This document shows positions 1 through 64,000 of a stretch of DNA of 64,000 nt, piece by piece. A model generated the notes under the pieces. The model searched no databases. It was not told where the DNA came from and saw nothing but the letters and a program-made list of their open reading frames with translations. The stretch covers positions 1 to 64,000 of the forward strand of contig JAUYRN010000027.1 in NCBI GenBank assembly GCA_030696775.1, written 5' to 3'. Within the stretch, counting starts at the first letter, position 1. The number at the start of each line of letters is the position of its first letter. The stretch comes from Sulfuricurvum sp. GTDB lineage: Bacteria > Campylobacterota > Campylobacteria > Campylobacterales > Sulfurimonadaceae. Position numbers and translations under genes: made by a program.

Positions 1-1553
1 TTTGCATCAACATCGGTATCGTTTGCGATGACATCGATGATGACGGCGGCATCTTCGTTTGTCGTTGCCGTGTCATTTTTGACGGTTGTCACATCATTGA
101 CGGCATCTACGGTGACATCAAAAGTACTAGTGCTACCAGTATTAACGGTGTAGGTAGCTTGAGGGACCGTTCCGTTATAGTTGGCAGCTGGGATAAAGAT
201 GTAGTCTCCGTTGACTGCAAGGCTAAGTGTTCCCACTCCGGTGATGGTCGCCGTTTGCCCTGCGGTGTAGACGGTGGAGTCTCCGGCAATTTTGAAGCTC
301 GCAATGCTGAGGATGCTATCGACATCACTGTCGTTGGTAAGGACGTTTCCGCTCACTACGGTATCTTCGGTAACAGTTTTATTATCCGGTGCCATCACGG
401 AGGCATCATCAACATTATTCTCACGCAATGTAATCGTCGCGTCGGTGGCATTGTTCGCCGCGTCTTTGACGGTGATGACGTAGTCGCCGCTGTTTGGAGC
501 GTTCTCGAAGTCGTTCGCCGTAGAAGCCGCGCCCGCCGCGGTCAGGGTGATGACACCGCTGTTATCAATTTGATAGAACCCGTCCGCGGAGATGATGGTT
601 CCCGTCGCTTTGAAGCTATAGCCGATTACGGCGACGTTGTCGCTTGCCACGACGGTCGCGATGGTGGCACCCGCTGCGGTGTTTTCCGCATAGTCGAAGG
701 TTTGGTTCGCGATCACTGGTGCTGCCGTATCGACCGTAACACTACGTACTGCCATCGTATCAATGCTGTTACCTGCTGTATCGTATGAGGTCACTTTAAC
801 ATCGATATTGTTATCTGCCACAAGATCGGCAGTGAGAACATTGACGCTGTATGTGCCGCCCGTTTGAACTGTGGTAGTGTAGTTATGTCCGTTGACGGTG
901 AGAGTGACGGTGTCACCAATTTTGATATCGCCACCCGTTGCCATTCCGCTGATCGCCGTGTTAGTTTGACCTGCTTCGGTCGCATTAATAATGTCATCGC
1001 CCGCAATGGTACTGATTGTAAGAGTTCCCGCCGTAGCAGATGTATCAATAACTACTGGTCGAAAAGTTTCAATTGTCTCTTTAGGCTGATCTAAATTTAT
1101 TGCAGTAAGATCCAATAACGTCGTAACATCTTTAACCGTCCCCGTTCGATCAGAGAATACAACCGAAGTTGAGTTTTCGCTCATAACAACTTCATTACCG
1201 GCAGCTGTTTCATTATCATTATTTTTATTATCTATTAATGCAGGATCAACAATATTAAGAGCACTTTTGAGAGAATCAGTATGAATAACAGCATCATCAC
1301 TTAAAAAAATACTTTTGAGTAAAGAGGTATCAAAATTTAGAGCACTATTTCCAGCAAGTGTAATATCAGCACTACCTGCATTAGCCATATCAATAATAAT
1401 TTTTGCAGTTTTTACATTTGTTTGGTCCCCATAGACCAATTCACCCTCAGAAATAACATCACCAGCTTTTAACTGACGAATATTTCCGTGTATATCTTTG
1501 ACAAAAAAAGTTCCATTCTCTACTGCTTTTACATATCCAATAATTCGTGCCAT
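1..1553 (-). CDS. Giant type I-secreted adhesin, N-terminal part (LapA-like retention module)
   Basis: Partial: it reads without a stop from ATG at 1553 to the left edge (517 codons visible), so the ORF track misses it. Residues 1-115 (starting MARIIGYVKAVENGTFFVKD) match the LapA/BapA-type retention module, which lodges in the TolC pore and keeps the adhesin on the surface. A TAAG tetrapeptide follows at residues 116-119, where LapG-type proteases cut. From about residue 195 come bacterial Ig-like and cadherin-like repeats (for example NEDAAVIIDVIANDTDVDA near the left edge). GAGGA lies 7 nt before the ATG. A type I transporter sits directly upstream. The repeat part is clearly GC-richer than the first 180 codons. 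Family call is strong; the C-terminal secretion signal is outside the window. Confidence 0.85.
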   Translation of the reverse strand, partial: MARIIGYVKAVENGTFFVKDIHGNIRQLKAGDVISEGELVYGDQTNVKTAKIIIDMANAGSADITLAGNSALNFDTSLLKSIFLSDDAVIHTDSLKSALNIVDPALIDNKNNDNETAAGNEVVMSENSTSVVFSDRTGTVKDVTTLLDLTAINLDQPKETIETFRPVVIDTSATAGTLTISTIAGDDIINATEAGQTNTAISGMATGGDIKIGDTVTLTVNGHNYTTTVQTGGTYSVNVLTADLVADNNIDVKVTSYDTAGNSIDTMAVRSVTVDTAAPVIANQTFDYAENTAAGATIATVVASDNVAVIGYSFKATGTIISADGFYQIDNSGVITLTAAGAASTANDFENAPNSGDYVITVKDAANNATDATITLRENNVDDASVMAPDNKTVTEDTVVSGNVLTNDSDVDSILSIASFKIAGDSTVYTAGQTATITGVGTLSLAVNGDYIFIPAANYNGTVPQATYTVNTGSTSTFDVTVDAVNDVTTVKNDTATTNEDAAVIIDVIANDTDVDA

Positions 1554-1584
1554 AGTAAATCCTCATAATATAAATAATTCTCTT

Positions 1585-1647
1585 ATTTTAACACTATTAA
1601 GAAAGTAATACTATTGTACTAAGGTACTAAACAAAAGGTTTAGTACC
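1585..1647 (-). promoter_or_regulatory. Adhesin promoter region with perfect inverted repeat and repeated TTAGTAC
   Basis: Reading toward the adhesin, a perfect 10-bp inverted repeat GGTACTAAAC-AAAAG-GTTTAGTACC (1623-1647) is followed by one more TTAGTAC (1616-1622), then a TAAAAT -10-like hexamer (1585-1590) 32 nt before the ATG. The repeat would be centred near -57. No T-run follows the stem, so it looks more like an operator for the adjacent LuxR-type regulator than a terminator. That assignment is inferred. Confidence 0.4.
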
Positions 1648-1673
1648 ACATACTTGTCATATAAAAATATGAA

Positions 1674-2267
1674 TTATGAATGAAGAAGGAGAGAAAGGGC
1701 TAAACGGTCTTTTACGGCGAGTTTTTCATAGATAGCTGAACAATGAGCTTTGATCGTGCGAACGGTAATATCTAACTTTTCAGAGACCTCATTATGTGTC
1801 ATTCCTTGAGCCAGCAACAAGGCAACTTCTCTTTCTCTAAGCGATAATTTATTCAGCTCTTTATGCTCATCAATGGCTTTCGGTTGAGATTCAGCTAAGC
1901 GACTGATAAGGGCTGCAATAAAATCAGGATATAGCCATACTTTTCCTTCTTCAATAGCTTGATAAGCTGATTGAAGGTGTGATTCATGCATCAAAGCATT
2001 ACCGTACCCCATAGCACCAGCATTGAGTACATCTTGGGCCTTCGTAAAATCAGGTACCATCGATAAAACCATAATATGATTTAATCCAGAGCGCAAAAAA
2101 TGATGTAATTCAGTATCGGACAGAACCAGATCATGCACAAAAACAATACCCTCATTCGGCTGATTGAGTTCATTCATTGTTTTGAGCTTTATAGGGTGAT
2201 ATTTTTTTAATGCACCATACCAATGTCCTAGAACAGAATCCACTGAACTTATAAGATAAAGTTTCAT
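1674..2267 (-). CDS. LuxR/FixJ-type response regulator of the adhesin locus
   Basis: A 197-residue regulator. The C-terminal half is a clear LuxR helix-turn-helix (LSLREREVALLLAQGMTHNEV... about 139-195, with the TVRTIKAH recognition helix). The N-terminal 120 residues are receiver-like, but lack the paired acidic residues after strand 1 and the conserved lysine (GYGNALM where GYLLK is usual), so normal phosphorylation is doubtful. It overlaps the membrane-fusion gene by 1 nt (TAATG) and lies just upstream of the adhesin, so it probably controls adhesin expression. A CsgD/VpsT-like role is possible, but the W[FLM][TS]R c-di-GMP motif of VpsT is not seen (WLYP is present instead). Confidence 0.8.
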   Translation of the reverse strand: MKLYLISSVDSVLGHWYGALKKYHPIKLKTMNELNQPNEGIVFVHDLVLSDTELHHFLRSGLNHIMVLSMVPDFTKAQDVLNAGAMGYGNALMHESHLQSAYQAIEEGKVWLYPDFIAALISRLAESQPKAIDEHKELNKLSLREREVALLLAQGMTHNEVSEKLDITVRTIKAHCSAIYEKLAVKDRLALSLLLHS

Positions 2268-3604
2268 TAACGCTCCGAAAAAGTATATTGTTTTGCACGA
2301 AGCAAAGGTTTGAGGATGTATTCCAAAACCGTTTTTTGACCGGTAATGACATCAACATTTACCATCATTCCCGGAATGATTTTCAGTGGTTTTTCTTTTG
2401 TACCAAGATATTTTTTATTCGTTTGAATTCTAACAATATAATAAACATTTTGCTTATCATCCGTTTCCGTATCAGGACTAATGGTTGATACAATGCCATT
2501 TAATGAACCATACGTTGAAAAATCATAGGCCGTTACTTTAACAACAGCTTTTTGTCCAGGATAAATAAATGCAATATCAGCAGGTTTTATTTTTGCCTCA
2601 ATAAGTAACCCACCTTCTGTTGGGACAATTTCAATTAAATTATCTCCAGGTTTAATAACTCCGCCAACTGTATTGACATACAATTTTTGGACAATACCGT
2701 TAATGGGTGATTTAATTGTCGTACGGGTTACTTGATCGGCCAATTCCGAACTTTCAGCACCCACACGCTGATACTCTGTTATGGCTTGGTTAAGATCCAA
2801 ACGTGCTTTTGTTACGTATTCTGATCGTGCTTCACGCATCTTGCTCGTAATCTCATTGATAGCTGAGCGGAGTCTTGGAATAGATGAGCGTACTGCATTG
2901 TAACGCTCACTTACATCACTGTATTCACGTTGTAATTTCAAAAATTCTACACGAGGTTTAATCCCTTGAGCTACCATTGGTTCAGAAATAGCAACCTCTT
3001 CACGAATAAGATCAAGAGCATGTTTTTGCTGACTAATATGGCCTTGAGCTTCAAGCAGTTCACTTTGCTTTTGTGCATATTGATCTTGCAATGAAGCTAT
3101 CTGCGACTCCAAATGCTCTTTATTGGATAAATATAAACTTCTTTCTTCCATAATCTTCATCGGAATTGCTTTCATATCCGCATCAGATGGAGAAAAAGAT
3201 CCACCAGTGGATTCAGCACGCAAACGTATAATTCGTGCACGTAATTCACCTGATTTATACTGAGAACTTTCATACGTAGAAGAGGATTTTATATTATCAA
3301 TTTTAAGCAAAACTTCCTCAGTTTTGACCTTTTGTCCCTCTTTAACCATAATTTCACTCAGAATTCCACCCTCCAAGTGCTGAATCATTTGATTTTCACC
3401 ACCGGGGATAACTTTACCATCTCCTCTTACAAGCTCATCAATAGGTGCTAAAGTTGCCCACAAGAAAAAAGCGAATACCGTTACCATCCAAAAAATAAAC
3501 ACAAAACGTAATTTATGCGGCGTATCCTCTAAAACAGCTGCAGAAATACTTCGCATAAACTGATAATCATTGGCATCAAAATTAAACTTTTTTTTAGGAC
3601 TCAT
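2267..3604 (-). CDS. Type I secretion membrane-fusion protein (HlyD/LapC family)
   Basis: A 445-residue periplasmic adaptor linking the ABC exporter to the TolC-like pore. After a cytoplasmic N-terminus there is one membrane segment (FVFIFWMVTVFAFFLWATLA, about 34-53). A split biotinyl-lipoyl domain follows (GDGKVIPGGENQMIQHLEGG and, later, KSPINGIVQKLYVNTVGGV), flanking a long coiled coil with Glu/Gln/Lys-rich heptads (about 120-270). The C-terminal beta-barrel ends in PGMMVNVDVITGQKTVLEYILKP, typical of HlyD. The start overlaps the ABC gene by 4 nt (ATGA), so the two should be co-translated. Confidence 0.92.
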   Translation of the reverse strand: MSPKKKFNFDANDYQFMRSISAAVLEDTPHKLRFVFIFWMVTVFAFFLWATLAPIDELVRGDGKVIPGGENQMIQHLEGGILSEIMVKEGQKVKTEEVLLKIDNIKSSSTYESSQYKSGELRARIIRLRAESTGGSFSPSDADMKAIPMKIMEERSLYLSNKEHLESQIASLQDQYAQKQSELLEAQGHISQQKHALDLIREEVAISEPMVAQGIKPRVEFLKLQREYSDVSERYNAVRSSIPRLRSAINEITSKMREARSEYVTKARLDLNQAITEYQRVGAESSELADQVTRTTIKSPINGIVQKLYVNTVGGVIKPGDNLIEIVPTEGGLLIEAKIKPADIAFIYPGQKAVVKVTAYDFSTYGSLNGIVSTISPDTETDDKQNVYYIVRIQTNKKYLGTKEKPLKIIPGMMVNVDVITGQKTVLEYILKPLLRAKQYTFSER

Positions 3605-5781
3605 ACTTGACCTCCCGAAAGCTTCGCGATGACACTGTCACGAGGTCCATCCAAATAAATTTCACCTTCATTCATTACAATGATTCTATCAACCAAAGGT
3701 AAAACCGTATTTTTTTGCGTAATAATGATGGCAGTTTTATCCACTAAATACGTTTGTAAATTAGCAATCAACCGATTCTCGCTAAGCTGATCCATAGCGT
3801 TTGTCGGCTCATCCATGATGACGATTGGTGATTCTAACAATAAGGCTCGAGCAATCCCAATACTTTGACGTTGACCGCCTGAAAGCCCCATACCGCGCTC
3901 ACCGATAGGCATTTCATACCCCAAAGGATGACGACGTATAAACTCATCAGAGCCTGAGATAACGGATGCACGAATCATCTGTTCATCGGATACTCGTGTA
4001 TTTCTGTACGCAATGTTGTCTTTTGCATTACCCTTAAAAAGATTAATATCTTGGGAAACGTAACTAATGTTTTTACGCAAATCTGCAGGATCAATTTGAT
4101 TGATATCAATACCATCCAATAAAATCGAACCGCTCTGAGGCTGATATAAATTAAGCAACAACTTGGCTATCGTACTTTTACCGGAACCGATACGACCAAT
4201 AATCGCTATTTTTTCTCCCGCTTTAATCGAAAATGAGAGATTTTTCAAAGCACTAAACTGGGAATCCTCATATCCGAAATTGACTCCTTGAAACTCAATT
4301 TCACCTTTCAATTGTGAACGGGCAACAAATTTTTTACCGTGAGGTCGCTCCATCGGTTGTGAAATAATCGTATCGATAACGTCATAAGCGGATTTTGCAT
4401 CTGAGTAATTTGAAATCAGGGAAGCCACTTGTCCCATTGGGGCAACCGTCCGACCAGCCAAAGTCATAATAGCGATTAACCCACCCATACTCAACTCATG
4501 TTCACCAATCATATAAACTCCAACTATAACGGTTACAACCGTCGTTAATTGTGTGAGATAGCCAGTAATCGTTGAGATTGATGTTGAGATAAGACGTGAT
4601 TTTAAACTTTTTTGGGCAATTTCCCCAGTGGCTTCTTCCCATTGCCATTGCATCTGCCCCATTGTCCCCAAGGTTTTCAACGTTTCGATGTTTTGTAACG
4701 CTTCAATAAGAATGGAACTTTTGGCCGCAGATGCTTTATGGCTTTGTTCAATACTTTCTCGCAAGGGATGCCGCATAAAGAGAGCATACGCTGCAATAAG
4801 AAGCATGATTGTGATCGGAACGACGACAACCCAACCACCAATATATCCAATGACGATTAAAAATAAAATAGCAAAAGGAAAATCTACTAACGCCGTGAGT
4901 GTCGCATTAGTCAAAAACGAACGTATCGAATCAAAGTCTTTCAGATTACTGGCAAAGGAGCCAACGGATTTGGGATGAGATGACATTTTCAGATCCAAAA
5001 CTTTTTCAAAAATAATCGATGACATAATGACATCACTTTTTTTACCTGCACTCTCCAACAGCATCGCCCGAGTAAATTTTAAAAAAGTATCAAGTAAATA
5101 AATTATCAACACACCTACAGCAAATACCCACAGCGTTTCGGTAGCATTATTAGGAATAACACGGTCATAAACACTCATTGTAAACATCGGAGTTGCCAAA
5201 ACAAATAAATTGACAAGTACCGTAGCATAAATTACATCACGGTAAATATTTTTTGAAAGCTTTAAGGTATCCCAAAACCAATGTTTATGCTTAACATCAA
5301 GTGTCAAAGAGTCATTTTCATCATACACAAACGGTCGCTTGATCAAAAAACCATACCCTGCATATTCTTTTTCTAAAACTTCAATAGGGACAATTTCTTC
5401 TACTGCTTCTTCAGCGGGAAGTATAACTTTACATGTTTTTAAATCCGAGGAAAATGAGTCCAATATACATGCACTATTATTTTCCAAAAGTAATATCATT
5501 GGTAATTGCAAAGGAGAAATGTCACGTAAATGACGATGTACTAATGTACTTTTTAGCCCGGCACGACTTGCTGCGCGAGCAAAAAGCCCTTTAGATGACT
5601 TTAAATTAAAAAGCTGAAGAGCTCCCCCAAAAGGGGAAACAGGAAGTCCGGCCATAAGGACTTCAGCACTGTAAGGCTTATGATAAATATGGGTAAATAA
5701 AACCAAACATTGCAATAGAGGGTCAACACCAAAAGCTGCTCCTTCTGGATCACTTATGCTGGATTGCTCGTTCTCATTCAT
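3601..5781 (-). CDS. Type I secretion ABC exporter with C39-like domain (LapB/HlyB family)
   Basis: A 726-residue transporter-ATPase powering export of the adjacent adhesin. Residues 1-150 resemble a C39 peptidase domain, but the cysteine box is absent (DPLLQCLVLFTHIYHKPYSA), as in C39-like domains that only hold substrate. A six-helix membrane domain follows (about 175-450). The nucleotide-binding domain has Walker A (GRIGSGKST), signature (LSGGQRQSIGIARAL) and Walker B (IVIMDEPTNAMD). The switch histidine of the H-loop is replaced by glutamine (IIITQKNTVLPLVDR). This is the LapB-like class used for large retained adhesins. It lies 51 nt after the tolC-like gene, in the same operon. Confidence 0.92.
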   Translation of the reverse strand: MNENEQSSISDPEGAAFGVDPLLQCLVLFTHIYHKPYSAEVLMAGLPVSPFGGALQLFNLKSSKGLFARAASRAGLKSTLVHRHLRDISPLQLPMILLLENNSACILDSFSSDLKTCKVILPAEEAVEEIVPIEVLEKEYAGYGFLIKRPFVYDENDSLTLDVKHKHWFWDTLKLSKNIYRDVIYATVLVNLFVLATPMFTMSVYDRVIPNNATETLWVFAVGVLIIYLLDTFLKFTRAMLLESAGKKSDVIMSSIIFEKVLDLKMSSHPKSVGSFASNLKDFDSIRSFLTNATLTALVDFPFAILFLIVIGYIGGWVVVVPITIMLLIAAYALFMRHPLRESIEQSHKASAAKSSILIEALQNIETLKTLGTMGQMQWQWEEATGEIAQKSLKSRLISTSISTITGYLTQLTTVVTVIVGVYMIGEHELSMGGLIAIMTLAGRTVAPMGQVASLISNYSDAKSAYDVIDTIISQPMERPHGKKFVARSQLKGEIEFQGVNFGYEDSQFSALKNLSFSIKAGEKIAIIGRIGSGKSTIAKLLLNLYQPQSGSILLDGIDINQIDPADLRKNISYVSQDINLFKGNAKDNIAYRNTRVSDEQMIRASVISGSDEFIRRHPLGYEMPIGERGMGLSGGQRQSIGIARALLLESPIVIMDEPTNAMDQLSENRLIANLQTYLVDKTAIIITQKNTVLPLVDRIIVMNEGEIYLDGPRDSVIAKLSGGQV

Positions 5782-5832
5782 CTATTATTACCCTAATCAA
5801 CAAATTCTTTTACTTCACAGTGTATCTAAATA

Positions 5833-7242
5833 TTACTTTTCAACTTCTCTTTTGTATTTATCTATTTTTCTATCTGCGAAAATAAGGTTTTCGATGCGAT
5901 CATTATTATCCTGTCGATTATCTAATGATTTCAATCCAACGCGTGCGATCAAGGCACTCTCTTGGGTTCCAAGAATCGATGGAACCATCGTTCCCATGGA
6001 ATCTAAAATTCGATAATGAGCAAGCATCAAATCATTTTCAGCACGAATTATTTGTGTTTGTGCAGAGACATGATCACTTTGAGCTGTAAGCAAATCCAGC
6101 AACGTACGGCGACCTAAGTCATACTCTTTTTGATACAGTTCTAATGTTCTTTTACTTGAAATCTCATAGCGCTTAAGATGAACTATTTGATCCGCTAAAT
6201 TTTTCTTAGCAGACCATGAAAGCGATCCTTGTTCGTCTAACTTACGTAGATTATCTCTTCTAGTCTCAGATTCCTGATTGATTTTACTCAAACTTTTATG
6301 GATTTGAGACTCATCTGCTCCACCACGATACAAATTATAATTAAGAGTCAGTCCAGCTTTAAAACGATCATCATTCCCCGGTATTCCACCAACGTTATTT
6401 GCCCAACTCTGCCGTGCAAAAGCATCAATACTAGGATAATATCCTTTTTGTGCAATCTGTTTTTGAGCTTGAGCTGCTTTAATATTGTAATCGTTGACTA
6501 AAATAGAAGGATTATGAAGCTGTGCATATTCCTTCATTTCTTCGATTGAATCCGGTAATTCTCCAGAAAAAGAGAGTCCTTGGACTTGTGAAGGAGAAAC
6601 TTTTTTACCATAAATACGTTCTAAATTAAAGAGTGCATCATCAAGATTATTCTGAGCAACAACAAAATTTGATTTAGCTAGAGAAAGAGAAGTATCAGCT
6701 TTTTCAACCTCTGAACGCGTTGTTAGACCCGCATTAAAAAGTTTTTCTACTTTGATCACAATATCATCATTGTATTTCACATTGGACTGCGCAACAAACA
6801 TGATATCGCGTGTTTTAAGTGCGTTGATATAAGCTGTCGTAAAGTTAAAAGCGACGTCATTGGCATTTTCGATATAATTGTATACTGCGGCTAAAATACG
6901 TGCTTTATTATAATCCGATTCGTGTGTTGTAGCAAAGCCATTAAAAAGATTTTGTGTCAGTTGTAATGAGTGCTCATAAGCATTTAGTGAAACACTATTA
7001 AAGCTTGTACTTGGTGAATTTGTTTTCTCACGACCAATGGTCGCTGTATAATCCAATGTTGGAAGATACTGCGCCTCAGTCGTTCGTAAATCTTCTAAAG
7101 TTGCACGATAATTGTGAAGGCGCTCTTGTACGATTGGATTGGTGCTAAGAACATCATCTACCCCCTCTTGTAAAGAAAGTGCATTTAATGCAGAAATTGC
7201 ACACATTGAAAGAGTTGTAATAATAGCCCATTTGTTTTTCAT
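5833..7242 (-). CDS. TolC-family outer-membrane channel of the type I system
   Basis: A 469-residue protein with an N-terminal signal peptide (MKNKWAIITTLSMCAISALNA). It has the two-fold TolC repeat: long amphipathic helices separated by strands such as YEHSLQLTQNLFNGFAT and FKAGLTLNYNLYRGG, the usual ...LTQNLF(N/D)G and ...YNLYRGG strand signatures. It is predicted to form the trimeric outer-membrane tunnel with the HlyD- and HlyB-like proteins encoded downstream. In LapA systems this pore (LapE) also holds the retention module. It is the first gene of the operon, facing the divergent OmpA-like gene. Confidence 0.9.
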   Translation of the reverse strand: MKNKWAIITTLSMCAISALNALSLQEGVDDVLSTNPIVQERLHNYRATLEDLRTTEAQYLPTLDYTATIGREKTNSPSTSFNSVSLNAYEHSLQLTQNLFNGFATTHESDYNKARILAAVYNYIENANDVAFNFTTAYINALKTRDIMFVAQSNVKYNDDIVIKVEKLFNAGLTTRSEVEKADTSLSLAKSNFVVAQNNLDDALFNLERIYGKKVSPSQVQGLSFSGELPDSIEEMKEYAQLHNPSILVNDYNIKAAQAQKQIAQKGYYPSIDAFARQSWANNVGGIPGNDDRFKAGLTLNYNLYRGGADESQIHKSLSKINQESETRRDNLRKLDEQGSLSWSAKKNLADQIVHLKRYEISSKRTLELYQKEYDLGRRTLLDLLTAQSDHVSAQTQIIRAENDLMLAHYRILDSMGTMVPSILGTQESALIARVGLKSLDNRQDNNDRIENLIFADRKIDKYKREVEK

Positions 7243-7525
7243 TTATATAGCCTTTATATTATAAAGATTTACAAATCGTAAAACCACGTGCCGATTGTTG
7301 GTAAATCATGTTTTTTTATTATTTCATAGCAATTCTATATAAAAATAATAATTGAAATGTGACAATTTGTCAACAATTCATCACTCTAATTATAACTGCA
7401 AAATAAGTTTAACGTAAAAATCAATAAATATCATATTATTTAGATGATTTAACGTTATATTATAGATTCTTTTATTGAAAACTTGTAATAATAGCACTTA
7501 TCATAATCAAATATTAGGAATACCT
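7243..7525. promoter_or_regulatory. AT-rich divergent control region between tolC-like and ompA-like genes
   Basis: These 283 nt hold no gene. They contain a 13-bp interrupted palindrome TGACAA-T-TTGTCA (7360-7372), a plausible regulator site. A TATATTATAG -10-like stretch (7456-7465) lies before the plus-strand OmpA gene. On the minus strand a TATAAT (7258-7263) sits very close to the tolC-like ATG, too close to leave a normal leader, so I would not call it the promoter. Confidence 0.4.
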
Positions 7526-8182
7526 ATGTCTATTCGTACTAATTCTAAGATTGCCTCATTTGTCTATCTTTTTACTGTTGGCTTGTCATTCTCAGGTTAT
7601 GCTGTTGATCAGCAATGCATAGTACGGCATGAAATATGTACAGAGCATTATAAGCAAACGACTTTTGCTCCAAGCTATCAAGAGATTATCAAAAAGCAAC
7701 CTATTGCGCAAGCAGCTCCAGTAGTTGCTCCTATCGCTGTAGTAGCTATTCCAATGCTTAGTGATGAGGACAATGATGGAGTTGAGAATACGTTAGATAA
7801 ATGTCCTCAAACTCCACAGGGATACAAAGTAGACTCGACAGGGTGTCTAAGAAATGTCACTCTTTACATCAATTTTCCTTTCGCATCTAATGTCCTTCCC
7901 GCTTCTTCCATAAAAGAGGTAGAGACATTAACAGCCTTCCTACAAGAAAGTCCTGCATCGATGGTGACAATTATCGGACATACTGATAATAACGGAATTG
8001 ATACGCGCAATCAGCCTCGTTCGGAAGCCAGAGCAAAGGCATTAGGAGATAAATTAATTTCAAATGGAATTGATATGAACCGAATTAAAACATCAGGTCA
8101 AGGGGCAAAAAATCCAATTGCTTCCAACGCAACTGATGCAGGACGTGCCCAAAATCGTCGCATAGAAGTTCAAATCAAATAA
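7526..8182 (+). CDS. OmpA-family outer-membrane protein with thrombospondin type 3-like linker
   Basis: 218 residues from the ATG at 7526, chosen over the upstream start at 7475 because AGGA lies 7 nt before it and it opens a clean signal peptide (SKIASFVYLFTVGLSFSGYA). The middle carries a calcium-binding type 3 repeat (DEDNDGVENTLDKCPQTPQG). The C-terminal ~110 residues are an OmpA peptidoglycan-binding domain (IGHTDNNGIDTRNQPRSEAR; GRAQNRRIEVQIK). No long beta-barrel is present. OmpA-like proteins often accompany retained-adhesin transport genes, so it may anchor the secretion complex to the wall. It runs convergently into the HIT gene with a 13-nt overlap. Confidence 0.88.
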   Translation: MSIRTNSKIASFVYLFTVGLSFSGYAVDQQCIVRHEICTEHYKQTTFAPSYQEIIKKQPIAQAAPVVAPIAVVAIPMLSDEDNDGVENTLDKCPQTPQGYKVDSTGCLRNVTLYINFPFASNVLPASSIKEVETLTAFLQESPASMVTIIGHTDNNGIDTRNQPRSEARAKALGDKLISNGIDMNRIKTSGQGAKNPIASNATDAGRAQNRRIEVQIK

Positions 8183-8664
8183 GAGGGTAATGCCTCTTTT
8201 AGTTTGAGATAAATCCGCTCAAAATCGGTCGAATAGACGCGTGTTTGCGCGATAGAAGTGATAAAGTTCGTATCACGCTCCCATCGTGGGACGAGATGCA
8301 GATGAATGTGTTCTGCTATTCCAGCTCCCCCTGCTTTTCCCAAATTCATTCCGATATTTACCCCGTGTGCACCCAAAGACTCTTTAAGCATTCTAACTCC
8401 CCGTTGCGCCAATGCAGTTATATGCAACCATGTAGCAGGATCAAGTGATTCAAGGGCATCGGTATGATCATGAGGAATAATCATAAAATGTCCCGGAGTA
8501 TAGGGATAACGATTCATTACCATAAAGCAATACTCATCTCGATACAGTACGTGATGTTCACTATCGAGATCAGGATTTTGCGTGATATGACAAAAAGCAC
8601 ACCCTACATCTTTTGCTCCCGCTACGTACTCATTGCGCCATGGCGCGTATAAAGTATTTTCCAT
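8170..8664 (-). CDS. HIT-family nucleotide hydrolase
   Basis: 164 residues from ATG 8664. The track's 193-residue version starts earlier, but GGAGG sits 7 nt before codon 30 of that ORF and family members begin near MENTLYAPWRNEYV. The histidine-triad motif is HIHLHLVP (AEHIHLHLVPRW), and an N-terminal CAFCHI pair plus a later His may bind metal, as in Ap4A-phosphorylase/HIT proteins of this branch. The expected activity is hydrolysis of dinucleotide polyphosphates or nucleoside phosphoramidates; the true substrate is not visible. Confidence 0.88.
   Translation of the reverse strand: MENTLYAPWRNEYVAGAKDVGCAFCHITQNPDLDSEHHVLYRDEYCFMVMNRYPYTPGHFMIIPHDHTDALESLDPATWLHITALAQRGVRMLKESLGAHGVNIGMNLGKAGGAGIAEHIHLHLVPRWERDTNFITSIAQTRVYSTDFERIYLKLKEALPSYLI
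8181..8198 (+). terminator. Probable intrinsic terminator of ompA-like gene
   Basis: AAGAGG-GTAATG-CCTCTT hairpin beginning within the stop codon and followed by TTAGTTT. It lies inside the 3' end of the convergent HIT gene. The stem is short, so the call is moderate. Confidence 0.45.
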
Positions 8665-8761
8665 AATTTCCTCCATTGTAAAGAGATTAAAGTCTAATTT
8701 TTTCTCCCATATCCGAAAGATATCGGTAGCTTCAGGGGGTTGTAGGAACATTTGTCCCTGC

Positions 8762-8789
8762 CGTTAAAACGGATGCATTCGTTTTAACG
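8762..8789. repeat. Perfect 10-bp inverted repeat between murF and HIT gene
   Basis: CGTTAAAACG-GATGCATT-CGTTTTAACG, a perfect stem with an 8-nt loop that itself contains ATGCAT. It lies 8 nt beyond the murF stop. There is no T-run on the murF strand after the stem, so it may be a weak terminator, an mRNA 3'-end stabiliser or an operator for the HIT gene. Confidence 0.45.
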
Positions 8790-8796
8790 TATACCA

Positions 8797-10236
8797 TCAA
8801 ATAAAATTCGGTGCATCGTTGGCAAAAAGGATGATATCCCCCGCACGTGTCACTTCTCCTAGAGTTTTAACCATTTGAGATTTATCACTTAACATTATCA
8901 CTTCAGGCACTCTCAACTCTTTTTCAAACTGCACTGCATTAAGAGCGCCTGTGATAATAGCAATATCAAATACATGATTGATTGCTTCAATAAGCTCAGA
9001 GTTCAGTTCATCCGTACTCTCTACTAGTCCAGGAGTGACAATCACCTTGCGTCCTGTATGAAGTGAACATAAACGGACTCCCTCAAGCATCCCGTCGATA
9101 TTTCCATTGTATCCATCATCGAGGATAATCTTCCCACCTGCATCAATACGCTCTAACCGATGTTCAACACTTTTAAGATTTTTGACGGCTTCTATCATCT
9201 CATCACTGCTCATACCCAACTCATCCGCAATTAAGAGTGCCGCATTGATATTCATAGTCTGAAATCCACCTAACACTGAGGTATGAAAATGATAAGACTG
9301 ATTCCCAAATAACAAATCAAAATCTGTACCGGTCAGTGTTGCATTAAGATTTAAAATCCCATCCCCAAAGAAGGTTACTTTTTCGTGTGGCACATCGGTA
9401 ACCGAGGTATGAATAAAGGCACGTTTGAGTCGATTAGAGTGGATAATCTCCAGCTTAGTCTGCTGAATACGCTCTAACGTTTTAAAATATTCCAAATGTT
9501 GAGGTCCGACTTTTCCTACGACCACGATTTGAGGATTAAGAAGCTGTGTAATCGCATAAATATCACCGATTTCACGAGCACCTGCTTCACACACATAAAT
9601 TTGGGTATTAGCAGGCAAGGATTCATTCACATCACGAATAATGCCACCCAAGGTATTGACACTTCGTGGTGTGGCATAGACGTTAAATTTGGATGCAAGG
9701 ATCTGAGCAATGAAATTTTTCATCGATGTTTTGCCATAGCTTCCCGTCACACATATAATAGTGAGTTCTGACATAGATGCTATTTTTTTCTTCGCTTCCC
9801 GTTTATACGCTTCAAATAAAAACTTTTCAGTTGCCCAAGATAGACCATACGTTAAGAATAAAGGAAAAAAGACACTGTATGTTTGAGAAATACCTTTGAG
9901 AGTACACAGTATATTTAAAAAGAGTGTAATCGAGAATAGGAGGATTAAGAATCTCTTCACACGCCATGTAAGGACAAGCTTTTTATCGAGTTTAATGTGC
10001 CATAGAGCCAACAAAGGAAGATAAACGACCAAAACTAGCGGTGCATACATCCCAAGAGCATAATAGGCTAAAAAGGGAATAACAAAATAAAGTGCATGCC
10101 ACCATGACTTATGATGACGAAGCACAACTCGTTCAATACGATAATCGTACCATTGTAAATTGGTAATCAAATACCATCCCAGTGCCATGACAAAAATAGT
10201 ATTACTCACAAAACCGATTAACTGTATATTATCCAT
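8797..10236 (-). CDS. murF: UDP-MurNAc-tripeptide--D-Ala-D-Ala ligase, membrane-anchored form
   Basis: 479 residues. The Mur ligase ATP site (CVTGSYGKTSMKN, about 162-174), the central domain (YVCEAGAREIGDI) and the C-terminal domain (ILDDGYNGNIDGMLEGVRL) identify MurF, which adds D-Ala-D-Ala to the peptidoglycan precursor. Unlike E. coli MurF, the first ~150 residues are four or five hydrophobic segments (for example HALYFVIPFLAYYALGMYAP) instead of the soluble substrate-binding N-domain. This form is known in Campylobacter relatives. Ddl, which makes its D-Ala-D-Ala substrate, is two genes upstream in the same operon; the hydrolase between them overlaps murF by 1 nt. Confidence 0.88.
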   Translation of the reverse strand: MDNIQLIGFVSNTIFVMALGWYLITNLQWYDYRIERVVLRHHKSWWHALYFVIPFLAYYALGMYAPLVLVVYLPLLALWHIKLDKKLVLTWRVKRFLILLFSITLFLNILCTLKGISQTYSVFFPLFLTYGLSWATEKFLFEAYKREAKKKIASMSELTIICVTGSYGKTSMKNFIAQILASKFNVYATPRSVNTLGGIIRDVNESLPANTQIYVCEAGAREIGDIYAITQLLNPQIVVVGKVGPQHLEYFKTLERIQQTKLEIIHSNRLKRAFIHTSVTDVPHEKVTFFGDGILNLNATLTGTDFDLLFGNQSYHFHTSVLGGFQTMNINAALLIADELGMSSDEMIEAVKNLKSVEHRLERIDAGGKIILDDGYNGNIDGMLEGVRLCSLHTGRKVIVTPGLVESTDELNSELIEAINHVFDIAIITGALNAVQFEKELRVPEVIMLSDKSQMVKTLGEVTRAGDIILFANDAPNFI

Positions 10237-10961
10237 TAATTTCCTCTCAAATTTTTCTCAATCTCATCTGCAATTAATTTTCCCTCTTTAAAAAGAAAAT
10301 AATGATCCCCTTCAAATGCCACCAATCGTGAATCTGTAATCAGTGTATGTATCACTTCAGCCGTCCATAATGGCGTTGCCGTGTCCGTTGTTCCAAAACA
10401 TAGTAACGCATTATTTTTAAATGCTTTAAAATGCTCACTAAAATCTTCATTAACGACATTTTTAAACGTTTGATACATTGCTTCAGACATTCCGGCTGCA
10501 TCAGGAGCAACGAAAAAACGACGTAACGATGTAAGTCCTGTCAATTTTAAAATTTTAAAGAGAGCGATTTTAACACGGACTTTAAACGGTTTCGGAACTA
10601 AAATTCCAGCAGATGCAACTAAAACTAAAAGATCTGGGTTAAGCAGAGTAGCAACTTTTCCACCAAATGAATGTCCTAATACAATCTCTTTAGAAGCACT
10701 TATCTCATGTAAAAGAAGTTCCATAATGGCAGCGTAGTCCTCAGTAGTAAGAGCAACATCACAATTACTCCCACCAAATCCAGGCATATCGATGTAAATG
10801 TGGCGAAAATCGGGAAGAGTACGCCCAAAGGCTTGCTTCATCAACGCTTTCGAAGAACCCCATCCGTGCAAAAATACAATATCTTTTTTCTGTGCAGGAT
10901 TGAGAATTTCATAGCTAATGGCAAATCCATTGCCCTTATAGAGGAACGATTTTACTGCCAC
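10236..10961 (-). CDS. Alpha/beta-hydrolase in the ddl-murF operon
   Basis: 241 residues with an alpha/beta-hydrolase fold: oxyanion HGWG (FLHGWGSSKAL), nucleophile elbow GHSFGG (Ser about 98), an acid in GTTDTATP, and a catalytic His in the GDHYFLF region near the end. It is BioH/MenH-like in size, but the substrate cannot be told from sequence. It is wedged between ddl and murF with a 1-nt overlap (murF) and 2-nt gap (ddl). I recall the same arrangement in C. jejuni, suggesting a conserved but unassigned envelope role. Confidence 0.85.
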   Translation of the reverse strand: MAVKSFLYKGNGFAISYEILNPAQKKDIVFLHGWGSSKALMKQAFGRTLPDFRHIYIDMPGFGGSNCDVALTTEDYAAIMELLLHEISASKEIVLGHSFGGKVATLLNPDLLVLVASAGILVPKPFKVRVKIALFKILKLTGLTSLRRFFVAPDAAGMSEAMYQTFKNVVNEDFSEHFKAFKNNALLCFGTTDTATPLWTAEVIHTLITDSRLVAFEGDHYFLFKEGKLIADEIEKNLRGN

Positions 10962-10963
10962 GT

Positions 10964-12001
10964 TTATTTGCCCTTAGCTTGTGAGATAGAGTGAATATAA
11001 TCGTACTGTACTCGAATCTCTTTTTTAGCAGGGAGTGAGCCTAGAAGTTTTGTGATAGAAGCGCTAAAATCTTCAAAAAGATAGTTTGCCATCGAACCCG
11101 GAATAGGATTGACCTCGTTAAGATACACTTCACCCTCGATCTCAAAGAAATCACAACGAATCAGTGCACCCTCAAACAACGGTGTATAAATCGTTTTGAA
11201 TGCTGCTTGCAGCTGTTGAACGAGAGCTTCAGGAATCGATGCTTCAGCTACAGTGCTGGAACGAGAAAAATCGAGGTATTTTTTCTCAAAATCTAAAAAT
11301 TCCGCTTTTTGAGGCTCTTCAACGATGGAATACGTAATCTCACCTCGCGCACTAAAACCGGCAAGATTGTATTCTTTTACCCCGCTGATAAATGGCTCTA
11401 TCAGCATTACCTCATCAAATTCAAATCCGACATCCAAAGCATATTCAAGCTCACTTGCTTCACGAACAATACTGACCCCAATAGAGCTTCCTAAACGTGC
11501 AGGTTTAACGATAAAAGGATACGGTGTGGTAATCATATTACGCTTCTCTTGGGTAATCGCTTCAAAAGGAAGAGTTTTAACCCCCAAAGATGCGGCGAGC
11601 CATTTGGTGTAATGTTTGTCAAAACTGAACATTGATGCTTCTTTACGAGGACCAATAAATGAAATTCCATAAAAATCAAGCAATGCAGCAATCGTACCGT
11701 CTTCACCGTCTCCCCCATGGACAAGGTTCAAAATTGGCATTGTGTGCATCTTGGAGCCAAACATCCCTCTCTGCTCAAAACCACCCTTCATCAATGAAAG
11801 TTGAGGCATTTTAAGATGTTCACCGCGAGAAAAAGTAACCGCTTTCATCTTAGAGCCTTCCACGAGATAAAAGCGATGATCCTGATCACAGAAGATAAAG
11901 CTTAAATCAAATCCTCTGAGTTTTCCTTTGACTGTAATCGCACTAACGATACTGATTTCGTGCTCGAAGCTCGCTCCGCCGAATAAAATAGCTAATTTCA
12001 T
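10964..12001 (-). CDS. ddl: D-alanine--D-alanine ligase
   Basis: 345 residues, ATP-grasp enzyme joining two D-alanines for peptidoglycan. The N-terminus has LFGGASFEHEISIVSA. HGGDGEDGTIAALLDFYGI and the ATP-grasp FIVKPARLGSSIGVS are present, and the C-terminal metal/substrate motif is EVYLNEVNPIPGSM. It is slightly longer than E. coli DdlB (about 306), as usual for Campylobacterota. It is followed by the hydrolase and murF, and lies 10 nt after ruvA, so the run fapA-like, ruvA, ddl, hydrolase, murF looks like one operon. Confidence 0.95.
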   Translation of the reverse strand: MKLAILFGGASFEHEISIVSAITVKGKLRGFDLSFIFCDQDHRFYLVEGSKMKAVTFSRGEHLKMPQLSLMKGGFEQRGMFGSKMHTMPILNLVHGGDGEDGTIAALLDFYGISFIGPRKEASMFSFDKHYTKWLAASLGVKTLPFEAITQEKRNMITTPYPFIVKPARLGSSIGVSIVREASELEYALDVGFEFDEVMLIEPFISGVKEYNLAGFSARGEITYSIVEEPQKAEFLDFEKKYLDFSRSSTVAEASIPEALVQQLQAAFKTIYTPLFEGALIRCDFFEIEGEVYLNEVNPIPGSMANYLFEDFSASITKLLGSLPAKKEIRVQYDYIHSISQAKGK

Positions 12002-12011
12002 TATTTTCCTT

Positions 12012-12575
12012 TTAGAATTTTTGCAGTTGCTTTAACGCTTCTTTGACTAGCGTTGGGGTATCGGTTGCACTGCACTTACTAAGTGCATTAACAATCACCT
12101 CTTTTTTAAATCCAAGTGATTCAAGCGCCATTAATGCTTCGCTAGATGCACTGGTCGTAAACGTATCGCCTTGGAGCAATATCGCATCGAATCCAGCCAA
12201 TTCGACCATAATCCGTGCAGCACTTTTGGGACCGATCCCCGGAACTTTTTTTAATGCATTGACATCTTTAGATGAAATAATACCCGCAAACTGCTCCGGC
12301 GTAAAGGTGCTGCAAATTGCAAGAGCTGCTTTTGGCCCGATCCCGTTGATTTTTAGCATCCCCTCAAAAAGCGTTTTTTCACCTTTTTGGGAAAATCCAT
12401 AAAGTTGCTGTGCATCTTCACGTATAATATGACTGATATACAATCGCACATTTTGAGTTGTTAATTCACCATAGGTATGGAGACTAATAAACACTTCATA
12501 AATAATTCCATTTACGTCTAAATGAAGTTTATTAGGTTCTTTATACTCGATATTACCGATTAATCCTACTATCAT
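12012..12575 (-). CDS. ruvA: Holliday junction DNA helicase subunit RuvA
   Basis: 187 residues. The N-terminal OB domain starts MIVGLIGNIEYKEPNKLHLD. Two helix-hairpin-helix units follow (LKINGIGPKAALAIC and LKKVPGIGPKSAARIMVEL), and the small C-terminal domain that contacts RuvB ends ALKQLQKF. RuvA tetramers bind four-way junctions and load the RuvB motor. ruvB and ruvC are not in the window. The start overlaps the DUF342 gene by 4 nt. Confidence 0.95.
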   Translation of the reverse strand: MIVGLIGNIEYKEPNKLHLDVNGIIYEVFISLHTYGELTTQNVRLYISHIIREDAQQLYGFSQKGEKTLFEGMLKINGIGPKAALAICSTFTPEQFAGIISSKDVNALKKVPGIGPKSAARIMVELAGFDAILLQGDTFTTSASSEALMALESLGFKKEVIVNALSKCSATDTPTLVKEALKQLQKF

Positions 12576-14467
12576 TTACTCAAAACCTTAATACTAAATT
12601 CACCCTCTTCATCTTCATGCAGTCCCAGAACATTTTCATCACTGTTATCTGCAGGAAAATAAGTGACATCCATACGAGGCTCGATCAATTTGAACACTAC
12701 CTCATTATAATTGCGCCAACGGTCATGGTTAACAATACGTGCCTCAAAAATTTTATTTTGCAATGACGTATGTTGATTGCTTATTAGTGCAAGGTAAGAC
12801 TGTTTTTCAGCAAATTCATCCTGTAATGACTCAAGCTTATGTCGAAACTGCAAAAACTGCTGGTATTTTTGGACATATACGGAAGGGGGAGCGATATTAT
12901 TTCGTTTATAGTGAATCAATTTTTGTTTAATATCCTCATAGGCGTTCTTGTTCTCTTTCATAGTATTCTCATACTCTAAAAGCTCTTTTTCAACACTGTA
13001 AAGCGCTTTCTTGGCTTCATTCATTTTTATTTCTTCGTCATCTAAACTATCACGTGATTCATTCAAAAGAGGATCGATCGTTAAAACATTTTCCCCACCC
13101 TGAAGCTTTTTAATTTCAATGCTCTTAGATGCAGTCAACTTTGTATGCGATCCTAATAATTCAATAAAAATCTCTTTTGCACGTACTTTTCCGCCAACAG
13201 CTTGGGTAATGAAAACACGATCTCCTTCAACTTCACCATGTTCAAGTCGAGTAATATGAATTTCTTTTCCATAGGCTTTGCCTTTGTGAATATTAATCGA
13301 TAATTCATCCGCAATAACGGTAGCGCTGCTATGGACTTGCCCCTCGATGTTTGCTTTGTGTGCGGTAATCTTTGCTTCTGCTCCAACATTTCCTTCGATA
13401 TTAATGACGTTTACTGTTACTGCCATTCCAGTGCCTATGGCATCTTTGAGGGAGTCTTTTTCCTTGACATTAATGGATACATCCGCGTCAAGTTCGGTAT
13501 CAATAGATCCAGTAGAGCGAAAACTGATCTCACTCACATCCATTTCAGTTTTAATATCATACATCCCGCCTTCGAATGTCACATATCCACCAACAGATGC
13601 ATAAAAACCTACCGTCGTATCGCTCTCATCACGTCTAATTTTGTCACTAATTGTAAAAGTAGGCTCATTACGGGCAACAGGTTCTTTTGGAACAATCAAT
13701 TCACCTCGAACATTTCGACCTAACGTACCCTTTATGGGTTTAATGTATTCAATCAATAAATCATCTTTCACTACACTGACAATATAACCACGCTTAGCGT
13801 AATTAATTCTGCCATCTTCGTCCATATCCTGATGTTTTTTGTCATAATGCAATATAAGCTTGTCATCAATTGTCAAGATAGGCTCGAACCCTTCAGCAAC
13901 AATGAAACGTTCTTGTGTTTCAAACTGATACGTTCCATTTATTCTTACTTTCGCAATGACTTCAGACAAGTTAGACGACATCATTGAATCAAACATACCG
14001 ATAAACACATTAGCTCTTAGCTTTTTCTTTTTAATAAGTTCAAAAAAATTACTCTCAAACGTTTCATTGTAAGTTGCTAGACTGCCCGCTTTGATCGTCA
14101 AATAAATTTTGCACAGTGTTCCATTTCCGGCAATAGAAATATCTAATAAATCTAAAGGTCCAGCTTGTGTTATCGTAAAAATTTCTATTTCATAAATTTG
14201 CTTGAGTTCAAATTTCGGGTTTAGATACATCTCTTCAGTAATATCCGCAAGTTCCTCTGGATTTACCTCAATCCAATCGTCACCATCCGTAAGAAGACGA
14301 ATAAAGGTTTGTGTTTCTAAAAGTCTAAAATCAAGTGTTTTGATGGAAACTTTGTGATTACTAGCAACGCCCATCAACTCTTTGGCGACATTACTTGTTC
14401 GAATCACAATAGAAGGTATTTGAGAGGAAGTAGTAGAGAATTCAGTTTTTTTTGCAAACAATGCCAT
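12572..14467 (-). CDS. FapA-like DUF342 protein
   Basis: 631 residues from ATG 14467, preferred over the track start 13 codons upstream because GGAGG lies 7 nt before it. The middle third is the DUF342/FapA beta-helix (repeating short strands such as VEGDRVFITQAVGGKVRAKEI). It is followed by a coiled coil (about 485-580, Glu/Lys/Gln-rich) and a short C-terminal domain. FapA of Vibrio affects polar targeting of the flagellar MinD-like factor FlhG/FlhF. The C. jejuni counterpart (Cj0800c, from memory) also lies between ruvA and murJ. The role here is inferred from family only. Confidence 0.75.
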   Translation of the reverse strand: MALFAKKTEFSTTSSQIPSIVIRTSNVAKELMGVASNHKVSIKTLDFRLLETQTFIRLLTDGDDWIEVNPEELADITEEMYLNPKFELKQIYEIEIFTITQAGPLDLLDISIAGNGTLCKIYLTIKAGSLATYNETFESNFFELIKKKKLRANVFIGMFDSMMSSNLSEVIAKVRINGTYQFETQERFIVAEGFEPILTIDDKLILHYDKKHQDMDEDGRINYAKRGYIVSVVKDDLLIEYIKPIKGTLGRNVRGELIVPKEPVARNEPTFTISDKIRRDESDTTVGFYASVGGYVTFEGGMYDIKTEMDVSEISFRSTGSIDTELDADVSINVKEKDSLKDAIGTGMAVTVNVINIEGNVGAEAKITAHKANIEGQVHSSATVIADELSINIHKGKAYGKEIHITRLEHGEVEGDRVFITQAVGGKVRAKEIFIELLGSHTKLTASKSIEIKKLQGGENVLTIDPLLNESRDSLDDEEIKMNEAKKALYSVEKELLEYENTMKENKNAYEDIKQKLIHYKRNNIAPPSVYVQKYQQFLQFRHKLESLQDEFAEKQSYLALISNQHTSLQNKIFEARIVNHDRWRNYNEVVFKLIEPRMDVTYFPADNSDENVLGLHEDEEGEFSIKVLSK

Positions 14468-14551
14468 CAAAGTCCTCCACACAATATAATGAGCTATTTT
14501 AATCACATATCGGTTAAACTTACGTAAATTTTAAGAAATGGCTCATTATCT

Positions 14552-15955
14552 ATGTTCAAATCCGTATTTTCCAACTCTTTTGGCATTCTCATCTCTCGTG
14601 TCACAGGTCTTGGCCGAGATGTTTTGATGACCTCTGTTTTGGGTGCTAATATGTGGAGTGACATTTTTTTAATGGCATTCAAGTTCCCCAATCTTTTTCG
14701 CCGCATTTTTGCGGAAGGGTCATTCACCCAAAGCTTTATGCCCTCATACATTGCTTCAGGACAAAAAAGTGTCTTTGCCGTTGCTATTTTTATTCGCTTT
14801 ATGGTATTTATTGTCGCTTTGTCCTTTTTGGTCACCCTCTTTCCTGAATTTTTTACGAAACTTTTGGCATGGGACTGGGGTAAAGATCTTATTAGTAAAA
14901 CAGCACCCCTTACGATGATTAATTTTTGGTACTTGGACCTCATCTTTATTGTCACCTTTTTAGGGACGCTGTTGCAACACAAAGAACATTTTTTTACAAC
15001 TGCTTTTTCGACCGTTTGGCTCAATATCGCTATGATTGCAGCTTTGCTGCTCTTCAGTAAAAGCGATCCGAAAACGATCGTTTATGCTCTGAGTTTTTCG
15101 ATTCTCATTGGTGGAGTATTACAAGTACTAACGCATCTTTATTCGATTCGACAGAAAGGATTGTTAAAGATTCTTGTAGGAGGCTGGAAATATCGAAAAA
15201 CCAAAAATGTCAAAGCCGAAGAATCTAAATTTGCTTCCCTTTTCTTCCCATCACTTTTAGGTAATTCTACGGCACAAATTGCATCATTTATCGACACCAG
15301 TTTAGCCTCATTTTTAACAGCAGGTTCAGTATCCTATCTCTTTTACGCCAACCGTGTTTTTCAGCTCCCATTCGCCATTATTGCCCTTGCCATCACTACC
15401 GCATTATTTCCAACCATTGCCAAAGCAATCAAAAATGAAAACCTCACCCTCGCCTATAAAAATCTTCACAAATCTTTTTGGCTGCTGAGCGCTTTACTCG
15501 GGCTGTCCGTTTTGGGGGGAATGCTCTTAGCGGAACCTATTATCTGGCTGTTGTTTGAGAGAGGTAATTTTACGATACAAGACACGCACAATACGGCAGA
15601 TGTTTTGGTGATGTACATGGTCGGACTGATCCCTTTTGGACTGGCAAAGCTTTTTTCTCTCTATTTATACGCCATGCACAAGCATCTCAAAGCTGCCAAA
15701 ATAGCCGGAGTATCCCTCATTGTTAACATCATTTTTTCTCTTCTTCTCATGCATCCTATGGGAGCAGCCGGATTAGCGTTGGCAGGGAGTATCGGCGGGG
15801 CAGTACAGCTTATTCTTACAGCCAGAGAAATAGGATGGGGAATAGTATTGAATCTGCTAAAAACCAGATACAGTTTCTATTTTATCCTTGGAGTAGGCAC
15901 TTTTGGGGTATTATTTTACAATCTAAATCATTTTTTACTGAACCTAATACGATAA
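14552..15955 (+). CDS. murJ: Lipid II flippase MurJ
   Basis: 467 residues of MOP-superfamily exporter with about 13-14 hydrophobic segments. The N-terminus FKSVFSNSFGILISRVTGLGRDVL and the segment FPNLFRRIFAEGSFTQSFMPSY are diagnostic of MurJ/MviN. It flips the lipid-linked peptidoglycan precursor across the inner membrane. It diverges from the fapA-ruvA-ddl-murF operon, and so sits beside the enzymes that make its cargo. No good ribosome-binding site precedes the ATG; the start rests on family alignment. Confidence 0.95.
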   Translation: MFKSVFSNSFGILISRVTGLGRDVLMTSVLGANMWSDIFLMAFKFPNLFRRIFAEGSFTQSFMPSYIASGQKSVFAVAIFIRFMVFIVALSFLVTLFPEFFTKLLAWDWGKDLISKTAPLTMINFWYLDLIFIVTFLGTLLQHKEHFFTTAFSTVWLNIAMIAALLLFSKSDPKTIVYALSFSILIGGVLQVLTHLYSIRQKGLLKILVGGWKYRKTKNVKAEESKFASLFFPSLLGNSTAQIASFIDTSLASFLTAGSVSYLFYANRVFQLPFAIIALAITTALFPTIAKAIKNENLTLAYKNLHKSFWLLSALLGLSVLGGMLLAEPIIWLLFERGNFTIQDTHNTADVLVMYMVGLIPFGLAKLFSLYLYAMHKHLKAAKIAGVSLIVNIIFSLLLMHPMGAAGLALAGSIGGAVQLILTAREIGWGIVLNLLKTRYSFYFILGVGTFGVLFYNLNHFLLNLIR

Positions 15956-15965
15956 AAGAGAGCCT

Positions 15966-17363
15966 ATGTTTATTTATGACAGCGTGAAAAAAACAAAACT
16001 AGAATTTAAATCACTTATTGAAGGTAAAGTTTCACTTTATGTTTGCGGACCAACTGTTTATGATGACGCTCATTTAGGACACGCTAAAAGTGCACTGGTA
16101 TTCGATCTCTTACGACGTGTATTAGAAGCAGATGGATATGAAGTGACGTATGCACGCAACATTACCGATATTGACGATAAAATCATCAACAAAGCACTGG
16201 AACTGGGTGTAACGACCAATGAGATTGCCACTGTCTATACTGCCGCCTACCATCGAGATATGAATACCATAGGAATTCGTCCTCCGACACTTGAGCCAAA
16301 AGCGACCGAATCCATCGACGCAATGGCTGAGATGATCCAAAAACTCCTTGATAAAAAACATGCCTATACTATCAGCAATGGTGACATCTATTTTGATACC
16401 GCCAGCGATAAAAACTACCTCAGTCTCTCCAACCGCCAAAGCAATGAAACCATCAGCCGTGTCGAAAAAGTGAGCGAAAAACGTTCCGAAGCCGATTTTG
16501 CTTTATGGAAAGCGGTTCATGATGAGAGTGTCGCATTTGACTCTCCGTTTGGTCGCGGACGCCCAGGATGGCATTTGGAATGTTCTGCGATGATTGAGCA
16601 GTATGTACGTCAGGGTGAAGGGCAATACGCCATAGATATACATGGCGGTGGAGCCGACCTACTCTTTCCTCATCATGAAAATGAGGCTGCACAAACACGC
16701 TGTGCTACGAACCATGAACTCGCAGCCTACTGGATGCACAACGGTTTTGTCACCATTGACGGTGAGAAAATGTCCAAAAGTTTAGGAAACAGTTTCTTCC
16801 TCAAAGATGCTCTAAAAGTCTACGACGGTGAAGTGCTCCGTTTTTATCTCACCAGTACTCATTACCGAGGTGATTTTAATTTTAATGAAGAAGACCTCAT
16901 AGCCTCCAAAAAAAGGCTCGATCGCCTCTACCGTCTTAAAAAAAGACTTTTTGGTCTGGATGCCCCTGAAATCAAAACCGATTTCAACGCCGCTCTTTTA
17001 GAAGTTTTGAATGATGATTTGAATGTTTCAAAAGCGTATGCACTCATTGATGAACTCATTTCGACTGCCAACGATGCACTTGATACGAATCCTAAAGACA
17101 AAGGATATCGTCAATCACTCCTCTCATCCTTGTCTTTCATTGAAACCGTATTGGGATTTGGAGGGCAAAACCCTTTTGAATATTTTCAATTTGGATTGGA
17201 TGAAGCGGTTAAAATAAAAATTAACAATCTTGTTACTCAACGTAATATTGCCAAAAAAGAGAAAGATTTTGCAACGTCGGATGCGATTCGTGATGAGCTT
17301 ACCGCATTAGGAATATCCATTATGGATACACCTCAGGGAACCTTTTGGGAGAGTCGAGATTGA
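15966..17363 (+). CDS. cysS: Cysteinyl-tRNA synthetase
   Basis: 465 residues, class I synthetase. Zinc/cysteine-binding YVCGPTVYDDAHLGHAKSA includes the HIGH-like HLGH, and the KMSKS loop is GEKMSKSLGNSFFL. Metal ligands also occur at WHLECSAM and HHENEAAQ. It charges tRNA-Cys. The ATG is 10 nt after murJ and preceded by AGAGAG. Its stop overlaps the TTG start of the msbA-like gene (TTGA). Confidence 0.97.
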   Translation: MFIYDSVKKTKLEFKSLIEGKVSLYVCGPTVYDDAHLGHAKSALVFDLLRRVLEADGYEVTYARNITDIDDKIINKALELGVTTNEIATVYTAAYHRDMNTIGIRPPTLEPKATESIDAMAEMIQKLLDKKHAYTISNGDIYFDTASDKNYLSLSNRQSNETISRVEKVSEKRSEADFALWKAVHDESVAFDSPFGRGRPGWHLECSAMIEQYVRQGEGQYAIDIHGGGADLLFPHHENEAAQTRCATNHELAAYWMHNGFVTIDGEKMSKSLGNSFFLKDALKVYDGEVLRFYLTSTHYRGDFNFNEEDLIASKKRLDRLYRLKKRLFGLDAPEIKTDFNAALLEVLNDDLNVSKAYALIDELISTANDALDTNPKDKGYRQSLLSSLSFIETVLGFGGQNPFEYFQFGLDEAVKIKINNLVTQRNIAKKEKDFATSDAIRDELTALGISIMDTPQGTFWESRD

Positions 17364-19081
17364 AATTTCAAGATACTTATAAACGTTACTGGCCTTATAT
17401 CAAAGGCTACAAATTTCAATATTTTATGGTTCTGATCGGAATAATACTGACCGTTACTGCAACTGCCGGAACAGCTCATATTATGCAACCGCTTATGGAC
17501 AATATGTTCATTAAAAAAGAACCCGGAATGCTCTATATTATCCCGGCTTTGTTAATAGGGATTTATACGTTAAAGTCCATTGGACGCTATATCCAATCTA
17601 TTTTTACCACGTACATTGGTATGCATATTGTTTCCCGCCTTCGCGAAGGTTTACTCTCTAAAATGCTTTATATGGACATGCAGTTTCTCTACATTAACCG
17701 AAGCGGTGAGCTCATCTCGCGCATTACCAATGACATCGCACGAGTACAGTACTTTGTCTCCAAAATGCTGCCTGAATTGGTACAGGAAAGTTTCACCGTT
17801 ATCGCCTTGGTCGGTTACGTCATTTATCTCAATGCGACGTTGGCATTTTGGGCACTGTTTGTCATGCCCGTTGTAATCTTTCCTCTCATTAAAATCACTC
17901 GACGCCTGAAAAAACTCTCGCACCGTTCTCAAGAAAAAAATGCTGATCTTATGACCCGTCTCACTGAAGTGTTTAATAACAGTGAAATCATCAAAGCCAA
18001 TGCAACCGAAGACTATGAAATGAGACGATTTAAAGATGAAAATGATCATTTTTTCAAACTCAACATGAAAGCAACCTATACCGGTGAACTGGTATCGCCG
18101 ATCATGGAGATGATAGCTTCCATAGGTCTTGCCGCTGTGATCTTTATCGGTGGACAGCAGGTTTATTCGGGTGCTATGAGTGTGGGAGAGTTTACCGCTT
18201 TTTTAACGGCTATTGGTTTGGTCTTTCAACCTCTTCGCCGTGTCAGTGCTATCTACAGTAAAATCCAAGATGCCCAAGCTGCCAGTGAACGAGTATTTCA
18301 CATTTTCGATTTAGATAATTCCATTAAAGACGGTCCCGTTTCACTAAGCGAACCCATCACTCAGGTAGATTTCGACAATGTCACTCTCAATTTTGGCGAA
18401 AAAGCCGCTTTATCCAATCTCAATTTGACCATTTCAAAAGGACAAACCATTGCCCTCATCGGTCAAAGCGGTGGAGGCAAAAGCTCTCTTATCAACCTTC
18501 TTTTACGCTTTTATGACCCTGATGAGGGAAATATACGTATTAACAACCAAGATCTTAAAAATTACACTCAAAATTCTCTTCGTCATCAAATTGCAGCAGT
18601 TTCTCAACGCGTCTATATCTTCCAAGATACATTAGCCGCCAACGTTGCCTACGGTACCGAAGTAGATGAAAGTCAAGTACTTTATGCTTTGAAAATTGCA
18701 GATGCACTTGACTTTGTCAATGAACTTCCGGATGGAATTCATACCGTGATGCAAGAGTTTGGTGTCAATCTTTCAGGTGGTCAGCGTCAACGCATTGCAA
18801 TTGCTCGTGCCGTTTACAAACATGCTTCATTGCTAATTTTAGATGAAGCCACAAGTGCACTGGATAATGAAAGTGAAAAACGAATTCAAAGTGCCCTGGA
18901 GAGTTATGCCAAAGATAAAATTACCATTATTATCGCACACAGACTCAGCACGATTGAACATGCCGATGTAATTTTATACTTTGATTCAGGTGAGATTATC
19001 GCACGGGGCTCCCACCAGCAACTTTTAGAAACATCAGAAAATTACCGCAGACTCGCAGGAAAAATGGAAGCTTCATCATAA
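17360..19081 (+). CDS. msbA: MsbA-like lipid A/lipid flippase ABC transporter
   Basis: 573 residues from TTG 17360, preferred to the TTG at 17345 because GGAGAG precedes it by about 6 nt. It is a fused half-transporter: six membrane segments (1-310), then the ATPase with Walker A (GQSGGGKSS), signature (LSGGQRQRIAIARA), Walker B (LLILDEATSALD) and H-loop (IIIAHRLST). The canonical histidine is kept, in contrast to the type I exporter at 3601. MsbA moves lipid A-core across the inner membrane; the same subfamily includes other lipid exporters, so the substrate is inferred. Confidence 0.85.
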   Translation: MKFQDTYKRYWPYIKGYKFQYFMVLIGIILTVTATAGTAHIMQPLMDNMFIKKEPGMLYIIPALLIGIYTLKSIGRYIQSIFTTYIGMHIVSRLREGLLSKMLYMDMQFLYINRSGELISRITNDIARVQYFVSKMLPELVQESFTVIALVGYVIYLNATLAFWALFVMPVVIFPLIKITRRLKKLSHRSQEKNADLMTRLTEVFNNSEIIKANATEDYEMRRFKDENDHFFKLNMKATYTGELVSPIMEMIASIGLAAVIFIGGQQVYSGAMSVGEFTAFLTAIGLVFQPLRRVSAIYSKIQDAQAASERVFHIFDLDNSIKDGPVSLSEPITQVDFDNVTLNFGEKAALSNLNLTISKGQTIALIGQSGGGKSSLINLLLRFYDPDEGNIRINNQDLKNYTQNSLRHQIAAVSQRVYIFQDTLAANVAYGTEVDESQVLYALKIADALDFVNELPDGIHTVMQEFGVNLSGGQRQRIAIARAVYKHASLLILDEATSALDNESEKRIQSALESYAKDKITIIIAHRLSTIEHADVILYFDSGEIIARGSHQQLLETSENYRRLAGKMEASS

Positions 19082-19121
19082 AGAACACTATAATCTAAAT
19101 GAAGTCTAACCTTTTTTTGAG

Positions 19122-19127
19122 TATAAT
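19122..19127 (+). promoter_or_regulatory. Putative -10 box for the pyrD operon
   Basis: Perfect TATAAT 36 nt before the pyrD ATG, preceded by a T-run (CCTTTTTTT) as is common in Campylobacterota, where the -35 box is weak. It would drive pyrD, the M16 peptidase, dapA and probably the FabL-like gene. Confidence 0.5.
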
Positions 19128-19162
19128 CACTATTATTTACTCTTTTGTTAGGTAGGGGCACA

Positions 19163-20221
19163 ATGTTCGATTACGAAACGTTAAAACCATGGTTATTTAA
19201 ATTTCAACCTGAAACGGCTCACACGCTAGGGGAACTGGTATTACGAGGGGCAGGATACTGTACTCCTTTGTTGAATCCAATGATTGCCAGAAACTTTATT
19301 TCTCACCCTTCTCTGACTCAAGAACTTTTTGGACGAACATTCCTTAATCCTGTTGGTTTAGCGGCTGGATTTGATAAGAATGCCACGATGATTCCAGCAT
19401 CTCTTGCTTTAGGCTTTGGATACAGTGAAATCGGTACTCTTACTCCTAAGCCTCAAGAGGGGAATCCACGCCCTCGCCTTTGGAGACATATCGAAGAAGA
19501 ATCAATCCAAAACGCCATGGGTTTTAATAACGATGGACTGTTTCGTATCAACCACCGTCTCAAAAATATTTATCCTTTTAGCGCTCCCATCGGTGTCAAT
19601 ATCGGCAAAAATAAAACAACGTCCGAAGAAAATGCTCTAAAAGATTACACCACGCTTATCAAAGCATTGCATGAGTACGCTGACTACATGGTGATTAATA
19701 TCTCTTCACCTAATACGCCGGGACTTCGTGACTTACAGAATGAAGCCTTTATTTCTCAACTTTTTGGAGAGGCTAAAGCCATCACGTCCAAACCGATTTT
19801 GCTCAAAATTGCCCCCGATATGTCCGAAGACCAAGCCGTCAGTCTATGTGCTCATGCAGTTGAAAGTGGTGCGGATGGGATCATTGCCACCAATACTACG
19901 ATTGACTACTCACTCGTAAGTGATCCTGAAGAGATTGGTGGATTGAGCGGAGAAGTCTTAAGAGAACGCAGTTTTTATATTTTTGACGCCATTGCACGAG
20001 AACTTTTTGGCAAAGCCACTCTTATCAGTGTAGGCGGTATCAGTACACCAGAAGAAGCTTATCGTCGAATCCGTGCAGGGGCGTCATTGATTCAGCTTTA
20101 CACCTCGTTGATTTTCAAAGGGCCTGAAGTGGTTGAAGAGATCAACAACGGTCTTATTGCCCTTATCGCAAACGATGGTTACTCATCAATCTCAGAAGCT
20201 ATAGGTGCTGATCGAGCATGA
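19163..20221 (+). CDS. pyrD: Dihydroorotate dehydrogenase (quinone), class 2
   Basis: 352 residues from ATG 19163 (the track's TTG at 19145 lacks support; AGGGG precedes the ATG). An N-terminal amphipathic region (FDYETLKPWLFKFQPETAH) marks the membrane-associated quinone-dependent class. Other motifs are NPVGLAAGFDKNA (FMN/substrate), NISSPNTPGLRDLQ with the catalytic Ser region, and IISVGGIST-like phosphate binding (LISVGGISTPEEAY). It oxidises dihydroorotate in pyrimidine synthesis and feeds electrons to the quinone pool. Its stop overlaps the next ATG (ATGA). Confidence 0.95.
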   Translation: MFDYETLKPWLFKFQPETAHTLGELVLRGAGYCTPLLNPMIARNFISHPSLTQELFGRTFLNPVGLAAGFDKNATMIPASLALGFGYSEIGTLTPKPQEGNPRPRLWRHIEEESIQNAMGFNNDGLFRINHRLKNIYPFSAPIGVNIGKNKTTSEENALKDYTTLIKALHEYADYMVINISSPNTPGLRDLQNEAFISQLFGEAKAITSKPILLKIAPDMSEDQAVSLCAHAVESGADGIIATNTTIDYSLVSDPEEIGGLSGEVLRERSFYIFDAIARELFGKATLISVGGISTPEEAYRRIRAGASLIQLYTSLIFKGPEVVEEINNGLIALIANDGYSSISEAIGADRA

Positions 20222-21519
20222 AATCGCTCACTGTATTATTTTTTACACTAGGAACCCTTATGGCCTCATCATTGCCTCACTATGAAACGAAAACACTGAC
20301 AAATGGATTGCAAGTCGTCGCTATTCCAATGGAAAACAACTCAAATGTTATTTCAACCGATATTTTTTACAAAGTAGGAAGCCGCAACGAAGTAATGGGT
20401 AAAAGTGGGATTGCTCACATGCTCGAGCATATGAATTTCAAATCCACCAAAAACCTCAAAGCAGGTGAATTTGACGAAGAGGTCAAAAGTATTGGCGGCA
20501 TGAACAATGCTTCCACCGGATTTGATCACACTCACTATTACATCAAATCCAGCAGCGAAAATATGGAAAAGTCTATGACTCTTTTCGCGGAATTAATGCA
20601 GAATCTAAATCTAAAAGATGAAGAATTTCAGCCAGAGCGTAACGTTGTTGCCGAAGAGCGTCGCTGGAGAACAGATAATAATCCGATGGGATACTTGTAT
20701 TTTCGACTCTTTAACAGTGCCTACGTCTATCACCCGTATCATTGGACACCGATCGGATTTATGAATGACATTCAAACATGGACCTTAGAAGACATTCAGA
20801 AATTTCATGCGACCTATTACCAGCCAAAAAATGCAATTTTAGTCGTAACAGGCGATATTAAAGCAGCCAATGTTTTTGAAGAGGCAGAGAAACATTTCAG
20901 TGCCATTATCAATACGATTGATATCCCAAGCGTCAAGACAATTGAACCCGATCAAGACGGTGCACGACGAGTCGAAGTGCACAAAGAGAGCGAAGTAGAG
21001 ATGATTGCTATTTCATTCCCAATTCCTAACTTTCAACATGCTGATCAACCTAAACTTTCAGCGATCAGCGAGTTGCTAAGCTCCGGTAAAAGCTCACGAT
21101 TGTACCGTACACTCGTAGATGAAAAACGACTGGTCAACCAAATCCATGCCTATAATATGGAGACCATTGATCCGGGTGTATTTTTATTTTTAGCGATTGC
21201 CAACAAAGGGGTAACGGCTGAAAAAATCGAAAAAGAAATTTGGAAAGAGATAGCAAAACTTCAAAAAAACGGGGTAAAACAAAGTGAACTGGATAAAATC
21301 AAAATCAGTACAAAATCTGATTTTATTTATTCACTTGAAAGTTCTACTTCCGTAGCAGAACTTTTTGGAGGCTACTTGGCACGTGGTGATTTAGCGCCAC
21401 TAGAGCGTTATGAAACTGCTATCAATGCACTTACGTCCAAAGATATTCAAGAGATGGCAAAGCACTATTTTAATCCTGCTGCATCAACAACCCTTATTTT
21501 ACGAAAAGGTGAAAAATGA
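20218..21519 (+). CDS. Exported M16-family zinc peptidase
   Basis: 433 residues with an N-terminal signal peptide (MKSLTVLFFTLGTLMASS). The inverted zinc motif HMLEH (residues 67-71) and the downstream glutamate region (NVVAEERRWR) are intact, so this is an active pitrilysin-like subunit, and it is not fused to a second copy. It probably acts in the periplasm on peptides. It overlaps pyrD and dapA by 4 nt each, so it is translationally coupled to unrelated metabolic genes. C. jejuni has, to my memory, the same pyrD-protease-dapA order. Confidence 0.9.
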   Translation: MKSLTVLFFTLGTLMASSLPHYETKTLTNGLQVVAIPMENNSNVISTDIFYKVGSRNEVMGKSGIAHMLEHMNFKSTKNLKAGEFDEEVKSIGGMNNASTGFDHTHYYIKSSSENMEKSMTLFAELMQNLNLKDEEFQPERNVVAEERRWRTDNNPMGYLYFRLFNSAYVYHPYHWTPIGFMNDIQTWTLEDIQKFHATYYQPKNAILVVTGDIKAANVFEEAEKHFSAIINTIDIPSVKTIEPDQDGARRVEVHKESEVEMIAISFPIPNFQHADQPKLSAISELLSSGKSSRLYRTLVDEKRLVNQIHAYNMETIDPGVFLFLAIANKGVTAEKIEKEIWKEIAKLQKNGVKQSELDKIKISTKSDFIYSLESSTSVAELFGGYLARGDLAPLERYETAINALTSKDIQEMAKHYFNPAASTTLILRKGEK

Positions 21520-22409
21520 ACATCGTAACCGGTTCAACAACCGCACTCATAACGCCATTTAAAAATGGAAAACTTGACGAGCAAAAATATGCCCAGCTCG
21601 TTCAAAGACAAATAAATAATGGTATCGATGCCGTTTGTCCTGTCGGAACAACTGGCGAAAGCGCAACACTGACCTATGACGAAGACAGACGATGTATGGA
21701 GATTGCCGTCGAAGTCTGTCGTGGAACGGGCACAAAAGTTTTAGCCGGCGCTGGTAGTAACTCCACAGCAGAAGCAATTGAAGCTGCAAAAATGGCTCAA
21801 ATGTGTGGTGTTGATGCCATCTTTTCGGTTGCTCCTTATTACAATAAACCTTCACAAGAGGGTCTATATCAGCACTACAAAGCCATTGCACTCTCTGTTC
21901 CTGAAGTTCCGTTTATGCTGTACAACGTCCCTGGACGAACCGTGGTTGATATCAGCGCCGATACCGTTATACGACTCTTTGATGATGTGGAAAACATTTA
22001 CGGTATCAAAGAAGCAACCGGAAGCATTGAACGCACCATCGAGCTGCTTTCACGACGACCAGAACTCAAAGTATTTTCAGGAGATGATGCGATTGATTAC
22101 GCAATACTCGCCTGCGGAGGTGCAGGTATCACCTCAGTAACGTCCAACCTCTTGCCTGACTTGAAAAGTCAGTTGGTTGCCAAAGCCTTGGCTGGTGATT
22201 TTAGTGGCTCAAAAGCAATAAATGACATACTTTATCCGATGAATAAAGTCCTCTTTTTGGAATCGAATCCTGTTATGATAAAAGCCGCCATGTACATTGC
22301 AGGTCTCATCGATACATTAGAATACCGATTACCGCTTGTAACCCCAAGCAACGATAATTTAAAACGACTTGAAGAAGTTATGAAAAACTACACCATCACA
22401 GGAGCATAA
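21516..22409 (+). CDS. dapA: 4-hydroxy-tetrahydrodipicolinate synthase
   Basis: 297 residues, TIM-barrel aldolase. Tyr in MLYNVPGRT and the Schiff-base lysine in GIKEATGS are both present, along with CPVGTTGESATL for pyruvate binding. It condenses pyruvate with aspartate semialdehyde, the first step to diaminopimelate (peptidoglycan) and lysine. It lies 3 nt before the FabL-like gene. Confidence 0.97.
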   Translation: MNIVTGSTTALITPFKNGKLDEQKYAQLVQRQINNGIDAVCPVGTTGESATLTYDEDRRCMEIAVEVCRGTGTKVLAGAGSNSTAEAIEAAKMAQMCGVDAIFSVAPYYNKPSQEGLYQHYKAIALSVPEVPFMLYNVPGRTVVDISADTVIRLFDDVENIYGIKEATGSIERTIELLSRRPELKVFSGDDAIDYAILACGGAGITSVTSNLLPDLKSQLVAKALAGDFSGSKAINDILYPMNKVLFLESNPVMIKAAMYIAGLIDTLEYRLPLVTPSNDNLKRLEEVMKNYTITGA

Positions 22410-22412
22410 AAT

Positions 22413-23189
22413 ATGACGAATATGAAAGGCAAAACACTGGTTATCACTGGAGCCACAAAAGGTATCGGTCAAGCAATCGCTGAAAAATTTGCACAAAATG
22501 GTGTGAATATCGCATTTACGTACAATAGCAATGCAGAAGTAGCCGGTGTCCTAGTACAAGAGCTCGAAGCAAAATATGGGATCAAAGCACGTGCTTATCC
22601 TCTCAATATTTTGGAAACAGACGAGTTTAAACCTCTTTTTGAAGCCATTGATGCTGATTTCGATCGTGTAGACTTTTTTGTCAGTAATGCAATGATTTAT
22701 GGTCGTCCTGTCGTTGGCGGATATGGTAAATTTATGCGTCTCAAACCACGCGGTCTGAACAATATCTACACCGCAACCGTAAACGCTTTTGTCGTAGGTA
22801 CGCAAGAAGCGGCTAAACGAATGGAAAAAGTTGGCGGCGGAGCAGTCGTCACTATGTCAAGTACGGGCAATCTCATCTACATCGAAAACTATGCAGGTCA
22901 TGGAACCAACAAAGCAGCCGTTGAAGCAATGAGCCGCTATGCAGCAGTGGAGCTTGGAGAGATGAATATTCGTGTTAATGCCGTTTCAGGCGGTCCAATC
23001 GATACCGATGCCCTCAAAGCTTTCACCAACTACGAAGAAGTAAAAGCTGAAACCATCAGACGTTCGGCAATGAACCGTATGGGTTCTCCCAATGATATTG
23101 CCGGTGCTGTTTATTTTCTTTGTACTGAAGAAGCAAGCTGGATTACAGGTCAAACAATCGTTGTTGATGGTGGAACTACGTTTAGATAA
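22413..23189 (+). CDS. FabL-like enoyl-ACP reductase (SDR family)
   Basis: 258 residues with an SDR Rossmann motif TGATKGIGQAIA. The active site has tyrosine and lysine six residues apart (YAGHGTNK), as in FabI and FabL, not the YxxxK of classical SDRs. The segment NKAAVEAMSRYAAVELGEMN followed by NAVSGGPIDTDALKAF closely resembles Bacillus FabL. I therefore favour a NADPH-dependent enoyl-ACP reductase acting in fatty-acid elongation. It is also the positional counterpart of C. jejuni Cj0807. A different SDR substrate cannot be excluded. Confidence 0.7.
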   Translation: MTNMKGKTLVITGATKGIGQAIAEKFAQNGVNIAFTYNSNAEVAGVLVQELEAKYGIKARAYPLNILETDEFKPLFEAIDADFDRVDFFVSNAMIYGRPVVGGYGKFMRLKPRGLNNIYTATVNAFVVGTQEAAKRMEKVGGGAVVTMSSTGNLIYIENYAGHGTNKAAVEAMSRYAAVELGEMNIRVNAVSGGPIDTDALKAFTNYEEVKAETIRRSAMNRMGSPNDIAGAVYFLCTEEASWITGQTIVVDGGTTFR

Positions 23190-23255
23190 TTTATACGCCA
23201 TCGGAACTCGTCCCGATAGCTACGTTAACACTGTGTTTTACCCAAAGGGGGAACA

Positions 23256-23330
23256 ATGTCTACAGTAGAAAGCTCACGGCGCTTGCGCCTCTCTATAAAA
23301 TCATACACATATTGGAAACTTAGTGTTTAA
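23256..23330 (+). CDS. Putative 24-residue leader peptide ahead of pgsA
   Basis: A small ORF, MSTVESSRRLRLSIKSYTYW then KLSV, missed by the track because of its length. It has a stronger ribosome-binding site (AAAGGGGGAACA-ATG) than most genes here. Its stop (TAA 23328-23330) lies 5 nt past the GTG start of pgsA (23323), in another frame, so ribosomes ending the leader could re-initiate on pgsA. It is basic and hydrophilic, with no membrane segment. The GGCGCTTGCGCC sequence inside could fold. No known family is recognised; existence as a translated peptide is inferred from the start site. Confidence 0.5.
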   Translation: MSTVESSRRLRLSIKSYTYWKLSV

Positions 23331-23871
23331 TATCCCTAATACTTTAGCATTTTCGCGCTTCCTAATCGCTCCGGTGATGTTTTGGATTATTCTTAATCCA
23401 CAACTTTTTACCGATCAGGGTTACCACATATCGTGGAGTTACTATACAGCTGCATTGTTATTTGTCATTGCCAGTGTTACCGATTTTTTTGATGGGTACA
23501 TTGCTCGTGAACTGGATCAAATTACCATCGTCGGGCAAATACTTGATCCTCTTGCGGATAAGATGCTCACTCTAGCTGCTTTTTTAGGGCTGATGATGAG
23601 CGGTGAGGCGTCCGCGTGGGCAATTTATCTCATTATCGTACGTGAACTTTTTATTACAAGTCTTCGAACACTTTCAATCTCCATCGGAATCGATGTCAGC
23701 GCCTCTCTTATGGGTAAAATTAAAACAGTGATGCAAATGATTGCTATCGGCTTTTTATTGATGCATTGGCAGGGTGGAGTTTACCTATTATGGGTGGCAG
23801 TCGCGATTACGCTCTACTCTGGCGGTGAATATCTAGTAGGATTTTCAAAAGCTTATAAGGAGAAAAAATGA
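23323..23871 (+). CDS. pgsA: CDP-diacylglycerol--glycerol-3-phosphate 3-phosphatidyltransferase
   Basis: 182 residues from GTG 23323; the frame is closed upstream by a TAA at 23296, so no longer start is available. The CDP-alcohol phosphotransferase signature is intact (DFFDGYIARELDQ...GQILDPLADK), within four to five membrane helices. It commits CDP-diacylglycerol to phosphatidylglycerol in the inner membrane. The GTG has only a weak site of its own (GGAAA), which fits coupling to the 24-codon ORF that overlaps its start. It is followed by rseP with a 4-nt overlap. Confidence 0.93.
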   Translation: MFNIPNTLAFSRFLIAPVMFWIILNPQLFTDQGYHISWSYYTAALLFVIASVTDFFDGYIARELDQITIVGQILDPLADKMLTLAAFLGLMMSGEASAWAIYLIIVRELFITSLRTLSISIGIDVSASLMGKIKTVMQMIAIGFLLMHWQGGVYLLWVAVAITLYSGGEYLVGFSKAYKEKK

Positions 23872-24920
23872 GTTGGATGATTGCATTCCTAGTTTTATCC
23901 CTTCTTATTTTTCTCCACGAGCTAGGTCACTACAGTGCCGCACGCTATTTTGGTGTCTATGTCGAAGTATTCAGTATCGGATTTGGAAAAAAACTCGGTT
24001 CTTTTAAAGCTTTTGGAACTCAATGGCAATTTTCAGCTATTCCTCTAGGCGGCTACGTAAAAATGAAAGGGCAAGACGACCTTGACCCTACTGCACTCAG
24101 TAGTGACAATGATAGCTATAATTCTAAAAAGCCTTGGCAGAGGATTATTATCCTCCTCTCAGGTCCTATGGCAAATTTCCTTACTGCATGGATACTTTTT
24201 TACGCCATTGCAATCGGCGGACCACAAGCACTTTCCCCTGTTATTGGAATGGTTGCCAAAGATTCTCCCGCACAAATGGCAGGAATACAAAGCAATGATA
24301 AAATCATCTCCATCAATGGCACTACAATTACCCAATGGAATGAGCTCTCAGATGCGATCAAAACATCAACGGGGACTCTGACGTTAGCCGTTGAGCGCAA
24401 TGAAACACAACTTTTCATCCCCCTTACCCCTCGTATCACGGAAGCAACCAATATTTTCAAAGAAAAAATTCAACAACGCATGGTGGGGATCGCCCCATCG
24501 GGCGTGACGCATACCCTTGATCTTAGTTTCATCGAGACTCTGACCTATGCCTCTACTCAAACCTATGAGACCTCTTTTATCATTTTTCAAAGTGTACAAA
24601 AGCTTCTTACCGGGGTTGTACCCGCCAAAGAAGTAGGAGGAGTGGTAAGCATCGTTCAAATCACAGCAGATGCTACAGCATATGGATGGATGAGTCTCTT
24701 TTTCTTTGCTGCTCTAATCTCAGTCAACCTTGGAGTGCTTAATCTCCTCCCCATACCTGCTTTGGATGGAGGTCATATAGTCTTTAATCTTTATGAAATG
24801 ATTCGTCGCAAAGCACCGAGTGAAGCAGTAATTACAAACCTCACTATTGGTGGATGGGTACTCCTTCTTGGGCTCATGACTCTAGGACTTTATAATGATA
24901 TTTCAAGGCTTATACAATGA
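23868..24920 (+). CDS. rseP: Site-2 membrane metalloprotease RseP
   Basis: 350 residues, M50 family. HELGH (residues 17-21) lies in the first membrane segment. A PDZ domain follows (about 115-200; MVAKDSPAQMAGIQSNDKI), and the second metal motif is NLLPIPALDGGHI near the C-terminus. It cleaves transmembrane segments of anti-sigma factors or leftover signal peptides. It has one PDZ domain, against two in E. coli RseP, as usual in this phylum. It overlaps pgsA and yggS by 4 nt. Confidence 0.93.
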   Translation: MSWMIAFLVLSLLIFLHELGHYSAARYFGVYVEVFSIGFGKKLGSFKAFGTQWQFSAIPLGGYVKMKGQDDLDPTALSSDNDSYNSKKPWQRIIILLSGPMANFLTAWILFYAIAIGGPQALSPVIGMVAKDSPAQMAGIQSNDKIISINGTTITQWNELSDAIKTSTGTLTLAVERNETQLFIPLTPRITEATNIFKEKIQQRMVGIAPSGVTHTLDLSFIETLTYASTQTYETSFIIFQSVQKLLTGVVPAKEVGGVVSIVQITADATAYGWMSLFFFAALISVNLGVLNLLPIPALDGGHIVFNLYEMIRRKAPSEAVITNLTIGGWVLLLGLMTLGLYNDISRLIQ

Positions 24921-25588
24921 CTTCTTTAGAGCAAAAACTTCACTTTGACACTATCATTGACCGTATTGAAAAAGCACGATTACGTGTCAGTGATCACCAT
25001 ATTGTTAAAATTGTAGCCGCAAGTAAATATGTGGGCGAGAATGAGATACGCTCACTTTACAATATTGGGCATCGAGCATTTGGGGAAAATAAAGTCCAAG
25101 ATATGAAATTAAAAGTGGATGCTCTCGAAGATCTACCTCTTGAGTGGCATTTCATCGGAACGCTCCAAAAAAATAAGATCAATCAACTTATTAGTCTCAA
25201 TCCTTATATGATTCACTCTATCGATTCACTTGATCTAGCCTACGCACTCAATGAGCGCCTCATACGTGAAGGAAAAACACTTCGAGCACTTGTGCAAGTT
25301 AATTCTGCCTACGAAGAGAGTAAATCCGGTTTTCATCCGGATGAATTTACCGATGCGTACTCTCAAATAGCCTCCGAATGTCCAAATCTTCAGCTCATGG
25401 GAATCATGAGTATTGGTGCACACAGCGATGAAATAAATGTCATCCAAAAAAGCTTTGAAATCACCCATTTATTGTTTGAAAAAATTCCCAATGCAGCAGT
25501 CTGCTCGATGGGAATGAGTAGTGACTTTGAACTTGCTATAGCGTGTGGCTCTAATCTAGTTAGACTGGGTTCAATCCTTTTTAAATAG
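24917..25588 (+). CDS. YggS/PROSC-family PLP-binding protein
   Basis: 223 residues of a single-domain alanine-racemase-like barrel. The PLP lysine is in VAASKYVGENEI, with FGENKVQDM, WHFIGTLQKNK and SMGMSSDFELAIACGSN as the family motifs. It is a PLP-homeostasis protein rather than an enzyme with a known reaction. It is the last gene of the pgsA-rseP-yggS run. Confidence 0.93.
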   Translation: MTSLEQKLHFDTIIDRIEKARLRVSDHHIVKIVAASKYVGENEIRSLYNIGHRAFGENKVQDMKLKVDALEDLPLEWHFIGTLQKNKINQLISLNPYMIHSIDSLDLAYALNERLIREGKTLRALVQVNSAYEESKSGFHPDEFTDAYSQIASECPNLQLMGIMSIGAHSDEINVIQKSFEITHLLFEKIPNAAVCSMGMSSDFELAIACGSNLVRLGSILFK

Positions 25589-25633
25589 CGATAGTTTTTT
25601 AAGTGCTTATAAAAAAATATGATACTTTTATGA

Positions 25634-25639
25634 TACAAT
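25634..25639 (+). promoter_or_regulatory. Putative -10 box for the GGDEF/EAL gene
   Basis: TACAAT (within ATGATACAATG) 32 nt before the TTG start, in a T-rich context and with no strong -35. It separates this gene from the yggS operon. Confidence 0.4.
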
Positions 25640-25670
25640 GATTGTTATTGAATTGTGGATGGAGTGACTT

Positions 25671-27866
25671 TTGAACAAGATTCGAATACGAGCAACATTA
25701 TTCGCGATGGGAATTGTTCTTGCCCTTGTTTCTTATTTTGTTTACTCTATCTTCCAAGATAAAAAACGTGTTTTGGAAGAAAAAACTCACTCTCACCGTG
25801 AACTTCTCAAAAATGCATTTGAACTCTCTATGCTCGATACCGAAAAAGGACTTAATCACTACGCTTGTAAAATGCTTAGTGACCATCGTATTGTCGATGC
25901 GTTTGAAGCGGGAGATCGTGACGAGCTTTATGCTCTTGCTACCCCCTATTTCGACGAAGCTCACAAGCTTGGTGAAGCGGATTTAACAGGTTTTATCAAA
26001 GCTGATGGTCACCATTTTCTTCGATTACAAGATCCAAAAAAATTTGGCGATAACATATCCAAGAAACGACCCATCATCGCGCAGGCAATCCAATCACGCC
26101 GTCCACTCACCTCTCTTGATGTAACTCTTTACAATATTTCCGTTGTAAGTATTATTCCTATCTTTAAAGAAGGACGTTTTCTTGGAATCATTCAAGTTGC
26201 ATCGAATATTAATAAAATACAAAATCGTCTCAATGCCCATTCAGGGATAAAATCAGCACTGGCTTTTGATACTAAAATTCTTCACACTGTTCTACCCACA
26301 GCAACGAAGCTTAAACACTACAAAAATTACTCGATTATTTCTTCCAATCATCCTATCTTTGAAAATTTACCTAAAGATTATGCTTTTGACTACTCAATAC
26401 GATATACAACAGAAGAGACCACCTACATCATTGCTTCTAGAGAATTACGTACCTATACCAACAAGCCCTTGGCTCGGATGATTTGTGCTCTTGATATTAC
26501 CCAAGATGAAGTTGCGTATAATCGTGAAATAAGAAATTTACTTCTTGTCAGCGCAGTAATGGTCCTTGCACTGGGAGGAATTTTACACATTGGGTTTAAA
26601 ACACTCATACGACGAATAAACCGTAAATCTGCAAAACTTAATGAACAACTTCGACAACAACTCTATACAGATTCACTCACACAATTGCCAAATCGAAAAG
26701 CCTTGATTGAAAACATTCATGACCAAAAACATCTTGGTATCCTGCTTATAAATATTGACAATTTTAAAGAGATTAATGATTTATACGGACATGGTATAGG
26801 CGATAAACTTTTAGAATCGGTTGGAGAGTCCATCCAAAAAATAGCAGTCATTTATACCCTTGCACTCTATAAAATGCCAGCAGATGAATACGCCTTGTTA
26901 CTTAGTGATAAGCTCAATACTGATGCATTTGACAAAATGTGTCACACAATTCTTCATTCTCTTAACGAAACTTATTATGAAATTGACGGGATTACTATTT
27001 TGGCAACCGTTAGTATTGGTGCCGACTTCTGCCTTGACCTACACTGCGACTTAATTGGCCGCGCTGATATGGCGCTCAAGACAGCTAAAAAGCAGAGCCT
27101 GTCCTTTTTAAAATACAATGAATCACTTCTTATCAAAGAGGAGTATCTCAATAATATTTTATGGAGCAAAAAGCTGAAAGATGCCATTGATTCTGAACGT
27201 TTTGTTCTTTACTATCAAGGTGTTCATAACGCCTCAACCCAAGAAATCTACGAATATGAAGCTCTAATACGTCTTATCGATACCGATGGCTCTATCATCC
27301 CTCCAAATACTTTTTTAGAGATCGCTAAAAAATCTCGCCTTTACCCTCATATTACAGACTTTGTAATCCGAACTATTTTTCAACAGCTTCGCACAACTCC
27401 CCATAGCTACTCCATCAACCTTTCTATTGCAGACATTCTAAACTTGGAAATGAAAACAATGCTCTATTCACTTTTAAGTGAATTTGATGTCGGGAACAGA
27501 CTTATTTTTGAAATTTTAGAAAGTGAAGGAATTGAAAATCATACTGAAGTGACAGACTTTATCACTCATGTTAAAGCATTTGGATGTCGCATTGCCATCG
27601 ATGATTTCGGAACAGGATACTCCAACTTTGCTCACATATTACGATTGAATGTTGACTTCATCAAAATTGATGCATCCCTCATTAAAAATCTTGATGTGGA
27701 TCTCAGTGCACAGGATATTGTTCGTACCATTGTTGAATTTGCTCATCGACTTAACATTAAAACTGTTGCTGAGTTTGTCCATTCTAAAGATGTTTATGAT
27801 GAATGCCAAGATTTAGGAATTGATTATTTACAAGGATATTATTTAAGTGAGCCAAAACCACTTTAA
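25671..27866 (+). CDS. Membrane c-di-GMP protein: Cache sensor, degenerate GGDEF, EAL
   Basis: 731 residues from TTG 25671 (GGAG lies upstream). A first membrane segment (10-27) and a second (about 286-308) enclose a periplasmic dCache-like sensor. A GGDEF domain follows, whose signature is PADEY instead of GGDEF (KMPADEYALLLSD), so cyclase activity is doubtful. The EAL domain keeps EALIR, DDFGTGYS, FIKIDASLI and the late glutamate (TVAEFVHS), so it should hydrolyse c-di-GMP. It ends convergently, overlapping the flgS-like stop by 4 nt. It could influence the LapA-type adhesin through the c-di-GMP pool, but no direct link is visible. Confidence 0.88.
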   Translation: MNKIRIRATLFAMGIVLALVSYFVYSIFQDKKRVLEEKTHSHRELLKNAFELSMLDTEKGLNHYACKMLSDHRIVDAFEAGDRDELYALATPYFDEAHKLGEADLTGFIKADGHHFLRLQDPKKFGDNISKKRPIIAQAIQSRRPLTSLDVTLYNISVVSIIPIFKEGRFLGIIQVASNINKIQNRLNAHSGIKSALAFDTKILHTVLPTATKLKHYKNYSIISSNHPIFENLPKDYAFDYSIRYTTEETTYIIASRELRTYTNKPLARMICALDITQDEVAYNREIRNLLLVSAVMVLALGGILHIGFKTLIRRINRKSAKLNEQLRQQLYTDSLTQLPNRKALIENIHDQKHLGILLINIDNFKEINDLYGHGIGDKLLESVGESIQKIAVIYTLALYKMPADEYALLLSDKLNTDAFDKMCHTILHSLNETYYEIDGITILATVSIGADFCLDLHCDLIGRADMALKTAKKQSLSFLKYNESLLIKEEYLNNILWSKKLKDAIDSERFVLYYQGVHNASTQEIYEYEALIRLIDTDGSIIPPNTFLEIAKKSRLYPHITDFVIRTIFQQLRTTPHSYSINLSIADILNLEMKTMLYSLLSEFDVGNRLIFEILESEGIENHTEVTDFITHVKAFGCRIAIDDFGTGYSNFAHILRLNVDFIKIDASLIKNLDVDLSAQDIVRTIVEFAHRLNIKTVAEFVHSKDVYDECQDLGIDYLQGYYLSEPKPL

Positions 27867-28846
27867 GCAAGTGTAATAACGAATCCTTTTTCTTCTCCCT
27901 CAAAAAGAGCTATATTGCCTCCATGAGCTTTTGAAATCTCTTTTGAAAGAACCAATCCCAATCCATTACCTCGCTCTTTAGTACTTTTAAACGCCTCAAA
28001 AAGCCATTTTTCATTCTCTATCGGAATGCCTGAATCCGTAATCACAAAGTGATGTTTTTCCTGTGCATACGAGTAAGTCATAACAACTTGACCCTCTTCT
28101 TCATCATCCAGTTCAATCGCATCAATCGCATTAAAAACAAAATTACTAAACAGCATCACTAAAAGATCCAAATCTCCACTAAGCTCAAAATTCTCTTCAG
28201 GAAATACAAACTCAATTTTTTTAGCATAACTGTAATAGCCAATGGCATGATGAAGTTCGCGAGCAATGCTTTCCCATGACAAAACGCTTTTCTGCGCCTG
28301 TACCCCTTTAGAAAACATCAAGGTAGCTTTGATAATTCGCTCGATACGATAGAGTGACTTTTGTATTTCAGTGACTATTGGCTTGTTTTCGTCTTGAACT
28401 CTTTTCATCAACGTCGAAGTGAGCAAGGCAATAGCACCGATAGGATTGCGAATCTCATGAGAGAGATGTGCCGCCATCTGTCCCATAGTTGCAAGGTTTT
28501 CTTTTCGCTTTTGTTCTGTTATATCGGTTGCGCTTAGGAGATGCTTCTCATTATGATGGGCAGATTTGATGAGATAGGAACGCTCATCAAAATTCACTTC
28601 ATAGTCTTCTTCACCGTATCTCAATATATCAAACAGCTGTTCAAGGACTTTTGCTTGAGAATTTTGTAAAAAAATCTTTCCGTCTTCTTCCACAATCCAA
28701 ATCGCATTGGGTAAAAATTCTATTACCTGCTCTATGGTTAGCTGAAGATGATTGTAAGAGTGACGTAATGCCACATACTCCTCTTCAACCCGATACGTTT
28801 GATCAATAAGCGCTTTGAGTTCTTCGGGAGAAACCATCTCAGCCAT
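27863..28846 (-). CDS. flgS: Cytoplasmic sensor histidine kinase, FlgS-like
   Basis: 327 residues without membrane segments. The H-box is MAAHLSHEIRNPIGAIALLT, preceded by a PAS-like region (PNAIWIVEEDGKIFLQNSQ). The ATPase has the N box (NFVFNAIDAIE) and G boxes (GNGLGLVLSKEISKAHGG). The sequence and size fit FlgS, the kinase that with the NtrC-type FlgR turns on sigma-54 flagellar genes in Campylobacter and Helicobacter. The partner flgR is not in the window. It overlaps the M18 gene by 1 nt (TAATG). NtrB-like alternatives remain possible. Confidence 0.7.
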   Translation of the reverse strand: MAEMVSPEELKALIDQTYRVEEEYVALRHSYNHLQLTIEQVIEFLPNAIWIVEEDGKIFLQNSQAKVLEQLFDILRYGEEDYEVNFDERSYLIKSAHHNEKHLLSATDITEQKRKENLATMGQMAAHLSHEIRNPIGAIALLTSTLMKRVQDENKPIVTEIQKSLYRIERIIKATLMFSKGVQAQKSVLSWESIARELHHAIGYYSYAKKIEFVFPEENFELSGDLDLLVMLFSNFVFNAIDAIELDDEEEGQVVMTYSYAQEKHHFVITDSGIPIENEKWLFEAFKSTKERGNGLGLVLSKEISKAHGGNIALFEGEEKGFVITLA

Positions 28847-30084
28847 TAATACTCACCTATACTCAAAAGAATCTGTTTCAAACCGTATGCGTCACTAACT
28901 CCGGCTAACTCTCGAATCGAATGCATCGCAAGCGTTGGCACACCCACATCAATCGTCTCAACACCAAGCCTTGTAGCCGTAATGGGACCGATGGTAGAGC
29001 CGCATCCCATATCACTACGGGTCACAAACGTCTGTCTTGCTACCCCTATAGCCTCTGCACATTGCACAAAACGTCCCATAGTTCGAGAACTCGTTGCATA
29101 TCGCTGATTGGCATTAATTTTGATCGCTACTCCACGATTTAAAAGCGGTGCATGTTCACTTTCGTGCTTGGAGGGGAAATTTGGATGCTGACCATGGGAG
29201 TTATCACATGATACCATGAGCGATTTGCGCATTAATAGAGTAAAATTCTCCCCTGCGATACGACGTAAAACCTCTTCCAAAAATGTCCCACCTGCCCCGA
29301 TATGTGAATCACTTCCCACCTCTTCATGATCCATACATGCTAAAATCATTGGATTTTTACACTCAACCAACGTACTTAATCCAACGTAACAGCTTAAGAG
29401 ATTATCCAATCGTGCTGTACTGATAAACTCTTCTTTAATCCCGAGTAATGACCCTTTTTGAACGTCATAAAAACTAAGTTCATGAGCGAGCAGTTTTCCG
29501 TTACTCACACCCGCTTCCTCCATAATCCATGATGAAAAATCAAAATCCTCACCGCAAGAAATCATCGGGACAATATCTGTTTGGGCATTAATCGAATGCG
29601 ATGAATTTGCATCACGATCAAGATGGATTGCAAGCGATGAAATAATCCCTATCGGGCGTTTTAAATCAATTAATTTTTCGTAACGCTTTTTAGTCACATC
29701 CAAATAAACAATTCGCCCAGCAAGACTGAGATCACGATCAAACCACGGATTAAGCAACACTCCACCATACGGTTCAACACCAAGTCGAACGATACCAGCA
29801 CTTTTCGTGACAGGATTGGGCTTAAGACGCAAATTCGGAGAATCCGTATGCGCTCCCACAATGGTGTATCCTTTTTCAGCCGAAGGAGGATAGGTAAAGG
29901 CGATGATAGAAGAATCATTACGGGTAACGTAATAGCCTTTTTCTTCTTCCAAATTCCAATGCTCACACTCATCGAGCTTTTGAAAACCTTTTAGCTCCAA
30001 AACGTTTGCCATCTGAGCAACGGCATGAAAAGGTGTAACCGATTCATCGATAAATTGGATTAGTTCTTCGTTAAATTTTCGCAT
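28846..30084 (-). CDS. M18-family aminopeptidase
   Basis: 412 residues. Metal-binding motifs are GAHTDSPNLRLKPNP, ACMDHEEVGSDSHIGAGG and the late histidine in LAMHSIRELAGV. The family forms large tetrahedral dodecamers that release N-terminal acidic residues from peptides in the cytoplasm. Full family length. It is 12 nt after polA and directly upstream of the kinase gene. Confidence 0.93.
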   Translation of the reverse strand: MRKFNEELIQFIDESVTPFHAVAQMANVLELKGFQKLDECEHWNLEEEKGYYVTRNDSSIIAFTYPPSAEKGYTIVGAHTDSPNLRLKPNPVTKSAGIVRLGVEPYGGVLLNPWFDRDLSLAGRIVYLDVTKKRYEKLIDLKRPIGIISSLAIHLDRDANSSHSINAQTDIVPMISCGEDFDFSSWIMEEAGVSNGKLLAHELSFYDVQKGSLLGIKEEFISTARLDNLLSCYVGLSTLVECKNPMILACMDHEEVGSDSHIGAGGTFLEEVLRRIAGENFTLLMRKSLMVSCDNSHGQHPNFPSKHESEHAPLLNRGVAIKINANQRYATSSRTMGRFVQCAEAIGVARQTFVTRSDMGCGSTIGPITATRLGVETIDVGVPTLAMHSIRELAGVSDAYGLKQILLSIGEY

Positions 30085-30096
30085 AATACATAGCTC

Positions 30097-32820
30097 CTAT
30101 TTCAACTCACCCCAGTGATTGCCAACGTGCATCGAAGTTTTAAGCGGGATTTTTAACTGCATGATTTTTTCCATCATTTCCACAAATTCTACTGCTAATA
30201 TGTCTGCAACGTCTTCATCAACTTCAAAAATCAATTCATCGTGAATTTGTAAGAGCATTTTTGCACGCAGTCCCTCTTCACGGATACGTTTATCAATTGC
30301 ATTCATGGAGAGCTTGATAAGATCACTGGCGGATCCTTGAAATACTGCATTGACGGCTTCTCTCTCGTAGGCAGCTTTGAGCATGGGTGTTGTGTTAGCA
30401 AAATCAAAATAACGACGACGCCCAAGGAGTGTTTCAACGTAGCCCAACTCTTTGGCCTGTTCTACAATAGCAGAAAAATATCCTTTGACACTGGGGAAAG
30501 TTACAAAATATTTCTCAATAATCTCTTTAGCTTCTTTACTGCTGATTCCTAACGTATCCGAAAGTTTTTTTGCTCCCATACCGTAGAGTAATCCAAAATT
30601 GACCGTCTTGGCAACATTACGTTTTGATGCAGCATCTTCTTCGCCAAAAAGAGAAATAGCAGTTTGCGTATGAATATCAAGATTATTATTGAATGCATCG
30701 ACTAAGACTTTATCTTCTGTGAAGTGTGCCAATAATCTTAATTCCATCTGCGAATAGTCAATTCCGATCAGTTTTTTCCCCTCAGGCGCGACAAATGCTT
30801 CACGGATTCTCATCCCTAGGGCTGTTTTGACGGGAATGTTTTGAAGATTTGGATTTTTAGAACTAAGCCGTCCTGTTGCCGTACCCGTTTGGACGAACGA
30901 GGTATAAATACGTGAATGTTTATCTAGCTTTGCAAGGGTGATGAGTGGTTCAATGTAGGTTGAATACAATTTGTGATACTCGCGATACTGCAATAACGAT
31001 GAAACAACTTCATGCTCATGACGTAACCCCTCAAGAACAGATTCATCGGTACTGTAACCGGTTTTAGTTTTTTTCCCGTGAGGAAGCCCCAGCGTTTCAA
31101 ATAAAATCACACCCAATTGCTTGGGAGAATTGAGATTAAAAACGGTTCCACACGTTGCATGAATTTTCTCTGTCAAGATAGAGAGTTCATTGGAAACTTC
31201 TATTTTGAACGTTTCAAGAACCCCAATATCTACCGCAATTCCGGCTTTTTCCATCCCTAACAACGTCCCAATAAAAGGAAATTCAACGTCAAACGCTTCA
31301 TTTAAAGTAGTATTTCCCCCTTTGAGGAGTAATTGTTCTCTCAAGACCTCATAAAGACTATAGGTGATGTAAGCATCCTCACCTGCATACTTGCAGGCAT
31401 CTTCGATGGCAACGGATGAAAAATTCTCTCCGCGTTTTACCGTATCTTTGAAATGAATCATCTCATGGTTCAACAATGAAAGACTCAGATTATCCATAGA
31501 AAGAGACCGATTTGAATCACTAAGCCACGCCATAATAATCGTATCGGCATAGAGAGGAAGTCTCTCAACCTCTAAAAATCGAGTCACAAAATGAAGGTCA
31601 AACTTGAGATTATGTCCGATAACTTTGCTGTTAAAAATTGCTTGTATCGCAGTTTTTGCAGCTTCTTTGGAAACTTGTTCTCCAACACCCAGATAGTTAT
31701 GACTTAGTGGAACGTAATAACCGCTTTTACCATCCATACTAAAACTAAATCCGACCAATGAATCGGTATGAGGATTAAGCCCCGTTGTTTCCGTATCAAA
31801 CGCCACAATCGTCTCTGAGGTTAGGGTAGAAACCAAAGCATTAAGAGCTTCATCCGTATCGATTAGAATACTGCATCCATTAGGAGAATCACATTGCGGG
31901 AGATCATTTATAATTTTTATCGGTGTTTTGTCTAAAGGCTGCGTCTCTTCAAATAATGCTTTAGCTTTCAATGTTCGCAAAACGGCATTCATCTCATAAT
32001 GAACCAACTCGTCATAAATCGGATGAAACGGATTATCAAAGTGCATTGCGTAGTCATTAAAATCAAGAGACTCAAGAACATCACCGCGTAATTTCACAAG
32101 CTCACGTGATCGGAAGGCATCCTCACGATACGTTTCCAGCAAGCCGCGAATACGAACTGGCATAACTTCATCCAGTCTAGCGTATATCGTACCCAATGTT
32201 CCAAACTGTACCAAAAGTTTTTCAGCCGTTACTTTACCAATTCCTTTTACTCCCGGAACATTATCGGCGGTATCACCGATAAGCGATTGATAGTCGATAA
32301 ATTGGGACGGATGAACCCCATATTTTTCAAAACAATGAGTTTCATTAAGCACTTTTTTGGTGATTGCATCGACCAAGACTACTTTATCATCTTCAATAAG
32401 CTGATACAAATCTTTATCATGAGAGACAACACGGACATTAATTCCCTGCTCTTTTGCATGATGGACTACCGAAGCAATCATATCATCCGCTTCATATCCG
32501 CTCAAAAGAAGGGATTTATACCCCATCTTTTCAATCCAACTGATGGCAATAGGAAGTTGTTGAATCAGTTCTTCAGGAGCAGGCGAACGATTGGCTTTAT
32601 AGTTGGGATCAATTTCAGAACGAAAACTTGGTCCCTTGGCATCAAGGGCAAAGATGAGATAATCGCTGCTATGATCTTTGTGAAGTGAAGCAATAAAATT
32701 AATAAAACCGGTCAAAAGACCCGTCGGAAAACCATACTTATTTCTAAGAGGCGGAAGAGCATAAAAGGAACGGAAAAAAAATCCAAAGGTGTCAATTATA
32801 GTAACAGTTTTTTCTTCCAT
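30097..32820 (-). CDS. polA: DNA polymerase I
   Basis: 907 residues with all three domains. The 5' nuclease (1-300) has GYEADDMIAS and GVKGIGKVTAEKLL. The 3'-5' exonuclease has Exo I FDTETTG, Exo II GHNLKFDLHF and Exo III YAGEDAY, all with their acidic residues. The polymerase has motif A DYSQMELRLLAH, motif B KRNVAKTVNFGLLYGMG and motif C HDELIFEV. It fills gaps in repair and removes primers. It is 3 nt after the HDOD gene and downstream of uvrA, a fitting repair neighbourhood. Confidence 0.97.
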   Translation of the reverse strand: MEEKTVTIIDTFGFFFRSFYALPPLRNKYGFPTGLLTGFINFIASLHKDHSSDYLIFALDAKGPSFRSEIDPNYKANRSPAPEELIQQLPIAISWIEKMGYKSLLLSGYEADDMIASVVHHAKEQGINVRVVSHDKDLYQLIEDDKVVLVDAITKKVLNETHCFEKYGVHPSQFIDYQSLIGDTADNVPGVKGIGKVTAEKLLVQFGTLGTIYARLDEVMPVRIRGLLETYREDAFRSRELVKLRGDVLESLDFNDYAMHFDNPFHPIYDELVHYEMNAVLRTLKAKALFEETQPLDKTPIKIINDLPQCDSPNGCSILIDTDEALNALVSTLTSETIVAFDTETTGLNPHTDSLVGFSFSMDGKSGYYVPLSHNYLGVGEQVSKEAAKTAIQAIFNSKVIGHNLKFDLHFVTRFLEVERLPLYADTIIMAWLSDSNRSLSMDNLSLSLLNHEMIHFKDTVKRGENFSSVAIEDACKYAGEDAYITYSLYEVLREQLLLKGGNTTLNEAFDVEFPFIGTLLGMEKAGIAVDIGVLETFKIEVSNELSILTEKIHATCGTVFNLNSPKQLGVILFETLGLPHGKKTKTGYSTDESVLEGLRHEHEVVSSLLQYREYHKLYSTYIEPLITLAKLDKHSRIYTSFVQTGTATGRLSSKNPNLQNIPVKTALGMRIREAFVAPEGKKLIGIDYSQMELRLLAHFTEDKVLVDAFNNNLDIHTQTAISLFGEEDAASKRNVAKTVNFGLLYGMGAKKLSDTLGISSKEAKEIIEKYFVTFPSVKGYFSAIVEQAKELGYVETLLGRRRYFDFANTTPMLKAAYEREAVNAVFQGSASDLIKLSMNAIDKRIREEGLRAKMLLQIHDELIFEVDEDVADILAVEFVEMMEKIMQLKIPLKTSMHVGNHWGELK

Positions 32821-32823
32821 TAA

Positions 32824-33636
32824 TTAACTATTTTGTTCCAAGATAGCATCAATGGCTTTTTGCAGAGCAGCGGTATTTAAACCTGCTGCTTCCGCTTTTT
32901 TAAGGCCTTGAATAATTGCTCTTTCTGATAATGGATCATGAATAGGTATAATAGTTTTAATGATACTAAGTACCATTGAAAGCTCTTTGAGTTCATCCGG
33001 TGCTTTCTCAGGTGCATCAGAGTATTCAATCATTTGAACAAATTCATGATCAAAATTCCAATGCGTAAAAATAGCCGCTGCTACTTCAGCTGTCGTTGCT
33101 TCCACATAACTGCGCTCAACGTTTGATATATCAAGCAGCATTTCAATATCCGATTTAAAACTCGTCACAACATCTTCTTGGATAATATAACTAGCAATGA
33201 CAATTTTTCCCGTCTCTTGCAAAAATGCAGCAAGAAAAAGTTTCTCTGCTTTTACGCGATCAATTTGACTGTACCATTTTTGCGCCAAAACTGCCTGCAT
33301 AGATGAAATTTCGGCAAAACGGTCTGAACTAATCCCATACGGTTCCATATCAACATTCAGCAACTTTCGCACCGAATTGCCTAAACCGATAGAACGTGTC
33401 ATGCTCATTCCAAAAAGAGAAACAGCCTGAGCAACACTGCTGATTTCACGACGAAGACTGTAAAGAGGTGAATTTGCTGCTTTGAGCAAATTTGCTACAA
33501 TCATCGGGTCATGATCTACTGTTTTTACCAAATCACTAATCGATGAGTTAGGGTCATTACACACCCGTTGCATATCAATAACCGTTTTTGGAAGCGGTGG
33601 CAAAGACTTAATGCTATTAATCATCGAACTTTTCAT
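32824..33636 (-). CDS. HDOD-domain signalling protein
   Basis: 270 residues consisting mainly of one HDOD domain (SLPPLPKTVIDMQRVCNDPN to SDAPEKAPDEL), a catalytically silent relative of HD phosphohydrolases. Motifs include VDHDPMIVANLLKAANSPLY and AVSLFGMSMTRSIGLGNSV. HDOD proteins act in signalling and flagellar or competence control in several bacteria. No output domain is attached. It lies between uvrA (33 nt) and polA (3 nt). Function unknown. Confidence 0.85.
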   Translation of the reverse strand: MKSSMINSIKSLPPLPKTVIDMQRVCNDPNSSISDLVKTVDHDPMIVANLLKAANSPLYSLRREISSVAQAVSLFGMSMTRSIGLGNSVRKLLNVDMEPYGISSDRFAEISSMQAVLAQKWYSQIDRVKAEKLFLAAFLQETGKIVIASYIIQEDVVTSFKSDIEMLLDISNVERSYVEATTAEVAAAIFTHWNFDHEFVQMIEYSDAPEKAPDELKELSMVLSIIKTIIPIHDPLSERAIIQGLKKAEAAGLNTAALQKAIDAILEQNS

Positions 33637-33669
33637 TACATATTCCTCACTAAAACCAATTGTTTTGTA

Positions 33670-36498
33670 TTATACCTTAGATAGGTGATTCTTAAGTTCA
33701 ATTGCTAAATATTTTCCGGTAAAACTTCCCGTCTCTTCCCAATTCATTGCAACGCTTTCAGGATCACCTTTTGCAACGAGCAATCCGCCGCCTGAACCGC
33801 CTTCAGGCCCTAAATCGAGGATATAATCCGCATTTTTAATCATATCAAGATTATGTTCAATGACCAGTACCGAATTACCCAGTTCAACGAAATTATGCAG
33901 CACTCGAGTAAGCCGATTAACATCATCAAAATGCAATCCCGTTGTGGGCTCATCGAGAACATACAAAGTTTTACCCGTATCACGGCGACTGAGCTCTTTA
34001 GCCAGCTTAATACGCTGTGCTTCCCCTCCTGAAAGAGTGACCGCATTTTGACCCAAAGTAATATAGTCCAGTCCAACATCGCTGAGGGTTTGTAAAATCA
34101 CTTTTATTTTCGGGATAGGCGCAAAGAATTCCAATGCTTCGCCAACACTCATATTGAGGACATCCGAAATCGTTTTTCCCTTATATTCGACTTGCAGTGT
34201 TTGAAGGTTGTAACGGCTGCCGTGACAGGAATCACATTTGACCATAATATCGGGCAAAAAGTGCATTTCAATCTTGATTTCACCCTCACCTTGGCACTTC
34301 TCACAACGACCGCCTTTGACATTAAAACTAAAACGAGATGCCGTATATCCACGAATTTGAGACTCTTTGGTTTTTGTGAAAAGATTACGAATTTCGTCCA
34401 TTACACCTGTATAAGTAGCTGGATTGGATCTTGGAGTTCGCCCGATGGGGCTTTGATCGAGATAGATGACTTTGTCGAGTTTTTCAAGTCCCTCTACTTC
34501 AACTCCTGCCACACGGTTGACTTTTCGCGCATGATTTAGAATCTCACGACTTACAGGAAGAAGGGTTTGTAAAATAAGAGAACTTTTTCCGCTTCCGCTG
34601 ACTCCCGTCACACACACAAAATTATTGAGGGGGATAGAGACACTTAAATCATTAATATTATTGAGAGTAACATTTTTAATGTGCATCCACTCTTTTTGTT
34701 CTCGTCGGTAAAAATATTCGATTTTTTTGCGTCCTGAAAGATATTGTGCGGTCAGAGTATCGCTCTTTTTCATCTCTTCCAATGTCCCTGCAAAAACAAC
34801 ATTTCCACCAAACTTTCCAGCCCCAGGTCCGATATCAACGATGTAATCTGCATGCTCAATGGTCTCTTTATCGTGCTCAACGACGATAACCGTATTTCCT
34901 TTTTCTTGGAGTGAACGAAGAGTACGGATAAGTTTTAGCGTATCTCTCTCGTGCAAACCGATACTGGGTTCATCCAGTACATACATAACTCCGGTAAGTC
35001 CGCTTCCGATTTGACTCGCGATACGGATACGTTGAGCTTCTCCGCCGCTAATAGTACGGGCATCACGGCTAAGAGAAAGATACCCAAGCCCTACATCGTA
35101 GAGGAAAAAGAGACGTTCACGGATTTCATTTAAAATAGAAGCCCCGATCATTGCATTTTGCTCACTGAGATTTTCAAACGTTTTGGGATCAGTAAACCAC
35201 GCATACGAATCTTTGAGCGGCATCGAAATCACTTCTCCGATTCCAAGACCGGCTACTTTAACCGCCAATGACTCCCGCTTTAAACGATGAGAATTACAAA
35301 CATTACACGGTTTTTCAGACATATAATCGGCAAGATCTTTTTCGTCTTTGAAAATATCGTAGGCAATGCGGACAATCCCCGGCCACGTTCGTGTTATAGG
35401 ATGATCTTGCCATTTGAACTCAACATCCTCAACCGATCCATGTAAAATCGCCTTTTTTTGATGCTCTTCAAGTGTATAAAAAGGCTGTGTGATACTAATA
35501 CCCGTTGTCGAACAAAAAGCTTTTAAGAAGGTAAAATAATACCCTTTGTTAAATCCGTAAACAATCTTTACAGCACCCTTTTCAATCGGGAGCTCAGAGT
35601 CAATAATCTTGTCGTAATCAAGAGAATATCGGATACCAAGTCCATCACACTCTGTGCATGCACCCTTGGGAGAGTTAAATGAAAAAGATAATGGCTCAAG
35701 AGGGTCAAAACTTACTTTACAGTCAAAACACGCACTGTGCTCACTGTAATGGATCAGCTTTTCGTGCAGTCCTACTTCTTCAGAATTTTGAATCTCAATC
35801 TCTACTTCACCGTAACTCTCTTTAAGCGCTTTCTCAACATCTTGAGCCACACGGTCATGATTGTCTTCTTTAACAACCAAACGGTCAATGACGACTTTGA
35901 TTGAGTGTTTTTTCGTTTTTGAAAGCTCAATCTCCTCATCCAAACGAACCATCACCCCATCAATCATGGCACGAACGTATCCCTTGTGGCGTAATGACTC
36001 CAGAATATCGGCAAATGATCCTTTTTTCTCACGTACCAACGGGGCTAAAATAACAATTTTAGAGTTTTCAGGAAGCTTTAACACCTGATCGATGATATCC
36101 TGAGCTGACATCTTCGTAATCTTGTTTCCGCATAAATGGCAATGCTGAATACCGATACGGGCATACAGCAATCGTAAATAGTCATAAATTTCAGTAATGG
36201 TTCCTACGGTTGAACGAGGATTTTTAGAGGTAGTTTTTTGATCAATCGCAATTGCAGGAGTCAATCCTTCGATCTTGTCAACATCGGGCTTTCCAACACG
36301 ATCTAAAAACTGCCGTGCGTAAGAAGATAGCGATTCGATATAACGACGTTGACCTTCGGCATAGAGGGTATCAAATGCCAAAGTCGATTTTCCACTTCCA
36401 CTTATTCCTGTACAAACAATCAACTTATTTTTTGGAATCTCAAGAGAAATATTTTTTAGATTGTGCTCTCTGGCACCAATAATTTTAATTTTATCCAT
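33670..36498 (-). CDS. uvrA: Excinuclease ABC subunit A
   Basis: 942 residues from ATG 36498 (MDKIKIIGAREHNLKN, the family start; the track start is 6 codons upstream). There are two ABC modules with Walker A GISGSGKST and GVSGSGKSS, signatures LSGGEAQRIRIAS and LSGGEAQRIKLAK, and zinc modules CHLCGNK...CTECDGLG and CEKCQGEG...CDSCHGS. It scans DNA for bulky damage with UvrB. The TSUP permease gene ends 7 nt upstream. Confidence 0.97.
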   Translation of the reverse strand: MDKIKIIGAREHNLKNISLEIPKNKLIVCTGISGSGKSTLAFDTLYAEGQRRYIESLSSYARQFLDRVGKPDVDKIEGLTPAIAIDQKTTSKNPRSTVGTITEIYDYLRLLYARIGIQHCHLCGNKITKMSAQDIIDQVLKLPENSKIVILAPLVREKKGSFADILESLRHKGYVRAMIDGVMVRLDEEIELSKTKKHSIKVVIDRLVVKEDNHDRVAQDVEKALKESYGEVEIEIQNSEEVGLHEKLIHYSEHSACFDCKVSFDPLEPLSFSFNSPKGACTECDGLGIRYSLDYDKIIDSELPIEKGAVKIVYGFNKGYYFTFLKAFCSTTGISITQPFYTLEEHQKKAILHGSVEDVEFKWQDHPITRTWPGIVRIAYDIFKDEKDLADYMSEKPCNVCNSHRLKRESLAVKVAGLGIGEVISMPLKDSYAWFTDPKTFENLSEQNAMIGASILNEIRERLFFLYDVGLGYLSLSRDARTISGGEAQRIRIASQIGSGLTGVMYVLDEPSIGLHERDTLKLIRTLRSLQEKGNTVIVVEHDKETIEHADYIVDIGPGAGKFGGNVVFAGTLEEMKKSDTLTAQYLSGRKKIEYFYRREQKEWMHIKNVTLNNINDLSVSIPLNNFVCVTGVSGSGKSSLILQTLLPVSREILNHARKVNRVAGVEVEGLEKLDKVIYLDQSPIGRTPRSNPATYTGVMDEIRNLFTKTKESQIRGYTASRFSFNVKGGRCEKCQGEGEIKIEMHFLPDIMVKCDSCHGSRYNLQTLQVEYKGKTISDVLNMSVGEALEFFAPIPKIKVILQTLSDVGLDYITLGQNAVTLSGGEAQRIKLAKELSRRDTGKTLYVLDEPTTGLHFDDVNRLTRVLHNFVELGNSVLVIEHNLDMIKNADYILDLGPEGGSGGGLLVAKGDPESVAMNWEETGSFTGKYLAIELKNHLSKV

Positions 36499-36505
36499 AG
36501 TTAAC

Positions 36506-37243
36506 CTATCCCGCAATGAGTTTGTAAGCCGTTAGGCTGAAAATAAAAATATAAAACACAACCAAAACCTGTTTATAATGGGTTACTTTCACACGATTAA
36601 GTAACCAAATCCCCAAAACAATCCCCAACAATGAACTAATAGCCATGATGAATCCCGCATGGAGATTAACGAATCCTAGCCAACAAAGAGTAACAAATGC
36701 TGAAATCGACGTAAACATGACAAAAAATAGTCCCACAGCAGAAGCTTTTTTGAGTGGAAATCCCATAAAGCTAACCAATATTGGTGTCATCAATATTGAT
36801 CCGCCAACACCCAGCATCCCAGAAAAAACACCTATACTACCGCCGATAACGCTATAAAGCGGTCGATTAACAACTTCTACACGCGTAGGGACCGGATTTG
36901 ACATTGCTAAACGCAATAAGGTAAAAGCAACAATAGAGAGGAAAAACCATTCCAAGATGGAGGAAGAGAGCACTTTAACCAGCATCGCTCCAATTATCGC
37001 CCCAATAATTCCTCCAAAACCAAAATATTTTACTTCTTTGATTGCGTATGTTTGATTTTTTTGATGAATGTAAGCTGCCATCAGAGAACCTGCAACCATC
37101 TGCATCATTGAAATGCCAATCGCTTCTTTAATTCCAAATCCAAGATACAGCAGCAAGGGAACAGTAACCGTTCCACCACCTATTCCAAAAAATCCGGAGA
37201 GTGTTCCAACGATAACACCTAATAGTGATAATTCAATTGTCAT
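36506..37243 (-). CDS. TauE/SafE (TSUP) family permease
   Basis: 245 residues with about eight hydrophobic helices and the duplicated TSUP motif (GVIVGTLSGFFGIGGGTVTVP and GVFSGMLGVGGSILMTPIL). Family members move sulfite, sulfoacetate, taurine-derived anions or similar substrates across the inner membrane. In a sulfur-oxidising host a sulfur anion is attractive, but nothing in the sequence fixes the substrate. It precedes uvrA, probably in one transcript. Confidence 0.88.
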   Translation of the reverse strand: MTIELSLLGVIVGTLSGFFGIGGGTVTVPLLLYLGFGIKEAIGISMMQMVAGSLMAAYIHQKNQTYAIKEVKYFGFGGIIGAIIGAMLVKVLSSSILEWFFLSIVAFTLLRLAMSNPVPTRVEVVNRPLYSVIGGSIGVFSGMLGVGGSILMTPILVSFMGFPLKKASAVGLFFVMFTSISAFVTLCWLGFVNLHAGFIMAISSLLGIVLGIWLLNRVKVTHYKQVLVVFYIFIFSLTAYKLIAG

Positions 37244-37274
37244 ATATACACTTTATTTTTCTAAATACTTCGCG

Positions 37275-37323
37275 ATTATACTCACTTAATCTCTATTATT
37301 TCCTTGTAAATTTACGCTATAAT
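37275..37323. promoter_or_regulatory. Divergent -10 boxes between TSUP permease and CheX/fliN genes
   Basis: TATAAT on the minus strand (ATTATA at 37275-37280) faces the TSUP/uvrA genes. TATAAT on the plus strand (37318-37323), 39 nt before the preferred ATG at 37363, faces the CheX-like/fliN/fliO-like operon. Neither has a good -35. The plus-strand box looks like a housekeeping promoter, not a sigma-28 or sigma-54 site. Confidence 0.5.
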
Positions 37324-37362
37324 CAATAATAATTTAGAGTGAATTTTAATGATGAGGTACGT

Positions 37363-37785
37363 ATGTTGTCATTTATCATAAAAGCGGCTGAGAATTTCTG
37401 CATCCATCAAATCCGCTTGCCCTATCGTATTGAACCTCTATATTCACAAAAGAGAACACTTATTGCTTATCTTGATATAGAAGATAGTAATGGAGATAAG
37501 CATCGTGCCTATATAGGGTGCGATACTATTCTCTTACAATGCATTACTGAAATCTTTTTAGGTGAAGAAATATACGATCAGGAGACTCTACGCGATATGC
37601 TGCTTGAAACAACCAATATGATTGTAGGAAACGCCAAGGTACTTTATGAAGAATCTTCGAGCAGTCCTTTTACGATCTCAACACCTCATTTTCAAGCCAA
37701 TGAACATTTTACACTCGATACTGAAGGATTACACACCTTTTATGTTGCCGATGGTGAAATGCTCATTGCATTAAAGGCATTATAA
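37363..37785 (+). CDS. CheX-like protein (possible CheY-P phosphatase)
   Basis: 140 residues from ATG 37363, preferred to the GTG at 37339 because GAGG lies 5 nt before it. The segment LETTNMIVGNAKVL carries the CheC/CheX/FliY phosphatase helix pattern ExxNxxxGN (Glu82, Asn85). It lies 2 nt before fliN. Many motile bacteria pair such phosphatases with the motor switch, removing phosphate from CheY. Assignment is by motif and context. Confidence 0.65.
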   Translation: MLSFIIKAAENFCIHQIRLPYRIEPLYSQKRTLIAYLDIEDSNGDKHRAYIGCDTILLQCITEIFLGEEIYDQETLRDMLLETTNMIVGNAKVLYEESSSSPFTISTPHFQANEHFTLDTEGLHTFYVADGEMLIALKAL

Positions 37786-37787
37786 TC

Positions 37788-38141
37788 ATGACTAATTCAG
37801 ACCTTCCTTTGCCCGAAACTCCTACAATTGATAAAACAAATGTTTTTGATTCCAAGAAAGAACTTTCATGGATGGATTACGATGGTTTACTTGATATGGA
37901 AGTTGAATTTGTTTCAGATTTGGGACAAACAACCCTCTCGCTGGCAGAGATTCTTAAACTTGAAAAAGGGTCTGTCATTGATTTAGGAAAGCCAGCAGGT
38001 GAAAGTGTCGAATCTTACGTCAATCATCGTATTATCGGTAAGGGAGAGGTCATGGTTTATGAAAAAAATCTTGCCATCCGCATTAATGAAGTACTCGATT
38101 CGAGTGCTGTACTTTATTATCTATCAAAAGAGAGACTATGA
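37788..38141 (+). CDS. fliN: Flagellar motor switch protein FliN
   Basis: 117 residues. The C-terminal ~75 form a SpoA/FliN domain (DLGQTTLSLAEILKLEKGSVIDLGK; ESYVNHRIIGKGEVMVYE; LAIRINEVL). The N-terminal 40 are a polar tail. It forms part of the cytoplasmic C-ring that sets rotation direction. It is flanked by the CheX-like gene and the FliO-like gene, with a 4-nt overlap (ATGA) to the latter. Confidence 0.92.
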   Translation: MTNSDLPLPETPTIDKTNVFDSKKELSWMDYDGLLDMEVEFVSDLGQTTLSLAEILKLEKGSVIDLGKPAGESVESYVNHRIIGKGEVMVYEKNLAIRINEVLDSSAVLYYLSKERL

Positions 38142-39016
38142 AAAAAATTCTTCTACTTTTACTTCTAAGTACCCTTGTCTGGGGATCTAAAATCCTTACT
38201 TACAATGTTTATGATCGCCATGAACGTGTTGACGTAATGCTCACATTTGATACGCCATACGAGGGAGTATTACGTCAAAACCAACAAAATGGATTGATTA
38301 CTATCAAACTCGAAGAAGCGTCTATTGACACCCCTCTCAATAAAAAAATTAATTCAATGTATCTTCAAAATATTACCATAACACCCATAGGTGATCACAT
38401 TCAGATAACGGCACAAGTAAGCAATAACGTTATTTTACAAGCATCGAAAACATCTGATTCGTATGGACTTCGCTTACGCTTTAGTGCACCTGCCACTGTA
38501 CCGCTTACGGCAGAAGATACAACAGAAAAAGTCTCCTCACTGCCTACCAAAAATGGAAGTGAATTTGAACAAAGCTATTATGTGGTTATCGGTATTTTAG
38601 TTATCGGTATCGGTATTTTATTTTGGTTAAAACAAAACATTGCAAGTCGCGCAACTGCTATCCATGCAGCACCTAAAACACCATGGACTTTTAACACATC
38701 AACTAAAAAAACGGTACCAACGCCTACTCCCATAAGCAGTATTGAAGCAGGTGGAGTTCAAATACGGTTTCAAAAATCGCTCGACCCTATACACTCTGTT
38801 GCGATGCTCGATTTTGGAACACAAAGTTATTTAGTCTTATTAGGCAACAATACGATACTGCTCGATAAATTTCAAGACAATATACCCATTACGCAAAATG
38901 AATTTGAAACCCTCTTACGCACCAAGCATCAAGAACTTGATGGTTTTTTTCAACTGGGAACAACCCAAGATGAATCCTTTGATGCATATAAAGAAAAAGC
39001 TTCCGGAGAGTATTAA
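38138..39016 (+). CDS. FliO-like flagellar export protein with periplasmic AMIN-like domain
   Basis: 292 residues: signal peptide (MKKILLLLLLSTLVWGSK), a periplasmic beta-rich region (20-125) resembling AMIN domains (VDVMLTFDTPYEGVL, GLITIKLEEASID), one membrane helix (about 147-168, YVVIGILVIGIGILFWL) and a cytoplasmic tail. The tail contains AMLDFGTQSYLVLLGNNTILLDKF, a FliO-like pattern. FliO helps assemble the FliP export pore. H. pylori also has a FliO gene beside fliN, from memory. The FliO call rests on the tail and location; fliP lies elsewhere in the window. Confidence 0.65.
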   Translation: MKKILLLLLLSTLVWGSKILTYNVYDRHERVDVMLTFDTPYEGVLRQNQQNGLITIKLEEASIDTPLNKKINSMYLQNITITPIGDHIQITAQVSNNVILQASKTSDSYGLRLRFSAPATVPLTAEDTTEKVSSLPTKNGSEFEQSYYVVIGILVIGIGILFWLKQNIASRATAIHAAPKTPWTFNTSTKKTVPTPTPISSIEAGGVQIRFQKSLDPIHSVAMLDFGTQSYLVLLGNNTILLDKFQDNIPITQNEFETLLRTKHQELDGFFQLGTTQDESFDAYKEKASGEY

Positions 39017-39022
39017 AATTAA

Positions 39023-39487
39023 TTAAGCGTTATTCAATTCATAGCGAGAATACACGTCATACGCTTCTTCTCCGCCTGTCGTCGCTAATACATCACGAAT
39101 AAGCTCAGCTGCTTCTTTACGGCTCCCCCCGCCGTGTCCTTTGGCATAGATTTCTGCCAATGTTATTTTTGCTGCTGGCTCGCCTTGAGCAACCGCCATT
39201 TTGAGATAATAAGCTGCTTTATCAAAATCTTCAGGAACGCCCATCGCATTTGCATATGCAAATCCTGCACTCACTTGTGCCGGTAATATTCCAGCTTCCG
39301 CTGCTATGGCATAATATTCTGTCGATTTGGAAAAACTACGTTCAACCCCTTGCCCATTGTAATACATCGTTCCCATTGCATACACGCAACGAATATCCTG
39401 TGGAGTTGATGCTAAAATTTCATACGCTTCTTTAAATCGACCTACTTCATAATATTTCATAGCTGTGACATAAAAATCGACTACCAT
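39023..39487 (-). CDS. Sel1-like repeat protein
   Basis: 154 residues without a signal peptide, containing about three Sel1/TPR-like units (AMGTMYYNGQGVERSFSKST; AGFAYANAMGVPEDFDKAAY; KITLAEIYAKGHGGGSRKEA). Such solenoids mediate protein contacts. It sits between convergent fliO-like and co-oriented dus, with 82 nt to dus. Partner and role unknown. Confidence 0.8.
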   Translation of the reverse strand: MVVDFYVTAMKYYEVGRFKEAYEILASTPQDIRCVYAMGTMYYNGQGVERSFSKSTEYYAIAAEAGILPAQVSAGFAYANAMGVPEDFDKAAYYLKMAVAQGEPAAKITLAEIYAKGHGGGSRKEAAELIRDVLATTGGEEAYDVYSRYELNNA

Positions 39488-39569
39488 TATTGGAACCTTT
39501 TTTAGGAGAGATTGTAGCTAGAGTGGCTAAGGAGAGACTATAAGAAAAGATTTACTTCGAAAACTATAT

Positions 39570-40559
39570 TTAGCATTCACTGCTCATTTCGAAGGGTTTA
39601 AATCCTTCACCAATTTGTATATGGGTCAAAAAGAAATCATCTACCACTTTACGAAATTCAAACGGATCATCGATCCGATTGACGGCATCACGCATAGCGG
39701 AGGCACCCTCATATCCTTTGGAATAGGTGTGCACATGCTTACGGAACATGATCACGCCTCTAGGTCCATAAAACTGTATCATTCCGTCTAAATGTTCCAT
39801 AATGATGGCGTGCTTAAGCATTGGATCGACACTGCTGCTTCCAGATTTGAGTTGGTGAAAAATCCAAGGCGCACCAACTGCTCCGCGACCGATCATAACT
39901 CCATCAGCTTTTGTGTGATTAAGAACCCATTGTGCTTTTTCAAAGGAGTCAATATCCCCATTTGCAATCACAGGAATAGAGACAGAAGCTTTAATCTCAG
40001 CAATCGCATCGTAATCGACAGGAGCTTTAAATTTTCCTGCACGCGTTCGACCGTGGACCGCAAGAAAATCTGCTCCGCACGATTCCACCAACTTAGCAAT
40101 TTCAACATGATTTTTGGTTTCAAATCCAAGACGAATTTTAACACTCAAGGTTGGTCTTGTAGAGGTTTTTTTGATGGTTTCGATAATACGCGCCATGCGA
40201 GGAAGATCATTAAGCAGTGAGCTTCCCGATCCATGACATACAATCTTCGGGACAGGACATCCACAGTTCAAATCAATAATATCGATATAATCTTGGGTAT
40301 TAAGTATCTCTACTGCCCGACGAACGACTTCTTCCTCAGAACCTGCAATTTGCACCGAATAAGGGTCTTCGTTAGGACTTCGTTCCAGCATTTTAAGTGT
40401 TTTTGTCGATCCATGAATAAGAGCATTCGAGCTAAGCATCTCGCTCACAGTCAAATCAGCACCAAATTTTTTGACTACGTTACGAAACGGTAAATCGGTA
40501 TACCCAGCCAGTGGGGCCAGGGCATAAATGGGGGTATCGAAGGAGAGTTTAGAAGTCAT
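39570..40559 (-). CDS. dus: tRNA-dihydrouridine synthase
   Basis: 329 residues, FMN TIM barrel. APLAGYTDLPFRNVV is the N-terminal signature. IDLNCGCPVPKIV holds the catalytic cysteine. AVHGRTRAG binds tRNA/FMN and ANGDIDSF binds phosphate. It reduces uridines in the tRNA D-loop. It resembles DusB, but which positions it modifies is not visible. Last gene of the gltB-to-dus run; homologue order dus, membrane protein, dksA-like, rlmH matches C. jejuni from memory. Confidence 0.93.
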   Translation of the reverse strand: MTSKLSFDTPIYALAPLAGYTDLPFRNVVKKFGADLTVSEMLSSNALIHGSTKTLKMLERSPNEDPYSVQIAGSEEEVVRRAVEILNTQDYIDIIDLNCGCPVPKIVCHGSGSSLLNDLPRMARIIETIKKTSTRPTLSVKIRLGFETKNHVEIAKLVESCGADFLAVHGRTRAGKFKAPVDYDAIAEIKASVSIPVIANGDIDSFEKAQWVLNHTKADGVMIGRGAVGAPWIFHQLKSGSSSVDPMLKHAIIMEHLDGMIQFYGPRGVIMFRKHVHTYSKGYEGASAMRDAVNRIDDPFEFRKVVDDFFLTHIQIGEGFKPFEMSSEC

Positions 40560-40570
40560 TGCAAAAGGAT

Positions 40571-41587
40571 TTATTTTCGTAAAAATAAGGCAATATCGTA
40601 ATGTTTATTCGCACGTTTCAAATCGCGATATGCTTTAAAAATTAAATAATCATCTTTTGATGTATTGTTAAGAATCTCATTTGCTGTATCAACCATTTGT
40701 AAGTCATACAACGTATAGAAATAACCTTCCATAGCATCATCATTCGTTTCACTAAGTGTTTCAAACAAACGAATGCGTTGTTCTGGAACCATATTTTTTG
40801 CCATAGCGATAGAGAGATTAATATAATCCTCTGTGGTAAGCTTTAGAGATTTCAATAATGAAATTAACTCCTCATTACTCATTTCAATACCGTTTTGTGC
40901 ATTATTAATACGTTGGACAAAATCAATAAGTGAAGATTGTTTAAAAAATTGCTTGTACTTTAAAACAGATCCGAGCGAAGCGGTTTTCACATACGATTCA
41001 TACGCTTTAGATGCAACAATACTACCATACGTATCAGAACGAGACAATACTTCGTCCGCAGCCAATTCTCCACGCTCTAAACGATTCAAATTGTTTTCAA
41101 TGGCAATTGAAGTTGAATTTCCTAAATGGAATTTTTTAATATCAACTTTTTTCTTATCTTTTACATCACGTAATAAAGCTAATGCTTCATCGATTTTTTC
41201 ATTACCCACTTCTCTAAGCGATTCGTATGGGAGGATTAATGAGTTATCCAATAATTTCCCCATAAGTCTGTATGCATCCGTCTTAAAGACATAATTACGC
41301 TCACTTACACCCAAAAGACCATCACGAAGAGCATCAATCATCTTCTCGTTATCCCGATCTAGTTTACGAAGTTTCAAATTTCCCAACAGCGCATGAAACG
41401 CCATATGCAAAACACTTACAAAGTACATAAGGGCAACCGGTACAGCAACCCAAAAAGCAATCGGCAAATTAGGGAAATGTATCCCTAACAAATCAAACGA
41501 TATAGCGTCATTATCAATACTGTAAGTAGCAATACCAACTAAAAATATAAAAATAAATGAAGCAATAGTGTAACGTTTCAACTGCAT
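40571..41587 (-). CDS. Conserved membrane-anchored protein of unknown function
   Basis: 338 residues. Two N-terminal hydrophobic segments (YTIASFIFIFLVGIATY, and PIAFWVAVPVALMYFVSVLHM at about 43-63) are followed by a ~260-residue soluble helical domain with no motif I know. The sequence is acidic/basic-rich and may form TPR-like hairpins near the end (DLQMVDTANEILNNT). It lies between dus and the dksA-like gene, a position held by a similar membrane protein (Cj0124c, from memory) in C. jejuni, so it appears to be phylum-conserved. Confidence 0.75.
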   Translation of the reverse strand: MQLKRYTIASFIFIFLVGIATYSIDNDAISFDLLGIHFPNLPIAFWVAVPVALMYFVSVLHMAFHALLGNLKLRKLDRDNEKMIDALRDGLLGVSERNYVFKTDAYRLMGKLLDNSLILPYESLREVGNEKIDEALALLRDVKDKKKVDIKKFHLGNSTSIAIENNLNRLERGELAADEVLSRSDTYGSIVASKAYESYVKTASLGSVLKYKQFFKQSSLIDFVQRINNAQNGIEMSNEELISLLKSLKLTTEDYINLSIAMAKNMVPEQRIRLFETLSETNDDAMEGYFYTLYDLQMVDTANEILNNTSKDDYLIFKAYRDLKRANKHYDIALFLRK

Positions 41588-41599
41588 TTGGCTCCCCTT

Positions 41600-41953
41600 T
41601 TAAAGTCTATTTTTTTCAACGATCGGACGACAGACGATGCAATAGCGTGCGTGTGGTTTTACTTTGAGTCGTTGAAACCCAATATCATCTTCACACATGT
41701 CACAAATACCGTATTGCTTTGATTTGATTTTAGCTAAAGCAGCCTCAATTTCACTCAACTCTTGTGACTGCTGAGCCCCAATAGCACTCTCAACCATGTT
41801 GTCATTACTAATCGATGCGTAATCACCTTCATCATTAAGCTCACACTCACGCAGTTGAATCATCTCAGCTTCAACCCCATTTAAATTTTTAATAATTTGC
41901 ACTTTACGAGCAAGTAAAATTTCCTCAAAATAATGCAGTTCATTGTCTCTCAT
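41600..41953 (-). CDS. DksA/TraR-family transcription factor
   Basis: 117 residues. An N-terminal coiled coil (EEILLARKVQIIKNLNGVEAE and on) carries acidic residues at the tip. A C4 zinc finger follows (CDMC-17 residues-CIVC). These proteins bind the RNA polymerase secondary channel and, with ppGpp in DksA, adjust rRNA and amino-acid promoters. It is shorter than E. coli DksA (151). It lies 8 nt after rlmH in a tight operon. Confidence 0.88.
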   Translation of the reverse strand: MRDNELHYFEEILLARKVQIIKNLNGVEAEMIQLRECELNDEGDYASISNDNMVESAIGAQQSQELSEIEAALAKIKSKQYGICDMCEDDIGFQRLKVKPHARYCIVCRPIVEKNRL

Positions 41954-41961
41954 ACGGTTCC

Positions 41962-42420
41962 TTATTTGTGATAGGGGTGGTTACTCAATAAACTAAAAGC
42001 ACGATATATCTGCTCAAGTAAAACTGCTTTGGCAATTTTATGACTCATCGTCATTTCTGAGAGACTTATAATGCTATCGCATTGCGTAACAAACGACTCT
42101 TCGAAGCCATACGCCCCGCCTATGAAAAATTGTATCGCGATTTTATCACTTATTAGCTTACTAAATGCCAAAGAATCCATCTTTTTACCATCAGGATGCA
42201 GGGCTATCGAATAAGTTTTTCCTATCATAGGTTCCAATACCTTTGTATAGGCACTTTTGGATGCTTCAGGACTAATAGTATGTGCTTTTACAATTTCTTT
42301 TGGAAACAGTTCTATATCCTCTAACTTGGCGAAACGAGAAATCATTTTTATCTGTTCTTGATAGAGAGGATCGTAGAGTGAGCGTTCTTTTTTGGCGATC
42401 GAGATCAATGAAATGGTCAT
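41962..42420 (-). CDS. rlmH: 23S rRNA pseudouridine1915 N3-methyltransferase
   Basis: 152 residues, SPOUT methyltransferase. [14 protein letters not shown] is the SAM-binding knot motif. The C-terminus [19 protein letters not shown] is the family signature ending. It methylates the pseudouridine at 1915 on the 70S ribosome. It overlaps the thiE-like gene by 4 nt (ATGA). Confidence 0.95.
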
Positions 42421-42974
42421 AGTAATCCCGATCCTATAACATGATACGTTACATATTGAAATGAATCAGCCATTTTTACTCCACCGATTGCCCCTACAGG
42501 ATGTTTTGAATAGGAAGCTAATGTATCAAGACTCTCACCTAAAACCTTTGCTTCACTTTTTGTTGAAGTAGCACGGTAAGCACCCAAACCAATATAATTG
42601 ATGTCCAAGTTATTGGCAATATCAATTTCTGCTCTATTATGAGTAGAAAGTCCAATTATTTTGTCATTACCAATAGCTGTTTTTAGTATTTTAATGGCAC
42701 GAATCGGTTCATTGTCAATTGCATACAAATCTTCTTGACCGATATGAACTCCATCACAAAAAGAGATAAGTTCATAATAATCATTAATGATCAAAAATCC
42801 ATCCCACAATTGGCGTATAGTAATTAAATCATTTTTAATAAGGGCAATATCATCATTTTTATTGCGGTATTGAAGGATCACAGCATTATGTTCTTTGGCT
42901 TTTTGAATAAAATTTTCCAAAGTAATGTTTCGTGTGCGCAATGCATCACGATCACATAGGGCATATAGCTGCAT
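42417..42974 (-). CDS. Thiamine-phosphate synthase-like protein (ThiE/TenI)
   Basis: 185 residues, a TIM-barrel resembling Thi[50 protein letters not shown] and a final VIGSGLL. It is about 20-30 residues shorter than typical ThiE. It could be thiamine phosphate synthase or a TenI-type aminase. It is inserted between accD and rlmH with no other thiamine genes nearby, so the pathway role is inferred. Confidence 0.7.
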
Positions 42975-42976
42975 TA

Positions 42977-43819
42977 TTAGGGAAGAAGAAGTTTCAGAAG
43001 ATCAGCCAGTGTCTCTTTGAGCTCACTACGCGCTACAACCATATCTATAGAACCTTTTTCGAGTAAGAATTCAGCACGCTGAAAGCCTTCAGGAAGGTCT
43101 GATCCAATGGTCTGCTTGATAACACGTTGTCCAGCAAAGCCGATCAAAGCGCCCGGTTCGGCAATAATAATATCACCCAATGTTGCGAATGAAGCACTGA
43201 CTCCACCCATAGTCGGATCGGTTAATAGTGATATGTAAGGGAGCTTTGCATCTGCTAAACGTGCGAGTGCTGCAGAGGTTTTTGACATCTGCATGAGTGA
43301 AAAGGTACTCTCTTGCATACGAGCACCGCCACTGGCACTAACAATGATCAGACCCTGACGTTTTGCAAGAGCACGATTAATAGCTCGAACAATTTTTTCG
43401 CCTTCAACCGACCCCAAAGATCCACCCATAAAGTTAAAATCAAAAACCACTAGCTGTACAGCAGTAGATTCAATAGTACATTCACCGCTCACTACTGATG
43501 AATAACGTCCATTTTTAGTGAAGCCCTCTTCAATACGGGCAGCATAACTTTTTTTATCTACAAATTGAAGTGGATCAACCGGCTTTAAATTAGCATCATA
43601 TTCAACAAAACTTCCTTCGTCAGCAATCAATGCAAGACGCTCATTCACACCGATACGTAAGTGAAACCCACATTTAGGGCAAACATGATTTTGTTTTTCC
43701 ATCTCTTTGTAATACATAAGAGACTGACAGGCAGAACACTTTACCCAATGCGATGGAGCTTCACTTTTAGTGGGCTGTTTCTTTTTATCAGAATCTCCAA
43801 ATAAATTAAATAGACTCAA
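42977..43819 (-). CDS. accD: Acetyl-CoA carboxylase carboxyltransferase beta subunit
   Basis: 280 residues. An N-terminal C4 zinc ribbon (VKCSACQSLMY...HVCPKCGFH) precedes the crotonase-like carboxyltransferase fold (SASGGARMQESTFSLMQMSKT; LTDPTMGGVSASFATLGD; FAGQRVIKQTIG). With AccA it transfers CO2 from biotin to acetyl-CoA to make malonyl-CoA. It overlaps the phosphatase-like gene by 4 nt. Confidence 0.96.
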   Translation of the reverse strand: MSLFNLFGDSDKKKQPTKSEAPSHWVKCSACQSLMYYKEMEKQNHVCPKCGFHLRIGVNERLALIADEGSFVEYDANLKPVDPLQFVDKKSYAARIEEGFTKNGRYSSVVSGECTIESTAVQLVVFDFNFMGGSLGSVEGEKIVRAINRALAKRQGLIIVSASGGARMQESTFSLMQMSKTSAALARLADAKLPYISLLTDPTMGGVSASFATLGDIIIAEPGALIGFAGQRVIKQTIGSDLPEGFQRAEFLLEKGSIDMVVARSELKETLADLLKLLLP

Positions 43820-44544
43820 AAATACTCCTTTTCTACAATCAAACGTATCCGCTCGAACACTTCTTTATCAGGACTTAATAGGATGTATCTCTCATCACTA
43901 AAGCTATAAAGGTGTTGGCTTAAATACAAGCCAGCTTGGATATCAAACTGTCTCATTGTACCTAAAAATAGCACATATTTCACTAAGGGCGCATAAGCAA
44001 GTGAGAGGGCTAATGCTCCTGGAGAACGAAATTTAAATTTTTCACCTATCAAAATTTCAATAAGATCAGGATGTTCATACGATTTTTCAAAGAGACCGAT
44101 TTTGGGATTTTGCGAGGGAAGAACAGATAATTTAAGGATTGGATTGTCTAAACAGGTTTTATAATATTCATCCGATGTACGAATAAAAACGTCACCATTT
44201 ACAAGATTGCAAACAATTCCATCGGTGGTCTTTCCCGCTGTTTCTCTTGCTATAGAAACCCCATAATAAGGAAAAGAAGAAGAAAAATTATCACTACCAT
44301 CGATAGGATCTGCGATAATATTCACATTACTGCACGGTGTCATCCAGCCACTCTCTTCAGAATAAAAAGATCCAAAAGTCTTGAGATGTTTAAAAAGAAT
44401 GGATTCAGCCAGAAGATCAAAACCACTGCTTATGTCACCACCCTCACCAAGAGAATACGAATCAAAAAGGGCAGTTTCGCTTGAGTTAATACGTGTACGA
44501 ACCTCGAGGAGTGAAAGAATCACTGCATCGATAAAAGCACTCAT
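43816..44544 (-). CDS. Inositol monophosphatase family protein
   Basis: 242 residues. The metal-binding motif is intact in ADPIDGSDNFSSSFPYYG, and the upstream acidic pair is in YSEESGW. The second motif, usually WDxAA, reads FDIQAG, and this divergent form is shared by the C. jejuni counterpart as I recall. The family covers inositol phosphatase, fructose-1,6-bisphosphatase and PAP phosphatase, so the substrate is open. It is tightly coupled to gltD (1-nt overlap) and accD. Confidence 0.8.
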   Translation of the reverse strand: MSAFIDAVILSLLEVRTRINSSETALFDSYSLGEGGDISSGFDLLAESILFKHLKTFGSFYSEESGWMTPCSNVNIIADPIDGSDNFSSSFPYYGVSIARETAGKTTDGIVCNLVNGDVFIRTSDEYYKTCLDNPILKLSVLPSQNPKIGLFEKSYEHPDLIEILIGEKFKFRSPGALALSLAYAPLVKYVLFLGTMRQFDIQAGLYLSQHLYSFSDERYILLSPDKEVFERIRLIVEKEYF

Positions 44545-45926
44545 TAATTCAACAGTGACTTTGCAATAGCCCGTGCAGCTTCTCGGCCATCGTATGCCGC
44601 TGTAACAACTAAATCAGCACCACGGTAACAGTCACCACCAGCATAGATACCTGCAGTTGTCGTTTGATACTCTGAATCGATCACAATACCGCCCCAGTTA
44701 TTCACAGTAATACCATTTTCAGCCAAAAAGCTTGGAACCATTGGATCAAATCCAAGTGCCATAATGACGACATCCGCATTGATATTAAAATCTCCACCTT
44801 TAATCTCTTCCATTTTTTGGCGACCGCTCTCGTCTTTTGCCCCTAAAACAGTTTTTATCATACGAACCGCGATTGCTTTCCCGTTATCTCCCAGAATAAC
44901 CTCTTTAGGAGAAGCATGAAAGACAAAGTCTACTCCTTCTTCAATCGCATTTTTGTACTCTTTTTGAGAGCCTGGCATATTGTGCGCATCACGGCGATAC
45001 AGACACGTTACATTTTTAGCCCCTTCTCGCTTCGCAGTACGAACACAGTCCATAGCTGTGTCCCCTCCTCCGATGACAACCACATCCAGATCTTTGAAAT
45101 CAAATTGCTTATCATATGAAATAGCAAAGTTTTTACGCTGAATGGCGGTTAGATACTCTATAGCTGGGTAAACGTTGGATGCATTTTCGCCTGCAATTTT
45201 TGCACCCTTTGATTTGGTTGCGCCTATACCGATAAATACAGCATCATATTGATCTGCAATCACATCAAATTCTACGTCTTTGCCCACTTCACAATTGTAT
45301 ACAATTTTTAAACCCGCTTCTACGAGAAATCCGACACGACGATCAACAATTTTTTTATCGAGCTTAAACCCTGGAATACCGTATGTCAACAATCCGCCTG
45401 CACGATCACTGCGCTCATACATGGTAACCGAAATACCCGAACGCAATAAATAGGTTGCGGCAGAAAGACCTGCAGGACCTGAACCTATGATAGCTACTTT
45501 TTTATCCGTAGTAATTCCCGGGAAGAACGGTTTAAGACCATGCTTGAACCCTTCTTCATTGATAAAGGTCTCAACTGAACCGATTGTAATCGCTCCATGC
45601 CCGTCATTAAGAGTACAATCACCCTCACAAAGACGATCATGAGGACAAATACGCCCCATGACTTCAGGAAAAGGTGATGGCTCATTTGAAAGATTAAAAG
45701 CAAATTTTAAATCTTTTTCAGCAACCGCTTTGAGCCACTGAGGGATGTAGTTATGCAATGGGCATTTGTTGAGACAAAACGGATCACCGCATTGAATACA
45801 GCGATCACTTTGAGGAGATGCTTCATGCAACTCAACAGGTTCATAAATCTCACTAAAATCTTTGAGTCGTTGTACAACTCCGCGTTTAATAGGATCGATA
45901 CGTTCAATAGTTAAAAATTCTCTCAT
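44544..45926 (-). CDS. gltD: Glutamate synthase small subunit
   Basis: 460 residues. N-terminal cysteine clusters (CIQCGDPFCLNKCPLHN and CPHDRLCEGDC) bind [4Fe-4S]. The FAD site is GSGPAGLSAATYLL, and the NADPH site is VVIGGGDTAMDCVRTA. It passes electrons from NADPH to GltB for glutamate formation from glutamine and 2-oxoglutarate. It lies 5 nt after gltB. Confidence 0.95.
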   Translation of the reverse strand: MREFLTIERIDPIKRGVVQRLKDFSEIYEPVELHEASPQSDRCIQCGDPFCLNKCPLHNYIPQWLKAVAEKDLKFAFNLSNEPSPFPEVMGRICPHDRLCEGDCTLNDGHGAITIGSVETFINEEGFKHGLKPFFPGITTDKKVAIIGSGPAGLSAATYLLRSGISVTMYERSDRAGGLLTYGIPGFKLDKKIVDRRVGFLVEAGLKIVYNCEVGKDVEFDVIADQYDAVFIGIGATKSKGAKIAGENASNVYPAIEYLTAIQRKNFAISYDKQFDFKDLDVVVIGGGDTAMDCVRTAKREGAKNVTCLYRRDAHNMPGSQKEYKNAIEEGVDFVFHASPKEVILGDNGKAIAVRMIKTVLGAKDESGRQKMEEIKGGDFNINADVVIMALGFDPMVPSFLAENGITVNNWGGIVIDSEYQTTTAGIYAGGDCYRGADLVVTAAYDGREAARAIAKSLLN

Positions 45927-45931
45927 AATAG

Positions 45932-48900
45932 TTAGTCGCCTTTATCAGGATTAAGTGGCAATTTTGTTAAGTTTTTAGGTCTTACAAGCCAGAAATTTCG
46001 AATCTCATTACGGAAGTTATTGAGAAGAGCCTGGGCTTTTTCGCTTTGCGTTTCTGCTGCATAATCTTTTAAAAGACGTTTGAGATAATGACGCGCTTCA
46101 TCTCCATCATCGGTATCAATACGCAATGCATCGACGAGTTCACGGTTAACATTTTCAACAAAACTGTGATTTTCATCGTATACAAACGCGATTCCGCCTG
46201 TCATACCTGCACCAAAGTTGATACCTGTTTGACCCAAGATGACCACGATTCCGCCTGTCATATACTCACATGCGTTGTCGCCAGTACCCTCGACGATCGC
46301 CAATGCACCTGAGTTACGAACTGCAAAACGCTCGCCTACAGATCCTGCAATAAAGAGCTTACCGCCGGTTGCACCATAAAGACACGTATTACCGCCTGCT
46401 GCAAATGCTTCACCCTGATTACGAGATTTAATAACAATTTTACCGCCATGCATCCCTTTACCAATGTAATCATTGGCAACACCCTCAAGACGAATAGTAA
46501 CACCATGAATCAAGAAGGCACCCAATGCTTGACCAGCGATACCTTTAAGATCAATTTTAATGGTATCAGTCTTAAGTCCCTTATCTCCATAATATTGAGC
46601 AATTTCACCACTTACACGTGCACCAAAACTACGATTTAAGTTACAAATATCACGTGTAATTCGAACAGGCCGCTCTGGATTTTTGATCGCGTCCATGGCT
46701 TCTGCCAAAACATCAATTTCAAAAGCATTGTCATCAAATGGTTTATTCGATGCTTCTTGGCAAGTATTGACGCCCGCTTCACGGTGTAAAATATTGCTGA
46801 AATCGAACTTACGAGCTAAATCTGTATCAATAATGCGGAGTAAATCACTTCGACCGACGAGCTCTTCCATCGTTTTATAACCCAATTTTGCCATTATTTG
46901 ACGCACATCTTCTGCCATATAGGTGAAGTAGTTGATAAGTTGTTCAACGGTTCCTTTGAAATAATCAGCACGCAAACTCTCATTTTGGGTTGCAATTCCG
47001 ACCGAACATTTGTTGACATGACAGATACGAAGCATTTTACAACCAATAATTGTCAATACACCCGTACCGAAAGCATAACTCTCAGCTCCCAACAATGCAG
47101 CTTTTACGACATCTTGCCCGCTTTTGAGTCCACCGTCTGTTTGAACATGAACCAATCCACGAAGATTATTGACTTTGAGTGCATTATGAGCTTCTGAAAG
47201 TCCTAGTTCCCATGGATTTCCTGCAAATTTAATCGAGGTAAGAGGAGCTGCACCTGTACCGCCATCGCCGCCTGAAATAATAATTTTATCCGCATACGCT
47301 TTAGCAACACCCGCTGCAATCGTCCCTACACCAGCAGCAGAAACGAGTTTAACCGCTACTTTTGCTGCCGGATTGACCTGCTTCATATCAAAGATGAGCT
47401 GTGCCAAATCCTCAATCGAATAAATATCATGATGAGGAGGAGGTGAAATCAATGTCACCCCTGGTGTCGTATGACGTAAACGCGCGATTAAAGGGGAAAC
47501 CTTATGCCCTGGAAGCTGTCCTCCCTCACCCGGTTTTGCCCCTTGAGCCACCTTGATCTGAATCTCTTCAGCACTGCGAAGATAAGCAGGTGTAACTCCA
47601 AAACGTCCTGAAGCGACTTGTTTGATTTTTGAGTTTTTCAATGTATCAAAACGGGCTGAGTCTTCTCCGCCCTCACCTGAATTGCTTTGAGCTCCGAGGG
47701 TGTTCATTGCAACTGCAACGCATTCATGTGCTTCAGGAGAGATTGAGCCCAAACTCATTGCAGCCGAAGCAAAACGTTTGAAAATTTTCTCTTTTGGCTC
47801 AACTTCTGAAATATCAATACTTGGACGATCCGATTGGAACTCGAAGAAGTCACGAATAAATTTTTGACCGCGTTTGTTAATCAACGTACTGAGCTGATCA
47901 AAATCTTCACGTTTACCGCTTTTGGAAACACGATGAATGGCATGAATAACATCCGGATTAAAATCATGGTGCTCTTGACCATTGTAAAATTTGTAAAATC
48001 CGCCAATTTTTAGAGGGAAAATACGGTTAAACCCGTTTTGTTCAAATGCCTCTTTGTGATTTTTATTTAAACGCTCATCGATATCTTCATAGCTCAATCC
48101 AGGAATGAGCACATGTGAATCTCCAAAACACTCATCTACCATCTCACGACTCAAACCGATAACGTCAAAAAGACCTGAATTACGGTATGACGCTATCGTT
48201 GCAATCCCCATTTTAGACATAATCTTAAGTAGTCCGCCATTGAGAGCATGGTGGGCTGCTTTAAATGCTTCCGCACAATTTTCTTCGTTTTCATTGCCTT
48301 GCTTAACCCGTGCAGCAATGGTTGTAAATAAAAGATTTGGATAAATTGCACTCGCTCCGTATGCGATAAGGGTTGCTGCACCATGAGAGTCAACCACTTC
48401 ACTTGTACAGGCCACGATTGAACCTAAATGACGTATTTTTGCCTCTAATAATGCACTGCTGATACGACCGACTGCCAGCAACATTGGAATGGTTTTATGC
48501 TCACGATCAAATCCGCTATCATCAAGAACAATAATACGAACACCCTCTTCTTTGACGGCTAAAATTACTTGTGAAACAAGAGCATTTAATGCTTCTCTCA
48601 AGCTGCCTTTATAGGATGTAGAAAACACTGCATTAGTATACGAAGGGTGATAGCGTGGAGATTTTTTATCCCCAAACGATTTTAGTACTTCAAGTTTCTC
48701 TTTGAGCATAATCGGTGAAATTGCTTTCAAACGATTAGCATGAGTTGGAATTTCATCCAAAATATTATGTATTTCACCAAAACCGGTGTTAAGACTCATC
48801 ACCACTTTTTCACGAATAGGATCAATTGGAGGATTCGTTACCTGTGCAAAACGTTGTTTGAAAAAATCGCTAAAATTACGTTGAACGGTACTAAATGCAG

Positions 48901-50368
48901 CAAGTGGAGTATCATCACCCATTGATCCAACGGCTTCTTTACCATCGCGCATCATCGGCTCAATCACTTGCTCAACGATCTCTTGTGTAATGTTAAAATA
49001 ACGCTGACGTGCAATGAAATCTTCAGCCGAACAGTCGCATTTGGTTTCATACTGATGCTCTACGTGCTCTTGCAAGTAAGTCATGTGCTCATTTAACCAA
49101 CTCATATACGGATTAGAAGTTTTTAGATATTGATTAATATCTTCGTCTTTAAGCACTTTCCCAAACTTTAAATCCAAACCGATCATTTGTCCTGATTGAA
49201 GTCGACCGCGTTCTTTAATATTCTCTTCTGCAATATCAATGACACCGTACTCACTTGCGATAAGCAATGTGTCATCATGAGTAATAATATACTTTGAAGG
49301 GCGTAATCCATTACGGTCAAGAACACACCCGATGTAACGGCCATCGGTAAGTGAGAATGCAGCAGGACCATCCCACGCTTCAAAAACTGTTGAGTGATAC
49401 TCATAGAATGCACGTAATTGTGGATCCATATGAGGTGCATTTTGCCATGGTGCCGGAATAATCGCACGCGCTGCTTTAAAGAAATCCATTCCATTCGCGA
49501 TCAAAAACTCGAAAAAATTGTCGGCGCTTGCACTGTCCGAGCCATGTGGTTGCAAGATAGGAAGAAGACGTGCAATCTCTTCAGCGGTAAACACTTCACT
49601 TTTAATCGATTCTGATTTTACTGCAACATTAAAACGGTTTGCTTCAACGGAGTTGATCTCACCATTGTGTGCAACGGAGCGAAACGGTTGAGCCAAACGC
49701 CATTTAGGAAGAGTATTGGTAGAAAAGCGTTGGTGAAAGAGTGAAAAAGAGATTTTAAAATTTTCATTTTGAAAGTCAGTATAAAATTCCTTGATATGCG
49801 TAGGCATAATCAAGCCCTTATAAGAAATGACTCTCGAACTCATGGAAGGGATATAAAAATCTTGATCCTGTACGAGCATATGCTCAGTCTCTTTACGGCT
49901 CAAATACAACAATGCATCAAAGCGACGTGATGCCATCAATGAGTTAGGGGTAATAAAAATATGATAAATTTCAGGAAGAGACTCGAGCGCCTGTTCACCT
50001 AAAGCATTGATATCAAGTGGGACGATACGCTTCAATACCACTTTTAGATCATTATTAGCACAGGTACGTTCCAATAAATCCAATTGAGATGCATCGCGTG
50101 TAAAGACTACGGCAATGGCATACATTTCAGGCAACTCAATGCCGCTGGCTAAAGCAGTAGAACGCATGAACTCTTGAGGGATAGAAAGGAGCAATCCGCT
50201 GCCATCTCCTGTCTTGCCATCGGCTGCAACAGCACCACGGTGCATCATTCGTTCAAGCGCAGTAATTGCGTTTTCCAGTGTCTCATGAGAAGGACGGTTT
50301 TTAATATTGGCGATCAAACCAAATCCGCAGTTATCTTTAAATGATCGTAATAAATCTTGGTATTCCAC
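45932..50368 (-). CDS. gltB: Glutamate synthase large subunit
   Basis: 1478 residues from GTG 50368 (AAGGTGA lies 8 nt upstream). A class II amidotransferase domain opens at Cys15 after a 14-residue propeptide (DNCGFGLIANI). Next are the central domain, the FMN synthase domain with GGQLPGHKVSPLIA and SGGDGGTGAAP, and the 3Fe-4S cysteines (CKMLRICHVNKC). The GXGXG beta-helix at the C-terminus reads CLYGATGGKLFIAGS. It forms GOGAT with GltD, the main nitrogen-assimilation route with glutamine synthetase. Confidence 0.97.
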   Translation of the reverse strand: MEYQDLLRSFKDNCGFGLIANIKNRPSHETLENAITALERMMHRGAVAADGKTGDGSGLLLSIPQEFMRSTALASGIELPEMYAIAVVFTRDASQLDLLERTCANNDLKVVLKRIVPLDINALGEQALESLPEIYHIFITPNSLMASRRFDALLYLSRKETEHMLVQDQDFYIPSMSSRVISYKGLIMPTHIKEFYTDFQNENFKISFSLFHQRFSTNTLPKWRLAQPFRSVAHNGEINSVEANRFNVAVKSESIKSEVFTAEEIARLLPILQPHGSDSASADNFFEFLIANGMDFFKAARAIIPAPWQNAPHMDPQLRAFYEYHSTVFEAWDGPAAFSLTDGRYIGCVLDRNGLRPSKYIITHDDTLLIASEYGVIDIAEENIKERGRLQSGQMIGLDLKFGKVLKDEDINQYLKTSNPYMSWLNEHMTYLQEHVEHQYETKCDCSAEDFIARQRYFNITQEIVEQVIEPMMRDGKEAVGSMGDDTPLAAFSTVQRNFSDFFKQRFAQVTNPPIDPIREKVVMSLNTGFGEIHNILDEIPTHANRLKAISPIMLKEKLEVLKSFGDKKSPRYHPSYTNAVFSTSYKGSLREALNALVSQVILAVKEEGVRIIVLDDSGFDREHKTIPMLLAVGRISSALLEAKIRHLGSIVACTSEVVDSHGAATLIAYGASAIYPNLLFTTIAARVKQGNENEENCAEAFKAAHHALNGGLLKIMSKMGIATIASYRNSGLFDVIGLSREMVDECFGDSHVLIPGLSYEDIDERLNKNHKEAFEQNGFNRIFPLKIGGFYKFYNGQEHHDFNPDVIHAIHRVSKSGKREDFDQLSTLINKRGQKFIRDFFEFQSDRPSIDISEVEPKEKIFKRFASAAMSLGSISPEAHECVAVAMNTLGAQSNSGEGGEDSARFDTLKNSKIKQVASGRFGVTPAYLRSAEEIQIKVAQGAKPGEGGQLPGHKVSPLIARLRHTTPGVTLISPPPHHDIYSIEDLAQLIFDMKQVNPAAKVAVKLVSAAGVGTIAAGVAKAYADKIIISGGDGGTGAAPLTSIKFAGNPWELGLSEAHNALKVNNLRGLVHVQTDGGLKSGQDVVKAALLGAESYAFGTGVLTIIGCKMLRICHVNKCSVGIATQNESLRADYFKGTVEQLINYFTYMAEDVRQIMAKLGYKTMEELVGRSDLLRIIDTDLARKFDFSNILHREAGVNTCQEASNKPFDDNAFEIDVLAEAMDAIKNPERPVRITRDICNLNRSFGARVSGEIAQYYGDKGLKTDTIKIDLKGIAGQALGAFLIHGVTIRLEGVANDYIGKGMHGGKIVIKSRNQGEAFAAGGNTCLYGATGGKLFIAGSVGERFAVRNSGALAIVEGTGDNACEYMTGGIVVILGQTGINFGAGMTGGIAFVYDENHSFVENVNRELVDALRIDTDDGDEARHYLKRLLKDYAAETQSEKAQALLNNFRNEIRNFWLVRPKNLTKLPLNPDKGD

Positions 50369-50551
50369 TGATAAATCACCTTATGTCATCGGAAAAATCC
50401 GGAAATTATTTCTACTTAATCTCTTTTTAAACATAAGTAGTTTAAAGAGGATTGAAATTCCTTAATTTTACCAGTTATTAGGTTAAAAAGTTTTAAAATT
50501 AGGAAACTTTTAGAGAATAAAATAAAAAAATGTGCGGTGAAGTAACAAAAT

Positions 50552-51169
50552 ATGCAGGGATTTATCATCAAACTTAGCCGGGTGAAAGACGAAGATATGA
50601 TAGTAACAATCATATCCGAGGAAAACTTAACAACCCTTTACAGGTTCTATGGAGCACGTCATAGTCCCATCAATCTTGGCTTTAAAATTGATTTTGAAGC
50701 CGAAACGTCACTCAAAAGTTCTATCCCTCGGATGCGTGATGTACTTCATCTGGGCTTTGGATGGATGGGTGAGTACAACCGTATTCGTATCTGGCAACAA
50801 TTTATTGCCCTTTTTCATCCCCATTTGCAACATTCAGATGATATTGGAAGCTTTTATTTTCAACTTTTAGAATCAGCTGCCCAAAACTGGAAAAATCAAA
50901 ATCCAAAACGACTCGCCATCGAAGCCTACATTCAACTGCTTGAACATGAGGGGAGATTGCACCGTGATCTGAACTGCTTTTTTTGTGACAATCCAATCTA
51001 CACCGATATTTCCCTCATCCGTGCATTCTTACCGGCACACAAAGAATGCGCCCATACCCTCTCCATTAATGCTAAGGGACTTTCATGGCTTTATGATCAT
51101 TATTCGACACTTTTTTTAGATGATTTTGAGATTGAGCGTCTTTGGCATGTTATTAATGAAGGTTTATAA
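50552..51169 (+). CDS. recO: RecO-like recombination mediator (Campylobacterota form)
   Basis: 205 residues. The N-terminal OB-fold starts MQGFIIKLSRVKDEDMIVTI. The C-terminal helical region carries CFFCDNPI and a later CAHTL that may hold zinc, as in RecO. It is shorter than E. coli RecO (242). RecO helps RecR load RecA onto SSB-coated DNA. It is divergent from gltB across 183 AT-rich nt in which I see no other gene. The ATG lacks a clear Shine-Dalgarno. Confidence 0.75.
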   Translation: MQGFIIKLSRVKDEDMIVTIISEENLTTLYRFYGARHSPINLGFKIDFEAETSLKSSIPRMRDVLHLGFGWMGEYNRIRIWQQFIALFHPHLQHSDDIGSFYFQLLESAAQNWKNQNPKRLAIEAYIQLLEHEGRLHRDLNCFFCDNPIYTDISLIRAFLPAHKECAHTLSINAKGLSWLYDHYSTLFLDDFEIERLWHVINEGL

Positions 51170-51185
51170 GTGTTGACATTACAGC

Positions 51186-51191
51186 TATAAT
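51186..51191 (+). promoter_or_regulatory. Putative -10 box for the HerA/DUF853 gene
   Basis: TATAAT 30 nt before the ATG (AGCTATAATACC). A nearby TTGACA is only 7 nt upstream of it, too close to be its -35 partner. Confidence 0.45.
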
Positions 51192-51220
51192 ACCCGCTCA
51201 TTAAATCATTAAGGAATTGT

Positions 51221-52675
51221 ATGTCCACTTCTTATCCTATTGCAAAATCAGCGGATCAATTTTTAACTCTACTCCCATCAATGGCGAATCGTCATGGACT
51301 CATTACGGGTGCAACCGGAACGGGTAAAACTATCACTTTGCAAAAAATTATCGAGAGTTTTTCCATGATAGGTGTTCCGTGCGTCGTAAGTGATATCAAA
51401 GGAGATCTTAGTGGACTGGCTGATGTAGGGGGAAATAATCAAAAAGTGACCGAGAGACTCGCCTCAATGGGTTTGGAAAGTGATTATCAAAAATCACCTG
51501 TCACATTTTGGGATGTATGGGGTGAAAACGGTCATCCTGTGCGTGCAACCATTAGCGACATGGGGCCTCTTTTGCTCTCACGATTGCTTGGTCTTAATGA
51601 AACACAAAGCGGCGTACTGACACTCGCTTTTAAAGTTGCCGATGATAAAGGACTTGCTCTGCTGGATCTTAAAGACCTGCGTGCAATGATTGTCAATGTA
51701 GGAGAACGCGCTAAAGAGTTGTCATTAAATTATGGCAATGTCTCTACGGCGTCTATCGGTGCGATTCAACGTTCACTGCTTACTCTCGAATCCCAAGGAG
51801 GGGAAAAACTCTTTGGTGAGCCTATGCTCAACATTCACGATCTTATCCAAAGTATTGATGGCAAGGGGGTTGTCAATCTCCTCGATGCTACAAAACTGAT
51901 GAATACTCCAAAACTCTACGGCTCACTTCTTTTATGGATGCTTTCAGAGCTTTTCGAAACGCTTCCAGAAGCTGGAGACAGCAGTGTTCCTAAACTTCTT
52001 TTCTTTTTCGATGAAGCTCATTTGCTTTTTACCGATGCTCCCGATGTATTAATTGAAAAAATCGAACAAGTAGTTCGCCTCATTCGCTCTAAAGGTGTGG
52101 GAATTTATTTTATTACCCAGCATCCTAATGATATACCGGAAAAAATTGCCGCACAACTTGGTAATCGTGTTGCTCATGCTCTTCGTGCTTTTACCCCTAA
52201 AGATCAGCAAGCCGTTCGTGCCGCAGCCGAAACAATGCGGGATAACGAATCCTTGGATGAAAAAACTGCGCTAATGGAGCTTGGTGTCGGAGAAGCGCTG
52301 ATATCCTTCTTGGATGAAAAAGGAACGCCAAGTATCACGCAACGCTGTTTTGTTATTCCCCCGCTCTCACATATTGGGCCTATTACTGACACATTACGCC
52401 ATGAACTTATGAGCAATTCAATTGTTGGCACGACCTATGACCAAACCATTGATAGCGAATCTGCCTATGAACGTCTCAACAAGCGCTTATCAGAACAATC
52501 AACTCAAAAAGCAAAAGAAATCGAAGAAGAAACTGCAGCTAAGGAAGAAAAAACTGTTTCCAGAGGGAGAGAAACAGCCATGGAAGCACTGGCAAAATCT
52601 GCAGCACGAGCTATTGGTTCTCAGCTTGGACGTGAGATTATTCGAGGGGTATTAGGAAGTTTATTTAAACGATAA
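51221..52675 (+). CDS. HerA-like ATPase (DUF853)
   Basis: 484 residues. Walker A GATGTGKTITLQ is near the N-terminus (about 30-41), Walker B is FFFDEAHLLF, and ITQHPNDIP is a sensor-like motif. DUF853 proteins are FtsK/HerA-type ring ATPases, in other bacteria linked to DNA translocation or secretion (some with NurA-like nucleases). No nuclease partner lies beside it. The C-terminal ~60 residues are charged, then turn into a basic tail (IIRGVLGSLFKR). Substrate and role unknown. Confidence 0.85.
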   Translation: MSTSYPIAKSADQFLTLLPSMANRHGLITGATGTGKTITLQKIIESFSMIGVPCVVSDIKGDLSGLADVGGNNQKVTERLASMGLESDYQKSPVTFWDVWGENGHPVRATISDMGPLLLSRLLGLNETQSGVLTLAFKVADDKGLALLDLKDLRAMIVNVGERAKELSLNYGNVSTASIGAIQRSLLTLESQGGEKLFGEPMLNIHDLIQSIDGKGVVNLLDATKLMNTPKLYGSLLLWMLSELFETLPEAGDSSVPKLLFFFDEAHLLFTDAPDVLIEKIEQVVRLIRSKGVGIYFITQHPNDIPEKIAAQLGNRVAHALRAFTPKDQQAVRAAAETMRDNESLDEKTALMELGVGEALISFLDEKGTPSITQRCFVIPPLSHIGPITDTLRHELMSNSIVGTTYDQTIDSESAYERLNKRLSEQSTQKAKEIEEETAAKEEKTVSRGRETAMEALAKSAARAIGSQLGREIIRGVLGSLFKR

Positions 52676-52734
52676 GTTCATAATCGGAACATTTTTTGCT
52701 TGTTAAATGTCAACTATCCATAAAAAGTATTATT

Positions 52735-52974
52735 ATGAGCAAAAACAACATTCGAGAAGCACTGTTAGCGCAATTTATCGATCCACCAGAAGTGGATAAT
52801 TATACTTCAAACAGAATACTTCCTGCGACACGGAAAGGGAGAACCTTAGCCGATTTTTATACAGAAGTTTTTCAAAGCAGTCAGCCACTCTATGAAACGA
52901 AAAGTGCCAAGGAGCTAGAAGTTATGATGATGCAAAATCGTCGTCTTATAGAATCAAAAAATAAAAGACGATAA
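52735..52974 (+). CDS. Small hypothetical protein
   Basis: 79 residues from ATG 52735, or 92 from 52696; neither has a convincing ribosome-binding site, and the shorter one has better start context. The N-terminus reads MSKNNIREALLAQFIDPPEV and the C-terminus is basic (NRRLIESKNKRR). No motif, signal peptide or membrane segment. It ends 4 nt before the convergent Rrf2 gene. It may be transcribed with the ATPase gene 59 nt upstream. Confidence 0.55.
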   Translation: MSKNNIREALLAQFIDPPEVDNYTSNRILPATRKGRTLADFYTEVFQSSQPLYETKSAKELEVMMMQNRRLIESKNKRR

Positions 52975-52978
52975 TTTT

Positions 52979-53383
52979 CTAAATATCATAATGATGAGGC
53001 TGGTATGCGTGATCAAGATCAGATAGTTTTGAAGTGAACAAAGCTCGCATTTTTTCTTCCACTTCTTTCCAATAGTACTCCAAAATCAAACTCGACCCCA
53101 CATTACCATCTATCTTGTAAAATGGCCCTTCAAGCGCTTCAACAATCTCTATGACTTCTACATCATGAGGCTGACGGGCTAATTTATAGCCACCAGACGC
53201 GCCACGAATACTGATGACGAGATTAGCTCTGCGTAATATAGAAAGAAGTTGTTCCAAATATCCATGTGAAATTTGTGTCATTGCCGAAATTTCACGCACC
53301 TGCATTGATCTGCCATGCGGTGCATGGGAGAGAACGTGCATAGCTGCTAATCCATAGACTGCTTTAGTTGAAAGAGCAGACAT
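52979..53383 (-). CDS. Rrf2-family regulator lacking all cysteines
   Basis: 134 residues with the Rrf2 winged helix (STKAVYGLAAMHVLSHAPHG; ISHGYLEQLLSILRRANLV; GASGGYKLARQ). Unlike IscR, NsrR or RsrR it has no cysteine at all, so it cannot ligate an Fe-S cluster in the usual way. CymR-type members also work without one, by sensing cysteine metabolism. It overlaps the DUF4395 gene by 1 nt, with a rhodanese gene divergent, so a sulfur signal is likely (inference). Confidence 0.88.
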   Translation of the reverse strand: MSALSTKAVYGLAAMHVLSHAPHGRSMQVREISAMTQISHGYLEQLLSILRRANLVISIRGASGGYKLARQPHDVEVIEIVEALEGPFYKIDGNVGSSLILEYYWKEVEEKMRALFTSKLSDLDHAYQPHHYDI

Positions 53384-53826
53384 TAAAGAAAACCTTTTGG
53401 ATAGATCTTTTTAGCAAAATAATAAATTTTACATGCGATGCATAATCCAAAGAAAAGTTCCAATCCAGCACAAAATAAAAATATCCCAGCGATAAAAGCA
53501 CCCACTATATCTGCACCTGCCCATGAACAAATCAACAATACAATGGTAAATCCAATACCAAAAAACGCCGCGAGACGTTTAGCACCGGCGTCTTCCATTT
53601 TTACAGGTAGAGAGGCTTTTTTCTGTATCCACAATGAACACATATTAATGGGACTAAAATTTTTGTAGCCATACAGTCGAAGGGCAAAATCTACTATTAA
53701 TGCTATCAATACTATCGAGTATTGTGTTACTAAAAATGCGATAATGACAACTATTACAAATAAAGTATTGATTCGTGTAACGGTAGCATCTACTTGTCGA
53801 AAGATTAAAGGGCACGCCTGTGACAT
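53383..53826 (-). CDS. DUF4395 membrane protein
   Basis: 147 residues: ACPLIFRQVDATVTRINTLF at the N-terminus, then four hydrophobic helices in two pairs. Two cysteines stand in GLCIACKIYYFAKK near the end. DUF4395 proteins often accompany thioredoxin/rhodanese genes, where they may handle membrane thiols or sulfane sulfur. Coupled to the Rrf2 regulator (TAATG). Confidence 0.8.
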   Translation of the reverse strand: MSQACPLIFRQVDATVTRINTLFVIVVIIAFLVTQYSIVLIALIVDFALRLYGYKNFSPINMCSLWIQKKASLPVKMEDAGAKRLAAFFGIGFTIVLLICSWAGADIVGAFIAGIFLFCAGLELFFGLCIACKIYYFAKKIYPKGFL

Positions 53827-53850
53827 AATAACTCCTCATATTTTTGTGCC

Positions 53851-53879
53851 ATTTTAAAACCATAGCAATAAAATGTCAA
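53851..53879 (-). promoter_or_regulatory. Sigma-70 promoter of DUF4395-rrf2, with possible operator upstream
   Basis: On the minus strand TTGACA (53874-53879) and TAAAAT (53851-53856) are separated by exactly 17 nt, the best -35/-10 pair in the window. Just upstream (about 53886-53905) is ATACCGAATTACTAAAGTAT, with ATAC/GTAT ends, a possible binding site shared with the divergent rhodanese gene (TACAAT at 53929-53934). Confidence 0.6.
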
Positions 53880-53964
53880 GTATTCATACCGAATTACTAA
53901 AGTATAAAAAGTATTTTTATTTTTGTGATACAATTGTGTCAAATTTATAATCACAGGATCTTTT

Positions 53965-54477
53965 ATGAAAAAAAGCTTATTGGGACTCTTTTTAGCCTTC
54001 TCATTAAACGCAGATGATATATATGAAGGAGATTTGAGTGCGCCTGAAGCTCATGAAATGCAAAAAAAGGGGGAAGCCATTATTATAGATGTCCGTACCA
54101 CACTTGAATTCATTTATACTGGTCACGGTGAAGGGTTTGTCAATATACCTGCGTATGAATGGACCTATATCCCAAAATCAATCGAAGAGCGGGTAAAAAG
54201 TTCAGAATTTGAACTTAAAACGGATAAAACAAAAGGGCATATTGATACCCAAAAACTTTACGATGCCAAAGAGGTTATCAACAAAAATTTCATTCCCGAT
54301 GTCATGGCGGCCATGAAACTTCGTAAAGTCGATTCAGTCATCCTCGTCTGTCGTAGCGGGCCACGCTCAAAAGCAGCCGCAAATATTCTTGCAAAAGAGG
54401 GAATCAAAGCCTACAATCTTGAAAATGGATTTATGTTCGGATGGAAAGAGGCAAAAATGCCTTTTGATGGGTATTAA
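53965..54477 (+). CDS. Exported rhodanese-domain protein
   Basis: 170 residues with a signal peptide (MKKSLLGLFLAFSLNADD). A single rhodanese domain contains DVRTTLEFIYTGHGEGFVNI and the active-site loop VCRSGPRSKAA (Cys about 134). It should act in the periplasm as a sulfurtransferase or sulfane-sulfur carrier. The gene diverges from DUF4395/rrf2. It ends 5 nt before the convergent SH3 gene. Confidence 0.88.
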   Translation: MKKSLLGLFLAFSLNADDIYEGDLSAPEAHEMQKKGEAIIIDVRTTLEFIYTGHGEGFVNIPAYEWTYIPKSIEERVKSSEFELKTDKTKGHIDTQKLYDAKEVINKNFIPDVMAAMKLRKVDSVILVCRSGPRSKAAANILAKEGIKAYNLENGFMFGWKEAKMPFDGY

Positions 54478-54480
54478 TTC

Positions 54481-54498
54481 CGTTATCTTCGGATAACG
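54481..54498. terminator. UUCG-capped hairpin between rhodanese and SH3 genes
   Basis: CGTTATC-TTCG-GATAACG, a 7-bp stem with the stable UUCG loop on the plus strand, lying 3 nt beyond the rhodanese stop. The following sequence is TCACTCTCTTTT, a weak T-tract. It is a possible terminator for the plus-strand gene, but it also lies within the last codons of the SH3 gene. Confidence 0.35.
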
Positions 54499-55727
54499 TC
54501 ACTCTCTTTTACCCAATAATTTTCATCCGCTGATTGCCAGACACGGTTCACAAAATAACCTGTAATTTTAACCCAGCCTCCGTTGCTTGTTCCAGAGGTA
54601 AATGACCGTCCAGATTCCCACATATCGACTTTTGTTCCATTAGGTGCATTGTAAATGGAGGCTATCGTTGCCATTCGATAAGCTGATGGAGCAGATCTTT
54701 TCGTGGTAGGGATGGATGCTGCTTTATCACTTTTCTTGCGTTCTTGTTCCAATGCCAATTTATCCGCCTGACGACGTTTTTGCTCGTCCGTAACTTTTAT
54801 ATCAACAACTTGTTTTTTAAGTGGTTCTTGTCTGATTGCTTCCGCTTTCAGAACCGTTTTAGGTACACTTTTAGGAACTTTCAACTCTTTATAGACAGTT
54901 TTTTCAACCACTTTTTCTTTGGCAATCGGTCGATCTCTGTACACAATTTTCTCAACTATTTTTTCGTGCTCAACAGGACGATCTCGATACACCACTTTTT
55001 CGACTATTTTTTCTTGCACGACAGGGCGATCTTTGTAGACTACTTTTTCAACCACTTTAGCTTTAGCAATCGATCGATCTCTGTAAACAATTTTTTCAAC
55101 TATTTTTTCGTGCTCAACAGGACGATCTTTATACACCACTTTTTCGACTATTTTATCTTTAGCTGTTTTTACTGGTATGTTTTGAAGATTTGCAATGGTT
55201 ATTTGAGCTGTAGCAAGATCACGTTGTAAGCTAGTAATTTTTTCATTTGATTCAATGGTTTTAGTAACAATTTTTTCCTGCACAACGGGACGATCTTTAT
55301 ACACGGTCTTCACTCCGCCTGCTTGTTTTAACGCTTTTTGTGCAACCAATAATTCAGCTTTAGCCGTTTCTACGGCACGTTTTAGTGTTTCACGCTCTTG
55401 TGTAGAGACTTTTTGGGTATGCAGCTGTGAAATTAAATTTTTATTTTGAGCTGTGGCTTCTCGGTAAGCACGATCACGCGTGAGCAGGGTTTGTTCCAAA
55501 CTTTTTATAACACCATTTTTTTGAACAATTTCTTGATTTAACAATTTGCTTTTGCTGTTAGATTCTGCCACTACCTTAGGTTCAAGACCCTGCACTGTAC
55601 CTTGAGAAGCTTTACACTCATCATACATTTGGCGTAATTTAGACACTTCACTCAAAATTGATTGAGGGTCATTACTCGTTGCACTTAACACGGTAACTGC
55701 GCATAATAAGATTAGACTCTTTCTCAC
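54483..55727 (-). CDS. Exported SH3-domain protein with 16-residue tandem repeats
   Basis: 414 residues from GTG 55727, overlapping the trmA stop (GTGA). A signal peptide (MRKSLILLCAVTVLSATS) precedes a coiled-coil-like region (20-140). Six tandem 16-residue units follow, such as KIVEKVVYKDRPVEHE. A basic linker leads to a C-terminal bacterial SH3 domain (MATIASIYNAPNGTKVDMWESG to YWVKESDVIRR). SH3_3 domains usually bind cell-wall peptides. The charged, extended repeats could span the periplasm. Role unknown. Confidence 0.8.
   Translation of the reverse strand: MRKSLILLCAVTVLSATSNDPQSILSEVSKLRQMYDECKASQGTVQGLEPKVVAESNSKSKLLNQEIVQKNGVIKSLEQTLLTRDRAYREATAQNKNLISQLHTQKVSTQERETLKRAVETAKAELLVAQKALKQAGGVKTVYKDRPVVQEKIVTKTIESNEKITSLQRDLATAQITIANLQNIPVKTAKDKIVEKVVYKDRPVEHEKIVEKIVYRDRSIAKAKVVEKVVYKDRPVVQEKIVEKVVYRDRPVEHEKIVEKIVYRDRPIAKEKVVEKTVYKELKVPKSVPKTVLKAEAIRQEPLKKQVVDIKVTDEQKRRQADKLALEQERKKSDKAASIPTTKRSAPSAYRMATIASIYNAPNGTKVDMWESGRSFTSGTSNGGWVKITGYFVNRVWQSADENYWVKESDVIRR
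54867..55154 (-). repeat. 48-bp tandem repeat array (six units) inside the SH3 gene
   Basis: Six in-frame units of 48 nt, each coding 16 residues of the form K[IV]VEK.VYKDR.... The five intact units read ...RPVEHE, ...RSIAKA, ...RPVVQE, ...RPVEHE, ...RPIAKE; the sixth is degenerate (KVVEKTVYKELKVPKS). Units 1/2 and 4/5 are most alike, suggesting duplication of a three-unit block. Confidence 0.85.
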
Positions 55728-56839
55728 AACTGACCCTTTCGAGTCAGTTTTACCCCCATCTCTAAATGATGCGTGTAAGGAAATTGATCAAACAGTGCCA
55801 TTGCCTGAACCTCATGAGTCTGGTTTAAAATCTCTAAATCTCGCAACAAAGTCTCAGGATTACAGGAGATATACAACAGATGATCAAATCGTGCAGCAAA
55901 CTTACAAGGTTCTTCACCTAAACCGCTGCGGGGAGGATCGACAAAAAGAGTCTTCAGAGAGTAGTCACTTACTTGCAACCCCTCTAATCGGCGAAATTCA
56001 CGCACGCCATCCAGTGCCAGTGTAAATTCTTCAGCACTTAGACGGACGAAATCAATATTATTAACGCCATTAAGTTCCATATTACGCTTAGCCGCGATGA
56101 TAGAGGCTTTAGAAATTTCGGTGGCTAAAACCCGATCAAATTGTGTTGCAAAAGGAATCGTAAAATTGCCCGCTCCGCAATAAAGTTCGAGTAAATCGCC
56201 ACCAATATTATCAAGCTGTTCAAGTGACCATGAAACCATTTTTTCATTCACAAGTGCATTGGGTTGCGTAAAACTGTTTTCGATATGGATATACCGATAA
56301 TCACGATTTTTTATATGGAGAGTTTCGGTGACATAGTCTTGACTTAAAATAATTTTTTGCTTACGGCTTCGACCGATAATATAAATCCCCAACTCTTTTT
56401 CAATAAGCCGCGCATTCACGCTCCACGACTCATCAAGTGCTCTATGATAGATCAAGCTCGCGACAACTTCACCGCTGCTGCTGGTCAAAAAATCAATCCC
56501 GAAGAGTTTATGTCCTAATTCGTATTTTTTAATTTCAGATAAAAGAGGCTGCATGATGCGCGCTATTTGCTCGTGAACAATAGAACAATTTGTTATTTTG
56601 ACAATTCCTTGTTTATCTGCACGGTTCATGGCATAAAAAGAGCCGTCATCATCATGATAAATTTTAAATTCAGCACGGGAACGATAATGCTCTTCTTTGG
56701 ACTCAAAAATATCAATTCTTCCACTAAAATAAGGGCTGAATTGTGTTTTAATGGCTTGACTTTTTGATTCTAACTGCCCTGTATAGCCTTCTTCATATAC
56801 TCTACAACTTCCACAAAGACCAAAATACTCACACTGCAT
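55724..56839 (-). CDS. trmA: tRNA (uracil-5-)-methyltransferase
   Basis: 371 residues. The SAM-binding motif is LELYCGAGNFTIPFA. The active-site sequence is SCNPETLLRDL, with the nucleophilic cysteine, and FVDPPRSGL precedes it. QPNALVNEKM is also typical. It makes ribothymidine at U54 of tRNA. It is close to RlmC/RlmD in fold, but length and lack of an N-terminal TRAM domain favour TrmA. It is 9 nt after fliP. Confidence 0.9.
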   Translation of the reverse strand: MQCEYFGLCGSCRVYEEGYTGQLESKSQAIKTQFSPYFSGRIDIFESKEEHYRSRAEFKIYHDDDGSFYAMNRADKQGIVKITNCSIVHEQIARIMQPLLSEIKKYELGHKLFGIDFLTSSSGEVVASLIYHRALDESWSVNARLIEKELGIYIIGRSRKQKIILSQDYVTETLHIKNRDYRYIHIENSFTQPNALVNEKMVSWSLEQLDNIGGDLLELYCGAGNFTIPFATQFDRVLATEISKASIIAAKRNMELNGVNNIDFVRLSAEEFTLALDGVREFRRLEGLQVSDYSLKTLFVDPPRSGLGEEPCKFAARFDHLLYISCNPETLLRDLEILNQTHEVQAMALFDQFPYTHHLEMGVKLTRKGQL

Positions 56840-56848
56840 TAAAACCCT

Positions 56849-57583
56849 TTATTTCACACTGGCAATCAAATTGCCTATAAGGAGATTCCACCCATCAACC
56901 ATGATAAAAACGAGTATTTTAAACGGCATCGAAATCATAACCGGAGGCAGCATCATCATACCCATACTCATCAAAATGGAAGCAACAACCATATCGATAA
57001 CCAAAAAGGGCAAGAACAGCAAAAATCCGATCTCAAACGCCGTTTTAAGCTCACTGATGACAAAGGCAGGAATGACAATCGTCAACGGCACTTCTTTGAT
57101 GGACTGAGGGTTTTCCATGTGACGAATACGTAGAAAGAGGGCCAAATCTTTTTCGCGGGTATTACGCACCATAAAATTTTTGAATGGATCCGTTGTTTTT
57201 TCAAATGCTTCATCGTAGGATATTTTATTTTCCGTATAAGGCTTTATCCCCTCGTCATACGATTTTTGAGCGACAGGTTCCATCACAAATACCGTTAGTA
57301 TAAGAGCAAGCATAACAAGCAGCTGCGTTGGCGGAACCTGCTGTGTCCCCAATGCCTGACGCAAAAATCCAAATACAATAACAAAACGGGTAAAAGTAGT
57401 CATAACAAGAACAAGACTCGGTGCGAGAAAAAGCACAGTAAGCATCATCAAAATATTGAGAGAGCTTACAATCTCTTTGGGAGACTCAGGAGCAGCAAGG
57501 TTAAAACTCATCGCTGGCATCTGCGCATCAGCGCCCCAAAGGGCAAAAGGGATTAGAAGAAATAAAAAGAAAAAACGACCCAA
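56849..57583 (-). CDS. fliP: Flagellar export pore protein FliP
   Basis: 244 residues from TTG 57583. The track's ATG at 57619 has no ribosome-binding site, whereas GGGAG lies 7 nt before this TTG and gives the usual FliP length and a clean signal peptide (GRFFFLFLLIPFALWGADA). Motifs are TVLFLAPSLVLVMTTFTRFVIV and LRQALGTQQVPPTQ, with four membrane helices ending DGWNLLIGNLI. It forms the core of the type III export gate. Upstream start is possible. Confidence 0.92.
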   Translation of the reverse strand: MGRFFFLFLLIPFALWGADAQMPAMSFNLAAPESPKEIVSSLNILMMLTVLFLAPSLVLVMTTFTRFVIVFGFLRQALGTQQVPPTQLLVMLALILTVFVMEPVAQKSYDEGIKPYTENKISYDEAFEKTTDPFKNFMVRNTREKDLALFLRIRHMENPQSIKEVPLTIVIPAFVISELKTAFEIGFLLFLPFLVIDMVVASILMSMGMMMLPPVMISMPFKILVFIMVDGWNLLIGNLIASVK

Positions 57584-57649
57584 ACCAACACTCCCAAAAT
57601 AAAGAGATGATAATACCATAGACTAAGGGCTATTCTCGATTAATTCTGA

Positions 57650-57655
57650 TAAAAT
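57650..57655 (+). promoter_or_regulatory. Putative -10 box for glmU
   Basis: TAAAAT (in TCTGATAAAATCACA) 31 nt before the glmU ATG, in the short region divergent from fliP. No clear -35. Confidence 0.4.
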
Positions 57656-57685
57656 CACATGATTATTTATTACTCAGGAGCATCT

Positions 57686-58996
57686 ATGTCCAACCCTCTT
57701 TCCATCGTTATTCTCGCTGCCGGAAAAGGGAGTCGGATGAAATCAGCCAAGGCGAAAGTACTCCATGAGATTTGTGGTCGTGAGATGCTCTACTACAGTA
57801 TCAAAGCTGCACGTGAAATTACCGATGATGTTATCGTCGTTGTGGCTCATCAAAAAGATGCCGTTATACGCGCTATGGAAAAGCACTTCGACGGACTGAC
57901 ATTCGTCACCCAAGATACCGAAAATTTCCCAGGTACAGGCGGGGCGATGATGGAAGTAAAGCCCATATACGATGATGTTTTAGTCCTAAATGGAGATATG
58001 CCACTGATCACAAAGGCGTCTATCGATGCATTTATGAACAATCCAAGTGACATCGTTATGTCGGTTATCGCTCTCGAAAATCCAAGTGGTTATGGGCGTG
58101 TTATCATCGAAGGCGGCAATGTTCTCCGTATAGTCGAAGAAAAAGATGCTTCCCATGAAGAAAAGAGTGTTCAAAGTGTCAATGCTGGTGTGTATGCCTT
58201 TAAACATCATGTTTTGCAGACTTATCTTCCTTCTCTATCCAATGCTAATGCACAAAGTGAATATTACCTCACCGACATTATTGCTCTTGCGCGAGCTGAT
58301 AATCTCAGTATCACTCCTCTTTTCGTTCATGAAACAGAGTTCAAAGGGGTCAATTCCAAAAACGATCTTAGCTCTTCTGAAATGATTATGATGGATCGTA
58401 TCCGTCGCGACTGGATGGACAGTGGAGTTATTATGCAACTGCCTCACACCATCTATATCGAAGAGGGAGTCAAGTTGGAGGGAGAATGTATTATCGAAAA
58501 TGGTGTACGTCTGTGCGGAAATACCCTTATCTCAAATTCCCATATCAAAGCCCACAGTGTTATTGAAGAGAGTGTTATTCGAAACTCTGACGTAGGACCT
58601 ATGGCCCATATTCGTCCACTAAGTGTTATTGAAGGGACACATATAGGCAATTTTGTCGAAGTAAAAAAATCAATTCTCACAGGGGTAAAAGCGGGGCACC
58701 TGAGTTATCTCGGTGATGCAACCATCGGTGAGGGAAGCAATATCGGGGCAGGAACCATTACCTGTAATTACGATGGAGTCAATAAATACCAAACCATCAT
58801 TGGTAAAAACGTTTTTGTGGGTAGTGATACCCAGCTCGTAGCTCCCGTGGAGATTGCGGACAACGTCATGATCGCGGCAGGAACAACCGTCACTTCAGGG
58901 ACATATGAAAGTGATATTCTCATTCTAAGTCGCACCCCGATCCGAAAAATCGCTGGCTTTTTCACCAAATTTTTCGGTAAAGGTATGTCGTGCTAA
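57686..58996 (+). CDS. glmU: Bifunctional GlcN-1-P acetyltransferase / GlcNAc-1-P uridyltransferase
   Basis: 436 residues from ATG 57686, preferred over the track start at 57659 because AGGAG precedes it by 6 nt. The N-terminal uridyltransferase has LSIVILAAGKGSRMKS. The C-terminal left-handed beta-helix acetyltransferase has VRPLSVIEG-like hexapeptides, plus GAGTITCNYDGVNKYQT. It makes UDP-GlcNAc for peptidoglycan and lipid A. Overlaps coaBC by 7 nt. Confidence 0.96.
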   Translation: MSNPLSIVILAAGKGSRMKSAKAKVLHEICGREMLYYSIKAAREITDDVIVVVAHQKDAVIRAMEKHFDGLTFVTQDTENFPGTGGAMMEVKPIYDDVLVLNGDMPLITKASIDAFMNNPSDIVMSVIALENPSGYGRVIIEGGNVLRIVEEKDASHEEKSVQSVNAGVYAFKHHVLQTYLPSLSNANAQSEYYLTDIIALARADNLSITPLFVHETEFKGVNSKNDLSSSEMIMMDRIRRDWMDSGVIMQLPHTIYIEEGVKLEGECIIENGVRLCGNTLISNSHIKAHSVIEESVIRNSDVGPMAHIRPLSVIEGTHIGNFVEVKKSILTGVKAGHLSYLGDATIGEGSNIGAGTITCNYDGVNKYQTIIGKNVFVGSDTQLVAPVEIADNVMIAAGTTVTSGTYESDILILSRTPIRKIAGFFTKFFGKGMSC

Positions 58997-60261
58997 TTCC
59001 TTCTAATCTCCTAAAGGGCAAAAAAATTCTCCTCGGTGTCACTGGTTCTATCGCTGCCTATAAATCGCTCGAATTACTGCGTCTTTACATCAAAGCCGGA
59101 GCGGAAGTCAGTGTCGTTATGACTCCCTCTGCTAAAAAATTCATTGCACCTCTAAGCTTTGAAGCCCTAAGTAAAAACCGTGTCCTTGATGATACCAACG
59201 AGTCGTGGGCAGGAGATAATTTCAACCACATCCAACTCTCTCAAAGCTCAGATATCATGGTCATCGCTCCCGCAACTGCCAACACTATTGCCAAGCTTGC
59301 CAACGGGATTGCGGATACCATCCTCACTCAATGCGCCCTTGCCTTTAGCGGTGTAAAACTACTTGCCCCTTCTGCCAATACGCATATGATCCAAAATCCG
59401 ATGATTCAAGCCTCCATGAAAATGCTCGCCATTGCAAACTATGACAGTGTTTCGACCCAAACCAAAGAACTAGCCTGTGAAACGGTAGGAGATGGTGCTA
59501 TGGCGGAACCCATAGAAATTTTCTGGAATACAGCACGTATTTTGCTCAAAAATGATTTTTGGGCAGATCGTCGTGTCATTGTTACGGGTGGCGGTACGAT
59601 CGAAAAGCTCGATGATGTTCGAACCATCAGTAATCGCTCCAGTGGTAAAATGGCCTCTTCCCTCGCAACCGCACTTTTTTTACGCGGTGCGGACGTAAAC
59701 CTCATCGCAACTCGATTTGAGAATGATTTACCTTTGGGAATTCATACGATCGATGTCGAAAGTTCGGATGAAATGGGCGAATACCTCAACGATTCCATCC
59801 GTATTGCAAAAAAAGGAAAACTTTCCAAGCCTTCTCTTATCCACGATGAACCAATCGGATTAATTCAAAAAGAGCCGTTTCTCTTTATGGCAGCTGCAGT
59901 CAGTGATTACATCCCACTCCATCCTCAAAATGGAAAGCTCAAAAAAGAGATGTTAGGTGACACGTGGAATATCCCAATGAAGCAAAATATCGATTTACTT
60001 GCTTCATGCTCTAAAGAGGGGATTAAAACCATCGCATTCAAAGCCGAAACTGATCCTTCAACTGCACATATAAATGCCAAAAATCTTTTAACGTCTAAAA
60101 ATGTCGATGCGGTTTGTCTCAATATCATCGACAAAAAAAATCCTTTTGGCAGTGAGTCCAATGCCATTGATTTCATCACAGCTAACTCAACGTACATATT
60201 ACCGACAAACGATAAGCTTTCCCTCTCTCTCCAACTTCTCGATCAAGCCTGTGTTTTATGA
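58990..60261 (+). CDS. coaBC: Phosphopantothenoylcysteine decarboxylase / PPC synthetase
   Basis: 423 residues from GTG 58990. The CoaC half (1-185) has GVTGSIAAYKSLELLR, the catalytic His in FNHIQLS, and LACETVGDGAMAEP with the cysteine. Its PxMNxxMW loop is altered to PSANTHM. The CoaB half has VTGGGTIEKLDDVRTISNRSSGKM and the KLKKE lysine. It converts phosphopantothenate to phosphopantetheine in CoA synthesis. Overlaps glmU and uppS. Confidence 0.94.
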   Translation: MLIPSNLLKGKKILLGVTGSIAAYKSLELLRLYIKAGAEVSVVMTPSAKKFIAPLSFEALSKNRVLDDTNESWAGDNFNHIQLSQSSDIMVIAPATANTIAKLANGIADTILTQCALAFSGVKLLAPSANTHMIQNPMIQASMKMLAIANYDSVSTQTKELACETVGDGAMAEPIEIFWNTARILLKNDFWADRRVIVTGGGTIEKLDDVRTISNRSSGKMASSLATALFLRGADVNLIATRFENDLPLGIHTIDVESSDEMGEYLNDSIRIAKKGKLSKPSLIHDEPIGLIQKEPFLFMAAAVSDYIPLHPQNGKLKKEMLGDTWNIPMKQNIDLLASCSKEGIKTIAFKAETDPSTAHINAKNLLTSKNVDAVCLNIIDKKNPFGSESNAIDFITANSTYILPTNDKLSLSLQLLDQACVL

Positions 60262-60938
60262 GTAATCTTCCCTCTCACATTGCGATAATTATGGACGGCA
60301 ACGGAAGATGGGCTAAAGTTCAAGGTAAAAACCGTACTTTTGGACATGAAAAAGGATCTGAAGTTGCTCGACTGATTACCACATACTGTTCAGGGAACTC
60401 CGAGATTCAACGACTGACACTTTATGCTTTTAGTACCGAAAACTGGACACGTCCAAAGCTTGAAGTCGAATTTCTGATGAAACTACTCGAAAAATATCTC
60501 AAACGTGAGCTTCCAACCTATCTGGAAAACAATATTCGTTTTGAACCTATCGGTGATTTATCCGCATTTTCATCCTCTTTGCAAAAAACCATCCAAAACG
60601 TTTACGACGCAACCGCACATTGTACAGGACTTATTCAAAGTCTTGCGCTCAATTATGGTGGACGAGATGAGATCCTTCGCGCAGTAAATAAACTCAATGA
60701 TAATCAAATTCCAATTACTGTCCAATCGCTCAATAATGCCCTTGATGCTTCCAGTGACGTTGATTTGCTTATACGTACCGGAGGAGATCACCGCATTTCT
60801 AATTTTTTACTGTGGCAAAGTGCCTATGCAGAGCTTTTTTTTACCGATACTTTGTGGCCAGAATTCAATATTGATGAGTTAGAAAAAATTATTTCACAAT
60901 TTAAAAAAGTTGAACGACGATTTGGAGGGGTAAATTAA
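60258..60938 (+). CDS. uppS: Undecaprenyl diphosphate synthase
   Basis: 226 residues of cis-prenyltransferase. IIMDGNGRWAKVQGKNRTFGHEKG has the catalytic Asp and Arg/His. FSTENWTRPKLEV and the C-terminal DVDLLIRTGGDHRISNFLLWQSAYAELFF complete the signatures. It makes the lipid carrier for peptidoglycan and surface glycans. It overlaps coaBC by 4 nt and prepilin peptidase by 1 nt (TAATG). Confidence 0.96.
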   Translation: MSNLPSHIAIIMDGNGRWAKVQGKNRTFGHEKGSEVARLITTYCSGNSEIQRLTLYAFSTENWTRPKLEVEFLMKLLEKYLKRELPTYLENNIRFEPIGDLSAFSSSLQKTIQNVYDATAHCTGLIQSLALNYGGRDEILRAVNKLNDNQIPITVQSLNNALDASSDVDLLIRTGGDHRISNFLLWQSAYAELFFTDTLWPEFNIDELEKIISQFKKVERRFGGVN

Positions 60939-61687
60939 TGGAGTGGCTATTAGTCTTTATTTTAGGAGCAGCAATCGGCTCATTTATGAATGTTTTGATT
61001 GTAAGAACACCCCGTGATGAAAGTGTCTCTTTCCCAGCATCACATTGTATGAGCTGTAATACCCCATTACGCGTATGGCATAATGTTCCCATTTTTTCAT
61101 GGCTATTCTTACGCGGAAAATGCAGTTTTTGCGGTGCTAAAATATCGGCACAATATCCTATTATTGAAATTTTAAGCGCCTTTATTTTTCTCTTCACTGC
61201 CATGAAACTGGGAATAAACCTCCACTCATTTGGAATAGCGCTTGTTTTCACCCTTTTACTCTCGCTCTCTGTTATCGATTTTTATTACAAAATGGTTCCT
61301 GATAGTCTAAACCTCGCAGCCCTCACCTTTGCGATTTTAAGCGCAACCTCATTGGGACAATTGGGCTATAACTTTACCAACGCCCTACTGTTTGCAGGCG
61401 GATTTACCCTGTTGCGTTTTTATCTCTCCTACGCACTTAAAAAAGAGGCGATGGGAGAAGCCGACATTATGATTGCTGCAACTATGGGTGCTGTACTTGG
61501 AATCCAGCTAGCGCTTGTTGCTATTTTTCTCTCTGCACTCTTAGCGCTTCCGGCATTACTACTGACACAAAGCGATGATGAAGACTCAAAGCAGCTCCCT
61601 TTTATCCCTTTTTTAGCCATGGCAACTTGGATAGTACTTATCCTTGATACCTATGTATCAGCCTTTATGGCAGGTTTATATGGGTAA
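60938..61687 (+). CDS. Type IV prepilin-like leader peptidase
   Basis: 249 residues, A24 family. The N-terminal zinc pair CMSCNTPL...CSFCGAKI is the methyltransferase/zinc region. Catalytic aspartates are in SVIDFYYKMVPDSL and GEADIMIAATMGAVLG (the usual GxGD reads EAD). Seven or eight membrane helices. It cleaves leader peptides of type IV pilin-like or type II secretion substrates in the inner membrane. No pilin genes are in this window. Confidence 0.92.
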   Translation: MEWLLVFILGAAIGSFMNVLIVRTPRDESVSFPASHCMSCNTPLRVWHNVPIFSWLFLRGKCSFCGAKISAQYPIIEILSAFIFLFTAMKLGINLHSFGIALVFTLLLSLSVIDFYYKMVPDSLNLAALTFAILSATSLGQLGYNFTNALLFAGGFTLLRFYLSYALKKEAMGEADIMIAATMGAVLGIQLALVAIFLSALLALPALLLTQSDDEDSKQLPFIPFLAMATWIVLILDTYVSAFMAGLYG

Positions 61688-62705
61688 ATTACGACACTAT
61701 ATTTTTTCTCACCTGAACGTACTGTTTTTCTCTATATTTATACCCTTGTTTACCATTGCATCGGTCATTTTCATGATAAAACTGGCTACTTATACGGCGA
61801 TTATTCAGCTTAATATTGGTGAAATGGGGAAACTCTATCTCTTCGTTTTACCTGAACTGTTATTTTATACCCTTCCTATTGCCTTCGTCATAGCAAGCAC
61901 ACTTACTCTGTATCGGCTGTCCAATGATAATGAAATGGTAGTCGTTTTTTCACTGGGAATTTCTCCAGCATTTTTAGTACGGATATTGGCTCTTCCTGCC
62001 TTTTTACTGACAATCCTTTTGTTGGTTGATTATCTGATTGTGACTCCCTATGTCAATTCGATATCCAAAAATTTCTTGTCTCAAAAAAAAGCAGAAGCCA
62101 AATTCAATCTAACGGCTTCCGAATTCGGTCATAATTTCGGTGACTGGATGCTCTTTATCAACAAAAGCGATAGCAATACTCGTGCGTATGGAGACGTAGT
62201 CTTATTTAACAAAGATCTCAAAGAAGAAGTTCTTTTGGTAGCCCATACGGCTGAGCTTCTTAATGCGCATGGCAATCTACAGCTCCGTCTGAGTGATGGT
62301 GAAGGTTACACCTATAAAGATGAGAACCTCAAACGGATGAACTATAAACATCTCACGATAAACGATGTCATAAAAAGCGACAGTAACTTTTATACCAATA
62401 CTCTAGAGTATTGGACAGCATCACCAACCGATCAAAAATTTCGAACACGTCTGCTCATTACCAATGCTCTTTTGAGCTTACTCCCTACCCTCTCACTTTT
62501 TTTAATCGTTGCACTTGGTGTTGTTCACGCACGTCACCAAAAACGTTGGATTTATTTATGGCTTTTTATTTCTATAATCATTTTTTATTCCTGTGCAATC
62601 ATTGCACAACAGGCTCTTGGATTCCACGCTATTTGGGCAGTAACTCTTAGTTGGCTAATTGGAACTTATTTGATCTATAAACGACTTGTAGGTAATCGCT
62701 TTTGA
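61680..62705 (+). CDS. LptF/LptG-family permease
   Basis: 341 residues from ATG 61680 (family start MGKLRHYIFSHL; the track start is 12 codons upstream inside the peptidase gene). Six membrane helices flank a periplasmic beta-jellyroll (about 130-250, with DWMLFINKSDSNTRAYGDVV). LptF/G with LptB moves lipopolysaccharide to the outer membrane. LptF versus LptG cannot be fixed from this alone; the partner gene and lptB are not in the window. Overlaps truA by 4 nt. Confidence 0.9.
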   Translation: MGKLRHYIFSHLNVLFFSIFIPLFTIASVIFMIKLATYTAIIQLNIGEMGKLYLFVLPELLFYTLPIAFVIASTLTLYRLSNDNEMVVVFSLGISPAFLVRILALPAFLLTILLLVDYLIVTPYVNSISKNFLSQKKAEAKFNLTASEFGHNFGDWMLFINKSDSNTRAYGDVVLFNKDLKEEVLLVAHTAELLNAHGNLQLRLSDGEGYTYKDENLKRMNYKHLTINDVIKSDSNFYTNTLEYWTASPTDQKFRTRLLITNALLSLLPTLSLFLIVALGVVHARHQKRWIYLWLFISIIIFYSCAIIAQQALGFHAIWAVTLSWLIGTYLIYKRLVGNRF

Positions 62706-63430
62706 ATCGTGTCAAAATCACTATGAGCTACAACGGCTCAGCGTTTATGGGTTCACAACAACAACCTGATACGACGAACACCGTCATCGGAACCCTTATC
62801 ATAGCATTACGGCGATTGCAGATCCACACCCTCCCAAAAGGTTCAGGAAGAACCGATCGTGGCGTTCACGCTACACACCAAGTCATGCACCTTGATTTAC
62901 CACCGTACTGGAGTGATCTGCGACGTCTTAAAGATATGCTTAACATGCAACTCTCCTCTTCTATCCGAATTGGACGCATCGAGTTTGTTGACAGCGAATT
63001 CCATGCTCGCTACTCAGCACGCAAGCGTGTTTATCGTTACATTATCAAAGAAGGCAATACCAATCCTTTTGGGGACAGCTTCGTCACCTTCGTCCCTTCT
63101 CTCAACCCTGAAGCTATCATTGATGCTATTAAACTTTTCGAGGGAACCCATAATTTTGAATTCTTTAAAAAAAGCGGAAATGATTTAGAGCATTTTACCC
63201 GTATCATCTATCGTGCTTACGCTTATACCCACAAAGGACATCTCATCCTTTGCTTTGAGGGAAGTGGCTTTTTACGTTCCCAAATTCGTCTAATGGTCGG
63301 TTTTTTACTCCGTATTTCTTCCGGCAAATCAACCAAAGAACAGCTACTTGAACAACTCAATTGTATTAAACGTTACAGCACGGACATTGCTCCGCACAAT
63401 GGCTTATATTTAACACATATCAAATATTAG
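62702..63430 (+). CDS. truA: tRNA pseudouridine38-40 synthase
   Basis: 242 residues from TTG 62702 (TTGA overlap with the permease stop). The catalytic aspartate is in GSGRTDRGVHATHQV, followed by RVYRYIIKEGNTNPF and GSGFLRSQIRLMVGFLL. It makes pseudouridine in the anticodon arm of tRNA. Last gene of the glmU-to-truA run. Confidence 0.95.
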   Translation: MNRVKITMSYNGSAFMGSQQQPDTTNTVIGTLIIALRRLQIHTLPKGSGRTDRGVHATHQVMHLDLPPYWSDLRRLKDMLNMQLSSSIRIGRIEFVDSEFHARYSARKRVYRYIIKEGNTNPFGDSFVTFVPSLNPEAIIDAIKLFEGTHNFEFFKKSGNDLEHFTRIIYRAYAYTHKGHLILCFEGSGFLRSQIRLMVGFLLRISSGKSTKEQLLEQLNCIKRYSTDIAPHNGLYLTHIKY

Positions 63431-63481
63431 TCTAATAGACTCAACTTACTTGATACTTCTTGCATTATTAATCCAATTTCG

Positions 63482-63488
63482 TTAAAAT
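63482..63488 (+). promoter_or_regulatory. Putative -10 box for htpG
   Basis: TTAAAAT in GTTAAAATCGCACC, 33 nt before the htpG ATG, with AAGGA as Shine-Dalgarno 8 nt before the ATG. The truA-htpG gap also contains the palindrome AGTCTA-A-TAGACT just after truA. No CIRCE-like heat-shock repeat seen. Confidence 0.35.
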
Positions 63489-63521
63489 CGCACCATATAA
63501 AAATAATCCAAGGAATTCATC

Positions 63522-64000
63522 ATGGCGAAACATCAATTTCAAACCGAAGTCTCACAAATTTTACATCTTATGATCCACTCTCTTTATTCTAATAAAGAGA
63601 TTTTCGTCCGCGAACTTGTTTCTAACAGTTCCGATGCACTCGACAAACTCAACATGCTCATCCTGACAGATGACGCCTATAAAGGGATTTCATTTAATCC
63701 TCGTGTTGACATCATCATCGACAAAGAAGCAAAAACTCTCACGATTTCCGACAGCGGTATCGGGATGAACGAAACAGATTTAGTAGAAAACCTCGGAACC
63801 ATAGCGAAATCAGGTACGAAAGCATTCTTGGAAAAACTCTCAGGCGATCAGAAAAAAGATTCCAATCTTATCGGTCAGTTCGGTGTCGGTTTCTATGCAT
63901 CGTTTATGGTTGCGGACAAAGTCGAAGTCATTTCTCGCAAAGCAGGCGAAGAGCAAGCCTACAAATGGAGTTCAATGGCAGGGTCTGAGTATGATCTAGA
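63522..64000 (+). CDS. htpG: Chaperone HtpG (Hsp90), N-terminal part
   Basis: Partial, 159 codons to the right edge; not in the track because it lacks a stop. The start is [20 protein letters not shown]. The Hsp90 ATP-binding domain has [37 protein letters not shown] and [14 protein letters not shown]. It is an ATP-dependent cytosolic chaperone. The rest of the gene lies outside the window. Confidence 0.97.

Follow-up and report, generated by a model that had tools for sequence, protein, structure and literature searches.

A probable LapA-type giant adhesin under LapD/LapG control in Sulfuricurvum, and the occurrence of Lap systems in Campylobacterota

The window analysed here is a stretch of 64,000 nucleotides from the genome of a Sulfuricurvum, a sulfur-oxidising relative of Campylobacter, and its first letter is also the first base of contig C35. 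The minus-strand ORF at 1553-3 most probably encodes the start of a very large surface protein; because window and contig share their first base, this ORF leaves the window and is still open past position 3. The predicted protein starts with MARIIGYVKAVENGTFFVKD and also carries NDNETAAGNEV, and Ig-like and cadherin-like repeats (Ig_like_ice, Ca_tandemer, Cadherin_4, Big_9) were found downstream of its N-terminal domain. The adhesin gene is preceded, on its own strand, by genes for a LuxR-type regulator, an HlyD adaptor, an LssB/LapB-type ABC transporter and a TolC-like channel. The features of the locus are as follows.

3..1553, minus strand: LapA-like giant adhesin, N-terminal 517 amino acids (ORF from the ATG at 1553 to the edge of contig C35)
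1308..1553, minus strand: probable retention-module domain, residues 1-82 (profile match to 5ix9, AF2 and Foldseek)
1257..1280, minus strand: predicted helix, residues 92-99, where the LapG targeting helix would be expected (AF2, low confidence; literature model of PMC13090378)
1242..1247, minus strand: DP motif, residues 103-104, between the predicted helix and TAAG (motif reading; consensus of PMC13090378)
1197..1208, minus strand: TAAG, putative LapG cut site at A117/A118, residues 116-119 (motif and homologue conservation)
1674..2267, minus strand: LuxR/GerE-type regulator, between HlyD and the adhesin, in the same place in the relatives L059 and L107
2267..3604, minus strand: LapC-like type I secretion adaptor, HlyD family (TIGR01843, 407 bits, cut-off 209)
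3601..5781, minus strand: LapB-like type I secretion ABC transporter (TIGR03375 type_I_sec_LssB, 874 bits, cut-off 693)
5833..7242, minus strand: LapE-like TolC outer-membrane channel (TIGR01844, 278 bits, cut-off 225)

Judged by these profile scores, the three export genes are those of a dedicated LssB/LapB-type type I secretion system. In the window, in the same-genus genome G308 and in L107 alike, the LuxR/GerE gene separates HlyD from the adhesin, whose transcription it may regulate. An OmpA-family protein with a TSP_3 repeat is encoded at 7475-8182, divergently from the TolC gene, and may be an envelope partner of the locus.

The N-terminus of the adhesin appears to adopt a retention-module fold. 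When a 16-row profile was searched against the PDB, it matched 5ix9, the anchoring domain of Marinomonas primoryensis, with an E-value of 9e-7, the next match standing at 0.37; a search with the one sequence gave 5ix9 as its sole match, a weak one (E 1.3). The AF2 model built from the single sequence (mean pLDDT 47) had 5ix9 as its top Foldseek match (prob 1.00, TMt 0.57), and so did the model built from a 9-row alignment (prob 1.00, TMt 0.78, 2.6 A over 83 columns), which takes in gammaproteobacterial retention modules and may have been steered by them. Neither model is confident along its full length: in the 9-row model the pLDDT is 81-89 over residues 1-40, drops from 74 to 58 over residues 41-80 and is below 50 from residue 83 on, the TAAG linker included. 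The domain scored 19.7 bits with the NCBIfam model retention_LapA, below the cut-off of 50, and it is the only retention module found in the source genome. A preliminary description of the window had seen a retention-module-like N-terminus here and had called for a structure model of it; profile and model comparison both lead to 5ix9, the anchoring domain being the top match of the model.

Just past this module stands a putative site of the [T/A/P]AAG type. Known LapG sites consist of a variable helix, a DP and then [T/A/P]AAG, with the cut falling between the alanines (PMC13090378). The gap between DP and TAAG is 11 residues in the window adhesin, longer than the 6 residues of Pseudomonas fluorescens LapA (DPTTALESTAAG, PMC3032553). 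When residues 81-160 of the window protein were shuffled, TAAG arose with a probability of about 0.001. TAAG was present in 16 of the 20 retention-module homologues of the family, against 0.12 expected from shuffles, a comparison that is not a strict probability since the homologues share kinship and were found with a motif-containing query. In the 16-row alignment G119 is invariant and T116, A117 and A118 are nearly so, and TAAG thereby ranks with the best-conserved columns of a linker that elsewhere varies and has gaps; near variants (TSAG, TASG, TAGG and TTAG) occur in some homologues. The TAAG that the preliminary description had placed at residues 116-119 is borne out, and the motif, position, adhesin type and phylum that it named were all right, the close relatives being named Sulfuricurvum, Campylobacterota.

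That description had also remarked that lapD and lapG are missing from the window and had suggested a search of the genome for their homologues. They are indeed not in the window, and the genome carries both, side by side on contig C2. Neither of the two findings that the description had named as fatal to its reading was thus obtained, and that reading is supported. At the start of C2, a reading frame that enters from beyond the contig edge encodes the last 1787 aa of an adhesin, with a cadherin-like repeat, a VWA domain and RTX repeats; it is followed after 18 bases by LapG (214 aa) and, 3 bases further, by LapD (653 aa). The source genome has a single LapG (PF06035, over the cut-off) and a single true LapD periplasmic domain (PF16448), both on C2. 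Among solved structures, LapG matches Legionella LapG 4fgo (E 7e-38) and 4u65; the protein keeps the Cys-His-Asp triad and the Asp/Glu calcium motif, and each of the 36 aligned LapGs of the phylum has the same residues at D103, C104, E105, D106, H139 and D156. By this homology, triad and motif it is most probably a genuine LapG, and its 173 bits with NCBIfam CystProtLapG, under the equivalog cut-off of 320, fall short of an annotation threshold, not of a functional feature.

LapD combines a LapD_MoxY_N output domain with GGDEF and EAL domains. It scored about 138-141 bits with PF16448 (E 2.5e-41), and its output domain matches 4u64 (E 4e-22) and 3pjv. It keeps the PxWF segment (VPSWF) and the tryptophan of the LapG-gripping loop, G125-W126 (motifs from PMC3032553), with the loop reading GWSR where the known motif is GWxQ (PMC3032553). 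A reading of its motifs indicates that GGDEF and EAL are degenerate, with RLNESDF for RxGGDEF, EIFLR for EALLR and IDHF for DDFG. A periplasmic output domain with the LapG-binding tryptophan, together with degenerate GGDEF and EAL domains, points to a LapD; the 326 bits with NCBIfam c-di-GMPRcptLapD lie under the equivalog cut-off of 1020, which is again a threshold for annotation and not a functional feature.

We sought an exact overlap between the ends of C35 and C2 and found none. Since the contig ends lack such an overlap and the middle of the adhesin is unassembled, the joining of the two contigs is drawn from synteny. The starts of C35 and C2 are the sole places in the source genome where cadherin-like repeats are present. 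In G308, one uninterrupted stretch holds HlyB, HlyD, LuxR, an adhesin of 2586 aa with TAAG at 125, LapG and LapD, and in L107, a named Sulfuricurvum contig, TolC, HlyB, HlyD, LuxR, a 1436-aa adhesin with TAAG, LapG and LapD follow each other on one strand. The long repeat region and the RTX repeats near the adhesin C-terminus would accordingly be split over two contigs in our genome, and belong to a single gene in G308. The G308 genome also has a second Lap-like cluster (L060 2973-11701), in which an 826-aa retention-module adhesin with TAAG at 103 is accompanied by HlyD-, HlyB- and TolC-sized genes and by a second, divergent LapG; no second LapD match was found in the G308 genome.

The distribution of these parts was counted in a sample of 397 Campylobacterota genomes. 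LapG was found in 133 of them and LapD in 134, with both in 132 and 3 discordant genomes. The retention-module profile, which includes the TAAG columns and is therefore somewhat biased towards motif-bearing proteins, matched 115 genomes, 108 of which have LapG. In the seven lapG-lacking genomes, none of the 8 retention-module-like proteins has TAAG; their matches end before the cut-site columns, and 2 or 3 of them, which scored weakly, may be something other than retention modules.

We consider it very probable that the window ORF encodes the first part of a giant RTX adhesin of the LapA type, under LapD/LapG control. The points that weigh against this are the unassembled middle of the adhesin, the scores of LapG and LapD below the NCBI equivalog cut-offs, the GWSR loop and the longer DP-TAAG spacing. 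The parts, the gene order in relatives, the active-site residues, the conservation of the cut site and the co-occurrence of the genes were directly observed. Plugging, cutting, c-di-GMP binding and release are modelled on the Lap literature for Pseudomonas and Legionella, according to which the neighbouring HlyB/HlyD/TolC type I system would export the adhesin, and the retention module would fold in the periplasm and jam the TolC-like channel, so that the adhesin would be kept on the surface. At high c-di-GMP, the tryptophan loop of the inner-membrane receptor LapD would keep hold of LapG, a cysteine protease of the periplasm; a drop in c-di-GMP would free LapG to cut between A117 and A118 in TAAG, and with the loss of the plug the adhesin would be released.

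Three other explanations were weighed against this one. TAAG could be coincidental, with LapG and LapD serving another substrate and the window adhesin permanently held: a motif of four residues, at a probability of about 0.001 in one protein, does leave room for chance. We nevertheless regard this as very unlikely, since TAAG recurs in 16 of 20 homologues despite the variable linker, lapG and lapD share a gene row with the adhesin in G308 and L107, the retention-module-like matches of lapG-lacking genomes are without TAAG, and the source genome has no other LapG or LapD than this one pair. It is slightly more improbable still that the window N-terminus and the C2 C-terminus belong to separate adhesins, with LapD and LapG tied to the C2 one only. 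Such a reading would agree with the lack of an exact overlap between C35 and C2, whereas the flanking gene order equals that of the uninterrupted locus of G308 and L107, the cadherin-like repeats are confined to these two contig ends, and the genome has one retention module.

The last alternative, to which we give hardly any credence, is an adhesin system of the DvhA/DvhDG type (Desulfovibrio) or of the CdrA type (type Vb) rather than Lap proper. Both likewise use a LapG-family protease, and DvhG cuts [T/A/P]AAG sites (PMC13090378); however, DvhD has a dCache domain (PMC13090378), and the export genes found here are those of type I secretion. Membership in DvhDG was rejected, the receptor being of the LapD_MoxY_N, GGDEF and EAL type and not of the dCache type.

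As a Lap system, the Sulfuricurvum locus resembles LapA/B/C/E with LapD/G of P. fluorescens in its retention module, its TAAG with an upstream DP, its type I trio with an LssB-type ABC transporter, its LapG with triad and calcium motif and its LapD with tryptophan loop and GGDEF-EAL. It differs in belonging to another phylum, in its divergent retention module, in GWSR for GWxQ and in the longer spacing between DP and TAAG, as well as in the LuxR-type gene between HlyD and the adhesin and in having lapG and lapD directly after the adhesin. The RtxA/LapG/LapD system of Legionella pneumophila supplies the solved structures nearest to LapG (4fgo) and to the LapD output domain (4u64); the Sulfuricurvum system differs from it in phylum and in its adhesin repeats. 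With DvhA/DvhG/DvhD of Desulfovibrio vulgaris it shares a retained adhesin with a VWA domain, a LapG-family protease and an AAG site, whereas the receptor is LapD proper and not one with a dCache sensor domain. The anchoring domain of M. primoryensis MpAFP/MpIBP (5ix9) agrees with the retention module in fold and sequence profile, and comes from an ice-binding adhesin. The control of adhesins by LapD and LapG has been worked out in Gammaproteobacteria and is far less known outside that class (PMC13090378, 2026). Most work on this kind of release has dealt with Pseudomonas and its relatives. Searches of the open-licence literature for LapG and LapD paired with Sulfurimonas, Epsilonproteobacteria or Arcobacter found no paper. 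It is well supported that the system is of a known kind and widespread in Campylobacterota, and no prior description for the phylum was found in that literature.

In a LapG tree of 117 rows, a single branch (99/95) separates the named Campylobacterota rows from the Pseudomonadota rows, and the LapG of our genome groups with those of Sulfuricurvum. The gammaproteobacterial rows are joined by twelve LapGs of family f7, from genomes with a different form of LapD, and long branches are seen for a few divergent LapGs. The tree was built on a biased sample of best matches with a bootstrap that is not fully settled; its pattern suggests that the Lap system is mainly old within the phylum, and that later transfers are probable.

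With the NCBIfam models NF033682, NF045673 and NF045674, compared with window positions 1152-1553 and with L002:5383-7992, the retention module, LapD and LapG all scored below the curated cut-offs, and automatic annotation therefore probably under-reports Lap in the phylum. We lean, with some reserve, towards the view that Campylobacterota possess, as a trait of the phylum, a full Lap circuit passed on for the most part by vertical descent and carried by about one third of the sampled genomes, that its phylum-specific retention module escapes current annotation models, and that in some genera it controls whole arrays of retained adhesins, as many as 13 retention-module matches being counted in one genome. 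The source genome has 58 GGDEF matches, which would supply the signal network and agree with the rank of Sulfuricurvum kujiense among the organisms richest in c-di-GMP enzymes (PMC10333796). The Lap circuit would give a concrete output to the c-di-GMP network of Sulfuricurvum, whose enzyme density is one of the highest known (PMC10333796), and would make the change from attachment to release open to testing, both in chemolithotrophs and in other Campylobacterota.

A few lineages of the sample have an organization of their own. Most of the genomes with LapG and no retention-module match belong to family f7, where LapD (for example in G330:C38, G273:C77 and G370:C1) is about 740-750 aa long and matches PF16448 in two separated pieces, with an insertion between them. 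Tandem, adjacent LapG paralogues are present in G361:C26 and G396:C1. Genomes of genus g9 in family f3 (G082, G052 and G156, for example) have as many as 9-13 retention-module matches each and a single LapD, which suggests that one protease-receptor pair serves a large set of adhesins.
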